Source: Verrucomicrobiota bacterium
GTDB lineage: Bacteria > Verrucomicrobiota > Verrucomicrobiia > Palsa-1439
Direction of reading: 5' to 3'
Assembly: GCA_016871575.1 (NCBI GenBank)
Contig: VHCW01000024.1
Coordinates: 1 to 54,039 of the forward strand
Length of the DNA stretch: 54,039 nt
In this document: positions 1-54,039 of the stretch, in pieces
Position numbering within the stretch: the first letter of the stretch is position 1
Layout of the letters: each line of letters opens with the position of its first letter
Notes under the pieces: model-generated
Database searches by the model: none
What the model was told of the DNA's origin: nothing
What the model saw: the letters and a program-made list of their open reading frames with translations, nothing else
Made by a program: the position numbers and the translations under genes

Positions 1-57
1 CAGGAGAGGTTCTGGGAAACAGACTGTTGGAGTGTTGGTGGAGTGGGTGGTTTTCAT
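1..57 (-). CDS. N-terminus of an outward-reading ORF in the terminal repeat (possible transposase)
   Basis: On the minus strand an ATG at 57-55 opens a frame that stays open to base 1. It encodes 19 residues beginning MKTTHSTNTPTVCFPEP. The same 19 codons run off the other end of the window. The ATG lies about 70 bases inside the putative element tip, which is where a transposase gene of an insertion sequence normally starts. I suspect an IS1380-type transposase from the general look of the N-terminus, but 19 residues cannot establish a family. Confidence 0.35.
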   Translation of the reverse strand, partial: MKTTHSTNTPTVCFPEPLL

Positions 58-78
58 AGGTGATTGATCATCACCTAT
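56..78. promoter_or_regulatory. Hairpin overlapping the start codon of the terminal-repeat ORF (left copy)
   Basis: ATAGGTGAT (56-64) pairs perfectly with ATCACCTAT (70-78) around a 5-base loop. Read outward, the distal arm ends in the first two bases of the ORF's ATG and the proximal arm contains the only Shine-Dalgarno-like string, AGGTGA. A transcript entering from outside would fold and hide the start. Such protective hairpins are known at the ends of some insertion sequences, so a regulatory role is inferred from position. Confidence 0.5.
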
Positions 79-130
79 TTGACCGGCCTCCCCGGCCTTC
101 GTTCAATCAATCAGTGAATTATTCAGGCTA

Positions 131-334
131 GCGGCCCTTCACCTCAAGCCTAACTCTACGCCGGCGGAGGTACGGCGTGCGTTTGAGCGGTTTGGCGTCA
201 AGTTCGAAGATTGGATGAAGCTGAGTCTCATTGAGTCCGGCAGGAAGCTTTTTATGATAGCCTATCCGTCAGAGCAAGAGAAGATCGCAGGAATCCTTTT
301 TCTTCTGCGCAATGGCTTCAAGATCACGAAATAA
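131..334 (+). pseudogene. C-terminal fragment of an unidentified protein, cut by the terminal repeat
   Basis: The frame ending at TAA 332-334 is open through the repeat edge. Outside the repeat it encodes about 67 residues beginning AALHLKPNSTPAEVRR and ending NGFKITK. Composition is protein-like (amphipathic helix-like stretches, no low complexity) and no start codon is well placed upstream; the only in-frame ATGs are internal. The frame begins right where the 130-bp repeat ends, so the simplest reading is a gene whose 5' part was lost when the element inserted. I do not recognise the family. It could instead be a chance open frame. Confidence 0.4.
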
Positions 335-380
335 AGCCGTTGAATTTGCCGCGACATATCCGGAACATTTCCGAAACACG

Positions 381-438
381 CGCCACGCTTGACACGACCA
401 GACCACGGTGACAATCTCCACGCCAGAAGCCAGAACCG
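381..438. repeat. 58-bp direct repeat, upstream copy flanking the toxin-antitoxin pair
   Basis: Bases 381-438 recur at 979-1036 in the same orientation with one mismatch (G at 429, A at 1027). The copies bracket the toxin-antitoxin genes almost exactly, one just before the antitoxin and one just after the toxin. A string TTGACA-like (CTTGACACG, 388-396) in both copies might act as a -35 element. Confidence 0.9.
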
Positions 439-485
439 GTGACGCAAGGCTCGACATCGGTGGTGTTTTCGACGAGAATAGAAAC

Positions 486-680
486 ATGACAACCAGCGTG
501 CAATACCTGACCAATCCGAAAGGCAAAAAGACCGCTGTCGTAATGCCCATTTCCGATTACGAAAGGCTCATGGAGGATCTGGACGATTTGGCGGCCATTG
601 CAGACCGTCACGACGAGCCGACGATTCCCCACGACAAGTTCAAGGCGGAGTTGAAACGCGATGGCATCCTTCCGCGTTGA
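486..680 (+). CDS. Phd/YefM/RelB-type antitoxin
   Basis: A 64-residue protein that would bind and neutralise the toxin encoded directly downstream and autorepress the pair. The N-terminal half (SVQYLTNPKGKKTAVVMPISDYERLMEDLDDL) has the look of the Phd/YefM fold: a short strand, a 'K-x-A-V-V-x-P' turn and the 'Y-E-x-L-x-E-x-L' helix. The C-terminal tail (DKFKAELKRDGILPR) is charged and should wrap the toxin. I chose the ATG at 486 because the frame upstream (from 408) runs through the 58-bp direct repeat and does not look conserved. It overlaps the toxin start by 20 bases, typical of coupled translation. Confidence 0.85.
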   Translation: MTTSVQYLTNPKGKKTAVVMPISDYERLMEDLDDLAAIADRHDEPTIPHDKFKAELKRDGILPR

Positions 681-924
681 GTGGAAGAAATCCACCAAAA
701 AGGATTTGCGCAAGCTGCCGGCCAGCGTGGCCGCGCGGGTGGTGGATGAGGTTGAGTCGCTGGGCTGGAATCCGTTCCCGCAGGGCGTGGAGAAGCTGAC
801 TGGCTCGGAGAACGCCTACCGGATTCGGTTGGGTGATTATCGGGTCGTGTACAATGTATTTCGTGAGTGGAAACTTGTCGAGGTGCAGAGAGTCCGACAT
901 CGAAAAGATGTCTATCGCGGTTAG
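661..924 (+). CDS. RelE/ParE-family toxin
   Basis: An 87-residue basic protein of the RelE superfamily, expected to cleave ribosome-bound mRNA or block gyrase when its antitoxin is lost. The family signature is clear: FRVEWKKSTKKDLRKLP at the N-terminus, a central LTGSENAYRIRLGDYRVVY strand pair, and a final basic RHRKDVYR strand carrying the usual catalytic or RNA-contact arginines. Length matches the family. It starts inside the antitoxin gene. The position between two direct repeats suggests the pair came in as a unit. Confidence 0.9.
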   Translation: MASFRVEWKKSTKKDLRKLPASVAARVVDEVESLGWNPFPQGVEKLTGSENAYRIRLGDYRVVYNVFREWKLVEVQRVRHRKDVYRG

Positions 925-978
925 TGCTGCTGCCGCTTGGCAAGCGCCGACCTCCTGACTACTGACTACTGCCCTCTC

Positions 979-1036
979 CGCCACGCTTGACACGACCAGA
1001 CCACGGTGACAATCTCCACGCCAGAAACCAGAACCG
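979..1036. repeat. 58-bp direct repeat, downstream copy flanking the toxin-antitoxin pair
   Basis: Second copy of 381-438, same orientation, 57 of 58 bases identical. The 163-base gap between the toxin and the next gene is otherwise filled with simple CTGACTACTGACTACTG-type text (955-972) and holds no gene I can see. Confidence 0.9.
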
Positions 1037-1087
1037 ACGCTGAGTTCGAGTGAAGCATGATGTTGGCTGCGGAGATGAGAGTCGAAC

Positions 1088-1489
1088 ATGACTATCCGTG
1101 AATATTTAGATCGTTGCGAGCGCCCTTACAAACGCAACGTTATTATCTGTCTAGCCATGTTCATTGTCGGAGGAGCTGGTATCGTTATTATCCCTGTCTC
1201 GACGAAAGCCATCGCACTGACTGAGGGACATCTCGGCTGGCGGTTCTGGGCACTCCTGATAACCGGCTCTCTCTACCTTGCGGGCGGAGTCGGTGCTAGC
1301 GCTGCAAGCATTCTCCAAGCTTTTCGCATCCGTTGCCCGCAGTGCAACAAACGGCTTCGGACTCGAACCAAACATATGAACTACTGCCCACTCTGCGGTA
1401 TCGATTTCGGAAGCCAACTCCCTGACATCGCGCAACAAGGAAACAGCCAACAAGACGCTCCAACGGACGCGGACAAGCCGCTCCGTTGA
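1088..1489 (+). CDS. Small membrane protein with C-terminal zinc ribbon
   Basis: A 133-residue protein of unknown function. Two hydrophobic segments (about residues 18-37 and 55-78) should span the inner membrane. They are followed by a cytoplasmic CPQC-x(15)-CPLC motif (about residues 84-104), a classic four-cysteine zinc ribbon, and a polar tail. The family is not recognised. Start at ATG 1088; AGATGAGAGTC upstream gives only a weak ribosome site. The stop overlaps the longest possible reading of the next gene, but that gene's better start is 1522. Confidence 0.7.
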   Translation: MTIREYLDRCERPYKRNVIICLAMFIVGGAGIVIIPVSTKAIALTEGHLGWRFWALLITGSLYLAGGVGASAASILQAFRIRCPQCNKRLRTRTKHMNYCPLCGIDFGSQLPDIAQQGNSQQDAPTDADKPLR

Positions 1490-1521
1490 GCTTCTGTGTT
1501 AGTCCAACGACGGAGAAAATC

Positions 1522-3546
1522 ATGAACATGAAAAACAAAAACGAACAGATGGGACGCCGCGATTTTTTGTTGCGCTCGGCGGGGGCGTTAGCGTTGTGCC
1601 ACTTGCCGGTGGGATTATCATCGTGCGCGGTGAGTGGCAGTAATCCCGCAACAACCGCTTCCTCACAGCAGGCGCTCTATTGGTCGTGGTGGGGCTGGGA
1701 GCCGTTGGATCACTACCTTCGCACCGGCGGTGTGGTCGGCGCGGTGGACACGAAATCGCCGTGGCTCAAACAATGGTATGACCGTCTTCATTCCGAGGAA
1801 GTCGTCCGCATGATGGCCGACATGGGCGTCAATCTCGGCGTGACGCATTTCTTCAAGGGGTTCGGTCTCGTTCACGAGCGAGCCGAGCAACAGAACACGG
1901 CGCGCCTCGTGAAGTTTGCCCACAAGCACGGCGTCAAGATTCTCGGTTACTGTCAGTCGCGCTCCCTTTACCACGAACAATTCCTCGCCGAGGTGCCGAC
2001 GGCGGAGGACTGGATTCAACGCGATGGGAAAGGCCAGTTGCAGTTTTGGGGTGGCGCAAAGTTCCGCTGGGCGCCGTGCATTCACTCCGCCGAGTTCCGC
2101 GCTTACATGAAACGCGCGATCACGGTCGGCTTGAAGGAGATTGACCTCGACGGCCTGCACTTCGACAACAATTACGCGCCGCCGTGCTACTGCAAACGTT
2201 GCGAGCAGAAGTTCCGCGAGTGGCTGACAAAGCGCCACCCGAAACCGCAACAGCGTTTTGGACGGTCGTCATTTGATGAGGTCAAACAACCGGCGACGGA
2301 GAAGAACCTCACGCGCATTAGCGACCCGATCATTCAAGAGTGGGTGCGTTGGCGCTGCGAAAGTCTCGCCGAGTATCAAGCCGACCTTGAGGCGCACGCG
2401 CGCCGCCTCAAGCCCGATGTGATCCTGCTCGGCAACCCGGCGTTTCCGCGTCGTCCCAACGGCGCTTACACCAACAGCGTCTGGGCGCCGTGGCAAGGGC
2501 GTCATCTCGACCTGTTGTTCGCCGAGAACGGCAATTTCCCCGGCATCGAGGACGGCGCGCTCATTTCCCAAGTCAGGGCATCCAAATACGGCCACGCCAT
2601 CGGTTATCGCGTCATCTCGACCACGTGGAAGCACGATAAGCTGACCGGCCTCGGTTTGCCGGATAACAGCGAGGTGGTCGGCCTTCAGATTGCCGAGGCC
2701 GCCGCCAATGGTGCCCTGCCGGGCACGAACTGGGCGTTGCGTCCGCTGGGCGAACGCGACCGGATGCGCGTTGAGCGTCCTGACATGCGTGAGGCGCTCG
2801 CCAACCATCTCCGGTTCGTCCGCACCCACGAACCGCTCTGGCACAATGTCAAACCGGCTCGCGACGTGGCGCTGCTCCAGACGTTTGCCTCCGCTGTGTT
2901 CGACACGCAAGAAGCGTCCTCCTTCGTGAGCGGCGCCGAAGAAATCCTGATTCGCGGCGGCTTTGCGTGGGAAGTGCTTTTTGATGAGCAACTCGACCGG
3001 TTGACTGGGTTTTCTGTGCTGGTGTTGGCCGGACAATCCCACTTGAGCAACCGTCAGGTCCAGGCCATCCGGAAGTTTGCGACTCAGGGCGGCAGCTTGG
3101 TTCTGGCAGGGAACAACGGTCGCTACGACGAGACTGGCCGCGAACGACCAGCCCCCGTATTCGACGATCTCCGCGCCGAACGCGTCGAGCCGGAAACGGT
3201 CCGTGCGTCGGCGAGCGGCACGTACGCCCAGCGTGTGGTTCTGCCAAAAGAATGGAGGAAATTTGCAGCCGCACTCGAACGCGCCGCCGGCAACCGTTTC
3301 TCCGCGCGCCTGAGCGGTGCGGATACTGTCACCCTGAACGCCTACGAATGCGGCAAGAACAAGCTGGCCGTTCATCTGGTCAATTATGCCACAAGCGAGA
3401 CGCCAGCAGAACTGAGTCTGGAGTTGGGTCGCCGCTGGAAGAAAGCGCGGTTCCTTACACCGGATGCTCCGGAGCGCGTGCTGACGGTGCAGTCGCGCAT
3501 CGAGATTCCGCCGTTCAAGATTTACGCGATTGTCGTGTTCGAGTAG
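1522..3546 (+). CDS. Tat-exported glycoside-hydrolase-like lipoprotein
   Basis: A 674-residue exported protein that probably acts on glycans at the cell surface. The N-terminus carries a twin-arginine motif (GRRDFLL, residues 11-17) and a lipobox-like LSSC (Cys35). The first half resembles a TIM-barrel hydrolase of the beta-galactosidase/GHL type: the stretch GLHFDNNYAPPCYCKRCEQK with a CxC-x(2)-C group is typical of poorly characterised families that have a beta-galactosidase-like barrel. The last third (LLQTFASAVFDTQ..., VLVLAGQSHLS..., GGSLVLAGNNG) resembles the amidotransferase-like trimerisation domain found in GH42-type enzymes. I chose ATG 1522 because GGAG lies 6 bases upstream (1512-1515); the upstream frame from 1486 adds only non-signal residues. 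Catalytic residues and substrate are not assigned. Confidence 0.75.
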   Translation: MNMKNKNEQMGRRDFLLRSAGALALCHLPVGLSSCAVSGSNPATTASSQQALYWSWWGWEPLDHYLRTGGVVGAVDTKSPWLKQWYDRLHSEEVVRMMADMGVNLGVTHFFKGFGLVHERAEQQNTARLVKFAHKHGVKILGYCQSRSLYHEQFLAEVPTAEDWIQRDGKGQLQFWGGAKFRWAPCIHSAEFRAYMKRAITVGLKEIDLDGLHFDNNYAPPCYCKRCEQKFREWLTKRHPKPQQRFGRSSFDEVKQPATEKNLTRISDPIIQEWVRWRCESLAEYQADLEAHARRLKPDVILLGNPAFPRRPNGAYTNSVWAPWQGRHLDLLFAENGNFPGIEDGALISQVRASKYGHAIGYRVISTTWKHDKLTGLGLPDNSEVVGLQIAEAAANGALPGTNWALRPLGERDRMRVERPDMREALANHLRFVRTHEPLWHNVKPARDVALLQTFASAVFDTQEASSFVSGAEEILIRGGFAWEVLFDEQLDRLTGFSVLVLAGQSHLSNRQVQAIRKFATQGGSLVLAGNNGRYDETGRERPAPVFDDLRAERVEPETVRASASGTYAQRVVLPKEWRKFAAALERAAGNRFSARLSGADTVTLNAYECGKNKLAVHLVNYATSETPAELSLELGRRWKKARFLTPDAPERVLTVQSRIEIPPFKIYAIVVFE

Positions 3547-3560
3547 CGAAAGTAGTTGAC

Positions 3561-3620
3561 GGAACGCCGCCGTCTCGGCGGTCGCAGTTTGGCTCGAAAC
3601 CGCCGAGACGGCGGCGTTCC
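3561..3620. repeat. GCCGCC-type palindromic repeat (22-bp perfect arms)
   Basis: The 22-bp arm 3561-3582 (GGAACGCCGCCGTCTCGGCG plus GT) is the exact reverse complement of 3599-3620, with a 16-base loop. Each arm is itself partly self-complementary (CCGCC-GTCTC-GGCGG). It lies in the 141-base gap between the glycosidase-like gene and the secreted amidohydrolase gene and could act as a terminator or as a REP-like mobile repeat. There is no T tract after it. Related GCCGCC palindromes occur inside a gene at 17401-17431 and 18354-18416. Confidence 0.9.
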
Positions 3621-3687
3621 TGTCCAGAGAATTGCACTACACCCTGAGATTGACTTCGAGCGCGGAAATCCTACACTCGCGCGCACC

Positions 3688-5010
3688 ATGAATCGTTGCT
3701 TGCCTGCCATTCTTCTGGGCGTCTGTCTGTTGTTCACCACAGGCGCGGCCTTGCGTCCACAAGTGCAGTCCCGTGTGGATGCTGAGTACGCCTCGTTGTT
3801 CGAGTTCTACAAAGACCTTCACATGCACCCGGAACTTTCGTTCCACGAGGAGCGCACCTCGAAACAACTCGCCGGCCAACTGCGCGCGCTGGGCATCGAG
3901 GTCACGGAAAACGTCGGCGGCTTTGGCGTCGTCGGCGTGCTGCGCAACGGCAACGGGCCGGTCGTGCTGGTGCGCGCGGACATGGACGCGTTGCCGGTAC
4001 AGGAACAGACCGGCCTGCCGTATGCGAGCAAGGCAACCACAAAGAACGAGCACGGCCATGACGTGCCCTTGATGCACGCCTGCGGGCACGACATGCACGT
4101 TACCTGTCTCGTCGGCGCGGCGCGTGTGTTGACGGCCATGAAAGACCGGTGGCAGGGCACAATCGTGTTCATCGGCCAGCCGGCGGAGGAACGGGTGGCG
4201 GGCGCGCGGAAGATGATTGCCGACGGATTGTTCACGCGATTTCCGAAGCCGGACTTCTGTCTCGCCTTACACGTTTCCTCCGATCTACCAACCGGCACAC
4301 TCGGTTACACGGAAGGCTTTGCCCTGGCCAATTCCGATTCAATGGACATCGTGGTGTACGGCGCCGGGGGGCACGGCGCGATGCCGCACAAAACGAAAGA
4401 CCCCGTTGTGCTCGCCTCGCAAATCGTGCTCGCCTTGCAAACCATCGTCAGCCGCGAGATTGATCCAACCGAACCGGCGGTGGTCACGGTCGGCTCCATC
4501 CACGGCGGCTCGAAACACAACATCATTCCCGACGAAGTGAAGCTTCAGTTGACGTTGCGGTCGTATTCCGACGCGGTGCGCGAACAACAGATCGCCACCA
4601 TCAAACGGATCACGCGCAATCTGGCCCTTGCTGCCGGTCTCCCCGCAGATCGAGCGCCAAAAGTAACCGTTGCTCCTGAAGGGGCCAAGGCCACCTACAA
4701 TGATCCGCCCCTGACGCAACGACTGGTGCGCACGTTTGGCGAGTGGTTTGGCAAGGACGCCTTGAAGCCGCGCAAACCGATGATGGGCGCGGAAGATTTC
4801 GGGCTTTATGGCCGCACGACGGACAAGATTCCCATTTGCATCTTCTGGCTCGGCTCGGTGAACCCGAAACGGGTGGCGGAAGCGGAGCGCGCCGGCGAGC
4901 CGTTGCCGTCGTTGCACTCGCCGCTGTACGCGCCGGTGCCGGAACCGACCATCAAAATGGGCGTAACGGCGATGACCGCTGCGGTGTTGGATCTGCTGGG
5001 CAAACGATGA
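3688..5010 (+). CDS. Secreted M20-family amidohydrolase (N-acyl-amino-acid/hippurate hydrolase type)
   Basis: A 440-residue metal-dependent amidohydrolase that should release amino acids from N-acyl or peptide conjugates in the periplasm. The family motifs are all present: HPELSFHE (from residue 47), VRADMDALPVQE, ACGHDMH (131-137, with Cys132 and His134 in the metal site), GQPAEE, GSIHGGSKHNIIPDEV in the lid domain and MGAEDF near the C-terminus. This set is that of the IAA-amino-acid hydrolase/hippuricase subfamily. The first 20 or so residues (MNRCLPAILLGVCLLFTTGAA) form a signal peptide, which decides the start at 3688; the upstream frame reads through the palindromic repeat and is not protein-like. 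It overlaps the next gene by 4 bases (ATGA). Confidence 0.93.
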   Translation: MNRCLPAILLGVCLLFTTGAALRPQVQSRVDAEYASLFEFYKDLHMHPELSFHEERTSKQLAGQLRALGIEVTENVGGFGVVGVLRNGNGPVVLVRADMDALPVQEQTGLPYASKATTKNEHGHDVPLMHACGHDMHVTCLVGAARVLTAMKDRWQGTIVFIGQPAEERVAGARKMIADGLFTRFPKPDFCLALHVSSDLPTGTLGYTEGFALANSDSMDIVVYGAGGHGAMPHKTKDPVVLASQIVLALQTIVSREIDPTEPAVVTVGSIHGGSKHNIIPDEVKLQLTLRSYSDAVREQQIATIKRITRNLALAAGLPADRAPKVTVAPEGAKATYNDPPLTQRLVRTFGEWFGKDALKPRKPMMGAEDFGLYGRTTDKIPICIFWLGSVNPKRVAEAERAGEPLPSLHSPLYAPVPEPTIKMGVTAMTAAVLDLLGKR

Positions 5011-7394
5011 GATTCCAATTCTTCTGCACACTGGTTGGTTGCGCGACCATCGCCTTCGCCGGTCCGCCAGACGCGCCGTTTGCGCCGGACGAGCACACAC
5101 TGCTGCTCGCGCACTTCGACCAGAACGCCAACGCCGATCACTCGCTCGGCCTCAGCCTCGCTGACGGCGGCGGCACCTTGACCAAGTCCGGCCGCTTCGG
5201 CGCCGGTATTGTGCTCGACCGGCGAAAGACGCTGAGTTTCAGCGGCAAGCAGAACTTCCCCGGCAGCGCGGGCACGGTGGAATTCTGGTTCCAACCGCAG
5301 TGGAATGGCGACGACGGCCAGACGCGCTCCGTTCTCAGCGCCGCTGCGGGCAATCGCAACCAGATCAGCATCAACAAACTCGCCACCGGCAAGTTCGGCA
5401 TCGGCATGTTCGGCACGCCGGCCGGCACAACCAATTTCGTTTATCGCCGGGTTGACCACGACATCCGCGCGTGGAAAGCCGGTGAATGGCATCACGTCGC
5501 GGCCTGTTGGGGCGATGGCGAATTGGCCTTGTGGCTCGACGGTCGGAAGGTGGGGTCGAAGACCGGCGCATTACCGCCGCAACAGCAGCCAGAGTCAATC
5601 CGTTTTTTGGGCGATGGCTGCGCATTCGACGAGTTCTGCGTCAGCCGCGTCGTGCGTTACACCGACAAGGGTCGCGTCGCCGGCAAACCGGTGCCGGCGC
5701 GCACACAGTTGGGCTACGATTGGAAGTTCAACGAACCGGCAGGCGTTTATCGCTGCTCGGCGACGGATACCATTGCCATTTTGCCGAAGAACTATCTCGA
5801 CGAGACCGACCCGCAGAAGTTGCCGCCGGCACGCGAGCCGCGCATCGAACTGTTCGCCTCCCCCGGCGAAATCGAGCCAGCCACGTTCCTTATTATCGCC
5901 GGACAACCGCTGAAACAGGTCACCGTGCAAGTCTCCGATTTGGGGCCGCTCAGCAGCAAGCAGGTCACTGTCCGCCGCGTGGTGCGAACGCCGATGCGGA
6001 AGATTTACACCGCGAAAGCGACGCAAACGGACATCGTGAATCGTTTCCTGCCACGGTGGGAGCCGCTCGACATACCGGCGGGCGAATTGCGCGAAGTGTG
6101 GTTGTCGTTCGACGTGCCGGAGACATTGCCGCCGGGAACTTACACGGGCACTGTCACGATTTCGCACGCCGCGGGCAAGCTCGCCGTGCCGGTGAAGTTG
6201 GAAGTGCTGCCCATCCGCCTCATCGAACATCCGCGCAAGAAGTTGGCGACCTATTGCCGGATGAACCGGATGATGGCCGACAAATCGCGCGCCTTGCGCG
6301 AGCTGCGCGACATGCGAGAGCACGGCATCCGAAATCTGTTTGCTCATATCGGCATCCGCTACAACAAGGCCGCGCCGGATTTCACTGAGGTTTCGGAAGG
6401 ACTGGAACTCTTGCGTCAGGCGGGGTTTGGCGGCGGCACGATTGTCATCGAAAGCGGGCTGGTTGGCTTGGAGCGCTCGCTCAACGACGACAAGGCGTTT
6501 CAACAGGCCGCGAAGGACGCGATGCAACAGTTCGTGAAGTTCCAGAAACAGACAACGGATTTCCGGTTGTTCGTTGCGCACATGGACGAAGTGTTCGGCA
6601 ACGACCGCCTCGCCCCCTATATCCACCTCAGCAAGGCGGTGCGGCAGGTGCCGGAGGCGAAGCTCTACATCACGTTTCACACGCGCGGCGAGAAGGCGGA
6701 CGCGTTGCGCAAGGAACTCGATCCGTTCGTGGACCTGCGCTGCAATCACGGCTACACGTTCGAACATTGGCTGGCGGCAGGACACACGATGGACGAATAC
6801 GACGCCGAATTGAAAGCCAGCGGCGACGAGGCGTGGTTCTACCACAACGCGCGCGGCACCTACTGGACACCGGAGTGGTCGCGCATCATCAACGGCGCGT
6901 ATCTCTGGGCCAGCCCGTTCACCTCGCATTGCCCGTGGACGTATCAGCACTACTTCGAAAACCCGTTCGACGACACCGATGGCCCGGCGACCAAAGGCCA
7001 CGACTGGGGGTTGTCGTTCCCCGGCATCACAGATCCGTCTGACTTGATTCCAACGCGTTGTTACGAAGCGATGCGCGAAGGCGCTGACGACCTCCGCTAC
7101 ATCGCCACGCTGGAGAAAGCCATCGCCAACGCGCGCGTTCCGACAACCGGCGCACAGCAGTGTTTGGATCGTTGGCGGAACCTGATCCGCAAAGCACGAC
7201 CCGCAACACAAACGACATCGCGCACCGGTGTCACGAAAGCCGTGGACGCCGACACCGGCTTGATCATGGGTGAAGCCGGGATTGGATCGGCCAGTGAATC
7301 GCCGCTCATCAACGCGCTCGCCACGCGCTTCACCGGCGAACAATGGCAACAAATGCGGCGCGAGATCGCAGATTGGATTCTGAAACTGCAATGA
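5007..7394 (+). CDS. Secreted LamG-domain protein with DUF4091-like glycoside-hydrolase region
   Basis: A 795-residue exported protein, probably binding and perhaps cleaving polysaccharide. After a signal peptide (MRFQFFCTLVGCATIAFAGP) comes a concanavalin-type LamG domain (about 25-205; GTVEFWFQPQW and AGEWHHVAACWGDGELALWLDG are signature strands). A beta-sandwich follows (about 250-395), then a TIM-barrel-like region (about 400-790). The stretch ITDPSDLIPTRCYEAMREGADDLRYIATLE closely resembles the DUF4091-type C-terminal pattern 'R-x-E-x-x-R-E-G-x-D-D-x-R-Y'. Start 5007 overlaps the previous stop (ATGA) and the stop overlaps the next start likewise, so the four genes 3688-10715 are probably one operon. 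Enzymatic activity is inferred. Confidence 0.8.
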   Translation: MRFQFFCTLVGCATIAFAGPPDAPFAPDEHTLLLAHFDQNANADHSLGLSLADGGGTLTKSGRFGAGIVLDRRKTLSFSGKQNFPGSAGTVEFWFQPQWNGDDGQTRSVLSAAAGNRNQISINKLATGKFGIGMFGTPAGTTNFVYRRVDHDIRAWKAGEWHHVAACWGDGELALWLDGRKVGSKTGALPPQQQPESIRFLGDGCAFDEFCVSRVVRYTDKGRVAGKPVPARTQLGYDWKFNEPAGVYRCSATDTIAILPKNYLDETDPQKLPPAREPRIELFASPGEIEPATFLIIAGQPLKQVTVQVSDLGPLSSKQVTVRRVVRTPMRKIYTAKATQTDIVNRFLPRWEPLDIPAGELREVWLSFDVPETLPPGTYTGTVTISHAAGKLAVPVKLEVLPIRLIEHPRKKLATYCRMNRMMADKSRALRELRDMREHGIRNLFAHIGIRYNKAAPDFTEVSEGLELLRQAGFGGGTIVIESGLVGLERSLNDDKAFQQAAKDAMQQFVKFQKQTTDFRLFVAHMDEVFGNDRLAPYIHLSKAVRQVPEAKLYITFHTRGEKADALRKELDPFVDLRCNHGYTFEHWLAAGHTMDEYDAELKASGDEAWFYHNARGTYWTPEWSRIINGAYLWASPFTSHCPWTYQHYFENPFDDTDGPATKGHDWGLSFPGITDPSDLIPTRCYEAMREGADDLRYIATLEKAIANARVPTTGAQQCLDRWRNLIRKARPATQTTSRTGVTKAVDADTGLIMGEAGIGSASESPLINALATRFTGEQWQQMRREIADWILKLQ

Positions 7395-9646
7395 CAATGA
7401 ACAAACCGACCATAAGCCGTCTGATTGGTGCGCTGACCATTTTCACCAGCGCGTTTCTCCTGTTCCAAGTCCAGCCGGTGATCGGCAAGTACATCCTGCC
7501 GTGGTTCGGCGGGACGCCGTCGGTCTGGACGACCTGCCTGCTCTGTTTCCAATTGTTGTTGCTGGCCGGATACGCCTACGCGCACGGCACGACGCGATGG
7601 TTGTCGCCGCGCCGGCAGGTGCTGGTGCACGGCTGTCTGTTGGTGGCCGCGTTGCTATTGCTCCCGATCACGCCCTCCACGAGCTGGCAACCAACCGATA
7701 CTCAGCAGCCGGCGTTGCGGATTCTGCTACTCTTGTCCGCTACCGTCGGACTGCCATACTTCGTGTTGTCGGCGACCGGGCCACTGTTGCAGGCGTGGCT
7801 CGCCCGTCTTCAACCAGATCGGTCGCCGTACCGGCTGTACGCGCTCTCGAACTTCGGCTCGCTGCTGGCGCTGATCAGTTACCCGTTCTGGTTCGAGGTC
7901 AACTTCTCGCGGCGCGCCCAGACGGAATGGTGGTCGTGGGGCATGGGCATCTTCGTGGCCTTGTGCGGCGCGACGGCTTGGTTTGTCTGGCGGCACGACG
8001 GCGGCGCGATCCGCGAACAAGCCACGGAGGACAGCGCGCCGCGTCCGGAGTGGAGCCGCTACGCGTGGTGGCTGGCGTTGCCGTCGTGCGCAGTGGTGAT
8101 GTTGCTGGCCACGACGAACAAGCTCTGCCAGGACATCGCGGTCACGCCGATGATGTGGGTGTTGCCGCTGGCGTTGTACCTGGTCACGTTCATCATCTGT
8201 TTCGACAATCCGCGCTGGTATTCGCGCACGGTGTTCGGCGCGGCGCTCGGCCCCGCGGTCGCGGCGATCCTGTGGATATTGAAAGCCGGCGCCGACGCCT
8301 CGATTGCCCAACAGGTGTCCTGCTACTGCGGCGCGCTCTTCGTGACGGGCATGGTCTGCCACGGAGAACTCTACCGGCTGAAACCGCATCCGCGTTACCT
8401 CACCGCCTACTATCTGCTGATCTCCGCGGGCGGCGCGTTGGGCGGCGTGGCCGTGGCTGTGATTGCGCCGGTGGTGTTCCGCACGTACGTCGAGTTGCAC
8501 TGGGGACTGGGGTTGTGTGTGGCCTTGTTTCTTCTGGTGTGTCTTCGCGACCGGGCTGGTTTGGGGGACCGTGGCTGGACGGCGTTGGCATGGCTGCTCG
8601 GATTGCTGCTGCTGATTGGCGGCGAATATGCGCTTTCCAAGTCCGGCTGGCCGCGCGCCGATCAATTCCACTGGCTGGTTTGGTTGATCGCGCCGATGGG
8701 CGCCTGGATCGGCTGGCGCACCGGCCCCGCGAGCGCCCACCGGTGGGCGTGCGTTCTGCTCGCGCTGACGGCGCTGGGATTGGCGCCCTTCCTCGTGAAA
8801 CACGCGCGCGAGGAAACACGGAATGCCCTGAGTGTGATTCGCAATTTCTACGGCGTCTTGTCGGTCTGGGATTACGAAAAGACAGATCCGCAACGCCATT
8901 ACCGGTTGCTGCAGCACGGCCAGATTACGCACGGCCTGCAGTTCGTCGCACCGGAACGGGCGCGACTGCCGGCATCGTACTACACGAAACAAAGCGGCAT
9001 CGGCATCGCGGTTCGACATTTGCCCACTCCCACCAATCGCGTCATCGGCGTTGTCGGCTTGGGCGTCGGAACAATGGCCGCGTACGGACGGAAAGGCGAC
9101 CAGATCCTCTTTTACGAAATCAATCCGGCCGTCGAACAACTGGCCCGCCAACATTTCAGCTATCTGGACGGCAGCCCGGCCAACGTGAAAGTGGTTCTCG
9201 GCGACGCGCGGTTGATGATGGAGCGTCAGCCGTCGCAAGGGTTCGATCTGCTGGCACTGGACGCTTTCAGCGGCGACGCCATCCCGGTGCATTTGCTCAC
9301 GCGCGAAGCGTTTGCCGTGTATTTACGGCATCTGCGAGCGGATGGAGTGTTGGCCGTTCACATTTCGAACCGGCACCTGAATCTTGTCCCGGTGCTGGTC
9401 AAACTGGCGGAGGAGTTTCAGTTGCACATCGTGAACGTAAACGGCCCCGTCCCTGACGTGGAATCCTACGACGATGATGACGACTGGAGCGGGCAAGTCT
9501 ATGAATCGCTCTGGGTGCTGTTGTCGCGAGAGGAGTCGTTCTTCCTTCAACCGGGCGTGCAGAGCGCCGTCACCGCGCCCGAACCGGGACCGGCCATCCC
9601 GCTCTGGACGGACGACTACACCAGCTTGTTTCCGCTCTTACAGTAA
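7391..9646 (+). CDS. Membrane-fused spermidine-synthase-like protein
   Basis: A 751-residue protein with a multi-spanning N-terminal half and a soluble C-terminal spermidine-synthase fold. The start TISRLIGALTIFTSAFLLFQVQPVIGKYILPWFGGTPSVWTT is characteristic of the 'fused MFS/spermidine synthase' family. Around ten hydrophobic segments follow up to about residue 460. The C-terminal part has the aminopropyltransferase/methyltransferase-type nucleotide pocket (GVVGLGVGTMAAYG), an acidic FYEINPAVEQLA strand, GDARLMME and LALDAFSGDAIPVHLLT. The family's true substrate is unknown, and polyamine synthesis should not be assumed. Start 7391 overlaps the previous gene (ATGA); 7397 is an alternative. 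Confidence 0.88.
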   Translation: MTMNKPTISRLIGALTIFTSAFLLFQVQPVIGKYILPWFGGTPSVWTTCLLCFQLLLLAGYAYAHGTTRWLSPRRQVLVHGCLLVAALLLLPITPSTSWQPTDTQQPALRILLLLSATVGLPYFVLSATGPLLQAWLARLQPDRSPYRLYALSNFGSLLALISYPFWFEVNFSRRAQTEWWSWGMGIFVALCGATAWFVWRHDGGAIREQATEDSAPRPEWSRYAWWLALPSCAVVMLLATTNKLCQDIAVTPMMWVLPLALYLVTFIICFDNPRWYSRTVFGAALGPAVAAILWILKAGADASIAQQVSCYCGALFVTGMVCHGELYRLKPHPRYLTAYYLLISAGGALGGVAVAVIAPVVFRTYVELHWGLGLCVALFLLVCLRDRAGLGDRGWTALAWLLGLLLLIGGEYALSKSGWPRADQFHWLVWLIAPMGAWIGWRTGPASAHRWACVLLALTALGLAPFLVKHAREETRNALSVIRNFYGVLSVWDYEKTDPQRHYRLLQHGQITHGLQFVAPERARLPASYYTKQSGIGIAVRHLPTPTNRVIGVVGLGVGTMAAYGRKGDQILFYEINPAVEQLARQHFSYLDGSPANVKVVLGDARLMMERQPSQGFDLLALDAFSGDAIPVHLLTREAFAVYLRHLRADGVLAVHISNRHLNLVPVLVKLAEEFQLHIVNVNGPVPDVESYDDDDDWSGQVYESLWVLLSREESFFLQPGVQSAVTAPEPGPAIPLWTDDYTSLFPLLQ

Positions 9647-9659
9647 AGACGGATACCCG

Positions 9660-10715
9660 ATGAGTGGAATTATCGGCCATACGATGTACGCCGTGCTTGG
9701 CGCGAGGGTCGCCGACGCGCGACGGCTACCGGTCGCGCCGTTATTGCGGCGACATTGGGCCAGTTACCTCTGCGGCGCGTATCTTGGTTGCGACATCCAG
9801 ACGTTGCCGGAAGCCGTCTGCGTGGATACCGGTCGCGAGGTCGGCTACGGCACCGTTCCCGTGAAGACCAGCCCCATCACCGGCGGGGCGGTTCGACCGT
9901 GGAAACTCGTTTTCAACGGACACGAATACACTCCCCGCGATCTTCATCGCTTGTTTTATGGACGCTCCCACCTTGTGTTTGGCTGGAGCGGAGAAGAACG
10001 CCAGTTGCAGGAGCCATGGGACCACGTGCCGGAGTATTTTGCGTGTGCCGCAACAGATGGGCTTACGCGATTGGGCTGCTGGGAACGTCCCTTGGCGTAC
10101 TTGTTCGGGACGTTGACGCACGTTGTCAGCGACAGCCTCATCAAATCCGTCCAGCCGGGACTGACGTTGCATTTGCTCGACGGCAAATATACTCCGCGCA
10201 ACCGGCCGATCCAGGACTTGGTCACATTTCACGAAGTAGGCCGCAAGGAATTGAAACTCAACTGGCCCGACCTGCTTGCCGATCTCGCCGACGCCCCCGT
10301 GGAGCCATTGCAGACACACGCGATGCGCGTCGGCGAGGCGCGCGGAACATTGAGACGGTATTTTGGCAAAGGCTGGCGCCCTGACCTGTTGCCGCTGCTC
10401 AACGTTGTGATGTCGGAGAACCGTCGCTACCTCAAGGCGCTGATTCCCGGTTGGCTGAAAGAACTCGAACTGGAGCCGGCAGGAAACGATTGGGATTGTT
10501 CGGCGGCATTTCGCCAGATCACCGGCCTGCACTACGCCGAAATGGTGACGCTCGCAGAGAAGGCGCAGTTCCGCCATGTGCTGTTCCAAATCGCCGAAGT
10601 GATAGCGGACACATTCAGCGCCGTCGTGGAGAACCAGCCGCTATTGCACGATCTGCCCGCCAAAGCTCCCACTTGGGACGAACTCATCCGTCGCCGGCAC
10701 TGTGCCAAGCGGTAG
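9660..10715 (+). CDS. Zinc-dependent phospholipase C-like protein
   Basis: A 351-residue protein with a His/Asp-rich helical look. Its N-terminus (SGIIGHTMYAVLGARVADARRLPVAPLL) places an early His. The middle stretch LAYLFGTLTHVVSDSLIK resembles the helix of the zinc-dependent phospholipase C family where His and Asp bind metal (G-x-L-x-H-x-x-x-D). No signal peptide is visible. It starts 13 bases after the previous stop and ends the plus-strand operon, convergent with argB. I favour this family from the pattern only. Confidence 0.5.
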   Translation: MSGIIGHTMYAVLGARVADARRLPVAPLLRRHWASYLCGAYLGCDIQTLPEAVCVDTGREVGYGTVPVKTSPITGGAVRPWKLVFNGHEYTPRDLHRLFYGRSHLVFGWSGEERQLQEPWDHVPEYFACAATDGLTRLGCWERPLAYLFGTLTHVVSDSLIKSVQPGLTLHLLDGKYTPRNRPIQDLVTFHEVGRKELKLNWPDLLADLADAPVEPLQTHAMRVGEARGTLRRYFGKGWRPDLLPLLNVVMSENRRYLKALIPGWLKELELEPAGNDWDCSAAFRQITGLHYAEMVTLAEKAQFRHVLFQIAEVIADTFSAVVENQPLLHDLPAKAPTWDELIRRRHCAKR

Positions 10716-10732
10716 AAGCGTCTTCCGCGGCG

Positions 10733-11596
10733 TCATTTCACCACTTCTGTGCCGACGCCTTTGTCGGTGAAGATTTCCAGAAGCACGCTGTGCGGCGTGC
10801 GGCCATCCACAAAGTGAACCCGATGCACGGCGCCGTGAACGGCTTCGACCGCGCTGTCCACTTTCGGAATCATCCCCTTGTCAATGATCCCCTGCTCTTT
10901 CAACGCGGCCACTTCCTTTGTTTCCAGGTGCGAAATCAACGTAGCCGGGTCTTTCGGGTCGCGCATCAAACCGGGCACGTCGCTCATGAAGACGAGCCGG
11001 CGCGCGCCAATCGCCATCGCCAGCTTCGCCGCCGCCACGTCGGCGTTGATGTTGTAGGCGTGACCATCCTCGACGCCGAGGCCAATCGGGCTGATGACGG
11101 GCGTGACTTCCATCTTCAAACATCTCTTGAGGGCCTCGACCTCGACATCCACCACTTCGCCAACGTAGCCGAGATCCACGCCGTCCTGCACGAGTTTGCG
11201 ACACTTGAACACGTCGCGCCCGTTGAAGCTGCGCGCCTTGCCGCCGAGTTTCTGGATCATCTCTACGATTTCACGGTTGATGACGTTGAACAGAACGTCC
11301 TCGACCACTTTCATCGTAGCCTCGTCGGTGACGCGCATCCCCTTGATGAAGTTCGCCTTGATCCCGGCGGCTTCCATCGCTTTCGTGATCGCCTTGCCGC
11401 CGCCGTGAACGACAACGGGATTGATGCCGACCGCTTCCAGGAACACGACGTCGGCAGCCACGCCGCCGCGCACCTTCGGGTCCGTCGAGTCCATGAAACT
11501 GCCGCCGTATTTCACGACGAACGTGGAACTGCGAAACCGCTGGATGTACGGCAACGCCTCCAGCAGGACATCAGCTTTCTCGATGATCTGTTGCAT
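10733..11596 (-). CDS. argB: Acetylglutamate kinase
   Basis: A 287-residue cytoplasmic kinase that phosphorylates N-acetylglutamate in arginine/ornithine synthesis. Motifs: FVVKYGGSFM at the ATP site, VVVHGGGKAI, NGRDVFKC, NINADVAAAKLA (substrate site), RLVFMSDVPGL and DKGMIPKVDSA. All match the amino-acid kinase fold. I chose the ATG at 11596 because the ten extra residues from 11626 read through the ribosome site (GGAGGAG on the minus strand, 12 bases upstream). It is last in the argC-argJ-argB group, 53 bases after argJ. The N-terminal helix of about 22 residues (MQQIIEKADVLLEALPYIQRF) resembles that of arginine-feedback-inhibited enzymes. Confidence 0.97.
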   Translation of the reverse strand: MQQIIEKADVLLEALPYIQRFRSSTFVVKYGGSFMDSTDPKVRGGVAADVVFLEAVGINPVVVHGGGKAITKAMEAAGIKANFIKGMRVTDEATMKVVEDVLFNVINREIVEMIQKLGGKARSFNGRDVFKCRKLVQDGVDLGYVGEVVDVEVEALKRCLKMEVTPVISPIGLGVEDGHAYNINADVAAAKLAMAIGARRLVFMSDVPGLMRDPKDPATLISHLETKEVAALKEQGIIDKGMIPKVDSAVEAVHGAVHRVHFVDGRTPHSVLLEIFTDKGVGTEVVK

Positions 11597-11649
11597 GGGA
11601 CAATGTTCTCCTCCAAAGCAGCGCACTTACCCAACCACTTCCTGCAGTT

Positions 11650-12837
11650 TCATTCCCCCTTGTTCAACGTGACGTATTTCTCGGTCAGGTCGCAGGTGTG
11701 AATCGTGCAACGTCCCCGGCCAAGATTCAAATCAATGTCCACCGTGAACGACGGGGCCGCGACAATCTTCTTAAGGCGCGCCAACGGCGCGTGCGTGGCG
11801 ATGCCGTTGCGGACGGCGGCAACGCCGTTGAACGCGATGTCCACCGAGTCGTCGTCCACTTTGGCGCGCGAGTAGCCGAGCGCGTCCATGATGCGCCCCC
11901 AGTTCGGGTCGCCGCCGCACCAGCAGCATTTCACCAGCGTCGAGTTCGCCACCGCGCGCGCCGCGATGTCGGCATCGCGGTCGTTGGCCGCGCCGGTGAC
12001 GTTGACTGTCACGAATTTGCTGACGCCTTCACCGTCGAGCACCATCATCTTGGCCAACTCGGCGCAGACGTAGTTGAGCGCCTGCTGGAACGGCGCAATC
12101 GGAAATTCGCCGGCCAGGCCGTTGGCGAGACAGATGACGGTGTCGTTGGTGCTGGTGTCGCCGTCCACGGTGATTCGATTGAAACTCTGGTTGACGGCGG
12201 CGCGCAAGGCACGCTGGAGCGCGGCCCGCGGGATGGCGGCGTCGGTCGTGATGAAGCAGAGCATCGTCGCCATGTGCGGCTCGATCATCCCGGCGCCCTT
12301 GGCGATGGCGCCGATGCGGATGACTTTTGTTCCGGCCTTGACACGGACGGCGATTTGTTTCGGAAACGTGTCGGTCGTCATGATTCCCCTCGCCGCGGCC
12401 GGGCCGCCGTTGGCGGAAAGGCTGCCGAGCAGTTTCTTGATGCCGCCTTCGATCTTGACGATGGGCATCGTGACGCCGATGCGGCCCGTCGAGCAGACGA
12501 GGACATTGGTTTCGCGGCAACCGATGCGTCGCGCGACGGCGGCGGCCATTGCCTCGGCGTGGATGAGGCCGATGGTGCCGGTGCAGGCGTTGGCGTTGCC
12601 GCTGTTGACGACGATGGCGCAGGCTCTGCCCTTCGTGATGTGCTGCATGCTGACCTTGACCGGCGCAGCCTTGACTTGGTTGGTCGTGAACGTCGCCGCG
12701 GCGGTGGCCGGGGTGTCGGACACGATCATCGCCATGTCGAGCTTGCCGCCGCGCTTGATGCCTGCGGCGACGGCGGCGGCGCGGAACCCGCGTGGTGCGG
12801 TGACGGCGCCTTCAATCTTCGTGAATGGTGTTTTCAT
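11650..12837 (-). CDS. argJ: Bifunctional ornithine acetyltransferase / N-acetylglutamate synthase
   Basis: A 395-residue self-cleaving enzyme that transfers the acetyl group from N-acetylornithine to glutamate, giving a cyclic acetyl pathway. The proform is cut before the nucleophile Thr191 in KGAGMIEPHMATML, which is intact. Other family blocks are VVNSGNANACTG, STGRIGVTMP, TTDTFPK and WGRIMDALGYS. The start at 12837 overlaps the argC stop by 4 bases (ATGA), which rules against the longer frame from 12882. With argC and argB next to it, the acetyl-cycle part of arginine synthesis is covered here. Confidence 0.97.
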   Translation of the reverse strand: MKTPFTKIEGAVTAPRGFRAAAVAAGIKRGGKLDMAMIVSDTPATAAATFTTNQVKAAPVKVSMQHITKGRACAIVVNSGNANACTGTIGLIHAEAMAAAVARRIGCRETNVLVCSTGRIGVTMPIVKIEGGIKKLLGSLSANGGPAAARGIMTTDTFPKQIAVRVKAGTKVIRIGAIAKGAGMIEPHMATMLCFITTDAAIPRAALQRALRAAVNQSFNRITVDGDTSTNDTVICLANGLAGEFPIAPFQQALNYVCAELAKMMVLDGEGVSKFVTVNVTGAANDRDADIAARAVANSTLVKCCWCGGDPNWGRIMDALGYSRAKVDDDSVDIAFNGVAAVRNGIATHAPLARLKKIVAAPSFTVDIDLNLGRGRCTIHTCDLTEKYVTLNKGE

Positions 12838-13817
12838 AGGAGTCCTTCCGTTTCGTCGTAGCCAAAGGCCAGGTTCAGACACTGCACCGCCTGTCCGGCG
12901 GCGCCTTTGGTGAGGTTGTCAATCGCAGTGACGACAACGAGGCGTTTCGTCCGCTTGTCGAACCGCGCGGAGATGTCGCAGAAATTGGTCATCGCGACGT
13001 TCTTCGTGTCGGGTAATGCGTCCGTCACCCGCACGAACCGCTCGTTCTGGTAGAACTCCCGATACACCGGCAGCGGATCGGGCACAGCGGCGTCTATGTA
13101 GATCGTGCTGACGATGCCCCGGTTGATCGGGATCAGGTGCGGCGTGAAGCTGATGGTCTGGCCGAGTTGTTCTTCGATCTCGCTGAGGTGCCGGTGTTTG
13201 GGGATGCCGTAGGCGCGGGCGCTCTCGTTGCACTCGGGAAAAATGTATTCCTCGGACACCTTCCGTCCCGCGCCGCTGACGCCGCTCATGCTGCTGACGA
13301 TGATGTTCTTCGCCTGTTTCAACACCGGCCAGACGCCGAGGATGATGCTCGTCGGGTAACAACCAGCACAGGCGATGAGGTCGGCTTTCTTGATGGCGTC
13401 GCGATGCAGTTCGGGGAGGCCGTACACCGCCCGCGCGAGCAACGCCGGCGCGGGATGATCGTGTTCGTAGAAGTCTTTATAGACGGCGGCGGACTTCAGG
13501 CGGAAATCGGCGCTGAGGTCGAGGACCTTGATCCCCTGCTCCAGCAACGGCACCGCGTACTCGGCGGCGACGCCGTGCGGCAGCGCGAGGAATGCGGCTT
13601 GCGCGCCGCTGGCGACGATGTCAGCGATCTTTGGTTCGACAAAAGCGGCGTCCACCAGGCCGCGGAACTTCGGGAAGATGTCCGTGACCGGTTTGCCCGC
13701 GTACTGGCGCGAGGTGAAACAGGAAATGGCGACGTGCGGATGTCCCAAGAGCAGGCGCACCAACTCCTGCCCCGAGTATCCGCTGGCGCCGACGATGGCG
13801 ACTTGTGTCTTTTGCAT
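12834..13817 (-). CDS. argC: N-acetyl-gamma-glutamyl-phosphate reductase
   Basis: A 327-residue NADPH-dependent reductase for the third step of arginine synthesis. VAIVGASGYSGQELVRLL (residues 6-23) is the Rossmann dinucleotide site and CAGCYPTS holds the catalytic Cys153. FTPHLIPINRGI and the GAAGQAVQ block near the C-terminus are also typical. It is the first gene of the arg cluster and lies 81 bases after rpsI, with a hairpin between them. Confidence 0.97.
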   Translation of the reverse strand: MQKTQVAIVGASGYSGQELVRLLLGHPHVAISCFTSRQYAGKPVTDIFPKFRGLVDAAFVEPKIADIVASGAQAAFLALPHGVAAEYAVPLLEQGIKVLDLSADFRLKSAAVYKDFYEHDHPAPALLARAVYGLPELHRDAIKKADLIACAGCYPTSIILGVWPVLKQAKNIIVSSMSGVSGAGRKVSEEYIFPECNESARAYGIPKHRHLSEIEEQLGQTISFTPHLIPINRGIVSTIYIDAAVPDPLPVYREFYQNERFVRVTDALPDTKNVAMTNFCDISARFDKRTKRLVVVTAIDNLTKGAAGQAVQCLNLAFGYDETEGLL

Positions 13818-13841
13818 TCGGGTGTTGTCCTTGTAAAGCCA

Positions 13842-13873
13842 ACAGGCCCCAGAGTATTCAACCCGGGGCCTGT
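13842..13873 (-). terminator. Hairpin between rpsI and argC (possible terminator or attenuator)
   Basis: ACAGGCCCC (13842-13850) pairs with GGGGCCTGT (13865-13873) around a 14-base loop. Read on the minus strand it follows the rpsI stop by about 25 bases and is followed by TGGCTTTAC, so there is no strong U tract. It may reduce read-through from the ribosomal genes into argC. Confidence 0.55.
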
Positions 13874-13898
13874 GATGGCAAGACTTGTTTTGGCTCGC

Positions 13899-14300
13899 TT
13901 AGCGCTTCGAGAACTGGAAGCGTTTGCGCGCACCGGGTTGTCCGTATTTCTTGCGCTCCTTGGCGCGGGCGTCGCGCGTCAGGAAACCCTTGGCGCGAAG
14001 GACGGGCTTCAGGTCAGCCGAGGCGAGCAGCAACGCGCGGGCAATGCCGAGACGGATTGCGCCGGCCTGGCCGGTGAGGCCACCGCCCTCGACGTTGATC
14101 GTCAGGTCGTATTTGCGGTCGCTTTGCGTGGCGGTCAACGGCTCGACGGCGATCAATCGCAACGTCGGGACAGTGATGTAGCCATCCAATTCGCGCTTGT
14201 TGATGGTGAGTTTGCCCGTGCCGGGCACGAGGCTGACGCGCGCGATACTGGTTTTGCGGCGTCCAACAGTCTTGATGGTCTTGGGTGCGGCGGTCTCCAT
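13899..14300 (-). CDS. rpsI: 30S ribosomal protein S9
   Basis: A 133-residue small-subunit protein. [29 protein letters not shown] and [16 protein letters not shown] are diagnostic, and the tail KRFQFSKR is the conserved S9 end that reaches the decoding-site tRNA. It follows rplM by 8 bases, the usual L13-S9 operon. Confidence 0.98.
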
Positions 14301-14308
14301 AAATCAAA

Positions 14309-14737
14309 TCAGAGTGCGACGGGTTCAGGTTTCTGTGCCGTGTGGGGGTGTTCCGGTCCCGAGTACACCTTGAGCTTGGTAATCATCTGGCGTCCAAGCC
14401 GGTTGCGGGGCAACATCCCCTTCACAGCGTGCTCGACGAGATGTTCCGGACGATGGATGCGCATCGCGGCGACGTTCTTGCGCTTCTCCTTGCCGGGATA
14501 CTGCGAGTAGGTCATATAGACCTTGCTGGTTTCCTTCCTGCCGGTCAGGACAACCTTGCCGGCGTTGATGACGACGACAAAATCGCCCGTGTCCACATGA
14601 GGTGTGAACTGGGGTTTCACCTTGCCGCGAAGGATATTGGCAGCGCGTTCGGCAACCTTGCCGAGCACCTTGCCATTGGCGTCAATGACAAACCAACGCG
14701 GCGACTGTTCTTCCTTTTTAGCCATGAATGTGCTCAT
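14309..14737 (-). CDS. rplM: 50S ribosomal protein L13
   Basis: A 142-residue large-subunit protein. Signature blocks are WFVIDANGKVLGKVAERAANILRGK, HVDTGDFVVVINAGKVVLTGRK and HAVKGMLPRNRLGRQM. The start at 14737 gives MSTFMAKKEEQ; the ATG at 14725 (MAKKEEQ) is an alternative with a more usual N-terminus. A good promoter lies just upstream. Confidence 0.98.
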   Translation of the reverse strand: MSTFMAKKEEQSPRWFVIDANGKVLGKVAERAANILRGKVKPQFTPHVDTGDFVVVINAGKVVLTGRKETSKVYMTYSQYPGKEKRKNVAAMRIHRPEHLVEHAVKGMLPRNRLGRQMITKLKVYSGPEHPHTAQKPEPVAL

Positions 14738-14763
14738 CGTATTTCTGAAAGCTGAGGGCGCGT

Positions 14764-14792
14764 AACGTAGCGACCCACCCTCCCAATGTCAA
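14764..14792 (-). promoter_or_regulatory. Sigma70-type promoter for rplM-rpsI
   Basis: On the minus strand TTGACA (14792-14787) is followed after 17 bases by TACGTT (14769-14764). The predicted start of transcription falls about 20 bases before the rplM ATG. The -35 box is a perfect match and the -10 box matches at 4 of 6. Confidence 0.6.
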
Positions 14793-14822
14793 CCCCTGAT
14801 TTGCACTAAATCTTTTGGTGTG

Positions 14823-15815
14823 TTAGTTGCACGCCGAAAGCAACGCCCCGGTCCATCGCTCGGGGCGGAAGTGAGTAATGGCGCGGTGGCGGGCGGTTTC
14901 GCCTTTCAGGCGAAGAATGGATGGGTTGCTGGCGATTTCGCGGACGGCGGCGATGTAGTCTTCCATGTTCTCACACAGCCAGCCGGTTTCTGGCGTGACG
15001 CGGTCTTTTGCGCCATCACGGTTGTCCACGATGCAGGGGATGCCGGCGGCCATCGCTTCGACGATGACCCGCGGGCCTTGGTCGCGCAGCGCCGCCGGGA
15101 GCCGATACCAGAAAACGCTACCGTGGCTGAGGAATTGCGGAACCGGTTCTTCGCTCCATCGCAAGAGATGGACACGCTGATTGGTTTGCGCCATTGGTCG
15201 CAAGAAATCCGGCCCGGCCATGAACCAGAATTCCGCGCCCGAAACGATCTTCTCAAACTCGCCCATCAGTTGCAGTGTTTCGTCGCGATTGTATTTGCCA
15301 TAGATGCGGCTGTGGCGAACAAACGCAATCTTTGAGTAGTCTGGTTTGATTTCCAAGAACGGCGTCAGATTCACCGGCGGTGGAAGCACCACTGAGCGGC
15401 CACGGAATCCTTTCGCCTTATCCAGAAACTCCCGTTCTTTCGTGCTGTTCAAGAACATCACCGTGGCCAGCCGCGACGCAAACCATTCGTTGACGGCATT
15501 TCCAGCGACGAAGTTCAAGACGGCGACCGTTCGCCCTGCCGCCGCCATCACTTGAAGCCACGCCTCCTTGTTTTGCTCCAGTTTGTAGGCGTGATCGTTT
15601 GCGTAGAACACAAGCAAGTCGCACTCAACTGCCGGCTCTTGCGCGTAGGCAGGTCGGATTTCCACGCCTACTGGCTTGGGATATTTCGGGTTGATACTTG
15701 CGCACGGACTCAGCATCACTTCATGACCTTGGCGGGCAAGTTCCGTCATCAGATAGGAACTGCTGAATTCGCCGCCGCCAATGGCGTGCGCGTTGCAGAT
15801 GAAGCGGATTCGCAT
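14823..15815 (-). CDS. GT4/GT1-type glycosyltransferase
   Basis: A 330-residue GT-B fold glycosyltransferase. The N-terminus MRIRFICNAHAIGGGEFSSSYLMTELARQGHEV is the usual acceptor-domain start with a GGGE loop. The C-terminal domain has PRVIVEAMAAGIPCIVDNRDGAKDRVTPETGWL, the nucleotide-sugar block with the conserved E-A-x-A-x-G-x-P. I chose ATG 15815 because the longer frame from 15941 overlaps the previous gene and carries no conserved sequence. It begins 13 bases after the previous stop, so the three transfer genes form one unit downstream of the serine-rich genes. Confidence 0.85.
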   Translation of the reverse strand: MRIRFICNAHAIGGGEFSSSYLMTELARQGHEVMLSPCASINPKYPKPVGVEIRPAYAQEPAVECDLLVFYANDHAYKLEQNKEAWLQVMAAAGRTVAVLNFVAGNAVNEWFASRLATVMFLNSTKEREFLDKAKGFRGRSVVLPPPVNLTPFLEIKPDYSKIAFVRHSRIYGKYNRDETLQLMGEFEKIVSGAEFWFMAGPDFLRPMAQTNQRVHLLRWSEEPVPQFLSHGSVFWYRLPAALRDQGPRVIVEAMAAGIPCIVDNRDGAKDRVTPETGWLCENMEDYIAAVREIASNPSILRLKGETARHRAITHFRPERWTGALLSACN

Positions 15816-15828
15816 GAAAGAAATGCCG

Positions 15829-16584
15829 TCAGGATTTGTATTTCTGTTGCACAATTCGCACAACAGGCTCAATGCTCGTCCACGCATCGCAGGCGATATC
15901 AATGCTTGCCTGCTTGTGATTGCAGCGATGATAACGGTCAAGACGAATTGGCGGGCTGGATGGGGAGGCTTGCCCGGAACCGTGGCTTATCAGGCAGATT
16001 GGTTTGCCACAAAGCAATGCGAGAAAAGCCAGGCCGGTATCTGTCGCAATAACAACTTTTGCCGACAGCATCGCTTCCAGTGTTGCGTCAAGGAAACGTT
16101 CATACGCCCATGCCTTGTGCTGCCCGACATCTTCGCTCGAATCCGGTGCTCCAGCAGCGAAGACGCGGTGACTGCTCGCCAATACTTCATAAAGCTGCGG
16201 CCAGAGTTCCCAATTCCTCACCGACCCATATCGGCGCTTGCGCGGGCAAATCACGATATCGCAGGTGATGCCGTACCGCACGCGCGGTTCTGGAATAAAA
16301 AACTCAAGTGTGCGGCGCTGTGGCCGCACCAATTCTGCCGCTGCATATTTGGAAGACAGTTCGCGCGTCAGGCGTTGGTAAAGTTCCTCGTCGGAGTTCA
16401 TCTTCTCTCGCCGGTTGGCATCGGCGTTGCGCTCGACCAGAACATATTCCTTTGCGCCGGGGAAAAGGGCTTCTTCGCCTTCTTCACAGCAGACGACTTT
16501 TTCGTCTTTGCAGTGATGGACCGTCGGCACGTGCCACATGATCTTGTGGCCGAATTCTCCGCGATAGGGCAGGAAAACTATCAT
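15829..16584 (-). CDS. GT9-like glycosyltransferase
   Basis: A 251-residue protein with the layout of heptosyltransferase-type enzymes. Its N-terminus is MIVFLPYRGEFGHKIMWHVPTVHH. The C-terminal block LDATLEAMLSAKVVIATDTGLAFLALLCGKPICLI corresponds to the GT9 'D-T-G-x-x-H' region, but with Ala-Phe where the usual His would be. It is shorter than most GT9 enzymes. The ATG at 16584 overlaps the previous stop and replaces the longer frame from 16647. It could be a degenerate or regulatory member. Confidence 0.6.
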   Translation of the reverse strand: MIVFLPYRGEFGHKIMWHVPTVHHCKDEKVVCCEEGEEALFPGAKEYVLVERNADANRREKMNSDEELYQRLTRELSSKYAAAELVRPQRRTLEFFIPEPRVRYGITCDIVICPRKRRYGSVRNWELWPQLYEVLASSHRVFAAGAPDSSEDVGQHKAWAYERFLDATLEAMLSAKVVIATDTGLAFLALLCGKPICLISHGSGQASPSSPPIRLDRYHRCNHKQASIDIACDAWTSIEPVVRIVQQKYKS

Positions 16585-18587
16585 CACTTCCGCACCCGCG
16601 ACTTGGCGAGCCGTTCGTGCAGCCGTTCCGCTACCATGCGTTTCCAAGCTGTGGCATCGTGACGATGATCTTCCGCGTTCCGGCTCAGGTTTCTGAGGTT
16701 CTCCTTCTTGTGCATACGAAGGAAATCAGGCAACGCGGTGAGCCGATAACCGACCGAATTCGGGTCCACCATGATCAACGGCACGTCCATCCCCAGACAG
16801 GGCATGGCAACGTGCAGCCGGTTGGTCACGACCAGTCTCGCCCGCTGATAGATGAGAACCCGTTCTTCCAACGCACGGAAGCGCGCTTCCGGCGAGGGAA
16901 AATCGTCTGGCCGGACACGATTGGTGAGGACGACCACTTCACCATCGAACGGCGGCAGCGACTGCGGTTCTACATCCACAAACACGACCGGCCCGGTGGG
17001 ATCGTACGGAATGGTGCGGTCAAACAGGATGGAAGGGCACGAGGCGAAGTAGGCGTCTATCCCCAGTTTTTCGCACCACCGCAGACTGTGCTTGTCGCGG
17101 CAACCAATCGGCGCGGCGGCGCGTAGGTGCTCGACCGTTGCGGGGTCGCTGTTCTTGAGCTTGCCGACGCAGAGCGCGACATAAACCGGCTCGATATTCG
17201 GTGGCGGCGGAAACGGACTGGCCGTGAAGAATCCGTTTACAATCAAACGAATTGGCCCGGCTGTCGCATAACTTGGAAAACGGTCGCGATCTACGAACAG
17301 GTCGGGCTGGCCAAGATGCTTGCACAACGCGAGACTCTGCATGTCGTCGCCGAGATTGATCGAGCGGTAACTCAGGTACGCGGTTTTCCGCTTGGGCACG
17401 ACGGCGGATACCGCCGCCGTCTCCGGCGGTCCCATTAGAGACGGAATTGTCCGGTGGCAGACTTCCACCTCTTGCGGCGTCAAGTACCGCACTGCGCCGC
17501 CCGTGAAATACAACTCGATGCGGCGAATGACTTCCTCGGCAGTGATCATGTTCATGCAACGCGGCAACAGGTGCGGCCACTCCTCGCGCGGATACGCCAA
17601 CGCATTCTTGGCCGGCGCATTGGCACCGCCTGCGGCGCTGCAAGCGCCGTCGCCGGCCAGAACCAAGTCCTCGCACATCTTGTCGGGGTTGTCTTTCTCG
17701 TCGCCGTCGCCGAGCGGCACGGCGCGGGACTTCCAACAACCGCCGTTGTCACAGCACAGCAATGCGCCGTTGGTGTGGATGTATTGATGATGCGGATAAG
17801 CCTCCCATTGCGATGGCTCGCGCCCGCCGGCCACCACAACGCAAGGACGGTTCTGCGGCATTCCCGGCTTGGTCTCGACCGCTGCCGCAAGGTGCATCAT
17901 CAATGTCACGGGGCAGAGCACGCCCTGTGCGTGATAGACCAGCCGCACCAGTTGGCGCAGATCGGTCATGCCGCGAAAATCGAGCGCGCCCTTCAACTGC
18001 TGGTGTTCATGGTTTTTCTCGCCGACCTGCACGAACAGAATCTTGCCACGGAAATAGTCCACCACTTTCTGGAACCGCTCGTGCGACCACCATTTGATGG
18101 TGAAATCACGCTTGCCGCCGGCCACAATGATCCAGAACGGCACCGGCTCCTTGGTGATCTCCTGCACTTGCGACACCCATTGCTTCTCCTGCGGCGCAAG
18201 ATGAATATCGCCTTTGAACGGGCCGGGGCGGATATTCACGCTGAGTTTCGCGCTGAGGAACTGCGTGAACCCGTGGATGAAATGCCACGGCTCCGTGTTA
18301 CTGCGGTGAATCAGCGGATACTCGCAGTCGAGAACAACGTTCGCGACCGGTGTTGTAGCAGCGCCCGTCTCTGGGCGCTTCTGCTGGGATTGACCGCCGG
18401 GACGGCGGTCGCTACACGGCTCCTTCAACGGCGTGATGTAAGGATTGTTCTCCCAGAGTTGCCCGCAAGGCGTGCGCACGTCGGTCAGGAATTGGTTGGG
18501 GTGCGACAGATGCAGGTCGCGCACCGCTGCCGTCAACATCACGATGTCACCGGGCGAGAGGGAGTTTTTGAGGATGATTTTTCTCAT
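16584..18587 (-). CDS. Fused GT9-like glycosyltransferase and polysaccharide pyruvyltransferase
   Basis: A 667-residue two-domain protein. The N-terminal half (about 1-370) resembles a GT9 heptosyltransferase: MRKIILKNSLSPGDIVMLTAAVRDL, then WIIVAGGKRDFTIKWW and GVLCPVTLMMHLAAAV. The C-terminal half (about 395-640) fits the polysaccharide pyruvyltransferase fold: TAYLSYRSINLGDDMQSLAL, GCRDKHSLRWCEKLGIDAYFASCPSILF and RARLVVTNRLHVAMPCLGMDVPLIMV. Between and within them two GCCGCC palindromes are translated in frame. I chose ATG 18587: the frame upstream reads antisense through serine-rich DNA. This pair of activities in one chain is unusual. Confidence 0.75.
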   Translation of the reverse strand: MRKIILKNSLSPGDIVMLTAAVRDLHLSHPNQFLTDVRTPCGQLWENNPYITPLKEPCSDRRPGGQSQQKRPETGAATTPVANVVLDCEYPLIHRSNTEPWHFIHGFTQFLSAKLSVNIRPGPFKGDIHLAPQEKQWVSQVQEITKEPVPFWIIVAGGKRDFTIKWWSHERFQKVVDYFRGKILFVQVGEKNHEHQQLKGALDFRGMTDLRQLVRLVYHAQGVLCPVTLMMHLAAAVETKPGMPQNRPCVVVAGGREPSQWEAYPHHQYIHTNGALLCCDNGGCWKSRAVPLGDGDEKDNPDKMCEDLVLAGDGACSAAGGANAPAKNALAYPREEWPHLLPRCMNMITAEEVIRRIELYFTGGAVRYLTPQEVEVCHRTIPSLMGPPETAAVSAVVPKRKTAYLSYRSINLGDDMQSLALCKHLGQPDLFVDRDRFPSYATAGPIRLIVNGFFTASPFPPPPNIEPVYVALCVGKLKNSDPATVEHLRAAAPIGCRDKHSLRWCEKLGIDAYFASCPSILFDRTIPYDPTGPVVFVDVEPQSLPPFDGEVVVLTNRVRPDDFPSPEARFRALEERVLIYQRARLVVTNRLHVAMPCLGMDVPLIMVDPNSVGYRLTALPDFLRMHKKENLRNLSRNAEDHRHDATAWKRMVAERLHERLAKSRVRK
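17401..17431. repeat. In-frame GCCGCC palindrome inside the glycosyltransferase/pyruvyltransferase gene
   Basis: GACGGCGG at 17401-17408 is complementary to CCGCCGTC at 17415-17422, and CCGCC/GGCGG pair again around TCTCC. It encodes the linker PPETAAVSAVV between the two enzyme domains. It shares the CCGCCGTCTC...GGCGG core of the repeat at 3561-3620. Confidence 0.6.
18354..18416. repeat. 63-bp REP-like element inserted in frame in a coding gene
   Basis: TGTAGC at 18354-18359 and its reverse complement GCTACA at 18411-18416 bound a 63-base unit made of two hairpins: GCGCCC-GTCTCT-GGGCGC (18361-18378) and GACCGCC-GGGAC-GGCGGTC (18392-18410). It is exactly 21 codons long and keeps the surrounding frame open, adding a stretch read as CSDRRPGGQSQQKRPETGAA. 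The two-hairpin layout with inverted tips is that of a bacterial interspersed palindrome or small MITE. Confidence 0.75.
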
Positions 18588-18663
18588 GGCAAAGTGGAAT
18601 TGCACAGCCAAGACGCGAAGACGCAAAGAACTGAAAACTGAAAACTGATGACTGAAAACCTTT

Positions 18664-19278
18664 TCATGGCGCGCTGGAACTGCTGCTGCTCGATGACGAA
18701 CTGCTATGACTGGCGGAACTGCTCGATGAGGAGGACTGAGATGTCGAGGTTGAGGAGGAACTGCTGAAACTTGTCGAAGTGCTGGAGAAACTCGCGCTGG
18801 TCGAATTGCTGGATGATACGCTGGTGCTGGTGGAACTGCTGCTGGACGGACTTGTGCTCGATGACGAACTGCTGGAATGGCTCGCGCTGGTGGAGGAACT
18901 ACTGGAAAAACTCGCGCTCGTGGAAGTGCTGCTCGACGAGGAGTGGCTCCCACTGGTCGAAGTGCTCGATGAAGATGACGGGCTGGTACTGCTGGAACTG
19001 CTGCTGGAAACGGACATGCTGGAGTGCGACGACTGAGAACTGGAGGAGGAACACGAAGAGCACGAAGAAGACGACGAAGAACACGAACTGGAAACCGATG
19101 ACTGAGAACTGCTACCTGAGGATTGTGAACTGCTGCTGGAACTGATGGGCGGGTGTTGCCCGCCCACGCCCACCCGACCGGGCTTGCGTTTCTTGCGCGG
19201 ATGACGTCGCAAGGTCCGGCGACGTTCCGGCTTGCGTTCCTTGCGCGGGGATTTTTTCTTTGAGCGCCGTCTTCTCAT
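18664..19278 (-). CDS. Serine-rich protein with basic N-terminus (no C-terminal domain)
   Basis: A 204-residue protein in two parts. Residues 1-46 are strongly basic (MRRRRSKKKSPRKERKPERR, then RRHPRKKRKPG). The rest, to the stop, is almost entirely serine and threonine with single spacers such as H, F, P or Q. All six serine codons are mixed. It lacks the MKRKPQRR leader of its upstream relatives and has no folded tip, so it may be a decayed copy or a separate structural protein. No good ribosome site precedes ATG 19278. Three glycosyltransferase genes follow directly on the same strand. Confidence 0.55.
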   Translation of the reverse strand: MRRRRSKKKSPRKERKPERRRTLRRHPRKKRKPGRVGVGGQHPPISSSSSSQSSGSSSQSSVSSSCSSSSSSCSSCSSSSSQSSHSSMSVSSSSSSSTSPSSSSSTSTSGSHSSSSSTSTSASFSSSSSTSASHSSSSSSSTSPSSSSSTSTSVSSSNSTSASFSSTSTSFSSSSSTSTSQSSSSSSSASHSSSSSSSSSSSAP

Positions 19279-19294
19279 GGATAATCAAATGGGA

Positions 19295-19366
19295 ACCACG
19301 GAACACACAGAAGACACGGAAAAACAGAGTTCATTCCGGTTCCGTGTGTTCCGTGTCTTCCGTGGT
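19295..19366. repeat. Imperfect inverted repeat of ACCACGGAA motifs
   Basis: The 27-base stretch 19295-19321 pairs with 19340-19366 at 24 of 27 positions. Both arms are built of ACGGAA and ACAC units. It lies between the 207-residue gene and the short serine-rich gene and could form a long transcript hairpin (terminator or spacer repeat). Confidence 0.6.
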
Positions 19367-19383
19367 TTTCTCTCCGCTCCGGC

Positions 19384-20007
19384 TCAGGGTTGACAGACTG
19401 CCGTCACGTCGTCGCTCGTCAGTCCGACTTCGGCGTCGTTGACCACGTAGATGCCCCGGTACTTGCGGACTTCGGGTTTTCCAGCCTGCAACAGCGAGCG
19501 GTTGTCCACATACGGCGAGGCGGTGTCGCGCGCGAGGAACACAAACCCGCTATCGCCGTCGCGCTGGCAGTAGATGTTTACCCCATCGGCTTTGCTTTTG
19601 TTGAAGGCGATCTCGACCGCGCCATGCGGCAATGGATTCGCCACCAGTACCGGCTGGGCAATGGTCATGTCGGTGGTGTCTTCCTCGCCGACAATGCCCA
19701 ACTGGATGCCGAGGGCTTCGGTGTAGTTGCGATGGCCTTTGACCCGCTTGGCGAACATGCGAACATGCGCTTCCAATACCCGGCGGGTATCGTCCTTGGT
19801 CTTGTTGGCCTGTTTAGCTGCTGCGGTCGCCGTCGCAGCCGCACTGACATCGGCATGGATTGCCGTGTTGTCTGCGCCGATTTCCGTCAGGTCATCGGTG
19901 CCGATGCCCAAAGTAGCCCCAATGGCCGTGGCCGCCGCTTTATGACGGTCATGCCACCCGACCAACGCATCGTCGCTGGACGGGATATAGTCCTTCTTCT
20001 TTGCCAT
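19384..20007 (-). CDS. Conserved-type hypothetical protein, helical N-terminus and beta C-terminus
   Basis: A 207-residue protein with no signal peptide. The first half (MAKKKDYIPSSDDALVGWHDRHK..., then alanine-rich AAATATAAAKQANKTKDDTRRVLEAHVRMFAKR) should be helical. The second half (PHGAVEIAFNKSKADGVNIYCQRDGDSGFVFLARD...) looks like a fibronectin-type beta-sandwich. The shape is one I associate with unnamed proteins from environmental PVC bacteria, but I cannot name a family. The start is well supported: AAAGGAG sits 7 bases before ATG 20007. Its place among the serine-rich genes suggests a link with them. Confidence 0.65.
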   Translation of the reverse strand: MAKKKDYIPSSDDALVGWHDRHKAAATAIGATLGIGTDDLTEIGADNTAIHADVSAAATATAAAKQANKTKDDTRRVLEAHVRMFAKRVKGHRNYTEALGIQLGIVGEEDTTDMTIAQPVLVANPLPHGAVEIAFNKSKADGVNIYCQRDGDSGFVFLARDTASPYVDNRSLLQAGKPEVRKYRGIYVVNDAEVGLTSDDVTAVCQP

Positions 20008-20042
20008 AACTTACTCCTTTCTAGGTTGTTACACGGAGGTTC

Positions 20043-20330
20043 TGCGGGCTTTGCCGCACGAAATCCGGGTTTCCGCCGCCCGTTGGCGGAAGTCCGGGCC
20101 ACTTTGCAGGTAGTCCGCCAACGTTTGGCGGAAGTCCGGGAAACTTCGACGGAAGTCCGGGAACAGTTGGCGGAAACCCCGCAACCCTTGCCGGACCGCC
20201 GTCACAACCCGACGGAAATCCGTCGGAATTTGGCGGAAGTCCCGCAACTCTCGACGGAAGTCCGGCAGAACTTCCCGAACTCCCGACACCCTTCGGCGGC
20301 GTCCCCGCAACTGTCTGTCCACCGCCAACC
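20043..20330. repeat. Degenerate 21-bp tandem repeat (about 13 units)
   Basis: About 290 bases are made of diverged 21-base units with the core TGGCGGAAGTCCGGG. Several frames stay open because the period is a multiple of three. Minus-strand frames read GLPxxxP (20021-20377) or PDFRxxF (20029-20328) heptads; a plus-strand frame reads LAEVRxT heptads. None has a convincing start or ribosome site, so I annotate a repeat. A small glycine/proline-rich protein in the first minus frame is possible. The rest of the 366-base gap to 20373 is simple CTGAAACTGTGAATTGAG text. Confidence 0.8.
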
Positions 20331-20373
20331 GTGACCCGTGAACCTGAAACTGTGAATTGAGAACCCATCCCTT

Positions 20374-21270
20374 TCATTTCAGATTTGCCCTCTCACGCTG
20401 ACGGAAGAACTCACGGAGTTTCTCCGCTCCGCGGCGTTCTCCTTCATCGGTGGCAAACGTTGCACGTACCGTGGGGTCCAACAGCGACACAGGCTCCAAA
20501 TCCGACACCACTTTCACCGGTAAGCCCAGTTTTTCGAGGTCTTCCAGCGTGACCGACAAAAGCCCTCGCCCGACGTTTGGGTCCAAAACAATATCAGACA
20601 CCGCACAAAGTAGCTGACCTTGATTGGTGATGCTGAACTCGCGAACGGGAAATGTTGTGGCGGCATCATTATCCGGCAAGACAATTCGCAGTACCATGTT
20701 CGTCTTGCCGGCGTGAATTGTTCGTGTAGTGGCATCATAGCTCGCCTCCTTGATGTGTGGCAACATCGCGCGCAAGAGGGAACCGATATCCAGATCAACT
20801 GGCATCTTCGATCTCGATGAACATCCGACAACCATTTTGAAACTCCCTTGCTTCTCTACCTTGACTTTCACCTCCGGATGTCCGTCCGCACGCAGATAGA
20901 GCACACCGGGTGCGGAGGGAGGACTGAATCTTACGACTAACCCACGTGTGTTCGCGTAATAAAAAGGCAGGGAATTCGTCGTCTGTACAAGAACGGCTGC
21001 GACCTCGCCATGTTGCACGACGATTGCCTCTATCGGAAGAATATCGGCCTCGTTTGTTTCCGGGGGTGTCACTTTGCAGGTTAACTTGAATTGAAAGTCC
21101 TTCGCCCATGATATGGGGCCGGTGGAGAGACATAGATTTGTGTATGCAGCAAGCCGCTGGATTTGGCCTAAACCGTTCGTCTCCTGCGCACGGCAACCCG
21201 GCCCAATTGAAACGCATAAATACAACAACATTGTGCCGCCGACCACAATCTTTCTAATTCGCGATGTCAT
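20374..21270 (-). CDS. Exported protein, tandem paralogue of the gene at 21267
   Basis: A 298-residue protein of unknown function with an N-terminal signal peptide or lipoprotein signal (IVVGGTMLLYLCVSIGPGCRAQ). It aligns end to end with its upstream neighbour, also 298 residues: shared blocks are [IR]QRLAA/IQKLAA, LSTGP[IV]SWA, VLVQTTN[SG]LP, DLGS near the middle, and the C-terminal EKLR[ED]FFRQR[ED]RA. The two overlap by 4 bases. The pair follows the largest serine-rich protein, so they are candidates for partner, chaperone or immunity proteins. The family is not recognised. Confidence 0.7.
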   Translation of the reverse strand: MTSRIRKIVVGGTMLLYLCVSIGPGCRAQETNGLGQIQRLAAYTNLCLSTGPISWAKDFQFKLTCKVTPPETNEADILPIEAIVVQHGEVAAVLVQTTNSLPFYYANTRGLVVRFSPPSAPGVLYLRADGHPEVKVKVEKQGSFKMVVGCSSRSKMPVDLDIGSLLRAMLPHIKEASYDATTRTIHAGKTNMVLRIVLPDNDAATTFPVREFSITNQGQLLCAVSDIVLDPNVGRGLLSVTLEDLEKLGLPVKVVSDLEPVSLLDPTVRATFATDEGERRGAEKLREFFRQRERANLK

Positions 21271-22163
21271 GGCGGCGTGCTATTTGCCTTTGCTCTGTCA
21301 CGCTGACGGAAGAAATCTCTGAGTTTCTCGGCGGCATGTCTCCCTCGTTCATCCATATCCGTGGCAAAGGCAAATGGCATTTTGATATCAATGAACTGCG
21401 AATCAGGGAGTACCTGCAAAGGCAGCCCGATGCTTTTCAACTCTTCTTGTCTAACTCTCAGAAGACCCTTCGGTATCTTCTCACCACAAATGATGTCGGT
21501 TACTGTCCATATGGGTCTATCGGTCGGGGTGATACATATTTCCCGGATGGGAAATGTCGAGGCTGCCTCAGAGTCAGCCAGTTGAACTCTAAAAGATGTC
21601 TGGATCATGCGTGCGTTGATTGTTTTCGTGCCATCATCGTAGGTTGCCTTTGTAATATGCGGCAAGAACGCCTGCAATATGCTGCCGAGATCAAAGTCAA
21701 TTCCCGCGTCCTCAGGGGCAACATACCCGGCAAGGACATTCACGTTGGTCTTGCCGATGTTGTTGAACTGAAAAAGGGGTCCGCCACCTCGATGAATAAC
21801 GAGTTCACCCGGATCGGAAGGCGAAAGAAGACCCAGAAATAAACGGGTATTGATACAATAGCAGGGCAGGCCATTTGTTGTCTGCACAAGAAGAGCGATG
21901 TCACCTTTGTCCCGCACGACAATGACCTCTCGTGAAGGAACACTGGCGAACAACTTTTGGGGAATTACCTCTCTAAACTTGAATCGGAACTTCTCGGCCC
22001 AACTTACCGGCCCGGTGGAAAGCCGCAGGTTCTCTAGTGCAGCAAGCTTTTGGATTCTGGCGATGGCATTGGAATCCAGAGCGGAACAGTCGTCCGCGGA
22101 AGAGGAGAATGAACAGATCGTTAGCGCACCGGCGATCAAGATCGTTCGAAGACATGTCAGCAT
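21267..22163 (-). CDS. Exported protein, tandem paralogue of the gene at 20374
   Basis: A 298-residue protein with a Sec signal peptide (TILIAGALTICSFSSSADD, cut near residue 24). It shares its whole plan with the next gene (LSTGPVSWAEKFRFKF, LLVQTTNGLPCYCINTR, FDLGSILQAFLPHI, RDFFRQRDRAK) but at modest identity, so the duplication is not recent. It begins 9 bases after the stop of the 885-residue serine-rich protein, implying shared transcription. Function unknown. Confidence 0.7.
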   Translation of the reverse strand: MLTCLRTILIAGALTICSFSSSADDCSALDSNAIARIQKLAALENLRLSTGPVSWAEKFRFKFREVIPQKLFASVPSREVIVVRDKGDIALLVQTTNGLPCYCINTRLFLGLLSPSDPGELVIHRGGGPLFQFNNIGKTNVNVLAGYVAPEDAGIDFDLGSILQAFLPHITKATYDDGTKTINARMIQTSFRVQLADSEAASTFPIREICITPTDRPIWTVTDIICGEKIPKGLLRVRQEELKSIGLPLQVLPDSQFIDIKMPFAFATDMDERGRHAAEKLRDFFRQRDRAKANSTPP

Positions 22164-22172
22164 GAGCGGCTC

Positions 22173-24830
22173 CTACCAATGCGGAAGACTGAGTGTTCCT
22201 TGTACTTCGAAGGAGGGTCCGGCAAAGGTCCCATTTTGCGGATGCAACGTAAACTTGGGTCCGATCCCAAAACTGAGGTTCTTCCAGTTGATTAACTTAA
22301 TCTTGCAGTCCAAGGTCACGTCTCCAATAAGTGAACGTGGCTCGTAACCGAGTTTCGCTTCTATCTTCGCAGAGATTTGCACCCGTGGATCAGGAGATAC
22401 CCAGGCACTTTCCAGACTTATGTTGTCAAACAAGCCGTTGAGATTAAAAGTGCCCTGACTCATCTGCTCGACCCAATTTATCATTTGGGGTATCGTTCGC
22501 GGCTTGTAATCGAATTTCGGTTTCTGAAAGCCCGGCCTACCAATCTTGCTGCGCGCGATTCCTCCGGGTCCATATGAGGTTAGATTATCCCTATCGAGTG
22601 GATCCTTATCGGTAATATCAAACCCATAAGCCCAGAACCCGTAAAAATCGTTGAACCAGCCATTGAAACATGCCTCATAACCCGGGCTGTTGACCCAATT
22701 CTTCATGCCGTCTGCCGGACCGGGCTGAGTCGCGTGAACGATATTATAGACCTCCTGCAATAGTGTCTGTTTTGCGCTGTTACGCATGAAATTGCGAAAG
22801 GGTATTAGCAACCCCATCAGATCATCCTTCATCTTGACTTGGAGCTGGAGAAGCGAGTGAAAACGCACTTCCTCCAAGTCCGGGTCTCCTCCCTCCCCCA
22901 CAGAGTAGTTAATCTTCGACTTACCGGGTCCATTCTGCTCCGAGTAATTGTAGATGTTTGGTCCAAACACCTCGACTTCCTCCGGTGAAGCCGACAGTTG
23001 GTGGGTATCGGCGCCTCCAGCAAAGGTTATCAGGTTCGGGTCTGCCATTTGAAGGGTCACGCGGTCGGCGTGATCGGCCGGGTCCACGGTGACCTTCAGC
23101 GTGTTCATCGTGTTGAGAAACATGGGCAAATCGGCAGGTTCGGCGGAGACGGAACAAGAACACGAACTCGACGAACTACTGGAACTGGACGAAGTGCTGG
23201 TTGAGGACGAACTATTACTGGTGGAACTCGCCGAGGTCGAGGAACTGCTAGTGCTGGATGAACTGGTCGAACTCGAGGAGGTGCTACTGCTGGATGAACT
23301 CGTCGAGCTTGATGAGAAACTGGTGCTGGAGGAACTTGACGACGTCGAGGAAGAACTGGAGCTGGAGGAACTGGATGAACTCGACGAGCTTGATGAACTC
23401 GACGAACTAAGGGAGGCGGAATAACTGCTGGAAGATCCGGGGAACCACTTCGCAAGGAGATAGTCTTCAACCGGTTCCCGCGAGTCAGCATCCAACGCCA
23501 TGTTCAAAAGCAACAGCTCGCAGATGTCGCCATTGAGAAATGAGCCACTGGCATCGTTGAGCGCGCCCAAACCGAACGCATCGCTGGTGATGTTGGCCTG
23601 TCCCAGCGTTGTCGGGCCTTCCACCAGAACGCCATTGATGTAGATGCTCAGGTCGTTGCCATCTTTAACAAGCGTGACGACTGCCGTGGTCGTGGGCATC
23701 TCGTCGTCTTCACACGCGTTGCTGCTGCCTTGGAATCCTTCCGCGTTGCCATCGTCGGTGGCGTTCTTGCGGAAGCCGAAGGCGTTCGATGTACCAGTGC
23801 CGCCCAGGTGAAACGCCGTCTGGTTGTTGCCACTGAACTTAATGGCCATGAACAAGGTCTTGGAACTATTACCGCCGACACCAGAAACAGCACCGGTCAA
23901 GAGATCGTTGCTGCCGTCAAACCGGACACACGGTTTGTCGCCGGCTATGTAGGTAGGTCTCGCGGTGTCGCTGGCAGTGGCGTGATGATCGCCGCCGCTC
24001 TTGTCCTTCCATCCACCCACCGGGTCGCCATCCGCCGAGACCGGTTGAGTCATACCTGCGTCCTTAAAAAGTGTATCGGCATCGGCTGCGTCAAACCAAA
24101 GTTTCCACTCTGGGAGAGGAGGAGTCGAGGAGGATGAGGAAACGCTTCCACTGCCGGAACTGCTGCTCGATGCGGATGCGCTCGACGACACCGAAGTGCT
24201 GCTTGAACTCGTGCTTGACGAGGAGTTGCTGGTCGAACTCGCACTGGTGGAACTGCTGCTGGAGGGGGATGTGCTTGACGTTGAGCTGCTGGAGAAACTC
24301 GTGCTGCTAAAACTGGCACTACTGGAACTGGTGCTGGACGACGATGCGCTGGCACTGGTCGAACTGCTGCTGGATGATGAGTGGCTGGCGCTGGTGGAAG
24401 TGCTCGATGAACTTGAATTGCTGGAAGACGAAGAACTCGAAACACTCGTCGAGGAACTGCTGCTGGAAGCCGATGCGCTCGATGATGCCGAAGTGCTGCT
24501 CGATGACTGACTAGCACTGGAAGAACTGTTGCTGGTCGAAGAATGGCTCGCCGAAGCGGAACTGCTTGAACTACTGCTGGAAGGGCTCGTGCTGCTCGCA
24601 CTCGTGCTTGTCGAAGACTGGCTGGTACTGCTGGAACTACTGTTGGATGGCGAGGTGCTTGACGACGACTGGCTTGTGCTACTGGAACTGCTGCTCGAAC
24701 TGGATGACGAAGAACTCGATGACGAAGAAAGCGTGAGCGCCGTCAACTCCCGACTCTTGGTATCGGCGCGAGTCGCGCGCGCGCGAACCCGTCGCTTCGC
24801 TTTCGTTCTTCGTTGTGGCTTCCGTTTCAT
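22173..24830 (-). CDS. Serine-rich modular protein with LamG domain and unknown C-terminal domain
   Basis: An 885-residue mosaic. Residues 1-34 are the shared basic leader (MKRKPQRRTKAKRR...ELTALTLS). About 35-237 are serine/threonine-rich. About 238-463 form a concanavalin/LamG-like domain (WKLWFDAADADTLFKDAGM, GGWKDKSGGDHHATASD, CVRFDGSNDLL, ISIYINGVL-like strand, ICELLLLNMALDADSREPVEDYL). About 465-560 are serine-rich again. About 560-885 are an unrecognised domain with aromatic-rich stretches (CFNGWFNDFYGFWAYGFDITD) and repeated beta strands near the end. No hydrophobic signal peptide is present. The two exported paralogues follow directly. Confidence 0.75.
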   Translation of the reverse strand: MKRKPQRRTKAKRRVRARATRADTKSRELTALTLSSSSSSSSSSSSSSSSSTSQSSSSTSPSNSSSSSTSQSSTSTSASSTSPSSSSSSSSASASHSSTSNSSSSASQSSSSTSASSSASASSSSSSTSVSSSSSSSNSSSSSTSTSASHSSSSSSSTSASASSSSTSSSSASFSSTSFSSSSTSSTSPSSSSSTSASSTSNSSSSTSSSSTSVSSSASASSSSSGSGSVSSSSSTPPLPEWKLWFDAADADTLFKDAGMTQPVSADGDPVGGWKDKSGGDHHATASDTARPTYIAGDKPCVRFDGSNDLLTGAVSGVGGNSSKTLFMAIKFSGNNQTAFHLGGTGTSNAFGFRKNATDDGNAEGFQGSSNACEDDEMPTTTAVVTLVKDGNDLSIYINGVLVEGPTTLGQANITSDAFGLGALNDASGSFLNGDICELLLLNMALDADSREPVEDYLLAKWFPGSSSSYSASLSSSSSSSSSSSSSSSSSSSSSTSSSSSSTSFSSSSTSSSSSSTSSSSTSSSSTSSSSTSASSTSNSSSSTSTSSSSSSSSSSCSCSVSAEPADLPMFLNTMNTLKVTVDPADHADRVTLQMADPNLITFAGGADTHQLSASPEEVEVFGPNIYNYSEQNGPGKSKINYSVGEGGDPDLEEVRFHSLLQLQVKMKDDLMGLLIPFRNFMRNSAKQTLLQEVYNIVHATQPGPADGMKNWVNSPGYEACFNGWFNDFYGFWAYGFDITDKDPLDRDNLTSYGPGGIARSKIGRPGFQKPKFDYKPRTIPQMINWVEQMSQGTFNLNGLFDNISLESAWVSPDPRVQISAKIEAKLGYEPRSLIGDVTLDCKIKLINWKNLSFGIGPKFTLHPQNGTFAGPSFEVQGTLSLPHW

Positions 24831-24850
24831 CTGTCAATTGTCAGGCGTTG
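24729..24850. repeat. Leader cassette copy A (5' flank plus 34-codon basic leader)
   Basis: The minus-strand DNA from CAACGCCTGACAATTGACAG (24850-24831) through the first 34 codons of the 885-residue protein is repeated almost unchanged at 26996-27118 and 30010-30130. The 5' flank lacks a Shine-Dalgarno GGAG, so its conservation suggests another role or recent duplication. Confidence 0.85.
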
Positions 24851-24885
24851 CGGTTCTGGCCGATCACGTTCTCCTCATTCAGATC

Positions 24886-25368
24886 TCAGCCCTCCCAAAT
24901 GATTCCGCCAACTCTCTTAGCGAGCCGTATAAAAACCAGACCCTTTTCCGCAGATAACTCCCATTCCTCAATGAGATATCTAGTATCATAAACACGCCCT
25001 ACGTACTTCGGACGCACTTCTACCTGCATAAATATGTCAGTATTATTGATGCGCTTTGTTTCAAGAATTTTTGCCGTCCACCCGACAAATTTTCCCAAAG
25101 GAGGTTTCTCCTTCACCCGTGGCATCCATTCTATTAGTTTCAGAATAGCATCTTCTGGAATGACGGTCTTCGTCGCTTTCTCCGTTCGATTAGTTAGGGC
25201 CTCGACGTGAGGCAGCGCTTGGGTAAGGGTCTTTGGATTCCCAGCAAGACGAATTTGCGCACAATGATTATCGTGCGTCTCGCCATTCGTATTCACAGAC
25301 ACAGGAAGAAGGGCAGCACTCATGAAGAGCAAGGCCGTCCAATCCATCGTTCGCGGTGTTGTTCGCAT
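24886..25368 (-). CDS. Small exported protein downstream of a serine-rich gene
   Basis: A 160-residue protein with a hydrophobic N-terminal segment (MDWTALLFMSAALLPVSVN) that looks like a signal peptide. The mature part mixes helix (HVEALTNRTEKATKTVIPEDAILKLIEWMP) and strands (GKFVGWTAKILETKRI, RYLIEEWELSAEKGLVFIRLAK). I chose ATG 25368 because GGAGAAGC precedes it; an upstream in-frame ATG at 25392 overlaps the previous gene. Like the other small exported genes here it sits directly behind a serine-rich gene. Family unknown. Confidence 0.6.
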   Translation of the reverse strand: MRTTPRTMDWTALLFMSAALLPVSVNTNGETHDNHCAQIRLAGNPKTLTQALPHVEALTNRTEKATKTVIPEDAILKLIEWMPRVKEKPPLGKFVGWTAKILETKRINNTDIFMQVEVRPKYVGRVYDTRYLIEEWELSAEKGLVFIRLAKRVGGIIWEG

Positions 25369-25381
25369 GCTTCTCCTGCCT

Positions 25382-27097
25382 CTACGGTTCAATTACCTTA
25401 AATGCTGTGTTAGTCGATTTTACCTTTTGCAACTGATACTCAGTAAAAGTATTGGTGACAGTACCTCCGCCAGCATTCAAAACCATCCTGGTCTGTTGAC
25501 TGAAGTTCACCAAGACAGTTCCATTAGAAAGCACATTCCAAGCATCCACGTCATTTTGCGTAGCCAGCGTGCCCGTTTTGGGATCGTCAGCTCGACCGTC
25601 ATTATTAACTGGATTCAAAGTATCCCATGCACCAGAGTTAATTCGCTCTTGTAAGATGTGGCCGTTACCTCGAACAGGTTCACCGTCTTGATCACGTACC
25701 TCAAAAACAATGACAACCCGCATAACAACTGGCGGCCCATCCGCAAATGGATCGATTTCAACGCTATTAGCCCCAAGACCTGCGACTATCACAGCGCTTG
25801 TTGGCACCTGCACTTTGACTTCTTTGTTAACCTCACAACTGTCTGCGTCAGGTGGAGTATAAGTGAGCGTTATCGTTGCGATACCCCCAGTCGCTTGGGC
25901 GCGGAAGGTTGCGTAGTGCTCGTCCTCGTTGACCTCTTCGAGTTCCAGCCTTGCATCTGCATCCCATGCATAATCTCCGTCAGGGTCGCCACCAACAGCG
26001 TAAACCGTTACGGTGTCACCAATTAACACCTTATCGTTGCCGACTAACGAAACCGGACAACTTGAACTCGACGAGTTCGACGAACTGCTGCGCGATACAC
26101 TGCTGGTCGAACTGGAAGAATGGCTTGTGGACGTTGACGAGTTGCTTGTGGAACTTAGCGATTCGCTGGTCGAACTGTAGGACGTTGAGCTTGAACTGCC
26201 GCTGGAATACGACGGGGAAGTCGAACTGCTCGAACTCGGCGAAGTGGAACCCGACGACGAGGAGGAAACGCTTCCACTGCCGGAACTGCTGCTGCTCGCC
26301 GAGGCGCTCGACGAACCGCTGGTGCTGCTCGAACTCGTGCTCGACGAGGAGTTGCTGGTCGAACTCGCACTGGCGGACGCGCTCGACGAGGACGAAGAAC
26401 TGCTGGGACTGGTCGAACTGCTGCTGGACGAGGACGGGCTGGTGCTGCTGGAACTCTTGCTTGATGACGAGCCGCTGCCGCTGGTGGAACTGAACGATGA
26501 GCTTGAATTGCTGGAGCACGAAGAGCACGAAGAAGATGACGAAGAACTCGAAACACTCGTCGAGGAACTGCTAGAGTGACTTGCACTGGTGGAACTGCTG
26601 CTGGACGACGAAGATGATCGAGAAGCAGAGGAAGAACTGCTGCTCGATGCGGATGCGCTCGACGACACCGAAGTGCTGCTTGAACTCGTGCTCGATGAGG
26701 ACTGGCTGGTTGAACTCGCACTGGCGGACGCGCTCGATGAGGACGAAGAACTGCTCGGACTGGTCGAACTGCTGCTGGACGACGAGGGACTGGTGCTGCT
26801 CGAACTGCTGCTGGTCGAAGAAGTGCTGGACGAACTACTGCTGGAAGAACTGCTATGCGAAGGGGAGGTGCTCGACGACGAACTGCTGGAAAAACTCGTG
26901 CTGCTGGAACTCTTCGATGAGGAAGACGGGCTGGTGCTGCTCGATGACGAACTCGAACTGCTGCTGGAACTGGAAGATGAACTCGAAGACGAAGAAAGCG
27001 TGAGCGCCGTCAACTCCCGACTCTTGGCATCCGCGCGAGTTGCGCGCCCGCGAACCGCTCGCGCAGATTTCTTTCTTCGTTGTGGCTTCCGTTTCAT
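25382..27097 (-). CDS. Serine-rich modular protein with Ig-like C-terminal domains
   Basis: A 571-residue protein. The leader (1-34, MKRKPQRRKKSARAV...) matches those of the neighbours. About 35-345 are serine/threonine-rich with recurrent spacers (TSP, TSA, SAS, SGSGSV). About 346-571 look like one or two bacterial Ig-like domains (VLIGDTVTVYAVGGDPDGDYAWDAD, GGIATITLTYTPPD, then VVIVFEVRDQDGEPVRGNG). The switch from serine-rich to Ig-like sequence falls near 26063, at the same DNA junction as in the gene at 28672. No signal peptide is visible. Confidence 0.75.
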   Translation of the reverse strand: MKRKPQRRKKSARAVRGRATRADAKSRELTALTLSSSSSSSSSSSSSSSSSSSSTSPSSSSKSSSSTSFSSSSSSSTSPSHSSSSSSSSSSTSSTSSSSSSTSPSSSSSSSTSPSSSSSSSSASASASSTSQSSSSTSSSSTSVSSSASASSSSSSSASRSSSSSSSSSTSASHSSSSSTSVSSSSSSSSCSSCSSNSSSSFSSTSGSGSSSSKSSSSTSPSSSSSSSTSPSSSSSSSSASASASSTSNSSSSTSSSSTSGSSSASASSSSSGSGSVSSSSSGSTSPSSSSSTSPSYSSGSSSSTSYSSTSESLSSTSNSSTSTSHSSSSTSSVSRSSSSNSSSSSCPVSLVGNDKVLIGDTVTVYAVGGDPDGDYAWDADARLELEEVNEDEHYATFRAQATGGIATITLTYTPPDADSCEVNKEVKVQVPTSAVIVAGLGANSVEIDPFADGPPVVMRVVIVFEVRDQDGEPVRGNGHILQERINSGAWDTLNPVNNDGRADDPKTGTLATQNDVDAWNVLSNGTVLVNFSQQTRMVLNAGGGTVTNTFTEYQLQKVKSTNTAFKVIEP

Positions 27098-27118
27098 CTG
27101 TCAATTGTCAGGCGTTGG
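26996..27118. repeat. Leader cassette copy B
   Basis: Same unit as 24729-24850: the 5' flank (minus strand 27118-27098) and the coding leader of the 571-residue protein. The leader differs from copy A mainly at residues 9-17. Confidence 0.85.
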
Positions 27119-27160
27119 CCCTCTTACACCCTCTTGCATTGGATAAATTTGCTTTCGCAC

Positions 27161-27991
27161 TCAATCATTGACCCCTTTGAGTTTGAGTTTTCCGAGAATC
27201 ATATCAATATCTCTTGCAACAGTCTTACACGTATTCTTGGCGAGTCGGCAGACTGCAGAGCAGAAGTCCCGCATCTTGCCTTCAGCTTCCGATTCGAGAT
27301 AGATCATGTGATACTTCCCATCTTGGACCGCTTCAATAAACCACCGTACTCCGTCCACATACATAAGCTTATGCGGAAAGGGCGGCAGTGTCCAAAAATC
27401 GCTGGTGTTCAGGAGGGGACTCAATACAGAAGGGTCATTATCCGTCAATATTGCGGTTGACTTACCATGGAGAAGAAGCCCTTTCTTGGAACTGTGCCAA
27501 GTATAGCAGGATATCCGATGGCTGCGGGGGGCAACGCTTATGCGCACGCAGAAAACTCCTTTTCCCATTTGAGTGCAAAGCACACGGTAGTGCGTCTCAC
27601 CAAAAGTAGTCAGAGGATAGAGTGCTTTCTCGCCGACCTCTTGAAGACGGTCACTCGCCCAACACAGCGAGTTTCTTGTCCATTCCCGCTCATCGAGCTT
27701 TGGATAAAGCCGTGTGTATCTGTTTTTGTTCAAAGATGCGTTCTCTTCGAGAGACATAGCGAAAGAGCAGGTTGTTACCGCAAGCAACACAACCGCACCG
27801 TAGCAGCCCATGCGGGTCTTGTTACAAACTCTGGTTATATTTTGTGCGACATAATTCTTCATTCCATGAATAATCGGGATCAGAGTCAGATGCATTTGCA
27901 GGGGCAACTCCTGACTCTGGACATCGTAGCAAATCCTGCCTCTGCGAACTGGTCGCTCGGATTCGATTTCTCGTTGTTGTCTGAGTTTCAT
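27161..27991 (-). CDS. Exported protein with a degenerate leader fused upstream; paralogue of 27995 gene
   Basis: The open frame has 276 residues. From about residue 44 (ATG 27862) it matches the upstream neighbour: MKNYVAQN... then a hydrophobic GCYGAVVLLAVTTCSFA segment, NRYTRLYPK, CWASDRLQEVGEKAL, ETHYRVL, SDFWTLPPFP and QDGKYHMIYLES. The 43 residues in front (MKLRQQREIESERPVRRG..., SQELPLQMHLTL) resemble a decayed serine-rich leader and are preceded by the same CGCCTGACA flank. The protein may start at 27991 or at 27862. It could be an immunity or partner protein; the family is unknown. Confidence 0.65.
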   Translation of the reverse strand: MKLRQQREIESERPVRRGRICYDVQSQELPLQMHLTLIPIIHGMKNYVAQNITRVCNKTRMGCYGAVVLLAVTTCSFAMSLEENASLNKNRYTRLYPKLDEREWTRNSLCWASDRLQEVGEKALYPLTTFGETHYRVLCTQMGKGVFCVRISVAPRSHRISCYTWHSSKKGLLLHGKSTAILTDNDPSVLSPLLNTSDFWTLPPFPHKLMYVDGVRWFIEAVQDGKYHMIYLESEAEGKMRDFCSAVCRLAKNTCKTVARDIDMILGKLKLKGVND

Positions 27992-28014
27992 CTGTCAGTT
28001 GTCAGGCGTTGGCC
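27863..28014. repeat. Degenerate leader cassette
   Basis: The flank (minus strand 28012-27992, CAACGCCTGACAACTGACAG) matches the flank of copies A-C with one change. The following codons retain the MK-R-x-Q-R start, the VRxGR stretch and the final QEL...LTL of the normal leader. Confidence 0.65.
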
Positions 28015-28672
28015 CTTTTATTCTGCTGAGTTGTTCCGCCAGCCGCCGTATTTCGGAGCAGAATTTCCTCATCTTGCCGTCGGAGTCTGATTCGAGAAAG
28101 ACCATGCGATACTTTCCGTCCTGAACCACTTCGATATACCACGGACTGGGGTCAAAATGCGTCAGCCCGGGGGGGAAGTATGGCAGTTTCCAAAAGTCGC
28201 TGGCTTCGAGGAGGCTTTTCAGCATAGAAATATCCTTCTCAGACAGCGTGGCTGTGGACTTCGGCTGTAGGCGGAGTCCTTCCTCAGTCCTTCGCCATTC
28301 CGAGTAGGAAATCCAGCGGCGGGGGGACGCCACTGTGATGTGCACACAGAACGCGCCCACGCACCATCGATTCCCCCATTGATAATGGAGCACACGGTAG
28401 TGGGTCTCGCTAGAGGTCGTCAAGGAACGGATCGCTTTTTCGCCCGCCTCCAAGAGACGATCGGTCGCCCAACACAACGTATGTTTCTCCCATGTCTCGC
28501 AATCGCGCTTTGGAAAAATCCGAGTGTATCGGTCATCAATCACTGGCGCGCTCGCTCCGGGCAGCTTGGGGGAGAAAGAAATTGTCAAGGCGAGAAAACC
28601 AATCATTCCATACCAGCGAAGACTTCTCCGGTTATGAACGCTAACGATTTTATGAAGCAAAGAGCGATTCAT
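27995..28672 (-). CDS. Exported protein following the JAMM-like serine-rich gene
   Basis: A 225-residue protein with a basic N-terminus and one hydrophobic segment (MIGFLALTISFSPKLPGASA) that should act as signal peptide. The mature part has conserved cysteines (CETWEKHTLCWATD, CVGAFCVHI) and a WYIEVVQDGKYRMVFLES strand pair. It is a paralogue of the next gene. Its ATG overlaps the previous stop as TGATG, which implies translational coupling to the serine-rich protein; that coupling and the duplication are the main reasons to suspect an immunity role. Family unknown. Confidence 0.68.
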   Translation of the reverse strand: MNRSLLHKIVSVHNRRSLRWYGMIGFLALTISFSPKLPGASAPVIDDRYTRIFPKRDCETWEKHTLCWATDRLLEAGEKAIRSLTTSSETHYRVLHYQWGNRWCVGAFCVHITVASPRRWISYSEWRRTEEGLRLQPKSTATLSEKDISMLKSLLEASDFWKLPYFPPGLTHFDPSPWYIEVVQDGKYRMVFLESDSDGKMRKFCSEIRRLAEQLSRIKGPTPDN

Positions 28673-30111
28673 CAGTACTCACTAAGATTGATTGGTTTTT
28701 CAATTCCATAAGTATTGGGCTCAGGGGCAGGATAGAGGACAGTCGAATTCCCAGTTCCTGCCTCAGTCATATAACTTGGGCACTGATAATGGTTCGGAAA
28801 ATATATGTCCAAAGATTGTTCATTCGATGTTCCGAGTTGCGTAGGAAAACCTTCCGGATGAGTATGGAAGATTGCAACGACAGTGTCGCTTGGGTCATTG
28901 GGTTGTATTGATCCTATGGGCGCTGTTGGATGCTCAGCATTTCCAGATACTGCTTCACTCGTATAAAGGTTTCCCATGACATCACGGTAGATTATGACTG
29001 CTCGCTCATAGTCATCTTCTTCCGTCAATAATTTTAGTTCATCACTTGCTAGCCTCACCAGATGGAGAATCTCTCTCTCGTCAGCGCTGAGACTGCTGCT
29101 CGACGAGTTCGACGAACTGCTGCGCGACACACTGCTGGTGGAAGTGGATGAGTGGCTCGTGGACGTTGACGAGTTGCTTGTGGAACTTAGCGATTCGCTG
29201 GTCGAACTGTAGGACGTTGAGCTTGAACTGCCGATGGAATACGACGAGGAAGTCGAACTGCTCGAACTCGGCGAAGTGGAACTCGACGAAGAAGAAGATG
29301 AGGAAACGCTTCCACTGCCGGAACTGCTGCTGCTCGACGAGGCGCTAGACGAACCGCTGGTGCTGCTCGAACTCGTGCTGGATGAGGATGCGCTGGTGGA
29401 GGAACTGCTGGTCGAACTCGCACTGGCAGACGCGCTCGACGAGGACGACGAACTGCTGGGACTGGTAGAACTGCTACTTGACGAGGAGGGGCTAGTGCTA
29501 CAGGAACTGCTGCTGAAGGAGGAGTGGCTCCCGCTGGTGGAATTGCTCGATGAACTTGAATGGCTGGAAGACGAGGAACTCGATGATGACGACGATGGCG
29601 ATCCGCTGCCGGAAGAACTGCTGCTGGAAGGGGAAGTGGACGACGATGAACTGCTCGAAAAACTGCTGCTCGTCGAAGAACTGCTGGAATCGCTTGCGCT
29701 CGTGGAACTGCTGCTCGATGACGAAGAACTGCTCGGACTGGTAGAACTACTGCTGGAGGATGACTGACTGGCGCTCGTGGAACTGCTGGACGACGAGGAC
29801 GGACTGTTGCTGCTCGAACTGCTGCTGGTCGAAGAAGTGCTGGACGAACTACTGCTGGAAGAACTGCTCTGCGAAGGGGACGTGCTTGATGACGAACTGC
29901 TGGAAAAACTCGTACTGCTGGAACTCTTCGATGAGGAAGACGGACTGGTGCTGCTCGATGACGAACTCGAACTGCTGCTGGAACTGGAAGATGAACTCGA
30001 AGACGAAGAAAGCGTAAGCGCAGTCAATTCCTGCGTCTTGGAATCCGCACGAGAGGCGCGACCGCGAACGGATCGCTTCGCTTTCGTTCTTCGTTGTGGC
30101 TTCCGTTTCAT
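28672..30111 (-). CDS. Serine-rich modular protein with JAMM/DUF4329-like C-terminal domain
   Basis: A 479-residue protein: leader 1-34, serine/threonine-rich 35-337, folded tip 338-479. The tip contains YERAVIIYRDVMGNLYTSE, then VVAIFHTHPEGF (His-Thr-His-Pro at about 414-417), followed by TSNEQSLDIYF and PSYMTEAGTGNSTVLYPAP. This layout matches the JAB/MPN metalloprotease fold as in DUF4329 toxin tips, where H-x-H-P and a later S-x-x-D bind zinc. Here the serine is one residue closer to the aspartate (S-L-D), so activity is uncertain. The gene overlaps its neighbour downstream (TGATG). Confidence 0.75.
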   Translation of the reverse strand: MKRKPQRRTKAKRSVRGRASRADSKTQELTALTLSSSSSSSSSSSSSSSSSSSSTSPSSSSKSSSSTSFSSSSSSSTSPSQSSSSSSSSSSTSSTSSSSSSNSPSSSSSSSTSASQSSSSSSSTSPSSSSSSSSSSTSASDSSSSSTSSSFSSSSSSSTSPSSSSSSGSGSPSSSSSSSSSSSHSSSSSNSTSGSHSSFSSSSCSTSPSSSSSSSTSPSSSSSSSSASASASSTSSSSTSASSSSTSSSSTSGSSSASSSSSSSGSGSVSSSSSSSSSTSPSSSSSTSSSYSIGSSSSTSYSSTSESLSSTSNSSTSTSHSSTSTSSVSRSSSSNSSSSSLSADEREILHLVRLASDELKLLTEEDDYERAVIIYRDVMGNLYTSEAVSGNAEHPTAPIGSIQPNDPSDTVVAIFHTHPEGFPTQLGTSNEQSLDIYFPNHYQCPSYMTEAGTGNSTVLYPAPEPNTYGIEKPINLSEY

Positions 30112-30130
30112 CTGTCAATTGTCAGGCGTT
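30010..30130. repeat. Leader cassette copy C
   Basis: Same unit as 24729-24850. Here the 5' flank also encodes the last residues (RLTIDR, stop) of the gene upstream, whose TGA overlaps the ATG of the serine-rich gene (ATGA). Confidence 0.85.
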
Positions 30131-30887
30131 GATCCGCCCGATTCAGTCTTTCTGGATCAGATGTAAAATTGATCTTCACCTTTGGCCTGTTCGTCGCCCA
30201 AACGGGTAAAGCAGGGAAGAGCTTCTCAAACACCGTGAATGACGTGACCTCATTCGAGACAATATTGAAATGAATGCCTTTGTTGGGATAATAAAGCACT
30301 TCGGATCCCACAGGGTCATTATACCAATAAGGCCGTGCCGCATTCGCAAATGGAATGATCGCACGGAGATTCGGCGCATAGTTGCTGATGACTCCAAAGG
30401 CGGTTTCCACATCCTTCCGGCTGACACCGCCTTGTTCAAAGGAAAGCCTCCTGTCCACGGTGCCGCGAAACGGAACACGAATCTCTAAACCCGGAATCAC
30501 GCCATGCACATACGGTGTTGCATAGAAAGTGATGTTCTCAATCCGTTCCTTCTCTTTGCGCGCGCCAATGAGACCTACCGCCCCAACAGATGGAACTATG
30601 ATGAAGCCAGCGCGCGTCGTAACCCCAGTAGACCGCTTCCCGACTTGTTGCACAGTCATCCCCACTTCACATACCTGACGGACTCCCCTGCCTGGTTGAA
30701 CCGTGGGAGGAGAGTTCCGCGCCGACATTAAGGCTGGGGAGCAGCCCAACAGAATAAGCGCTGCGAGAAGCAAACGCACTAAATCAGGCCCGCGAGAAAT
30801 AGGAATCAGGCGATTCTCGTCAGCAAAAGATGCACGACCGCGAACGGGTTGCTTCGCTTTGCTTCTGCGTTGTGGCTTCCGTTTCAT
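30108..30887 (-). CDS. Lipoprotein-like exported protein carrying the serine-rich-type leader
   Basis: A 259-residue protein. Residues 1-26 (MKRKPQRRSKAKQPVRGR...) are the same leader as in the serine-rich proteins, but then the chain enters a hydrophobic export signal (LVRLLLAALILLGCSPALMS, lipobox-like LLGC) instead of a serine tract. The rest shows strands and a conserved-looking GVSRKDVETAFGVISNY... region, and is not recognised. A leader in front of a normal signal suggests that recombination replaced the original 5' end. It overlaps the next serine-rich gene by 4 bases. Confidence 0.65.
   Translation of the reverse strand: MKRKPQRRSKAKQPVRGRASFADENRLIPISRGPDLVRLLLAALILLGCSPALMSARNSPPTVQPGRGVRQVCEVGMTVQQVGKRSTGVTTRAGFIIVPSVGAVGLIGARKEKERIENITFYATPYVHGVIPGLEIRVPFRGTVDRRLSFEQGGVSRKDVETAFGVISNYAPNLRAIIPFANAARPYWYNDPVGSEVLYYPNKGIHFNIVSNEVTSFTVFEKLFPALPVWATNRPKVKINFTSDPERLNRADQRLTIDR
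30810..30887. repeat. Leader cassette copy D (coding part only)
   Basis: The first 26 codons match copies A-C, but the 5' flank has diverged (GATTAACTG before the ATG instead of ATTGACAG). Similarity ends after codon 26, ahead of the ELTALTLS end of the other leaders. Confidence 0.75.
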
Positions 30888-30890
30888 CAG

Positions 30891-31868
30891 TTAATCGTAA
30901 GAGTTGCCCCCTCGCCCAGACAGCACCAGCCGCAAACCGGAATTTCGAAAGCGTTCGCCGGGAACACCAAAGCTCCGGGCACTGGAAGTGAGATCGTCGG
31001 GGCTATAGTCGGGATATTCATGATCCATCTTAGCAAAGGCCTTTGCGTTGGATGACGTGATCTCAATGACAAGGCGGTTCTTTTCCTCGATTGTTCGCCG
31101 CTCGAAGGATCCCCCTCGCAACACGCAACCGAAGATCGCGTGGAAAGGAACTTGGAATGATTCTCTCTCAATGGACTCCGGTCGCAACACGTAGCGCTTA
31201 CCAGGTTTGGAGCCTTTGGGGTCCTGTTGCGGTTCGGCAGTATAGTTTCCATACCAGTCGCTGCACCATTCCCAGACATTGCCGATCATGTCGTAGAGGC
31301 CCCAAGCATTCGGTTTCTTCAATCCAATCGGATGGGTGGTGCCCCCGGCGTCGGATTTGAACCAAGCATACTCCCCTAATCGGCCATCGTCATCGCCCCA
31401 AAAATATTTTGTGGTGGTCCCGGCGCGGCAAGCGTATTCCCACTGTGCCTCGGTCGGCAGCGATGCTTTCCAGGCATCCAGTTTCTCATTCAACTTGGCC
31501 AAAAACGCCTCACAATCGTTCCAACTGACATTCCCCACCGGATGTTTGCCCCCTTTATAGGAACTCGGATTGTTGCCCATCACGGCCTCCCATTGCTCCT
31601 GCGTCACCTCGTATTTGCCCATGTAGAACGACTTAGTAATCGTCACTTTGTGAACAGGCTTTTCGTCTTCCCGCCCGTTTTCCGATCCCATCATGAAGGA
31701 ACCAGCGGGGACGGCGACAGCCTCGATTATGATTCCGCCGCCCAAATCCACCGTTAGTTGCTTTTCGGAACTGTGAACGCTCAGATCGGCGCTGTACCCG
31801 GTGCAGGCGCACAGCAGACAAGCGAATACGCTGCCAGCAACCGCCATCGGTTTCAGTTCATTCCTCAT
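30891..31868 (-). CDS. SUMF1/formylglycine-generating-enzyme-like lipoprotein
   Basis: A 325-residue exported protein. The N-terminus (MRNELKPMAVAGSVFACLLCACTG) is a lipoprotein-type signal. The mature part follows the SUMF1 domain closely: VPAGSFMMGSENGREDEKPVHKVTI, YEVTQEQWEAVMG, PVGNVSWNDCEAFLAKLN, LPTEAQWEYACRAGTTT, GLYDMIGNVWEWCSDWYG, RGGSF and SGLRLVL. True formylglycine enzymes oxidise a sulfatase cysteine and need two active cysteines near the C-terminus; I cannot identify that pair, and no sulfatase is nearby. It may instead be a carbohydrate- or protein-binding SUMF1 relative. I chose ATG 31868 over 31925 because it gives a clean signal. Confidence 0.85.
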   Translation of the reverse strand: MRNELKPMAVAGSVFACLLCACTGYSADLSVHSSEKQLTVDLGGGIIIEAVAVPAGSFMMGSENGREDEKPVHKVTITKSFYMGKYEVTQEQWEAVMGNNPSSYKGGKHPVGNVSWNDCEAFLAKLNEKLDAWKASLPTEAQWEYACRAGTTTKYFWGDDDGRLGEYAWFKSDAGGTTHPIGLKKPNAWGLYDMIGNVWEWCSDWYGNYTAEPQQDPKGSKPGKRYVLRPESIERESFQVPFHAIFGCVLRGGSFERRTIEEKNRLVIEITSSNAKAFAKMDHEYPDYSPDDLTSSARSFGVPGERFRNSGLRLVLSGRGGNSYD

Positions 31869-31888
31869 CGCAAATCTATGCTCTTTAG

Positions 31889-33469
31889 TTATTGTTTTGA
31901 CTGCGTCACGCCTGCGTTGCCACACACGACATTTGTGCCTATCTTTGTTGCTGTTTGGACAATTGTCTGGGAAAACGTGCCGAGTGGATAAGTGACGTTA
32001 TTTATTTTAACTGAGTAAGCAGCATTCGATCTTATCAACACTGTCTTAATGTCAACACCCAGGTAGTTTCTAAGATTTATCAAACCCGTCGGTCCATCTG
32101 GCAGAACTCCTATAGGAGAATCTTTAAACTGGCCTTGTCCATTCGTTTTCTCATCGTAATCAACATGAAGGTCGGGGAACGGTGTCGGTTGCCCGATTTG
32201 TTGTCCGGTTGAGAGATTGTAAACCGTAAGAACCTGCCCTGTGATATCTTCATGAGCTGTCACGCCAGCTTGGTTTATTGCATTGGTTCTTTGGTCGCGC
32301 ATTTGATACGTAAACTCACCACGCGTTCCGTCAGGTGCAACCTGTCCATTGGGCGTATAACCAATATTGCTTGGGACTTGCGCAAAGGTCCCTTTTGAGC
32401 CGGACTTGCCAACGGATTCACCGCCGCCAGACGCGTCGGTTGCCGTAATTTCCACATCCCCGCCGTCCCCTTCGACCAAGCCAGTTACCTCGCCCGTATC
32501 TTCATCTACTGTGGCTATGTTCTCATCGGAAGACTCCCAAGTGTATGGGGACTCGCCTCCCGAAGCCGTGAAAGGTCTTGGAAAGCCGACACACATCTCG
32601 TCCGGCCCTTCGACGACGATCCCCGCACTCGACGAACTCGACGACGCACTGGAAGAACTACCGGTCGAACTGGAAGAGTTGCTGGTGGAACTGGATGAGT
32701 GACTCGTGGAACTTGTGGACGTTGACGAGTGGCTCGTGGAACTTCTCGATTCGCTGGTCGAACTGTAGGACGCCGAGCTTGAACTGCCGCTGGAATACGA
32801 CGGGGAAGTCGAACTGCTCGAACTCGGCGAAGTGGAACCCGACGACGATGAAGATGAGGAAACGCTTCCACTGCCGGAACTGCTGCTGCTCGCCGAGGCA
32901 CTAGACGAACCGCTGGTGCTGCTGGAACTCGTGCTGGAGGAGGAGGCGCTGGTGGAGGAACTGCTAGTTGAACTCGCACTGGCGGACGCGCTCGACGATG
33001 ACGACGAACTACTGGGACTGGTGGAACTACTGCTTGACGAGGACGGACTCGTGCTGCTGGAACTGCTCGACGACGCGCTGGTACTGGTCGAACTCCTGCT
33101 CGACGAGGAGTGGCTGGCGCTGGTGGAACTGCTCGATGAACTGGAATGGCTGGAAGACGAAGAACTCGAAACACTCGTCGAGGAACTGCTGGAATGACTC
33201 GCACTGGTGGAACTGCTGCTGGACGAAGAATGGCTCGCCGAAATCGAACTGCTGGACGACGACGAGGGACTGGTGCTGCTCGAACTGCTGCTGGTCGAGG
33301 AAGTGCTGGAAGAACTATTGCTGGAAGAACTGCTATGCGAAGGGGACGTGCTCGACGACGAACTGCTGGAAAAACTCGTGCTGCTCGAACTCTTCGATGA
33401 GGAAGACGGGCTGGTGCTGCTCGATGACGAACTCGAACTGCTGCTGGAACTGGAAGATGACGAAGGCAT
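31889..33469 (-). CDS. Serine-rich modular protein lacking the leader, with Big-type C-terminal domain
   Basis: A 526-residue protein that begins directly with MPSSSSSS. The serine/threonine region (about 3-281) is closely related to those at 25382 and 28672, with the same KSSSSTSFSSS start and the YSSTSES stretch near its end. The tip (about 282-526) has an Ig-like repeat typical of Big_2 (FTASGGESPYTWESSDENIATVDEDTGEVTGLVEG, then EITATDASGGG) and a second unknown part. The basic leader is missing; the sequence before the ATG is unrelated to the leader cassette. The first gene of the island may be truncated at its 5' end or expressed differently. Confidence 0.7.
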   Translation of the reverse strand: MPSSSSSSSSSSSSSSSSTSPSSSSKSSSSTSFSSSSSSSTSPSHSSSSSNSSSSTSSTSSSSSSTSPSSSSSSSISASHSSSSSSSTSASHSSSSSTSVSSSSSSSHSSSSSSSTSASHSSSSRSSTSTSASSSSSSSTSPSSSSSSSTSPSSSSSSSSASASASSTSSSSTSASSSSTSSSSTSGSSSASASSSSSGSGSVSSSSSSSGSTSPSSSSSTSPSYSSGSSSSASYSSTSESRSSTSHSSTSTSSTSHSSSSTSNSSSSTGSSSSASSSSSSAGIVVEGPDEMCVGFPRPFTASGGESPYTWESSDENIATVDEDTGEVTGLVEGDGGDVEITATDASGGGESVGKSGSKGTFAQVPSNIGYTPNGQVAPDGTRGEFTYQMRDQRTNAINQAGVTAHEDITGQVLTVYNLSTGQQIGQPTPFPDLHVDYDEKTNGQGQFKDSPIGVLPDGPTGLINLRNYLGVDIKTVLIRSNAAYSVKINNVTYPLGTFSQTIVQTATKIGTNVVCGNAGVTQSKQ

Positions 33470-33531
33470 AAGGTCTCAGGATTGGTTAATCGTGGAACTA
33501 AATCGCTTGTCGGATAACAAGCATCGGCCTA

Positions 33532-33550
33532 ATTTTAGTGGGGGGGGGGG
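33532..33550 (-). promoter_or_regulatory. Possible promoter with an 11-base C tract ahead of the serine-rich island
   Basis: On the minus strand eleven consecutive C bases (33550-33540) are followed by AC and TAAAAT (33537-33532), a fair -10 box about 60 bases before the first serine-rich gene. A -35 box placed 17 bases upstream would read CCGGAC, a poor match. The tract would then lie inside the promoter spacer, where length changes alter expression. The rest of the 279-base gap between 33470 and 33748 shows only the small inverted repeat CTTGT-CGGATA-ACAAG (33517-33532). Confidence 0.4.
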
Positions 33551-33748
33551 TATAGTCCGGTGCATCGGCCCCGGTATAAGCAACCCAGTACATTCTCTGT
33601 CTTAAGCGTGCATCTCATGTGACACCCAATGCGAGGTGAAAATAAATTACACCCCGCATCGTGTCAACTTTTTATTCCACTGATTTGCAGAAAATTTCCA
33701 ATCGCGGATATATCGTCTGTCTGATAGGTTCCCACCCGAAACGTGCTT

Positions 33749-34993
33749 ATGACGGAACATCCACCTGTCGTTGCCATCATTGGGGCCGGCTTTGGCGGTT
33801 TGCGCGTGGCGCGGGCGTTGCGCGACACCGCCGTGAAGATCGTCCTCATTGACCGGCACAACTATCACCTGTTCCAGCCGCTTCTTTACCAGGTCGCCAC
33901 CGCCGGTCTTTCGCCGATGGACATTGCCTATCCGGTGCGCGCCATTTTCCACAACCAGCCGAATGTCGAGTTCCGCCTCGCGGAGGCCACGGGCGCCGAT
34001 CTGGCCGCCAAAACCCTCAGGCTTTCCACCGGCGATCTGCCATACGATTATCTGGTTTTGGCCGTGGGCGGCATGACCCACTATTTCGGATTGGACTCGG
34101 TTGCCAAACACGCTTTCGGCCTCAAGGACGTTGATGACGCGGTCGCCATCCGCAACCACCTCCTCAAGATATTCGAATTGGCAGCCCAGGAAAGCGACAC
34201 CGAGAAGCGACGCGCGATGTTGACGTTTGTGGTGGCCGGCGGCGGTCCCACCGGAGTCGAAAGCGCCGGCGCGCTCTCGGAACTGGTCCGCATGGTGCTG
34301 GCCAAGGATTATGCCCGCCTCCACTTCAACGAGGCGCGCGTGGTACTGTTGGAAGCGACCGACAGATTGTTGGCCAACTTCCCCGAGTCTCTGCGCAAGG
34401 CAACGACCGAGACGTTGCGGCACAAACACGTGGAGGTGCGATTCGGGGCAGCGGTCTCCGACTACGACGGTCACCGCATCCTGCTCAAGAACGGCGACGC
34501 ACTCCCGACACACACGCTGATCTGGGCGGCGGGAATCCGGGCCGCCAGCTTGACGTGCGGGCTGGGACTTCGACAAGGACGGCAAGGACGGATCGTCGTC
34601 ACTCCAACCCTCCAGGCACCGGATCATCCCGAACTGTTTGTCATTGGCGATGCCGCCTGTTTGGACGCGGGTGGCGAACCGTTGCCGATGGTGGCGCCCG
34701 TGGCGATGCAACAGGCCGAGACGGCTGCCGGGAACATCCGCCGCATGATCAACGGCCAACCTTGTGTCACTTTCATCTACAAAGATTCCGGATCGCTGGC
34801 CACCATTGGCCGACACCAGGCGGTGGCGCAGTTGGGCAAGCTGCGGTTTTCCGGTTTTGTGGCGTGGGTGTTGTGGCTGACCGTTCACCTGCTCCAACTC
34901 ATCGGGTTCAGGAACAAACTCATGGTGATGATCAACTGGACGTGGGAATACTGGTCCTATGACCGGGCCATCCGGCTGATCACGAAGGAATAG
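33749..34993 (+). CDS. ndh: Type II NADH dehydrogenase (NDH-2)
   Basis: A 414-residue FAD enzyme that passes electrons from NADH to quinone without pumping protons. VAIIGAGFGGLRVARAL (from about residue 7) binds FAD; FVVAGGGPTGVESAGALSEL (about 160-180) binds NADH; LFVIGDAACLD near residue 300 closes the FAD site; and PVAMQQAETAAGNI is the usual quinone-side block. The hydrophobic and aromatic C-terminus (FVAWVLWLTVHLLQLIGF...) should sit on the membrane. ATG 33749 is preferred to the GTG at 33743. Confidence 0.92.
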   Translation: MTEHPPVVAIIGAGFGGLRVARALRDTAVKIVLIDRHNYHLFQPLLYQVATAGLSPMDIAYPVRAIFHNQPNVEFRLAEATGADLAAKTLRLSTGDLPYDYLVLAVGGMTHYFGLDSVAKHAFGLKDVDDAVAIRNHLLKIFELAAQESDTEKRRAMLTFVVAGGGPTGVESAGALSELVRMVLAKDYARLHFNEARVVLLEATDRLLANFPESLRKATTETLRHKHVEVRFGAAVSDYDGHRILLKNGDALPTHTLIWAAGIRAASLTCGLGLRQGRQGRIVVTPTLQAPDHPELFVIGDAACLDAGGEPLPMVAPVAMQQAETAAGNIRRMINGQPCVTFIYKDSGSLATIGRHQAVAQLGKLRFSGFVAWVLWLTVHLLQLIGFRNKLMVMINWTWEYWSYDRAIRLITKE

Positions 34994-35012
34994 GATCGTT
35001 CCCGGACTGCGA

Positions 35013-35579
35013 TTATCGCTCCTGACATTCGGCCAACAACTCCTCCAGTTGCGGCAACAAATGGCCTTTGCCTTCGAGTTGCGAGAACTGTCGAATCCAA
35101 CGACGCAGATAATCGCGATCCACCTTCCCCTGTTTGCGTGCGAGCACGCCTCGGATGTCCTCGATATCGCGAGGCCGCCCCGCGAACAGCTTGTGGATGA
35201 TGAGGTCTTCCGCAGTCGCATAAGCCACATCATAGCCGCCGATGTGCAGACGCACGGCACGTGAGATTGCTTCCCGTTCAAACGGGGAAAACGTGAAGGC
35301 GAAATCCACACGAATCTCCGTCTCTGGATCGTGAACGGGCAAAATGTACGTGCGCTCGACAAAGGTCTTCGGGGACTCCACCAACGGCTTGAGTCCACAT
35401 GCCGCTACTGCCCCCAGCACTGTGTTCACGCCGTCGCTATCCACGCCGAGCGAAATATCAATGTCGCGGGTAAATCGCGGTTCACCGTGTTGCAACACTG
35501 CCTGGCCGCCGATCACGATGTACGGAATCTTGGCGGCGTCCAACGTCTTTCCCAACCTCGCCATCAGTTGCTCAAACAC
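35013..35579 (-). CDS. AbiEii-like nucleotidyltransferase
   Basis: A 188-residue protein of the nucleotidyltransferase fold used by type IV toxin-antitoxin systems and related families (DUF6036-like). The motif VIGGQAVLQHGEPRFTRDIDISL (about 22-44) holds the G-G-x(n)-R-x-T-x-D-x-D signature with the metal-binding Asp pair; a third acidic position may be DFAF. AEDLIIHKLFAGRPRDIEDIRGVL is the typical C-terminal helix. It starts 8 bases before the end of the small gene upstream. Toxin activity is not proven by sequence. Confidence 0.75.
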   Translation of the reverse strand: MFEQLMARLGKTLDAAKIPYIVIGGQAVLQHGEPRFTRDIDISLGVDSDGVNTVLGAVAACGLKPLVESPKTFVERTYILPVHDPETEIRVDFAFTFSPFEREAISRAVRLHIGGYDVAYATAEDLIIHKLFAGRPRDIEDIRGVLARKQGKVDRDYLRRWIRQFSQLEGKGHLLPQLEELLAECQER

Positions 35580-35796
35580 CAGCGGCCTCCTGAAGCGCGT
35601 TCACCGTCCGTGCCACCTCGATATCCACCTCAATGCCTTCGAGTGGGTTACCGCACTGTAAGGCTCCTGATGCACGCGCCATTTCCCACATCGCATCGTA
35701 AAGGCGAAACGCCTTCTCCGTTGTCAGCACAGAATCCAAGCGGGCTGTGTCCTGCCGCTCAAACTCGTACAACGCCTTTTCTTCACGCACCATCAT
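35572..35796 (-). CDS. Small partner of the AbiEii-like nucleotidyltransferase
   Basis: A 74-residue mainly helical protein ([20 protein letters not shown]..., [18 protein letters not shown]..., [15 protein letters not shown]). It overlaps the nucleotidyltransferase start by 8 bases, so the two are translated together. Size and position suggest the small helical partner found next to many such nucleotidyltransferases, possibly an antitoxin. Longer frames upstream run antisense into the leuS promoter and are not used. Family not recognised. Confidence 0.55.
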
Positions 35797-35839
35797 GGCT
35801 GTAGTGTACCCAAACTGGAGCCGCTTGGCCAACCTTTCC

Positions 35840-35868
35840 TTGTCACGCTCCGAGCCTGCCGTTATAGT
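35840..35868 (+). promoter_or_regulatory. Promoter for leuS giving a near-leaderless transcript
   Basis: TTGTCA (35840-35845), a 17-base spacer and TATAGT (35863-35868) form a good sigma70-type promoter. The leuS ATG at 35879 lies 10 bases after the -10 box, so the 5' leader would be only about 4 bases. Confidence 0.55.
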
Positions 35869-35878
35869 CCGCGCCGCT

Positions 35879-38317
<2,439 letters not shown>

Positions 38318-38326
38318 CGACGGCGG

Positions 38327-38821
38327 TCATGGTCTTCGGTTGAGTTGTTTGTGCAACTCTTCGAGTCCTTCGGGGGAGCCGACTTGAATGCGACGGCCGG
38401 GAATCGGCGCGCTGTCCGTCGCGTACATCTTGGCGGTATCGGGGCGCATCTTGTCGGCAACGGGAGCGCGTTTGGCGGTGAAATTGCCCACGGAAGTCCC
38501 GCGCACCGGCGTATCGTAGGTGGACAGATCGCGGCGTTTCAAGTCCACGCTCTTTTGGTCAACCGTCGTCACCTCGCGCATTCCGGGCGTCGGTCTCGTG
38601 GACAAATCGCGCAGCGGCACGTCGCGGCCTTTGATCGGAGCGCCTTTCATGTCCACGGTTGGCGTCTCCACGGTACGGCCGGGCGATCGCGGGTTGTTGA
38701 TGGCGTCGCGGATCTTGTCGAGGCTGGTCCAGCGGCTCCGGTCGTTGACCGACGCGGAGAGCGCGCTGCTGGCGAACGCCAGGAGCGCGAGGCAACCGAT
38801 TGTCCACTGCGTCAGTTTCAT
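38327..38821 (-). CDS. Secreted basic hypothetical protein
   Basis: A 164-residue protein with a clear Sec signal peptide (MKLTQWTIGCLALLAFASSALSAS). The mature chain is hydrophilic and low in predicted fold, with many D/R/T/P residues and repeated 'K-G/R-x-D-V/L' units (KGRDVPLRDLSTR, LKRRDLSTYD). It converges on leuS, leaving 9 bases between the stops. Family not recognised. Confidence 0.65.
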   Translation of the reverse strand: MKLTQWTIGCLALLAFASSALSASVNDRSRWTSLDKIRDAINNPRSPGRTVETPTVDMKGAPIKGRDVPLRDLSTRPTPGMREVTTVDQKSVDLKRRDLSTYDTPVRGTSVGNFTAKRAPVADKMRPDTAKMYATDSAPIPGRRIQVGSPEGLEELHKQLNRRP

Positions 38822-39011
38822 TGGTGTCTATTCGCTGGGGCGAACCAGAGGATTCACACCTCCACATCCGCGCCATCAAATGGAAGAGTATCATTTCAAC
38901 CAAGAAAAACAAGAGGACACTTCGCTGTGGTGTTTTCTTGAAAACTTGGCGGCTTTGATGAAATCCGCTTGGCAGCCATCCATTCCTCTGCAATCTTGCG
39001 GGCCAACCACT

Positions 39012-42000
39012 ATGAGAAATGCAGCGCCATCCACGAAATGCCTCCTCTTGGGCGGACTTTTGCTCGTCAATCCAGCATGGACAGCCGAATGGCCGACGTT
39101 TCGCGCCAACGTCCAACGGTCCGCCATCTCAACCGAATCGCTCACCTTGCCCCTCTCCAGGGCGTGGACTCACGTTCCCGCGCAGCCGCCTGTTCCCGCC
39201 TGGCCGGAACCGGCCAAGACCAATTACGCGGTCATGCACGGGCCGCTCCAGTCCACCCTGACCTTCGATCACGCCTTTCACGTCGTCGCCAACGCGGATT
39301 CGGTTTATTACGGTTCTTCCTCGGAGGACGCCGTGTATTGTTTGGACGCGGCCACCGGCGCGGTGCGGTGGCGGTTCGTCGCGGAAGGCCCGGTGCGACT
39401 GCCGCCGGCCCTCTACAAAGACACGCTGTTTGCGGGCGCCGATGATGGGCACCTCTATGCGCTTGACGCACGCACGGGGGAACTCCGATGGAAGTATCGT
39501 GCCGGAGAAATTAACCGTCGGTTGCCGGGCAATGGACGCATGATCTCGCTCTGGCCGGTGCGTGGCGGATTGGTGGCGGATGCCAACACAGTCTATTTCA
39601 CAGCCGGTTTGTTTCCAGAACACGGGGTTTATCTCTGCGGGGTCCGAGCGGACTCAGGGGAACCGCTGTTCAAGCAGCCGCTCGAATTCACTTCCCAAGG
39701 AACGATGCTGGCTTCCTCGAACCAGCTTTTCCTGGCCACGGGCCGGTTCGGTTTCCGCGGCTGTGACCGCGGCGATGGCGAACCGATGCTCCGCTACGGG
39801 AAACCGAATCCTTGGAAATCCAACCTGGTCGGCGGTTCGCTGGCATTGCTGGCGGAGGGCATACTGGTGACCGGCCCCAGCGAGGACGGACAGTTTCATT
39901 GGTTCAAGTCCGGGTCCATAATCCCTATTCACCGCGCCCACGGCGACTCGGTGCTGGTGCGGAATGACGACGTGTTCCTCTTGCATAACGGCCAACTCTC
40001 CGCCATGGATCGCGCCACTTATCTCGCAGAGCAGAAGCGCGTGAAAGAGACGCCTGCCCGGTGGTCCCTCCCCGCGCGGCATGCGACCACCATGATCTTG
40101 GTCGGCGACAAGATTGTCACCGCCGGATCGGGCGCAGTCACGGTCCACGCCGCGAACGACGGAAAGGAACTTTGGTCGGGCAACCTTGACGGCAAGGTCG
40201 AGGGTTTGGCGTTCTGCAACAACCGCCTCTACGCCAGCCTCGACAACGGACAGACAGTCTGTTTCCAAGCCGGGACGGCCACCGCGCAACGCGTGACATC
40301 CACCCCCACGGACACGCAAGTCTATCCCAAGAACCCTTTGCTGGCCCAAGCGGCCGAAATCGCCATCCGCACCGCCGGCACAACCAAAGGGTATTGCCTC
40401 GTGCTGCAGGCAGGCACCGGGCAATTGGCTTGCGAAATCGCCCGTCGCTCGGAATTTCGCGTCATCTGCCATGAGGAAAACCCCGCAAAGGTCAAGGTCA
40501 TGCGCGATGCCTTGCTGAAAGCCGGCCTGTATGGGAAACGGATTGAAGTTCATCAAGGCGACGCCGGAGCTTTGCCTTACCCAAAACATTTTGCCAATCT
40601 CATCGTCTCTGAAGAGGTATTAACAACCGGCGAGAATCTTCCCCTCGCAGATCAGGTGCTTCGTGTTTTGCGTCCGTATGGTGGCACTGTCGCCATGATC
40701 GTTCGCCCCGGAGGAAAACCGGCGCATCCGTTGGCCGCCTGGGGACGCGCCTTACCGGAGTGGCGAGTGGTGAGCACCGGCGGCGTGACCTGCGGCGTTG
40801 CCCGCAAAGGCCGTCCGCCCGGCAGCGGCGAATGGTCGCACTTCTACGCCGACCCAGGCAACACGGCATGCAGCGGCGACGAGATTCGCCCCGTGCCGAT
40901 GGATTTGCAGTGGTTCGGTCGCCCCGGACCGCGCGACATGGTGGACCGCCACAAAAAAGGACCGGCTCCTTTGTTCGTAAATGGACGGCTCTTCGTGCCG
41001 GGGTTCAACCACCTGACGGCGCTGGATGCTTACAATGGTGTTGTCCTCTGGGAACAACAGGTTCCCGATTCGGTGCGCGTCGCTGCATTCAAAGACTCGA
41101 GTTGCATCGCGGCCACAGACTCCCACTTGTTGGTGGCCGCGGGCGATGCCTGTCTGGTCTTGGATGCGCAAACGGGAAAACTCGCGAAGCGAATTCCGGC
41201 TCCCGGCTCGCTGCCCCAAAAGGCCTGGGGCTACTTGGCGACGGTGGACGGCATGATTATCGGCAGCGTGGCGAAAACGGGTGGATCATTGCGGGCCATG
41301 GGAAAAGCCGAGGACATTATTGTGTGGAAAAGCGACCAGCCGGTCATCTGCAGTTTTTCCCTCTTTGCAGTCTCCCACGCCACCGGCAAACCAGCGTGGG
41401 AATACCCGGCGCGGCGCGGCGCGATCATCAACCCCACCGTGGCCATCGGCAATGGCCGGATTTATTTCGTCGAGAGCACCAATGAGCAAACGCTGGCATC
41501 GCCGGACGGACGGATTCTGTTGCGCGACTTGACGGGAGCAGGTTCCCGCCTTGTGGCCTTGGACTTGAAAACGGGCGCACCCGTTTGGGCCAAGGATGCC
41601 GACCTGGGCATGATGCAACAAATCATCTACGCGAGTTATGCGAAGGAGACGCTGCTGATTTCCGGCAGTCGCCATGCCACCGTCTCGACGGCGGAAACCA
41701 ATGGGCAGATCAAACCGAAGCAACTGACGCGTGTGCGCTACGAGTTGCGGGCGTTCGATGCCCGCACGGGCGAACCCAAATGGCAGGTCACGGCCACTCC
41801 GAATTACGATTACGTGTTGTCCGATGCGCACGGCGAACAGGTGCAGCATCCTGCGATTGTGGGTGACGTCGTGTACGGCCCGGCGTTTGCCTGCTACTTG
41901 GCGACTGGAAAACCCTATGAAGGATGGAAATGGGAAAAGAGCCACAAATGCGCGACGCTGTCCACTTCGCGGTATTGCGCTTTCAGCCGGTTCACGGAGG

Positions 42001-42188
42001 CGAAGGTCCCGTACATGTTTGATCTCCAGAATGGCCGGCGCACGCCGTTATCCACTGCCACGCGGCCCGGTTGCTGGATCAACACCATTCCTGCGGGCGG
42101 CCTGATCCTCATCCCCGAAGCCAGCGCCGGCTGCACCTGCGAATACGCCATCCAGACCTCCCTCGCCCTGGCCCCAGCCGACAAATAA
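39012..42188 (+). CDS. Exported PQQ-type beta-propeller protein with an internal methyltransferase-like domain
   Basis: A 1058-residue protein. After a signal peptide (CLLLGGLLLVNPAWTAEW) come PQQ-like propeller blades (YCLDAATGAVRWRF, YALDARTGELRWKY, and others) to about residue 440. A Rossmann methyltransferase-like domain follows (about 455-590): VLQAGTGQLACEIARRSEFRVICHEENPAKV, then IEVHQGDAGALPYPKHFANLIVSEEV. A second set of propeller blades (HLTALDAYNGVVLWEQ, RLVALDLKTGAPVWA, LRAFDARTGEPKWQV) runs to the end. The combination is known to me from PVC bacteria but its role is unknown. The catalytic pocket lacks the canonical E/DxGxGxG (AGTGQL), so activity is unsure. The 190-base gap before it is divergent and shows no clear gene. 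Confidence 0.85.
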   Translation: MRNAAPSTKCLLLGGLLLVNPAWTAEWPTFRANVQRSAISTESLTLPLSRAWTHVPAQPPVPAWPEPAKTNYAVMHGPLQSTLTFDHAFHVVANADSVYYGSSSEDAVYCLDAATGAVRWRFVAEGPVRLPPALYKDTLFAGADDGHLYALDARTGELRWKYRAGEINRRLPGNGRMISLWPVRGGLVADANTVYFTAGLFPEHGVYLCGVRADSGEPLFKQPLEFTSQGTMLASSNQLFLATGRFGFRGCDRGDGEPMLRYGKPNPWKSNLVGGSLALLAEGILVTGPSEDGQFHWFKSGSIIPIHRAHGDSVLVRNDDVFLLHNGQLSAMDRATYLAEQKRVKETPARWSLPARHATTMILVGDKIVTAGSGAVTVHAANDGKELWSGNLDGKVEGLAFCNNRLYASLDNGQTVCFQAGTATAQRVTSTPTDTQVYPKNPLLAQAAEIAIRTAGTTKGYCLVLQAGTGQLACEIARRSEFRVICHEENPAKVKVMRDALLKAGLYGKRIEVHQGDAGALPYPKHFANLIVSEEVLTTGENLPLADQVLRVLRPYGGTVAMIVRPGGKPAHPLAAWGRALPEWRVVSTGGVTCGVARKGRPPGSGEWSHFYADPGNTACSGDEIRPVPMDLQWFGRPGPRDMVDRHKKGPAPLFVNGRLFVPGFNHLTALDAYNGVVLWEQQVPDSVRVAAFKDSSCIAATDSHLLVAAGDACLVLDAQTGKLAKRIPAPGSLPQKAWGYLATVDGMIIGSVAKTGGSLRAMGKAEDIIVWKSDQPVICSFSLFAVSHATGKPAWEYPARRGAIINPTVAIGNGRIYFVESTNEQTLASPDGRILLRDLTGAGSRLVALDLKTGAPVWAKDADLGMMQQIIYASYAKETLLISGSRHATVSTAETNGQIKPKQLTRVRYELRAFDARTGEPKWQVTATPNYDYVLSDAHGEQVQHPAIVGDVVYGPAFACYLATGKPYEGWKWEKSHKCATLSTSRYCAFSRFTEAKVPYMFDLQNGRRTPLSTATRPGCWINTIPAGGLILIPEASAGCTCEYAIQTSLALAPADK

Positions 42189-42263
42189 CCACTGCACAAC
42201 GACAAAGGGCTTTTCCCGTCCTGACGATCGTTTGTTCTTTATTGCGAGGGGGAAAAGAGTGGT

Positions 42264-42348
42264 TGGTGCGGACGAGAGGACTCGAACCTCCACGGTGTTA
42301 CCCACAGCGTCCTGAGCGCTGCGCGTCTGCCAATTCCGCCACGTCCGC
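42264..42348 (-). tRNA. tRNA-Leu (CAG), with encoded CCA
   Basis: The minus strand folds as a class II tRNA. The acceptor stem is GCGGACG (42348-42342) with CGTCCGC (42274-42268), followed by A and the encoded CCA (42266-42264). The anticodon stem is CAGCG/CGCTG with loop CTCAGGA, giving anticodon CAG. The long variable arm and the TTCGAGTCC T-loop are present. Confidence 0.95.
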
Positions 42349-42440
42349 GACCATTTGGTGGCGTGACTATAACGGTCATGCCAGCGTCATGCAATCAGAA
42401 ATACTCCTCGGTAAAATACTCCTCGCGCGAGTAAAGCGTC

Positions 42441-43670
42441 TCATGCGCCCCCTTGGCGCGTGGACGCCAACACGACCCGTCGCAACATGTCGAGCGCGGT
42501 TTGGCTGACGAAAAACTTGAACGTCTCACGGTCAAATGCCAATTGCCAGCGTTGCACCTGGGTGCCCGTTGCCGTAGCGAGGCCGATGAACACGAGGCCG
42601 ACCGGTTTATCCAACGACCCGCCCGTCGGGCCGGCGATGCCCGTGGCGCTGAGCGCATAGTCGGCGCCGGAACGTGTGCGCGCGCCTTCAGCCATTTCGC
42701 GGGCAACTGGTTCGCTGACGGCGCCGTGCTGTTTCAATGTCTCGTCACAGACACCGGTGTCGCGCTGTTTCGCGGCATTAGAATAGGTGACCCAGCCATT
42801 GAGGAACACTGCGCTCGAACCGCTGACGTTGGTCAGGCGGTGGGCGATGAGTCCGCCGGTGCAGGACTCAGCGGTCGCAACTGTCTTGCCGGCATCAGAG
42901 AGCAGCCGAACGACAACTTCTTCCATTCGAACGCCACCGGTGCCGAACATGTCGTCACCAAGCGAGCGGCGGATTCGGGCATCCGCCTCGGCAAGTTGTG
43001 CGGGGAGACCGGAGATGACCCGCACCTCGACTTCGCCGGGACGGGCGCAGTACCCAAGCTCAAGGCCGGCGATGTCCGCGAGCAATGGTGCCACTTGTTG
43101 CTCGACGATGGATTCGGGCAACGCGGCGACCTTGTAGATTCGGCATTCAGAACCAGCGCATCGCGGCAGCAGCGGAAGCACAGATTCCGTGAACATCGGT
43201 TCCAGTTCGCGGGGCGGCCCGGGCAACAGGAAAATGGTTTTGCCATCGTGCGCAATGGCCAGCCCCGGCGCCGTGCCGTTGCGGTTGGGAAGAACTCGCG
43301 CGCCTTCGGGAACCATCGCCTGCACGAGGTTCTTTTCCGGCATTTCGCGGTGGCGTTTGCGAAAGCGCTCTCGAATCGCTTCGGCCACCGTTGGGTCAAG
43401 ATGCAAAGGCCGGTGCAAGACGTCGGCAACAATAGCGCGCGTGATGTCGTCACTGGTGGGACCAAGTCCCCCGGTGATCACGAGAATCTCCGTGCGAGCG
43501 AGCGCCTCGGAAACGGCGGCGCGCAACGCATCGGCGTCGTCGCCAACCGTGCTGTGGCGCGAGATGCGGAGACCGAGCGGGGCAACTTGGCGCGCGAGGA
43601 AATTGAGGTGGGTGTTGACCGCGAAGCCGAGCAGAAGTTCTGATCCTGTGGTGATGAGTTCGATGTTCAC
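42441..43670 (-). CDS. cinA: CinA family protein (nicotinamide-nucleotide amidase / competence-damage protein)
   Basis: A 409-residue protein in two domains. The N-terminal MoCF-like domain (about 1-170) has ITTGSELLLG, VITGGLGPTSDDITRAIVAD and IFLLPGPPREL, which bind nucleotide and hydrolyse the ADP-ribose link. The C-terminal domain (about 255-405) is the pyridine-nucleotide amidase: TVATAESCTGGLIAHRLTNVSGSS, NGWVTYSNAAK and SATGIAGPTGGS. The role is salvage of damaged NAD. Its start overlaps the stop of the AsmA-like gene (ATGA). Confidence 0.95.
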   Translation of the reverse strand: MNIELITTGSELLLGFAVNTHLNFLARQVAPLGLRISRHSTVGDDADALRAAVSEALARTEILVITGGLGPTSDDITRAIVADVLHRPLHLDPTVAEAIRERFRKRHREMPEKNLVQAMVPEGARVLPNRNGTAPGLAIAHDGKTIFLLPGPPRELEPMFTESVLPLLPRCAGSECRIYKVAALPESIVEQQVAPLLADIAGLELGYCARPGEVEVRVISGLPAQLAEADARIRRSLGDDMFGTGGVRMEEVVVRLLSDAGKTVATAESCTGGLIAHRLTNVSGSSAVFLNGWVTYSNAAKQRDTGVCDETLKQHGAVSEPVAREMAEGARTRSGADYALSATGIAGPTGGSLDKPVGLVFIGLATATGTQVQRWQLAFDRETFKFFVSQTALDMLRRVVLASTRQGGA

Positions 43671-46639
43671 GGGTTGTCCGGTTTGGATTCGGCGGGTTTG
43701 CCCCCGCTATGGGGCAGGATTTCCTTGGGCAGGCGCGTGGGACGCCAGTTGGGGTTGTCAATCGTGCCGCCGATTTTGTACTCGAAAATCTTGCCGAACA
43801 TCCAAGTCAGAATGTTGATGCCCGGCCAGGAACGCAATGGCTGCGCCTCGACGCGGAAGTCCAAGTCTCCCCTGGCAAGGCCGATGACGCCTCGACTCCG
43901 AACGGCCGCCGCGCCGGTCTCGAACTGGAGATCGTCGGTTTTCACCTGCCCGTTCGCGATATTGTAGGTGCAGTTTGCCTTCGTGACGGAGGCGGAACCG
44001 AGACCGGGAACCACGAGATTGAGGATTCGCGAGAAGATGCCGAACACAGGCACCTCCAACAGGACGCCTTCGGCAATCTCAAAGGAGCCTTGGCCCCGGA
44101 ATGTATCCAGTTCGCTCCCAGCACCGGCGAGTTCGAGCCGCCCTTTGAGCCGTCCGCTGGCATTGGGATCGGGATTCCCCATGCACTGAAGTATTCGACG
44201 GATGTCGGAATCTTGCGCATCAAGGGCAAATTGGAAGGCGGTGTTCGTGCCGATGGCCTGAATATCGGCTTGTCCGCGCAGTGTGCCTCCACAGACCGTG
44301 GCGTCGAAATCGCGAATCGCCAGTGTGTTGGTGGAGGCGGTCAGCGTGGCCGTGGCTTGTTCTGCTTTGAGCTTCCACCAGGTAAGACCCTGGGAACGGG
44401 CTTGGACACTCAGGATGGCGTTGCTGTGGACAAGGTCCGCATCAAGTCGCTCGGCTCCGAACTTCCACCAGCGGGATCCCTGGGAACGGGCTTGGACGCG
44501 GAGAATGTCGTTGGTGAGCGAAAGGTCCGCATCAAGTCGCTCGGCAGTGAACTGGTTGTGCGCAAAGCCATCCGTCACCAAATTTGCGGCCCAGCAAGTT
44601 TGATTCGATTCGAGCATGTCAGCCACTCCCGACGCGCGAACAACCGTGTTGGAGCCAAACTGGTATGGCTCCAGTTGTTTCGCGGCTTTGGGACCGAGCC
44701 ACGAAGCCAGCGCCCGTGGATCGGCAGTGCTTTGGAACTGGAAGTCCACGCGTTGCCGCGGCACATCTGCGGCGGCTGTTCCGCTGACGCGGCCGCCGTC
44801 CATCTTGATGGAGACGCCGGTGGCATTGACGCGATTGGTGCTGATGAGGAGCACGGTCGTGACGCGCTCGGCGCGGTTCGTGCCGTAGGTGACACCTTCC
44901 GCGTCCAGTTCCAGCCGGCACTGGTGATGATGAAACTGGAGTTGGCCGTGGCTGCGCGCGGCCGTCAGTTTCCACCAGGAGAAATCCTCATCCCGGACAT
45001 CGGCTGACCACGCAACCCGATCGGGATTGGCAAAGTCAATGAATCCTTTCGCGGCCGCGTTGAGGTTTGTCCCAAAGCGATAAGGCTCCATCGTCTTGGC
45101 CGCCGTCGGGCCAAGCATCGCCGCCATCGGAACAGGATTGGCAGTGGAGCGCATGTTGAAGATGAGCTGCTGGTAATCGAAATCGGCCGTGAGTTCACCG
45201 GTGAGTTGGCCGTCCTCTCGCTGAAGGACGAGGTCGCGGACGTCCAGCCGGTTTCGTCGCAACCGAAGCGACCCGGCAGCCTGCTGCAGCGGCACCCCAC
45301 GGTAGCTGCAACCAGCAGCGGTGACTTCGGCGTCATAGGCGAAAGCGTCAGGATCCACAAAGTCGCCACGAACCTTTGCGACGATGTGCGGCGGCTCCTC
45401 AAAGCCGCAAGGGGACACCCACCGCTGCATGATCGGCGTCATCAACGGCAACAGCGTCGTCGGGTCCAGCGTGCTGTCAAATTCATAGGCAAAATCGCTG
45501 CTCTCGATGTGGTATTGCCCGTGCCCGGTCAACGCCCCCTTCCTCATGACCACGCGCGCGTCGGAGATCTTGATTTCCGGGCCGCGGTTTTCGAAATCAA
45601 ATGTGATCGCCCGAAACTCAACATCGCGAAATGCCATCTCGCCAACCTTGATCGTCCCGCTCAACACCGGCACGGTGCCTGTCTCGGGTGAAAGCAGGTA
45701 GCGCAACGCGATGTCCGGATGCTGAAAAAACTGGAATGGGGGCAGCGCCTTTTCGACATCGGGCGGGAGCAGCGGACGCAACACCGTCAGGTCAAACGTG
45801 CTTTTCAGACGGAGATCGGTTTGGCCCTTGCCCAAGTCGTAGCTGCCGCTGATCTGCAACTCGCCACCGGCGAGCCGGGCCGAGGCGCCATGAATGCGAA
45901 TGGCGCCTTCTTCCATGCCGACATCCAATTCAATGCTGTGGATTGCCAAGCGGCGATAACGCAGGCGATTGCCGTGCAGGCGCACGCGCGCGCGCAGTTC
46001 CATCGGCTGATCCAGGTTCACATCGAAGTCAAGATACAGATCCAACGGCGCGCCGCTGCGCACACCGTGCAGCTCGCGCAACGCCGTCGAGATGATGCTG
46101 AGCTTGTCGGCGCGGAGCGGTTTGACCGGACGTTGCGCCCCGGCCTGCGTGATGCGTCCGGTGACATAAAGGAAGACACCGCAGTACATCCCGGTGAGCT
46201 GCTCGATGTGGATCACGCCGTGCGGCTCGAACCGAAGCGTCGCATGCGCCCCGGATGCGGTCAACAGTTCGCTGCCGAGTTCATCCGGGGGCATGGAAGC
46301 CGAAATCCGCGCGTTGACGATGCGAAGACCGCTAAGCGCATTCCGTCCTGCCATCAGTTCCATCCACTGAATCTGCAGGACGACTTCCGTGATGCGAATC
46401 AGCGTTTCTTCAGGGCGAGCCGCATCGGCCAGAACAAGTTCCTGGGCGACAATCCCGTTGAACCAGTCCAGGCGCAGACTGTCAAAATGCACGATGTAGC
46501 CGTTCTGGCGAAATTGTTTGCGGACGAACTCGCAGACCGGTTCCGGGAAACCATGAATGTTCAAGTACAAGAGACAGATGACGACGGCCACCAATGGCGG
46601 CCACAACGAGTGCGTCATCCATCGCAAAAAGGTTCTCAC
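43667..46639 (-). CDS. AsmA/DUF3971-like envelope protein
   Basis: A protein of about 990 residues with one N-terminal membrane anchor (LWPPLVAVVICLLYLNIHG) and a long beta-rich periplasmic body, the layout of AsmA/TamB relatives that help move lipids or assemble the outer membrane. The C-terminal part (LKGRLELAGAGSELDTFRGQGSFEIAEGVLLEVPVFGIFSRILN, NIANGQVKTDDLQFETGAAAVRSRG) is the AsmA C-terminal block. The middle has tandem duplications (LGP[TK]AAK..EPY[RQ]FG[TS]N twice; ERLDADL...QARSQG twice, with the DNA repeated at about 44400-44550). Start may be the GTG at 46639 or ATG 46618. No ribosome site decides it. Confidence 0.8.
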   Translation of the reverse strand: MRTFLRWMTHSLWPPLVAVVICLLYLNIHGFPEPVCEFVRKQFRQNGYIVHFDSLRLDWFNGIVAQELVLADAARPEETLIRITEVVLQIQWMELMAGRNALSGLRIVNARISASMPPDELGSELLTASGAHATLRFEPHGVIHIEQLTGMYCGVFLYVTGRITQAGAQRPVKPLRADKLSIISTALRELHGVRSGAPLDLYLDFDVNLDQPMELRARVRLHGNRLRYRRLAIHSIELDVGMEEGAIRIHGASARLAGGELQISGSYDLGKGQTDLRLKSTFDLTVLRPLLPPDVEKALPPFQFFQHPDIALRYLLSPETGTVPVLSGTIKVGEMAFRDVEFRAITFDFENRGPEIKISDARVVMRKGALTGHGQYHIESSDFAYEFDSTLDPTTLLPLMTPIMQRWVSPCGFEEPPHIVAKVRGDFVDPDAFAYDAEVTAAGCSYRGVPLQQAAGSLRLRRNRLDVRDLVLQREDGQLTGELTADFDYQQLIFNMRSTANPVPMAAMLGPTAAKTMEPYRFGTNLNAAAKGFIDFANPDRVAWSADVRDEDFSWWKLTAARSHGQLQFHHHQCRLELDAEGVTYGTNRAERVTTVLLISTNRVNATGVSIKMDGGRVSGTAAADVPRQRVDFQFQSTADPRALASWLGPKAAKQLEPYQFGSNTVVRASGVADMLESNQTCWAANLVTDGFAHNQFTAERLDADLSLTNDILRVQARSQGSRWWKFGAERLDADLVHSNAILSVQARSQGLTWWKLKAEQATATLTASTNTLAIRDFDATVCGGTLRGQADIQAIGTNTAFQFALDAQDSDIRRILQCMGNPDPNASGRLKGRLELAGAGSELDTFRGQGSFEIAEGVLLEVPVFGIFSRILNLVVPGLGSASVTKANCTYNIANGQVKTDDLQFETGAAAVRSRGVIGLARGDLDFRVEAQPLRSWPGINILTWMFGKIFEYKIGGTIDNPNWRPTRLPKEILPHSGGKPAESKPDNP

Positions 46640-46754
46640 AACGGCTAACTGATAATCGGCAGCAGGAAGCGAGTCAACGGCGTTGTGTGCGGCGCAGCAC
46701 GGGAAGACCGGCGACATCATTGACCTGCGTGCCGCCCGGCGGTATTAGTGGGGC

Positions 46755-47426
46755 ATGATCAATCCCCCCAATGCCAGCTTCACCATGCAGGATCCGTGGC
46801 GCGTCTTCCGAATCATGGCGGAGGTCGTTGACAGCTTCGAGGAAATGAGCAAGCTCGGCCCGGCCATCACCGTGTTCGGCAGCGCGCGCACTCCGCCGGG
46901 AGACCCGTGGTATGAGAAGGCTGTCGAGATGGGGGCTTGGATAGCCAAACTTGGTTACGCCGCGATTACCGGCGGCGGCCCCGGCATCATGGAGGCCGTC
47001 AACAAAGGCGCCGCCGAAGCCGGCGGTATCTCGGTCGGGTTGAACATCCAGTTGCCACACGAGCAAAAACCGAATCCGTACGCCAACCGCCAGTTGAACT
47101 TTCATTACTTCTTTATTCGGAAACTCTGTTTCGTGAAATATGCCAACGGGTTCGTGCTCTTTCCCGGCGGATACGGCACGCTGGACGAGTTTACGGAAGC
47201 GATCACCTTGATCCAGACCGATCGCATCGCCAAGTTCCCGGTGGTTCTTGTCGGGAGCGATTACTGGTCCGGCCTGGTGGACTGGCTGCACAACCGGATG
47301 CTCGCCAACGGACTGGTAAGCAAAGAGGACTTGAGCCTGTTTCACGTGACCGACGACGTGCGCCACGCCATTGAGATCATTTCCGCCAGCGACTTGAAAC
47401 GCCGCAACGCGCCGCAACCAGCCTGA
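46755..47426 (+). CDS. LOG-family nucleotide 5'-monophosphate phosphoribohydrolase
   Basis: A 223-residue Rossmann protein of the LOG (TIGR00730) family, which splits nucleoside 5'-monophosphates and in some bacteria makes cytokinin-type bases. Signature blocks are ITVFGSARTPPGDPWYEKA, ITGGGPGIMEAVNKGA and FVLFPGGYGTLDEFTEAITLIQ; PGGYGT is the phosphate-binding loop. It ends 2 bases before the peptidase gene, so the two are likely co-transcribed. The cellular substrate is not assigned. Confidence 0.92.
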   Translation: MINPPNASFTMQDPWRVFRIMAEVVDSFEEMSKLGPAITVFGSARTPPGDPWYEKAVEMGAWIAKLGYAAITGGGPGIMEAVNKGAAEAGGISVGLNIQLPHEQKPNPYANRQLNFHYFFIRKLCFVKYANGFVLFPGGYGTLDEFTEAITLIQTDRIAKFPVVLVGSDYWSGLVDWLHNRMLANGLVSKEDLSLFHVTDDVRHAIEIISASDLKRRNAPQPA

Positions 47427-47428
47427 GT

Positions 47429-48694
47429 ATGTACAACGTCACCACCCTGCCCAACGGGCTGCGCGTTGCCACCGCCGAAATGCCTTGCATGGAAAGCGTC
47501 GCGCTCGGCCTCTGGATCGGCGTCGGCGGCCGCTGCGAGAACAAACAGCAGAGCGGCATCTCGCATTTCATCGAACATTTATTGTTCAAAGGCACCCGCC
47601 GCCGGTCTGCCAGGCAAATCAGCCAGACCGTCGAGGGTATCGGCGGCTACCTCAACGCATTCACCGGCGAGGAACACACCTGCTACTACGCCAAAGCCAG
47701 CCACCGCCATTTCGCGACGTTGCTGGATGTGCTCGCCGACATGTACTCACATCCACGGTTTGCCGCGGCCGACATCCGGAAGGAACGCGGCGTCATCAAG
47801 GAAGAACTCCTGATGTATCGAGACCAGCCCGATCACCATGCCCAGGAACTCCTCACCGACACCCTCTGGCCAAACCAGCCATTGGGGCGTCCGCTGACCG
47901 GTTCCGTCGAATCGCTCGACGCCATTCACCGCGCCGGCGTGCTGGCGTTCAAGAATCGCAATTATACTGCCGCCAACACCGTCGTGGCAGTCGCCGGTCA
48001 TTGCCAGCATGATTTCGTGGTCGAACGTGTTGGCAGAGCCTTGTCCTCTCACCCACACGGCCAACGAATGCGGTGGACCGACGCCCAAGACGACCAACGC
48101 GCGCCGCGCCTGCGATTCCTCAGCAAGAACGTCGAGCAAACCCATCTCGCGCTTGGCATCCGGGGGTTCTCGCGGCACGACGACCGCCGTTTTGCCGCAA
48201 AACTACTCAGCGTCATTCTCGGCGAAAACATGAGTTCGCGCCTCTTCCAAGTCATCCGGGAACAACACGGACTGGCGTACTCCATCCAGTCCGCGGGAAG
48301 TTATTTTTCCGACACCGGCGCCTTTCTTGTTTCCGCCGGGCTGGACACGAAACGGCTGCCGCGCGCATTGACGTTGATCCTTCGGGAACTGAAGAAGACA
48401 ACCCAAGAACCGCCCGGCGTGGCGGAATTGAAACGAGCCAAAGACTACGCCATCGGCCAGATGCGCCTCGGATTGGAGAGCACCAGCAATCAAATGCTCT
48501 GGATCGGGGAACACCTCATGGCCTACGGCTTCATCCCCGCTCCGGACGAAATCGAACGCAGACTCGAAACCGTCACCGCCGCTGACGTCAAGGCCGTCGC
48601 CTCCGCGCTGTTCCGGAATCGCGGACTGAATGTCGCCCTCATCACCCCGCGCAAGGACGAAGCCGTCGTGCGCGACCTGTTGACGTTTGCGTGA
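47429..48694 (+). CDS. M16-family zinc peptidase
   Basis: A 421-residue insulinase-type peptidase. The inverted zinc motif HFIEH (HxxEH) sits in SGISHFIEHLLFKGTRRRSARQI near residue 50. The downstream glutamate ligand is probably in RKERGVIKEELLMYRDQPDHHAQEL. The C-terminal half (NMSSRLFQVIREQHGLAYSIQSAGSYFSDTGAFLVSAGLD) has the R/Y pair that closes the active site. Length fits single-domain M16B (PqqL/YmxG type) members. The gene ends in GTGA overlapping pabB. No signal peptide is visible. Confidence 0.93.
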   Translation: MYNVTTLPNGLRVATAEMPCMESVALGLWIGVGGRCENKQQSGISHFIEHLLFKGTRRRSARQISQTVEGIGGYLNAFTGEEHTCYYAKASHRHFATLLDVLADMYSHPRFAAADIRKERGVIKEELLMYRDQPDHHAQELLTDTLWPNQPLGRPLTGSVESLDAIHRAGVLAFKNRNYTAANTVVAVAGHCQHDFVVERVGRALSSHPHGQRMRWTDAQDDQRAPRLRFLSKNVEQTHLALGIRGFSRHDDRRFAAKLLSVILGENMSSRLFQVIREQHGLAYSIQSAGSYFSDTGAFLVSAGLDTKRLPRALTLILRELKKTTQEPPGVAELKRAKDYAIGQMRLGLESTSNQMLWIGEHLMAYGFIPAPDEIERRLETVTAADVKAVASALFRNRGLNVALITPRKDEAVVRDLLTFA

Positions 48695-49956
48695 ACATCA
48701 CCGCGCTTCCATGGTGTGAGCCATGCGAACGTTTTACGGAGTTCGCACAACGCCCCTTCTGCGCATGGCTCGACACCGCCACGACGGGCGAAGAACAGCG
48801 CCATTCGATCCTGGCCGCCGAGCCGTTCCATATCTTCCGATTCAAAGCCGGCCGCGACCACGCAACCGATCCCTTTGGCGCCCTCGACGAACTTCTGGCC
48901 AAACACAAGCCGGTCGCCGCCATCGGCTATTTCGGCTACGACCTCAAGAATCTGATCGAGCAACTCCCCGCAACCGCGCGCGATGACCTTCGCCTCCCTG
49001 ATTGCTGGTTTGCGTTCTACGACGACGTGCTGACCTTCGATCATCACCGGCACACCGCATGGCGCACGTCCTCACCGGCCGCCCATGCCCCCGTCGCGCC
49101 TTTTTGTTATAATTATAACAAAAATCCGCGACTCGATCAGCCCCCGCTACATTCCAACTTCTCCCAGGACCAATACCGCGCCGCCATTCGACGCGCAAAA
49201 GACTACATCGCGGACGGGGACATCTATCAGGTGAATCTCTCCCAGCGATTCCAGTGCGGCATCACTGCTTCGCCGCTGCAATTGTACGCCGCGCTGCGCG
49301 CCGCCAACCCGGCGCCCTACTGCGCCTACCTCGATATCGGTGATGCCCAAATCTTATCCTCCTCGCCCGAGTGCTTCCTGCGCCTGGCCGGTCGCGACAT
49401 CCTCACGCGCCCGATCAAGGGCACATTGCCGCGCCACCGCGATGCCCGCGACCTGCTCCGCTCGCCGAAAGACAACGCCGAACTGCTGATGATCACCGAC
49501 CTCGAACGCAACGATCTCGGCAAGGTCTGCGAATTCGGCAGCGTCCATGTTCCCGATCTGGTTCGGGTCGAAAGCTACGCGACCGTCCATCATCTCGTCG
49601 CCACCGTCGCCGGTCAATTGCGGCCCGATGTCAGCCACGTCCAAGCCCTGCGCGCCTGTTTCCCCGGTGGCTCCATCACCGGCGCCCCGAAAATCCGCGC
49701 CATGGAGATCATTGACGAACTCGAACCGCACGCGCGCGGCGTTTATTGTGGCGCCATCGGTTATTTTGGCCACGACGGCAACAGCCACTTCAACATCGCC
49801 ATTCGCACCGTGGTCCACCAATCCGGCCTCTTGACGTTTCACGCCGGCGGCGGCATTGTTGCCGACAGCGAACCGGACGCCGAGTACGACGAGACGCTCG
49901 CCAAAGCGGAAGGAATCCTCCGTGCCCTCGACCAACTTCGCCTACGTCAACGGTAA
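48691..49956 (+). CDS. pabB: Aminodeoxychorismate synthase component I
   Basis: A 421-residue enzyme that makes 4-amino-4-deoxychorismate, the first committed step to the folate ring. The chorismate-binding domain (about 150-415) has DGDIYQVNLSQRFQ, SSSPECFLRL, TRPIKGTLPR, ELLMITDLERNDLGKVC and CFPGGSITGAPKIRAMEIIDELEP. The PIKGT motif marks a PabB rather than an anthranilate-synthase type. The GTG start at 48691 overlaps the previous stop (GTGA). The linker around residues 137-145 (FCYNYNKNP) is encoded by a perfect AT-rich palindrome. pabC overlaps its 3' end. Confidence 0.95.
   Translation: MNITALPWCEPCERFTEFAQRPFCAWLDTATTGEEQRHSILAAEPFHIFRFKAGRDHATDPFGALDELLAKHKPVAAIGYFGYDLKNLIEQLPATARDDLRLPDCWFAFYDDVLTFDHHRHTAWRTSSPAAHAPVAPFCYNYNKNPRLDQPPLHSNFSQDQYRAAIRRAKDYIADGDIYQVNLSQRFQCGITASPLQLYAALRAANPAPYCAYLDIGDAQILSSSPECFLRLAGRDILTRPIKGTLPRHRDARDLLRSPKDNAELLMITDLERNDLGKVCEFGSVHVPDLVRVESYATVHHLVATVAGQLRPDVSHVQALRACFPGGSITGAPKIRAMEIIDELEPHARGVYCGAIGYFGHDGNSHFNIAIRTVVHQSGLLTFHAGGGIVADSEPDAEYDETLAKAEGILRALDQLRLRQR
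49101..49124. repeat. 24-bp perfect AT-rich palindrome inside pabB
   Basis: The half-site TTTTTGTTATAA (49101-49112) is followed immediately by its exact reverse complement. It is AT-only apart from two G/C pairs, in a gene that is otherwise GC-rich, and its length is 8 codons, so the reading frame is kept. It codes the interdomain linker. Confidence 0.9.
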
Positions 49957-50755
49957 CATCGTTCCCGAGACGGAAGCGCGCGTCAGCATCTTCGACCGCG
50001 GCTTCCTCCACGGCGACGGCGCATTTGAAACCATGCGCGCGTACGCCGGCGCGATTTTCCTGCTCGACCAACATCTGGCCCGGCTCACGGAATCGCTCGC
50101 AGCGCTCCAGATCCCGGCGCCACCGCCGTCGCGCATCCACATCCGTGAACTGCTCGGTCGCAATGCCATCCGGGACGGCGTCGTCCGTCTCACCGTGACC
50201 CGCGGCTGCGGCCAACCCACTGTCGTCATCACCGCCCAACCGCGGACATTTGCGCCGCGCGCGTTGCGCGCGATCATTTCCTCGATTCGCGTTCACCGGC
50301 AACTTGCCCGCCACAAAACCGCCAGCCGCCTTCCTTACACCCTTGCCAGGCTGGAAGCCGAACGCGCAGGCGCCGATGAAGCGTTGTTGCTCAACGAAAC
50401 GGGACAAATCGCCGAGTTCAGCGCCAGCAATATCTTTGTCGTCAAAGATGCCATGCTGTACACGCCGTCGCTGGATGACGGCACGCTACCGGGCGTGACG
50501 CGATCCGTTGTGCTGGACCTGGCGCAAAATCTGGGGATTCCCACCCACCAAACAACTCTCCCCAAGGAACTGCTGGATACTGCCGCCGAGGTTTTCGCAA
50601 CGAACAGCCTCATTGAAATTGCACCCGTTGTGACGTGGAGCCGGGCCAACGACATTACGGCCCGGCTACAAGCCGCCTATCGCACGATGGTCGCCACAAC
50701 CACGTCATTTCCCATCTCCGAGTGCGCCGTTGACGACATCGGCGGTTGCGCGTAG
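49922..50755 (+). CDS. pabC: Aminodeoxychorismate lyase (class IV aminotransferase fold)
   Basis: A 277-residue PLP enzyme that splits aminodeoxychorismate to 4-aminobenzoate and pyruvate. FAYVNGNIVPETEARVSIFDRGFLHGDGAFETMRAY is the fold-type IV N-terminus. The PLP lysine is in HKTASRLPY and LLLNETGQIAEFSASNIFVVKDAM is the phosphate-binding block; the SLDDGTLPGVTR block follows. D-amino-acid or branched-chain aminotransferases share the fold, but pabB next door favours PabC. The start is GTG 49922 (residues VPSTNFAYVNG), inside pabB; the upstream frame from 49856 is not conserved in look. Confidence 0.85.
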   Translation: MPSTNFAYVNGNIVPETEARVSIFDRGFLHGDGAFETMRAYAGAIFLLDQHLARLTESLAALQIPAPPPSRIHIRELLGRNAIRDGVVRLTVTRGCGQPTVVITAQPRTFAPRALRAIISSIRVHRQLARHKTASRLPYTLARLEAERAGADEALLLNETGQIAEFSASNIFVVKDAMLYTPSLDDGTLPGVTRSVVLDLAQNLGIPTHQTTLPKELLDTAAEVFATNSLIEIAPVVTWSRANDITARLQAAYRTMVATTTSFPISECAVDDIGGCA

Positions 50756-50768
50756 TCTGTGCGCCGTT

Positions 50769-52346
50769 ATGAACAAACCCGTGGCCATCTACGACACCAC
50801 CCTGCGCGACGGCGCGCAGGCGGAAGGCATTTCGTTCTCCGTGGCGGACAAGATCCGCATCGCGGAACGCCTCGATGCCTTCGGCATCCATTACGTCGAA
50901 GGCGGCTGGCCGGGATCGAATCCGAAGGACTTGGACTTTTTCGATGCCGCCGCCCGGCGCAAGCTCAAACAGGCGAAGATCGCGGCGTTCGGCAGCACAC
51001 GGCGGGCGCAGGCAAAGTGCCAGGATGATCCACAAGTGGCCATGCTGTTGAAGGCCAACACGACGGTCGTCACGCTGGTCGGCAAAACCTGGCCGCTTCA
51101 CGTGAAGGAAGTCATCCGCACAACACTCCCGGAAAACCTCGCCATGATCGCCGACTCCGTCCGCTATTTCAAGGAGAACGGCAAAGAGGTGATGTACGAC
51201 GCCGAGCATTTCTTCGACGGTTACAGGGATGACGCGCGGTACGCGATGGCGACCCTGCGCGCCGCCGCGGATACCGGCGCGGATGCCGTCGTGCTGTGCG
51301 ACACCAACGGTGGCGCGCTTCCCAGCGACGTGGCGCGCATCACCGCTGAGGTGCGGAAGGCGTTGCGCTGTGCGGTCGGCATCCACACGCACAACGATTG
51401 CGGCCTCGCTGTCGCCAATGCGCTTGCCGCCGTCGAAAACGGCGCGACACAAGTGCAAGGCACGATAAACGGCTTCGGCGAGCGCACCGGCAACTGCAAC
51501 CTCACCACCGTCATCCCCTGCCTTGCGTTGAAGATGGGGCGCGACGGCATCCCCCGCGAGAATCTGCGGCGTCTCCGCGAACTGTCGCTGTTTGTGGATG
51601 ACCTGGCGAATCTGCGGCATGATGTCCGCCAGCCCTTCACCGGCGCGACGGCGTTCACCCACAAGGGCGGCATCCACGCCAATGCCGTCGAAAAACTGGC
51701 GCGCAGCTACGAGCACATCGAGCCGGAACTGGTCGGCAACCGCCGCCGCGTGCTCGTCAGCGAATTGAGCGGGCGCAGCAACATCTTCATGAAGGCGCAC
51801 GAACTGGGCATCCATCTGGACAAGGATTCAACGGAAGCGAAGGATGTCCTGCGCCAACTCAAACAACACGAACACGCCGGCTACGAATACGAAGCCGCCG
51901 ACGCCAGCTTCCACATTCTCGTGCAGAAGTTGTTGAAGCGGCACAAATCATTCTTCAACCTGCTCGCCTACCGCGTCATCATGGACCGACACGGCAACGG
52001 CGAGCACAAAATCGTCGAGGCCAGCGTCAAGCTGCAAGTCAAAGGACATGTTGTCCACACCGTCAGCGAAGGCGACGGCCCGGTCAATGCGCTCGACCGC
52101 GCCTTGCGCGCCGCGCTGGAGAAATTCTATCCGAGCATCGCCCAGGTGAAACTGCTCGACTACAAGGTGCGGATCGTTGACTCGCAATTAGCGACCGCGG
52201 CCAAGACACGCGTCATCATCGAGTCAACCGACGGCACCGCCATCTGGGGCACGGTTGGCGTGAATGACAACATCATCGAGGCCAGTTGGGAAGCGCTCGT
52301 GGACAGCGTCGAGTACAAACTGTTCAAGGACGAACAGAAGAAATAG
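50769..52346 (+). CDS. cimA: Citramalate synthase
   Basis: A 525-residue HMGL-like enzyme condensing pyruvate and acetyl-CoA to (R)-citramalate, the entry to threonine-independent isoleucine synthesis. IYDTTLRDGAQAEGISFSVADKIRIAERLD and HYVEGGWPGSNPKD are the catalytic start. GIHTHNDCGLAVANALAAVENGATQVQGTINGFGERTGNCNL carries the metal-binding HxH-N region. The C-terminal part (HKGGIHANAVEK onward) includes a LeuA-type allosteric dimer domain (HIVEASVKLQVKG..., VRIVDSQLATAAKTRVIIE). Length and the 'AQAEG' variant fit CimA more than LeuA. Its 3' end overlaps the convergent neighbour by 23 bases. Confidence 0.93.
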   Translation: MNKPVAIYDTTLRDGAQAEGISFSVADKIRIAERLDAFGIHYVEGGWPGSNPKDLDFFDAAARRKLKQAKIAAFGSTRRAQAKCQDDPQVAMLLKANTTVVTLVGKTWPLHVKEVIRTTLPENLAMIADSVRYFKENGKEVMYDAEHFFDGYRDDARYAMATLRAAADTGADAVVLCDTNGGALPSDVARITAEVRKALRCAVGIHTHNDCGLAVANALAAVENGATQVQGTINGFGERTGNCNLTTVIPCLALKMGRDGIPRENLRRLRELSLFVDDLANLRHDVRQPFTGATAFTHKGGIHANAVEKLARSYEHIEPELVGNRRRVLVSELSGRSNIFMKAHELGIHLDKDSTEAKDVLRQLKQHEHAGYEYEAADASFHILVQKLLKRHKSFFNLLAYRVIMDRHGNGEHKIVEASVKLQVKGHVVHTVSEGDGPVNALDRALRAALEKFYPSIAQVKLLDYKVRIVDSQLATAAKTRVIIESTDGTAIWGTVGVNDNIIEASWEALVDSVEYKLFKDEQKK

Positions 52347-53310
52347 CTTTCGCGCGCAGTTGACGGTAGCGACGGTCAAGCGCGCCAGCGCAGCAACACG
52401 TCAATACCGTCCGGGCGAGCATCCGGTTCACGACGGCTTGCGGCACCATCACCCGTTTGGCCGCGTCGAGCGGATTCGCACGGCGCAACAAGGCGATTGT
52501 CTCCAGACCGATCCAGATCGGCCACGCGCAGGCCAGTCGCAACCGCCAATGCCGCACCGGGTACGACATCGTGTATTGCCAGCCCGCATCCAAGTGGGCA
52601 ACCGCCGCATCGAGCCAGCGATTGTAGAGCGGCTGCATCTCCGGAAAGTTTTCCACTGCCAACAAGTGCTGCGGCTCGCTGACTGGCAGGTAACAACGAC
52701 CGATTCGCAAATCTCGCGGCAGATCGCGCAGGATGTTCACCAATTGAAGCCCCTTGCCGAACCGCACCCCCTTCTCTTCCATCGCTCCATCCCTCCAACT
52801 CTCCAGCCCCTTCACATTCGCCGCGCACATCCGCGTCCAGAACTCGCCGACACAGCCCGCGACCAGATACGTGTACCGATCCAACTCGGCTTCATCCTTC
52901 AGCGCCGTCAGTTCGCCCGTAAACGTCTCCAGATCAAAAATCTGCCCGGCAATGATCGTCCGCCACAAATCGCAGATTCGCTTCTGGTCGCCTTCAGGAA
53001 ATGACTTCAACATCGCGCAGCATTCATCGAGCCGCTGCAACAGCATCCGCTCCGACGGCAATCCCTGATGCTCGACGAGTTCCGCGACGGCCTTGATTTC
53101 GCCAGCCTGCATCTGGCGCAGCAATTCCAAGCGTCTTTCGCGCGCGACGACTTGAGTGTCCGCAATCGTATCTGTCGCCCGCGCCAGCAGGTATGCGAGT
53201 GAAATCTGCGGTCGAATCTGCTTCGACAGCACGCGCAGCGTCAGGTAAAACGAACGCGACACTTCATTCAGAAGTGGCCCGATGAGTTCTTGTTGGCGGG
53301 CAGTTGTCAC
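52324..53310 (-). CDS. Squalene/phytoene synthase-like protein
   Basis: A 328-residue all-helical prenyl-transfer enzyme, eukaryote-like in look. The two aspartate-rich sites are LLARATDTIADT (DxxxD-type, about residues 40-55) and QLVNILRDLPRDLRIGRCYLP (about 190-210, DLPRD). The SFYLTLRVLSKQIRPQISLAYL block is typical of squalene synthases that join two farnesyl diphosphates. Downstream hopanoid genes are not in the window, so squalene or phytoene as product is unsure. It ends inside cimA (23-base convergent overlap) and overlaps the PEBP gene start-stop by 4 bases. Confidence 0.88.
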   Translation of the reverse strand: MTTARQQELIGPLLNEVSRSFYLTLRVLSKQIRPQISLAYLLARATDTIADTQVVARERRLELLRQMQAGEIKAVAELVEHQGLPSERMLLQRLDECCAMLKSFPEGDQKRICDLWRTIIAGQIFDLETFTGELTALKDEAELDRYTYLVAGCVGEFWTRMCAANVKGLESWRDGAMEEKGVRFGKGLQLVNILRDLPRDLRIGRCYLPVSEPQHLLAVENFPEMQPLYNRWLDAAVAHLDAGWQYTMSYPVRHWRLRLACAWPIWIGLETIALLRRANPLDAAKRVMVPQAVVNRMLARTVLTCCCAGALDRRYRQLRAKAISSVRP

Positions 53311-53777
53311 TTGCGCTCGTATGTTCCCACCAACTCCGCCTCGGCCAGCACGTGTCCCTTCATGGCATCCAATAGTTGCTTCTTCGTCGCTTGCGCCGGT
53401 AACGACAAGACAGTATCAAGCGCATACAGCTTGAAGATGTAATGATGAACGCCATGGCCGGGCGGCGGCATTGGGCCGTTGTAACCGAGACGCGGCCAAC
53501 CGTTCATCCCCTGTTTCGCGACACCGAGCACCGTCTCCTTCTTCTCGACATTTTCCGCTAACTCTGTCGCCGTCGCAGGAATGTTCCAGATCAACCAGTG
53601 GTCCCACACCCGGCCCGCCACGCTCATCGCGTCGGGATCATCGCAAATCAGCGCAAACGATTTCGTGTCCACCGGTGCGCCTTCCCACTTCAATGCGGGC
53701 GACACGTCGGCGCCTTCGCCGGTGAATTTTGACGGAATGGGTTGATTATGTTGGAATGACGGACCGCTCAGTTTCAT
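53307..53777 (-). CDS. PEBP-family (YbhB/YbcL, Raf-kinase-inhibitor-like) protein
   Basis: A 156-residue protein of the phosphatidylethanolamine-binding fold. Conserved blocks are PIPSKFTGEGADVSPALKWEGAP, CDDPDAMSVAGRVWDHWLIWNIP, MNGWPRLGYNGPMPPPGHGVHHYIFKLYALD and KGHVLAEAELVGTYER; the D-P-D, GxxGPxPP and H-x-Y-x-F residues line the anion pocket. I chose ATG 53777 because AAGGAG lies 6 bases upstream; the longer frame from 53834 overlaps that site. The gene is 4 bases from coupling with the squalene-synthase-like gene. The 130 bases upstream (53778-53909) show no other gene. Confidence 0.92.
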   Translation of the reverse strand: MKLSGPSFQHNQPIPSKFTGEGADVSPALKWEGAPVDTKSFALICDDPDAMSVAGRVWDHWLIWNIPATATELAENVEKKETVLGVAKQGMNGWPRLGYNGPMPPPGHGVHHYIFKLYALDTVLSLPAQATKKQLLDAMKGHVLAEAELVGTYERK

Positions 53778-53961
53778 CTTGATCTCCTTTGCACAGGCAA
53801 CCGAGGCCATACAGCAGAGCTCCGACCAGCGCATAACTTGTATTGGTTCTCATTGTTTCCAGTGTACGCTGCTTCTTTTTTTCCGGCAATACAGAGAAAT
53901 CCGCTTGCTTAGCCTGAATAATTCACTGATTGATTGAACGAAGGCCGGGGAGGCCGGTCAA

Positions 53962-53984
53962 ATAGGTGATGATCAATCACCTAT
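53962..53984. promoter_or_regulatory. Start-codon hairpin in the right terminal repeat
   Basis: Same perfect 9-bp stem and 5-base loop as at 56-78; the distal arm ends in the AT of the ATG at 53983. Confidence 0.5.
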
Positions 53985-54039
53985 GAAAACCACCCACTCC
54001 ACCAACACTCCAACAGTCTGTTTCCCAGAACCTCTCCTG
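53983..54039 (+). CDS. N-terminus of an outward-reading ORF (right copy)
   Basis: The same 19 codons as at 57-1, running off the right end without a stop. An identical ORF at both contig ends supports a multicopy element. Confidence 0.35.
   Translation, partial: MKTTHSTNTPTVCFPEPLL

Follow-up and report, generated by a model that had tools for sequence, protein, structure and literature searches.

A 63-base segment that is read in frame within an intact glycosyltransferase gene is, in our reading, a pair of GTAG-tagged REP sequences that inserted in this lineage, was most likely mobilized in trans by a RAYT, and is tolerated by the host protein as a loop (probability of about 0.92). The segment occupies positions 18354 to 18416 of the window, by which we mean the whole 54,039-nt stretch of Verrucomicrobiota DNA that was analyzed. 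The features discussed below, with the evidence for each, are as follows.

16584..18587, minus strand: host gene, 667 amino acids, GT9-like domain fused to a polysaccharide pyruvyl transferase domain, intact (open frame, Pfam)
17868..18209, minus strand: GT9 (heptosyltransferase) Pfam match, residues 127-240
16758..17357, minus strand: PS_pyruv_trans Pfam match, residues 411-610
18354..18416, minus strand: inverted pair of GTAG-tagged REPs (REPIN/BIME-like), 63 bp, 21 residues (sequence, folding, absence from homologues)
18392..18416, minus strand: F1 REP, right half, TGTAGCGACCGCCGTCCCGGCGGTC, read in the gene as CSDRRPGG (family copies)
18354..18379, plus strand: F2-resembling REP, left half, TGTAGCAGCGCCCGTCTCTGGGCGCT, read in the gene as RPETGAAT (comparison with copies on contigs C67 and C12)
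18380..18391, no strand: 12-bp spacer separating both REPs (sequence)
17401..17431, no strand: GCCGCC palindrome, untagged, excluded from the element (palindrome count versus Markov expectation)

The 63-bp element and its host gene

The element starts with TGTAGC, ends with GCTACA, and contains two hairpins, the first with the stem AGCGCCC/GGGCGCT and a loop of 6 nt and the second with the stem GACCGCCG/CGGCGGTC and a loop of 3 nt. The two ends pair with each other and close a three-way junction over both hairpins. Folding of the element gave z scores of -5.0 as DNA and -5.2 as RNA, and none of 200 shuffled sequences was as stable. A first-pass annotation made from the letters alone had described a REP-like 63-bp unit of two hairpins with inverted TGTAGC tips, exactly 21 codons long within an intact enzyme gene. 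Ends, stems, and a folding z of about -5 bear out this description, and the 63 bases correspond exactly to codons 58 to 78 (CSDRRPGGQSQQKRPETGAAT) of an open frame of 667 codons, with a strong coding signal on both sides.

Both halves carry a GTAG tag directly 5' of a short palindrome, as GTAG-tagged REPs of about 20 to 40 bp do: one consists of TGTAGC and a 7-bp stem with a 6-nt loop, the other of TGTAGC and an 8-bp stem with a 3-nt loop. As in REPINs, which were defined by Bertels and Rainey in 2011 (PMC3116915), two inverted REPs are separated by a spacer and fold as a single unit. Compared with their family consensus sequences, both halves have matched changes in the two arms of the stem, so that pairing is preserved. 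The left half differs from F2 (TGTAGCAGCGTCCGTCCCGGACGCT) by a paired T-A to C-G change in the stem and one additional loop base, and on sequence grounds it looks like a variant of that family.

Is the segment absent from related proteins? A net 22 residues were missing at this position from all four of the GT9/pyruvyl-transferase homologues compared, which span 42 to 78% identity and different families. These were L042, a protein of about 75% identity encoded by a different bacterial family of the same class; L040, from a metagenome-assembled genome that bears the label Armatimonadetes; L043/L048, of a third family; and L047, a paralogue within the same genome. The gap in the DNA alignment with L042 comprised 63 bp plus one codon; the net difference from the homologues is thus 66 nt versus an element of 63 nt, and the exact boundary of the insertion is uncertain by one codon. 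No F1 copies were found in the genome of L042, the closest homologue. Because the homologues are without the 22 residues and the L042 genome is without F1 copies, the simple reading of these sequences is that the 63 bp inserted in this lineage, in agreement with the in-frame insertion that the first-pass annotation had proposed. The same residues in homologues from unrelated genomes would, by its own account, have refuted that proposal; they occurred in none of the homologues found. The element thus lies wholly within an ORF whose frame continues through it and whose homologues are without it, the pattern of an intragenic in-frame REP.

In an AlphaFold model of the host protein, built on an alignment of only 5 rows, residues 57 to 80 have a pLDDT of about 32 and lie between the strands at residues 51-53 and 83-88 of the N-terminal domain. 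That domain is mostly at pLDDT 70 to 88, and the C-terminal domain is modelled poorly. The insertion is a multiple of three bases, free of stop codons, and placed in a loop between two beta strands of the N-terminal glycosyltransferase domain. Since it keeps the frame, adds no stop, and falls between strands, the protein probably tolerates the REP-encoded segment as a surface loop of 21 to 22 residues that is predicted to be disordered.

The same annotation had taken the GCCGCC palindrome at 17401-17431 for a related element coding the interdomain linker. This we could not sustain, and we rejected the palindrome as a decayed REP: it lacks the GTAG tag and cannot be told apart from a chance palindrome, untagged CCGCC-N4-6-GGCGG palindromes being about as common as chance predicts (81 in 1.58 Mb versus about 40 to 58 expected under an order-2 Markov model). 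The closest homologue (L042) ends before the interdomain linker.

Two other features of the window were recorded. At 3560-3621 lies a second kind of inverted palindrome pair, with the ends AGGAACG/CGTTCCT in place of GTAG around GCCGCC stems; two more copies were seen (C4:10629-10690 and C10 near 37007), and the pair looks intergenic. Upstream of the host gene, at 18664-19278, an ORF of 204 codons consists mostly of serine runs (SSSSTSTS) and has a basic N terminus.

REP families and their transposases

A search of the genome for the unit, as the first-pass annotation had advised, placed the right half in a large dispersed family. This family, F1 (consensus TGTAGYRGCCGCCGTCNCGGCGGC), has 48 copies in the genome at no more than one mismatch, compared with 0 for the reversed pattern. 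For the left half, the sampled DNA contained no near-identical copy, only diverged relatives, so that the pair either is of old origin or is a hybrid variant. A second family, F2 (TGTAGYRGCGTCCGTCCCGGACGC), is also present, and inverted F1/F2 pairs are common in the genome. F1 is distributed patchily among relatives: the other genome of the genus has no copy, another genus of the same family has 34, two more have 2 to 3, and the rest of the first set of relatives has none.

The genome contains nine Y1_Tnp matches. One RAYT-like Y1 gene (C49:16382-16717, L037) has F1 copies on both sides and another inside its own frame (LQTAAGTAATTTIWQPGFFDH), so that a RAYT stands beside copies of its repeat, as expected of GTAG-tagged REPs. 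Two more Y1 genes adjoin REP copies, one of family F4 (C57) and one of family F3 (C33). Y1 genes beside family copies are the usual REP/RAYT arrangement. In the literature searched, the text of a 2013 paper (PMC3733652) included, we found no report of a RAYT with its own REP in frame. Separately, the RAYT frame at C33:39487-39702 (L038) continues downstream across a REP and into a TrpF-like domain, giving a single open frame of 400 codons, which may be a fusion or mere read-through of the spacer.

A GTAG tag followed by a stem-loop is the substrate of TnpA-REP enzymes (PMC8266576), and the element shares this signature with the TnpA-REP/REP systems of E. coli, Stenotrophomonas, and Marinomonas. 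Recognition and cutting of the GTAG stem-loop by a Y1 transposase have been shown biochemically only in those systems. The pair was most likely mobilized in trans by a Y1 transposase (RAYT/TnpA-REP) encoded elsewhere in the genome.

REPs within genes across the genome

The position of REPs relative to coding frames was assessed with a coding model trained on the genome, which called the frame of 150 nt correctly in 98.6% of cases and was applied only to the flanks outside each element. Strongly coding DNA lay on both sides of 18 of 76 REP elements. The flanks agreed in strand in all 18 and in frame in 17, and none of these 17 frame-keeping REPs contained a stop codon. In a larger sample of 2.37 Mb, REPs with both flanks coding kept one strand in 33 of 33 cases and one frame in 31 of 33 (P about 4e-13 versus an expectation of 1/3). 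Four of 34 in-frame candidates (C4, C6, C15, and C88) resembled hairpins that had arisen by chance in native sequence; when they were set aside, the frame result was unchanged. About 30 in-frame insertions are present in the sampled part of the genome, part of whose first 1.58 Mb had been picked for F1 copies, so that densities are not unbiased. The in-gene F1 copies of genome G005 likewise leave the frame intact. Only 39 of 75 REP elements lay inside predicted ORFs, though ORFs cover 83% of the DNA, a deficit that fits selective loss of damaging insertions; out-of-frame insertions would be among those removed by selection.

FolP and one UvrA have clean homologues that lack the insert. The FolP protein (C33) is longer by exactly 8 amino acids (24 nt), equal to one REP, than that of the other genus member and of most of the family; in the G005 homologue, this loop holds a different insertion. 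UvrA2 (C5:30004-32910) has 13 extra residues relative to four relatives, and the REPs of alanyl-tRNA synthetase and of a second UvrA (C5:24263-26893) fall in loops of variable length among relatives too. Other hosts identified by Pfam were MutL, MutS, RecQ, DnaX, a photolyase-related protein, PDH-E2, ABC ATPases, ETF, and a radical SAM protein. Repair and replication genes (MutL, MutS, two UvrA, RecQ, DnaX, and the photolyase-related gene) made up 7 of about 28 hosts versus 3 of 40 length-weighted random genes (one-sided Fisher P = 0.05); the random draw happened to include one UvrA. The enrichment of DNA-repair and replication genes is suggestive only.

Two observations concern these hosts. 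In relatives, a double UvrA is encoded in one frame of about 1800 codons; here there are two ORFs about 3 kb apart (L069, C5:24263-26893 and 30004-32910), with REP insertions in both. DnaX carries REPs at C44:20428-20501, and its apparent orthologue in G005, of another genus (L198), also has them in the same linker region, perhaps through independent insertion in the two genera.

In-gene REPs also favor one reading frame. The frame was tallied for true F1/F2 hairpins in those genes of this genome and of G005 whose frame is intact, after chance matches without hairpins had been removed by hand. Antisense copies used one frame in 17 of 18 cases with three open (P about 1e-7) and sense copies used one frame in 11 of 14 with two open (P = 0.03); these P values are generous, the halves of one pair being not fully independent. 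The favored peptides are AAGTAATT in one direction and VVAAVPAA in the other. In the window element, the F2-like half is in the favored frame and the F1 half in the rarer one. Selection for a bland peptide is the likely source of the bias, and an insertion-site effect a less likely one. In the literature searched we found no report of the bias, though it may in part already be implicit in the 2013 paper's supplementary list of REP-encoded residues.

Could the REP-encoded loop, or its mRNA hairpin, instead be functional in the host gene, through post-transcriptional control or as a flexible linker? We consider this unlikely. The single-frame preference is strong, the stem-preserving changes in both halves (G-C to A-T and T-A to C-G) keep the hairpins, and an action on mRNA has been proposed for intergenic REPs of other bacteria (PMC3733652). 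However, the same stem changes are found in other copies (GACC..GGTC at C76) and may predate the insertion, the inserts are at differing, unrelated sites of different genes, and the loop is predicted by the model to be disordered. A tolerated insertion, functionally neutral in its effect, would be the better account.

A native GC-rich loop that is palindromic by chance or codon bias is very improbable. The genome has a G+C content of 61% and many untagged GCCGCC palindromes, but the TGTAG tag is present on both halves, and this tag is 10-fold enriched before hairpins: 6.9% of its occurrences were followed by a G+C-rich hairpin, versus an average of 0.64% for other 5-mers of the same composition. 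In addition, the stretch is absent from the four homologues, and its right half belongs to a 48-copy family whose reversed pattern had no match. Even less probable is a pseudogene or assembly error with an accidental frame; the genome is a draft of 257 contigs, but 667 codons are open with strong coding signal on either side, and nearly all in-gene REPs keep the frame, those of F1 in G005 included. Loss of an ancestral loop by the homologues, a logical possibility alone, deserves almost no weight, given that the loop is absent at 42 to 78% identity from several families, one labelled as another phylum, and from the paralogue, and that, by exact matching, no more than 5 of the 286 class genomes contain F1 REPs.

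Relation to known in-gene repeats

In-frame GTAG REPs within genes have been known since 2013, and the inserted pair described here adds another lineage. Di Nocera, De Gregorio, and Rocco (PMC3733652) reported GTAG REPs within the ORFs of several species, as well as dimers that encode 20 to 30 residues. Opitutus terrae (Verrucomicrobia) had the most such REPs, and both of its uvrA genes carry them. The first-pass annotation, which limited such insertions to a few groups, "notably Rickettsia," was therefore too narrow. The likeness extends to the GTAG tag, the perfect palindromic stem, the many inverted dimers, in-frame insertion of about 20 to 30 residues, and the hosts, which include both uvrA genes, other repair genes, the photoreactivating enzyme, and tRNA synthetases. 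Here, in contrast, other stem families are involved, in another genome, and the host is a GT9/pyruvyl transferase fusion; the single-frame preference and the RAYT with its own REP go unmentioned in the text consulted.

REPINs (PMC3116915) also share the link to a RAYT, but they were described as extragenic, whereas this element lies within a gene and joins halves of different stem families as a heterodimer. Rickettsia palindromic elements are likewise palindromic repeats read in frame in intact genes. They end in CGTC (PMC3733652), in contrast to TGTAGC/GCTACA here, and CGTC repeats apparently have no dedicated transposase.

These data indicate that GTAG REPs spreading in frame into working genes are more than a curiosity of one isolate: in another lineage, REPs have spread genome-wide and been filtered by frame. 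Since homologous genes exist in both states, with the insert and without it, the cost of such insertions and their mechanism can be tested directly. Specialists would take an interest in the bias toward one frame and in the recurrence in DNA-repair genes. Tentatively, and at well under even odds, the REP/RAYT system of this bacterial family may be adapted to, or strongly filtered for, life in genes. If so, REPs would repeatedly supply benign, ready-made protein linkers, DNA-repair genes would be over-represented as hosts, and, of the open frames, one of small neutral residues would be nearly the only one in use, even within the transposase that probably moves the REP.
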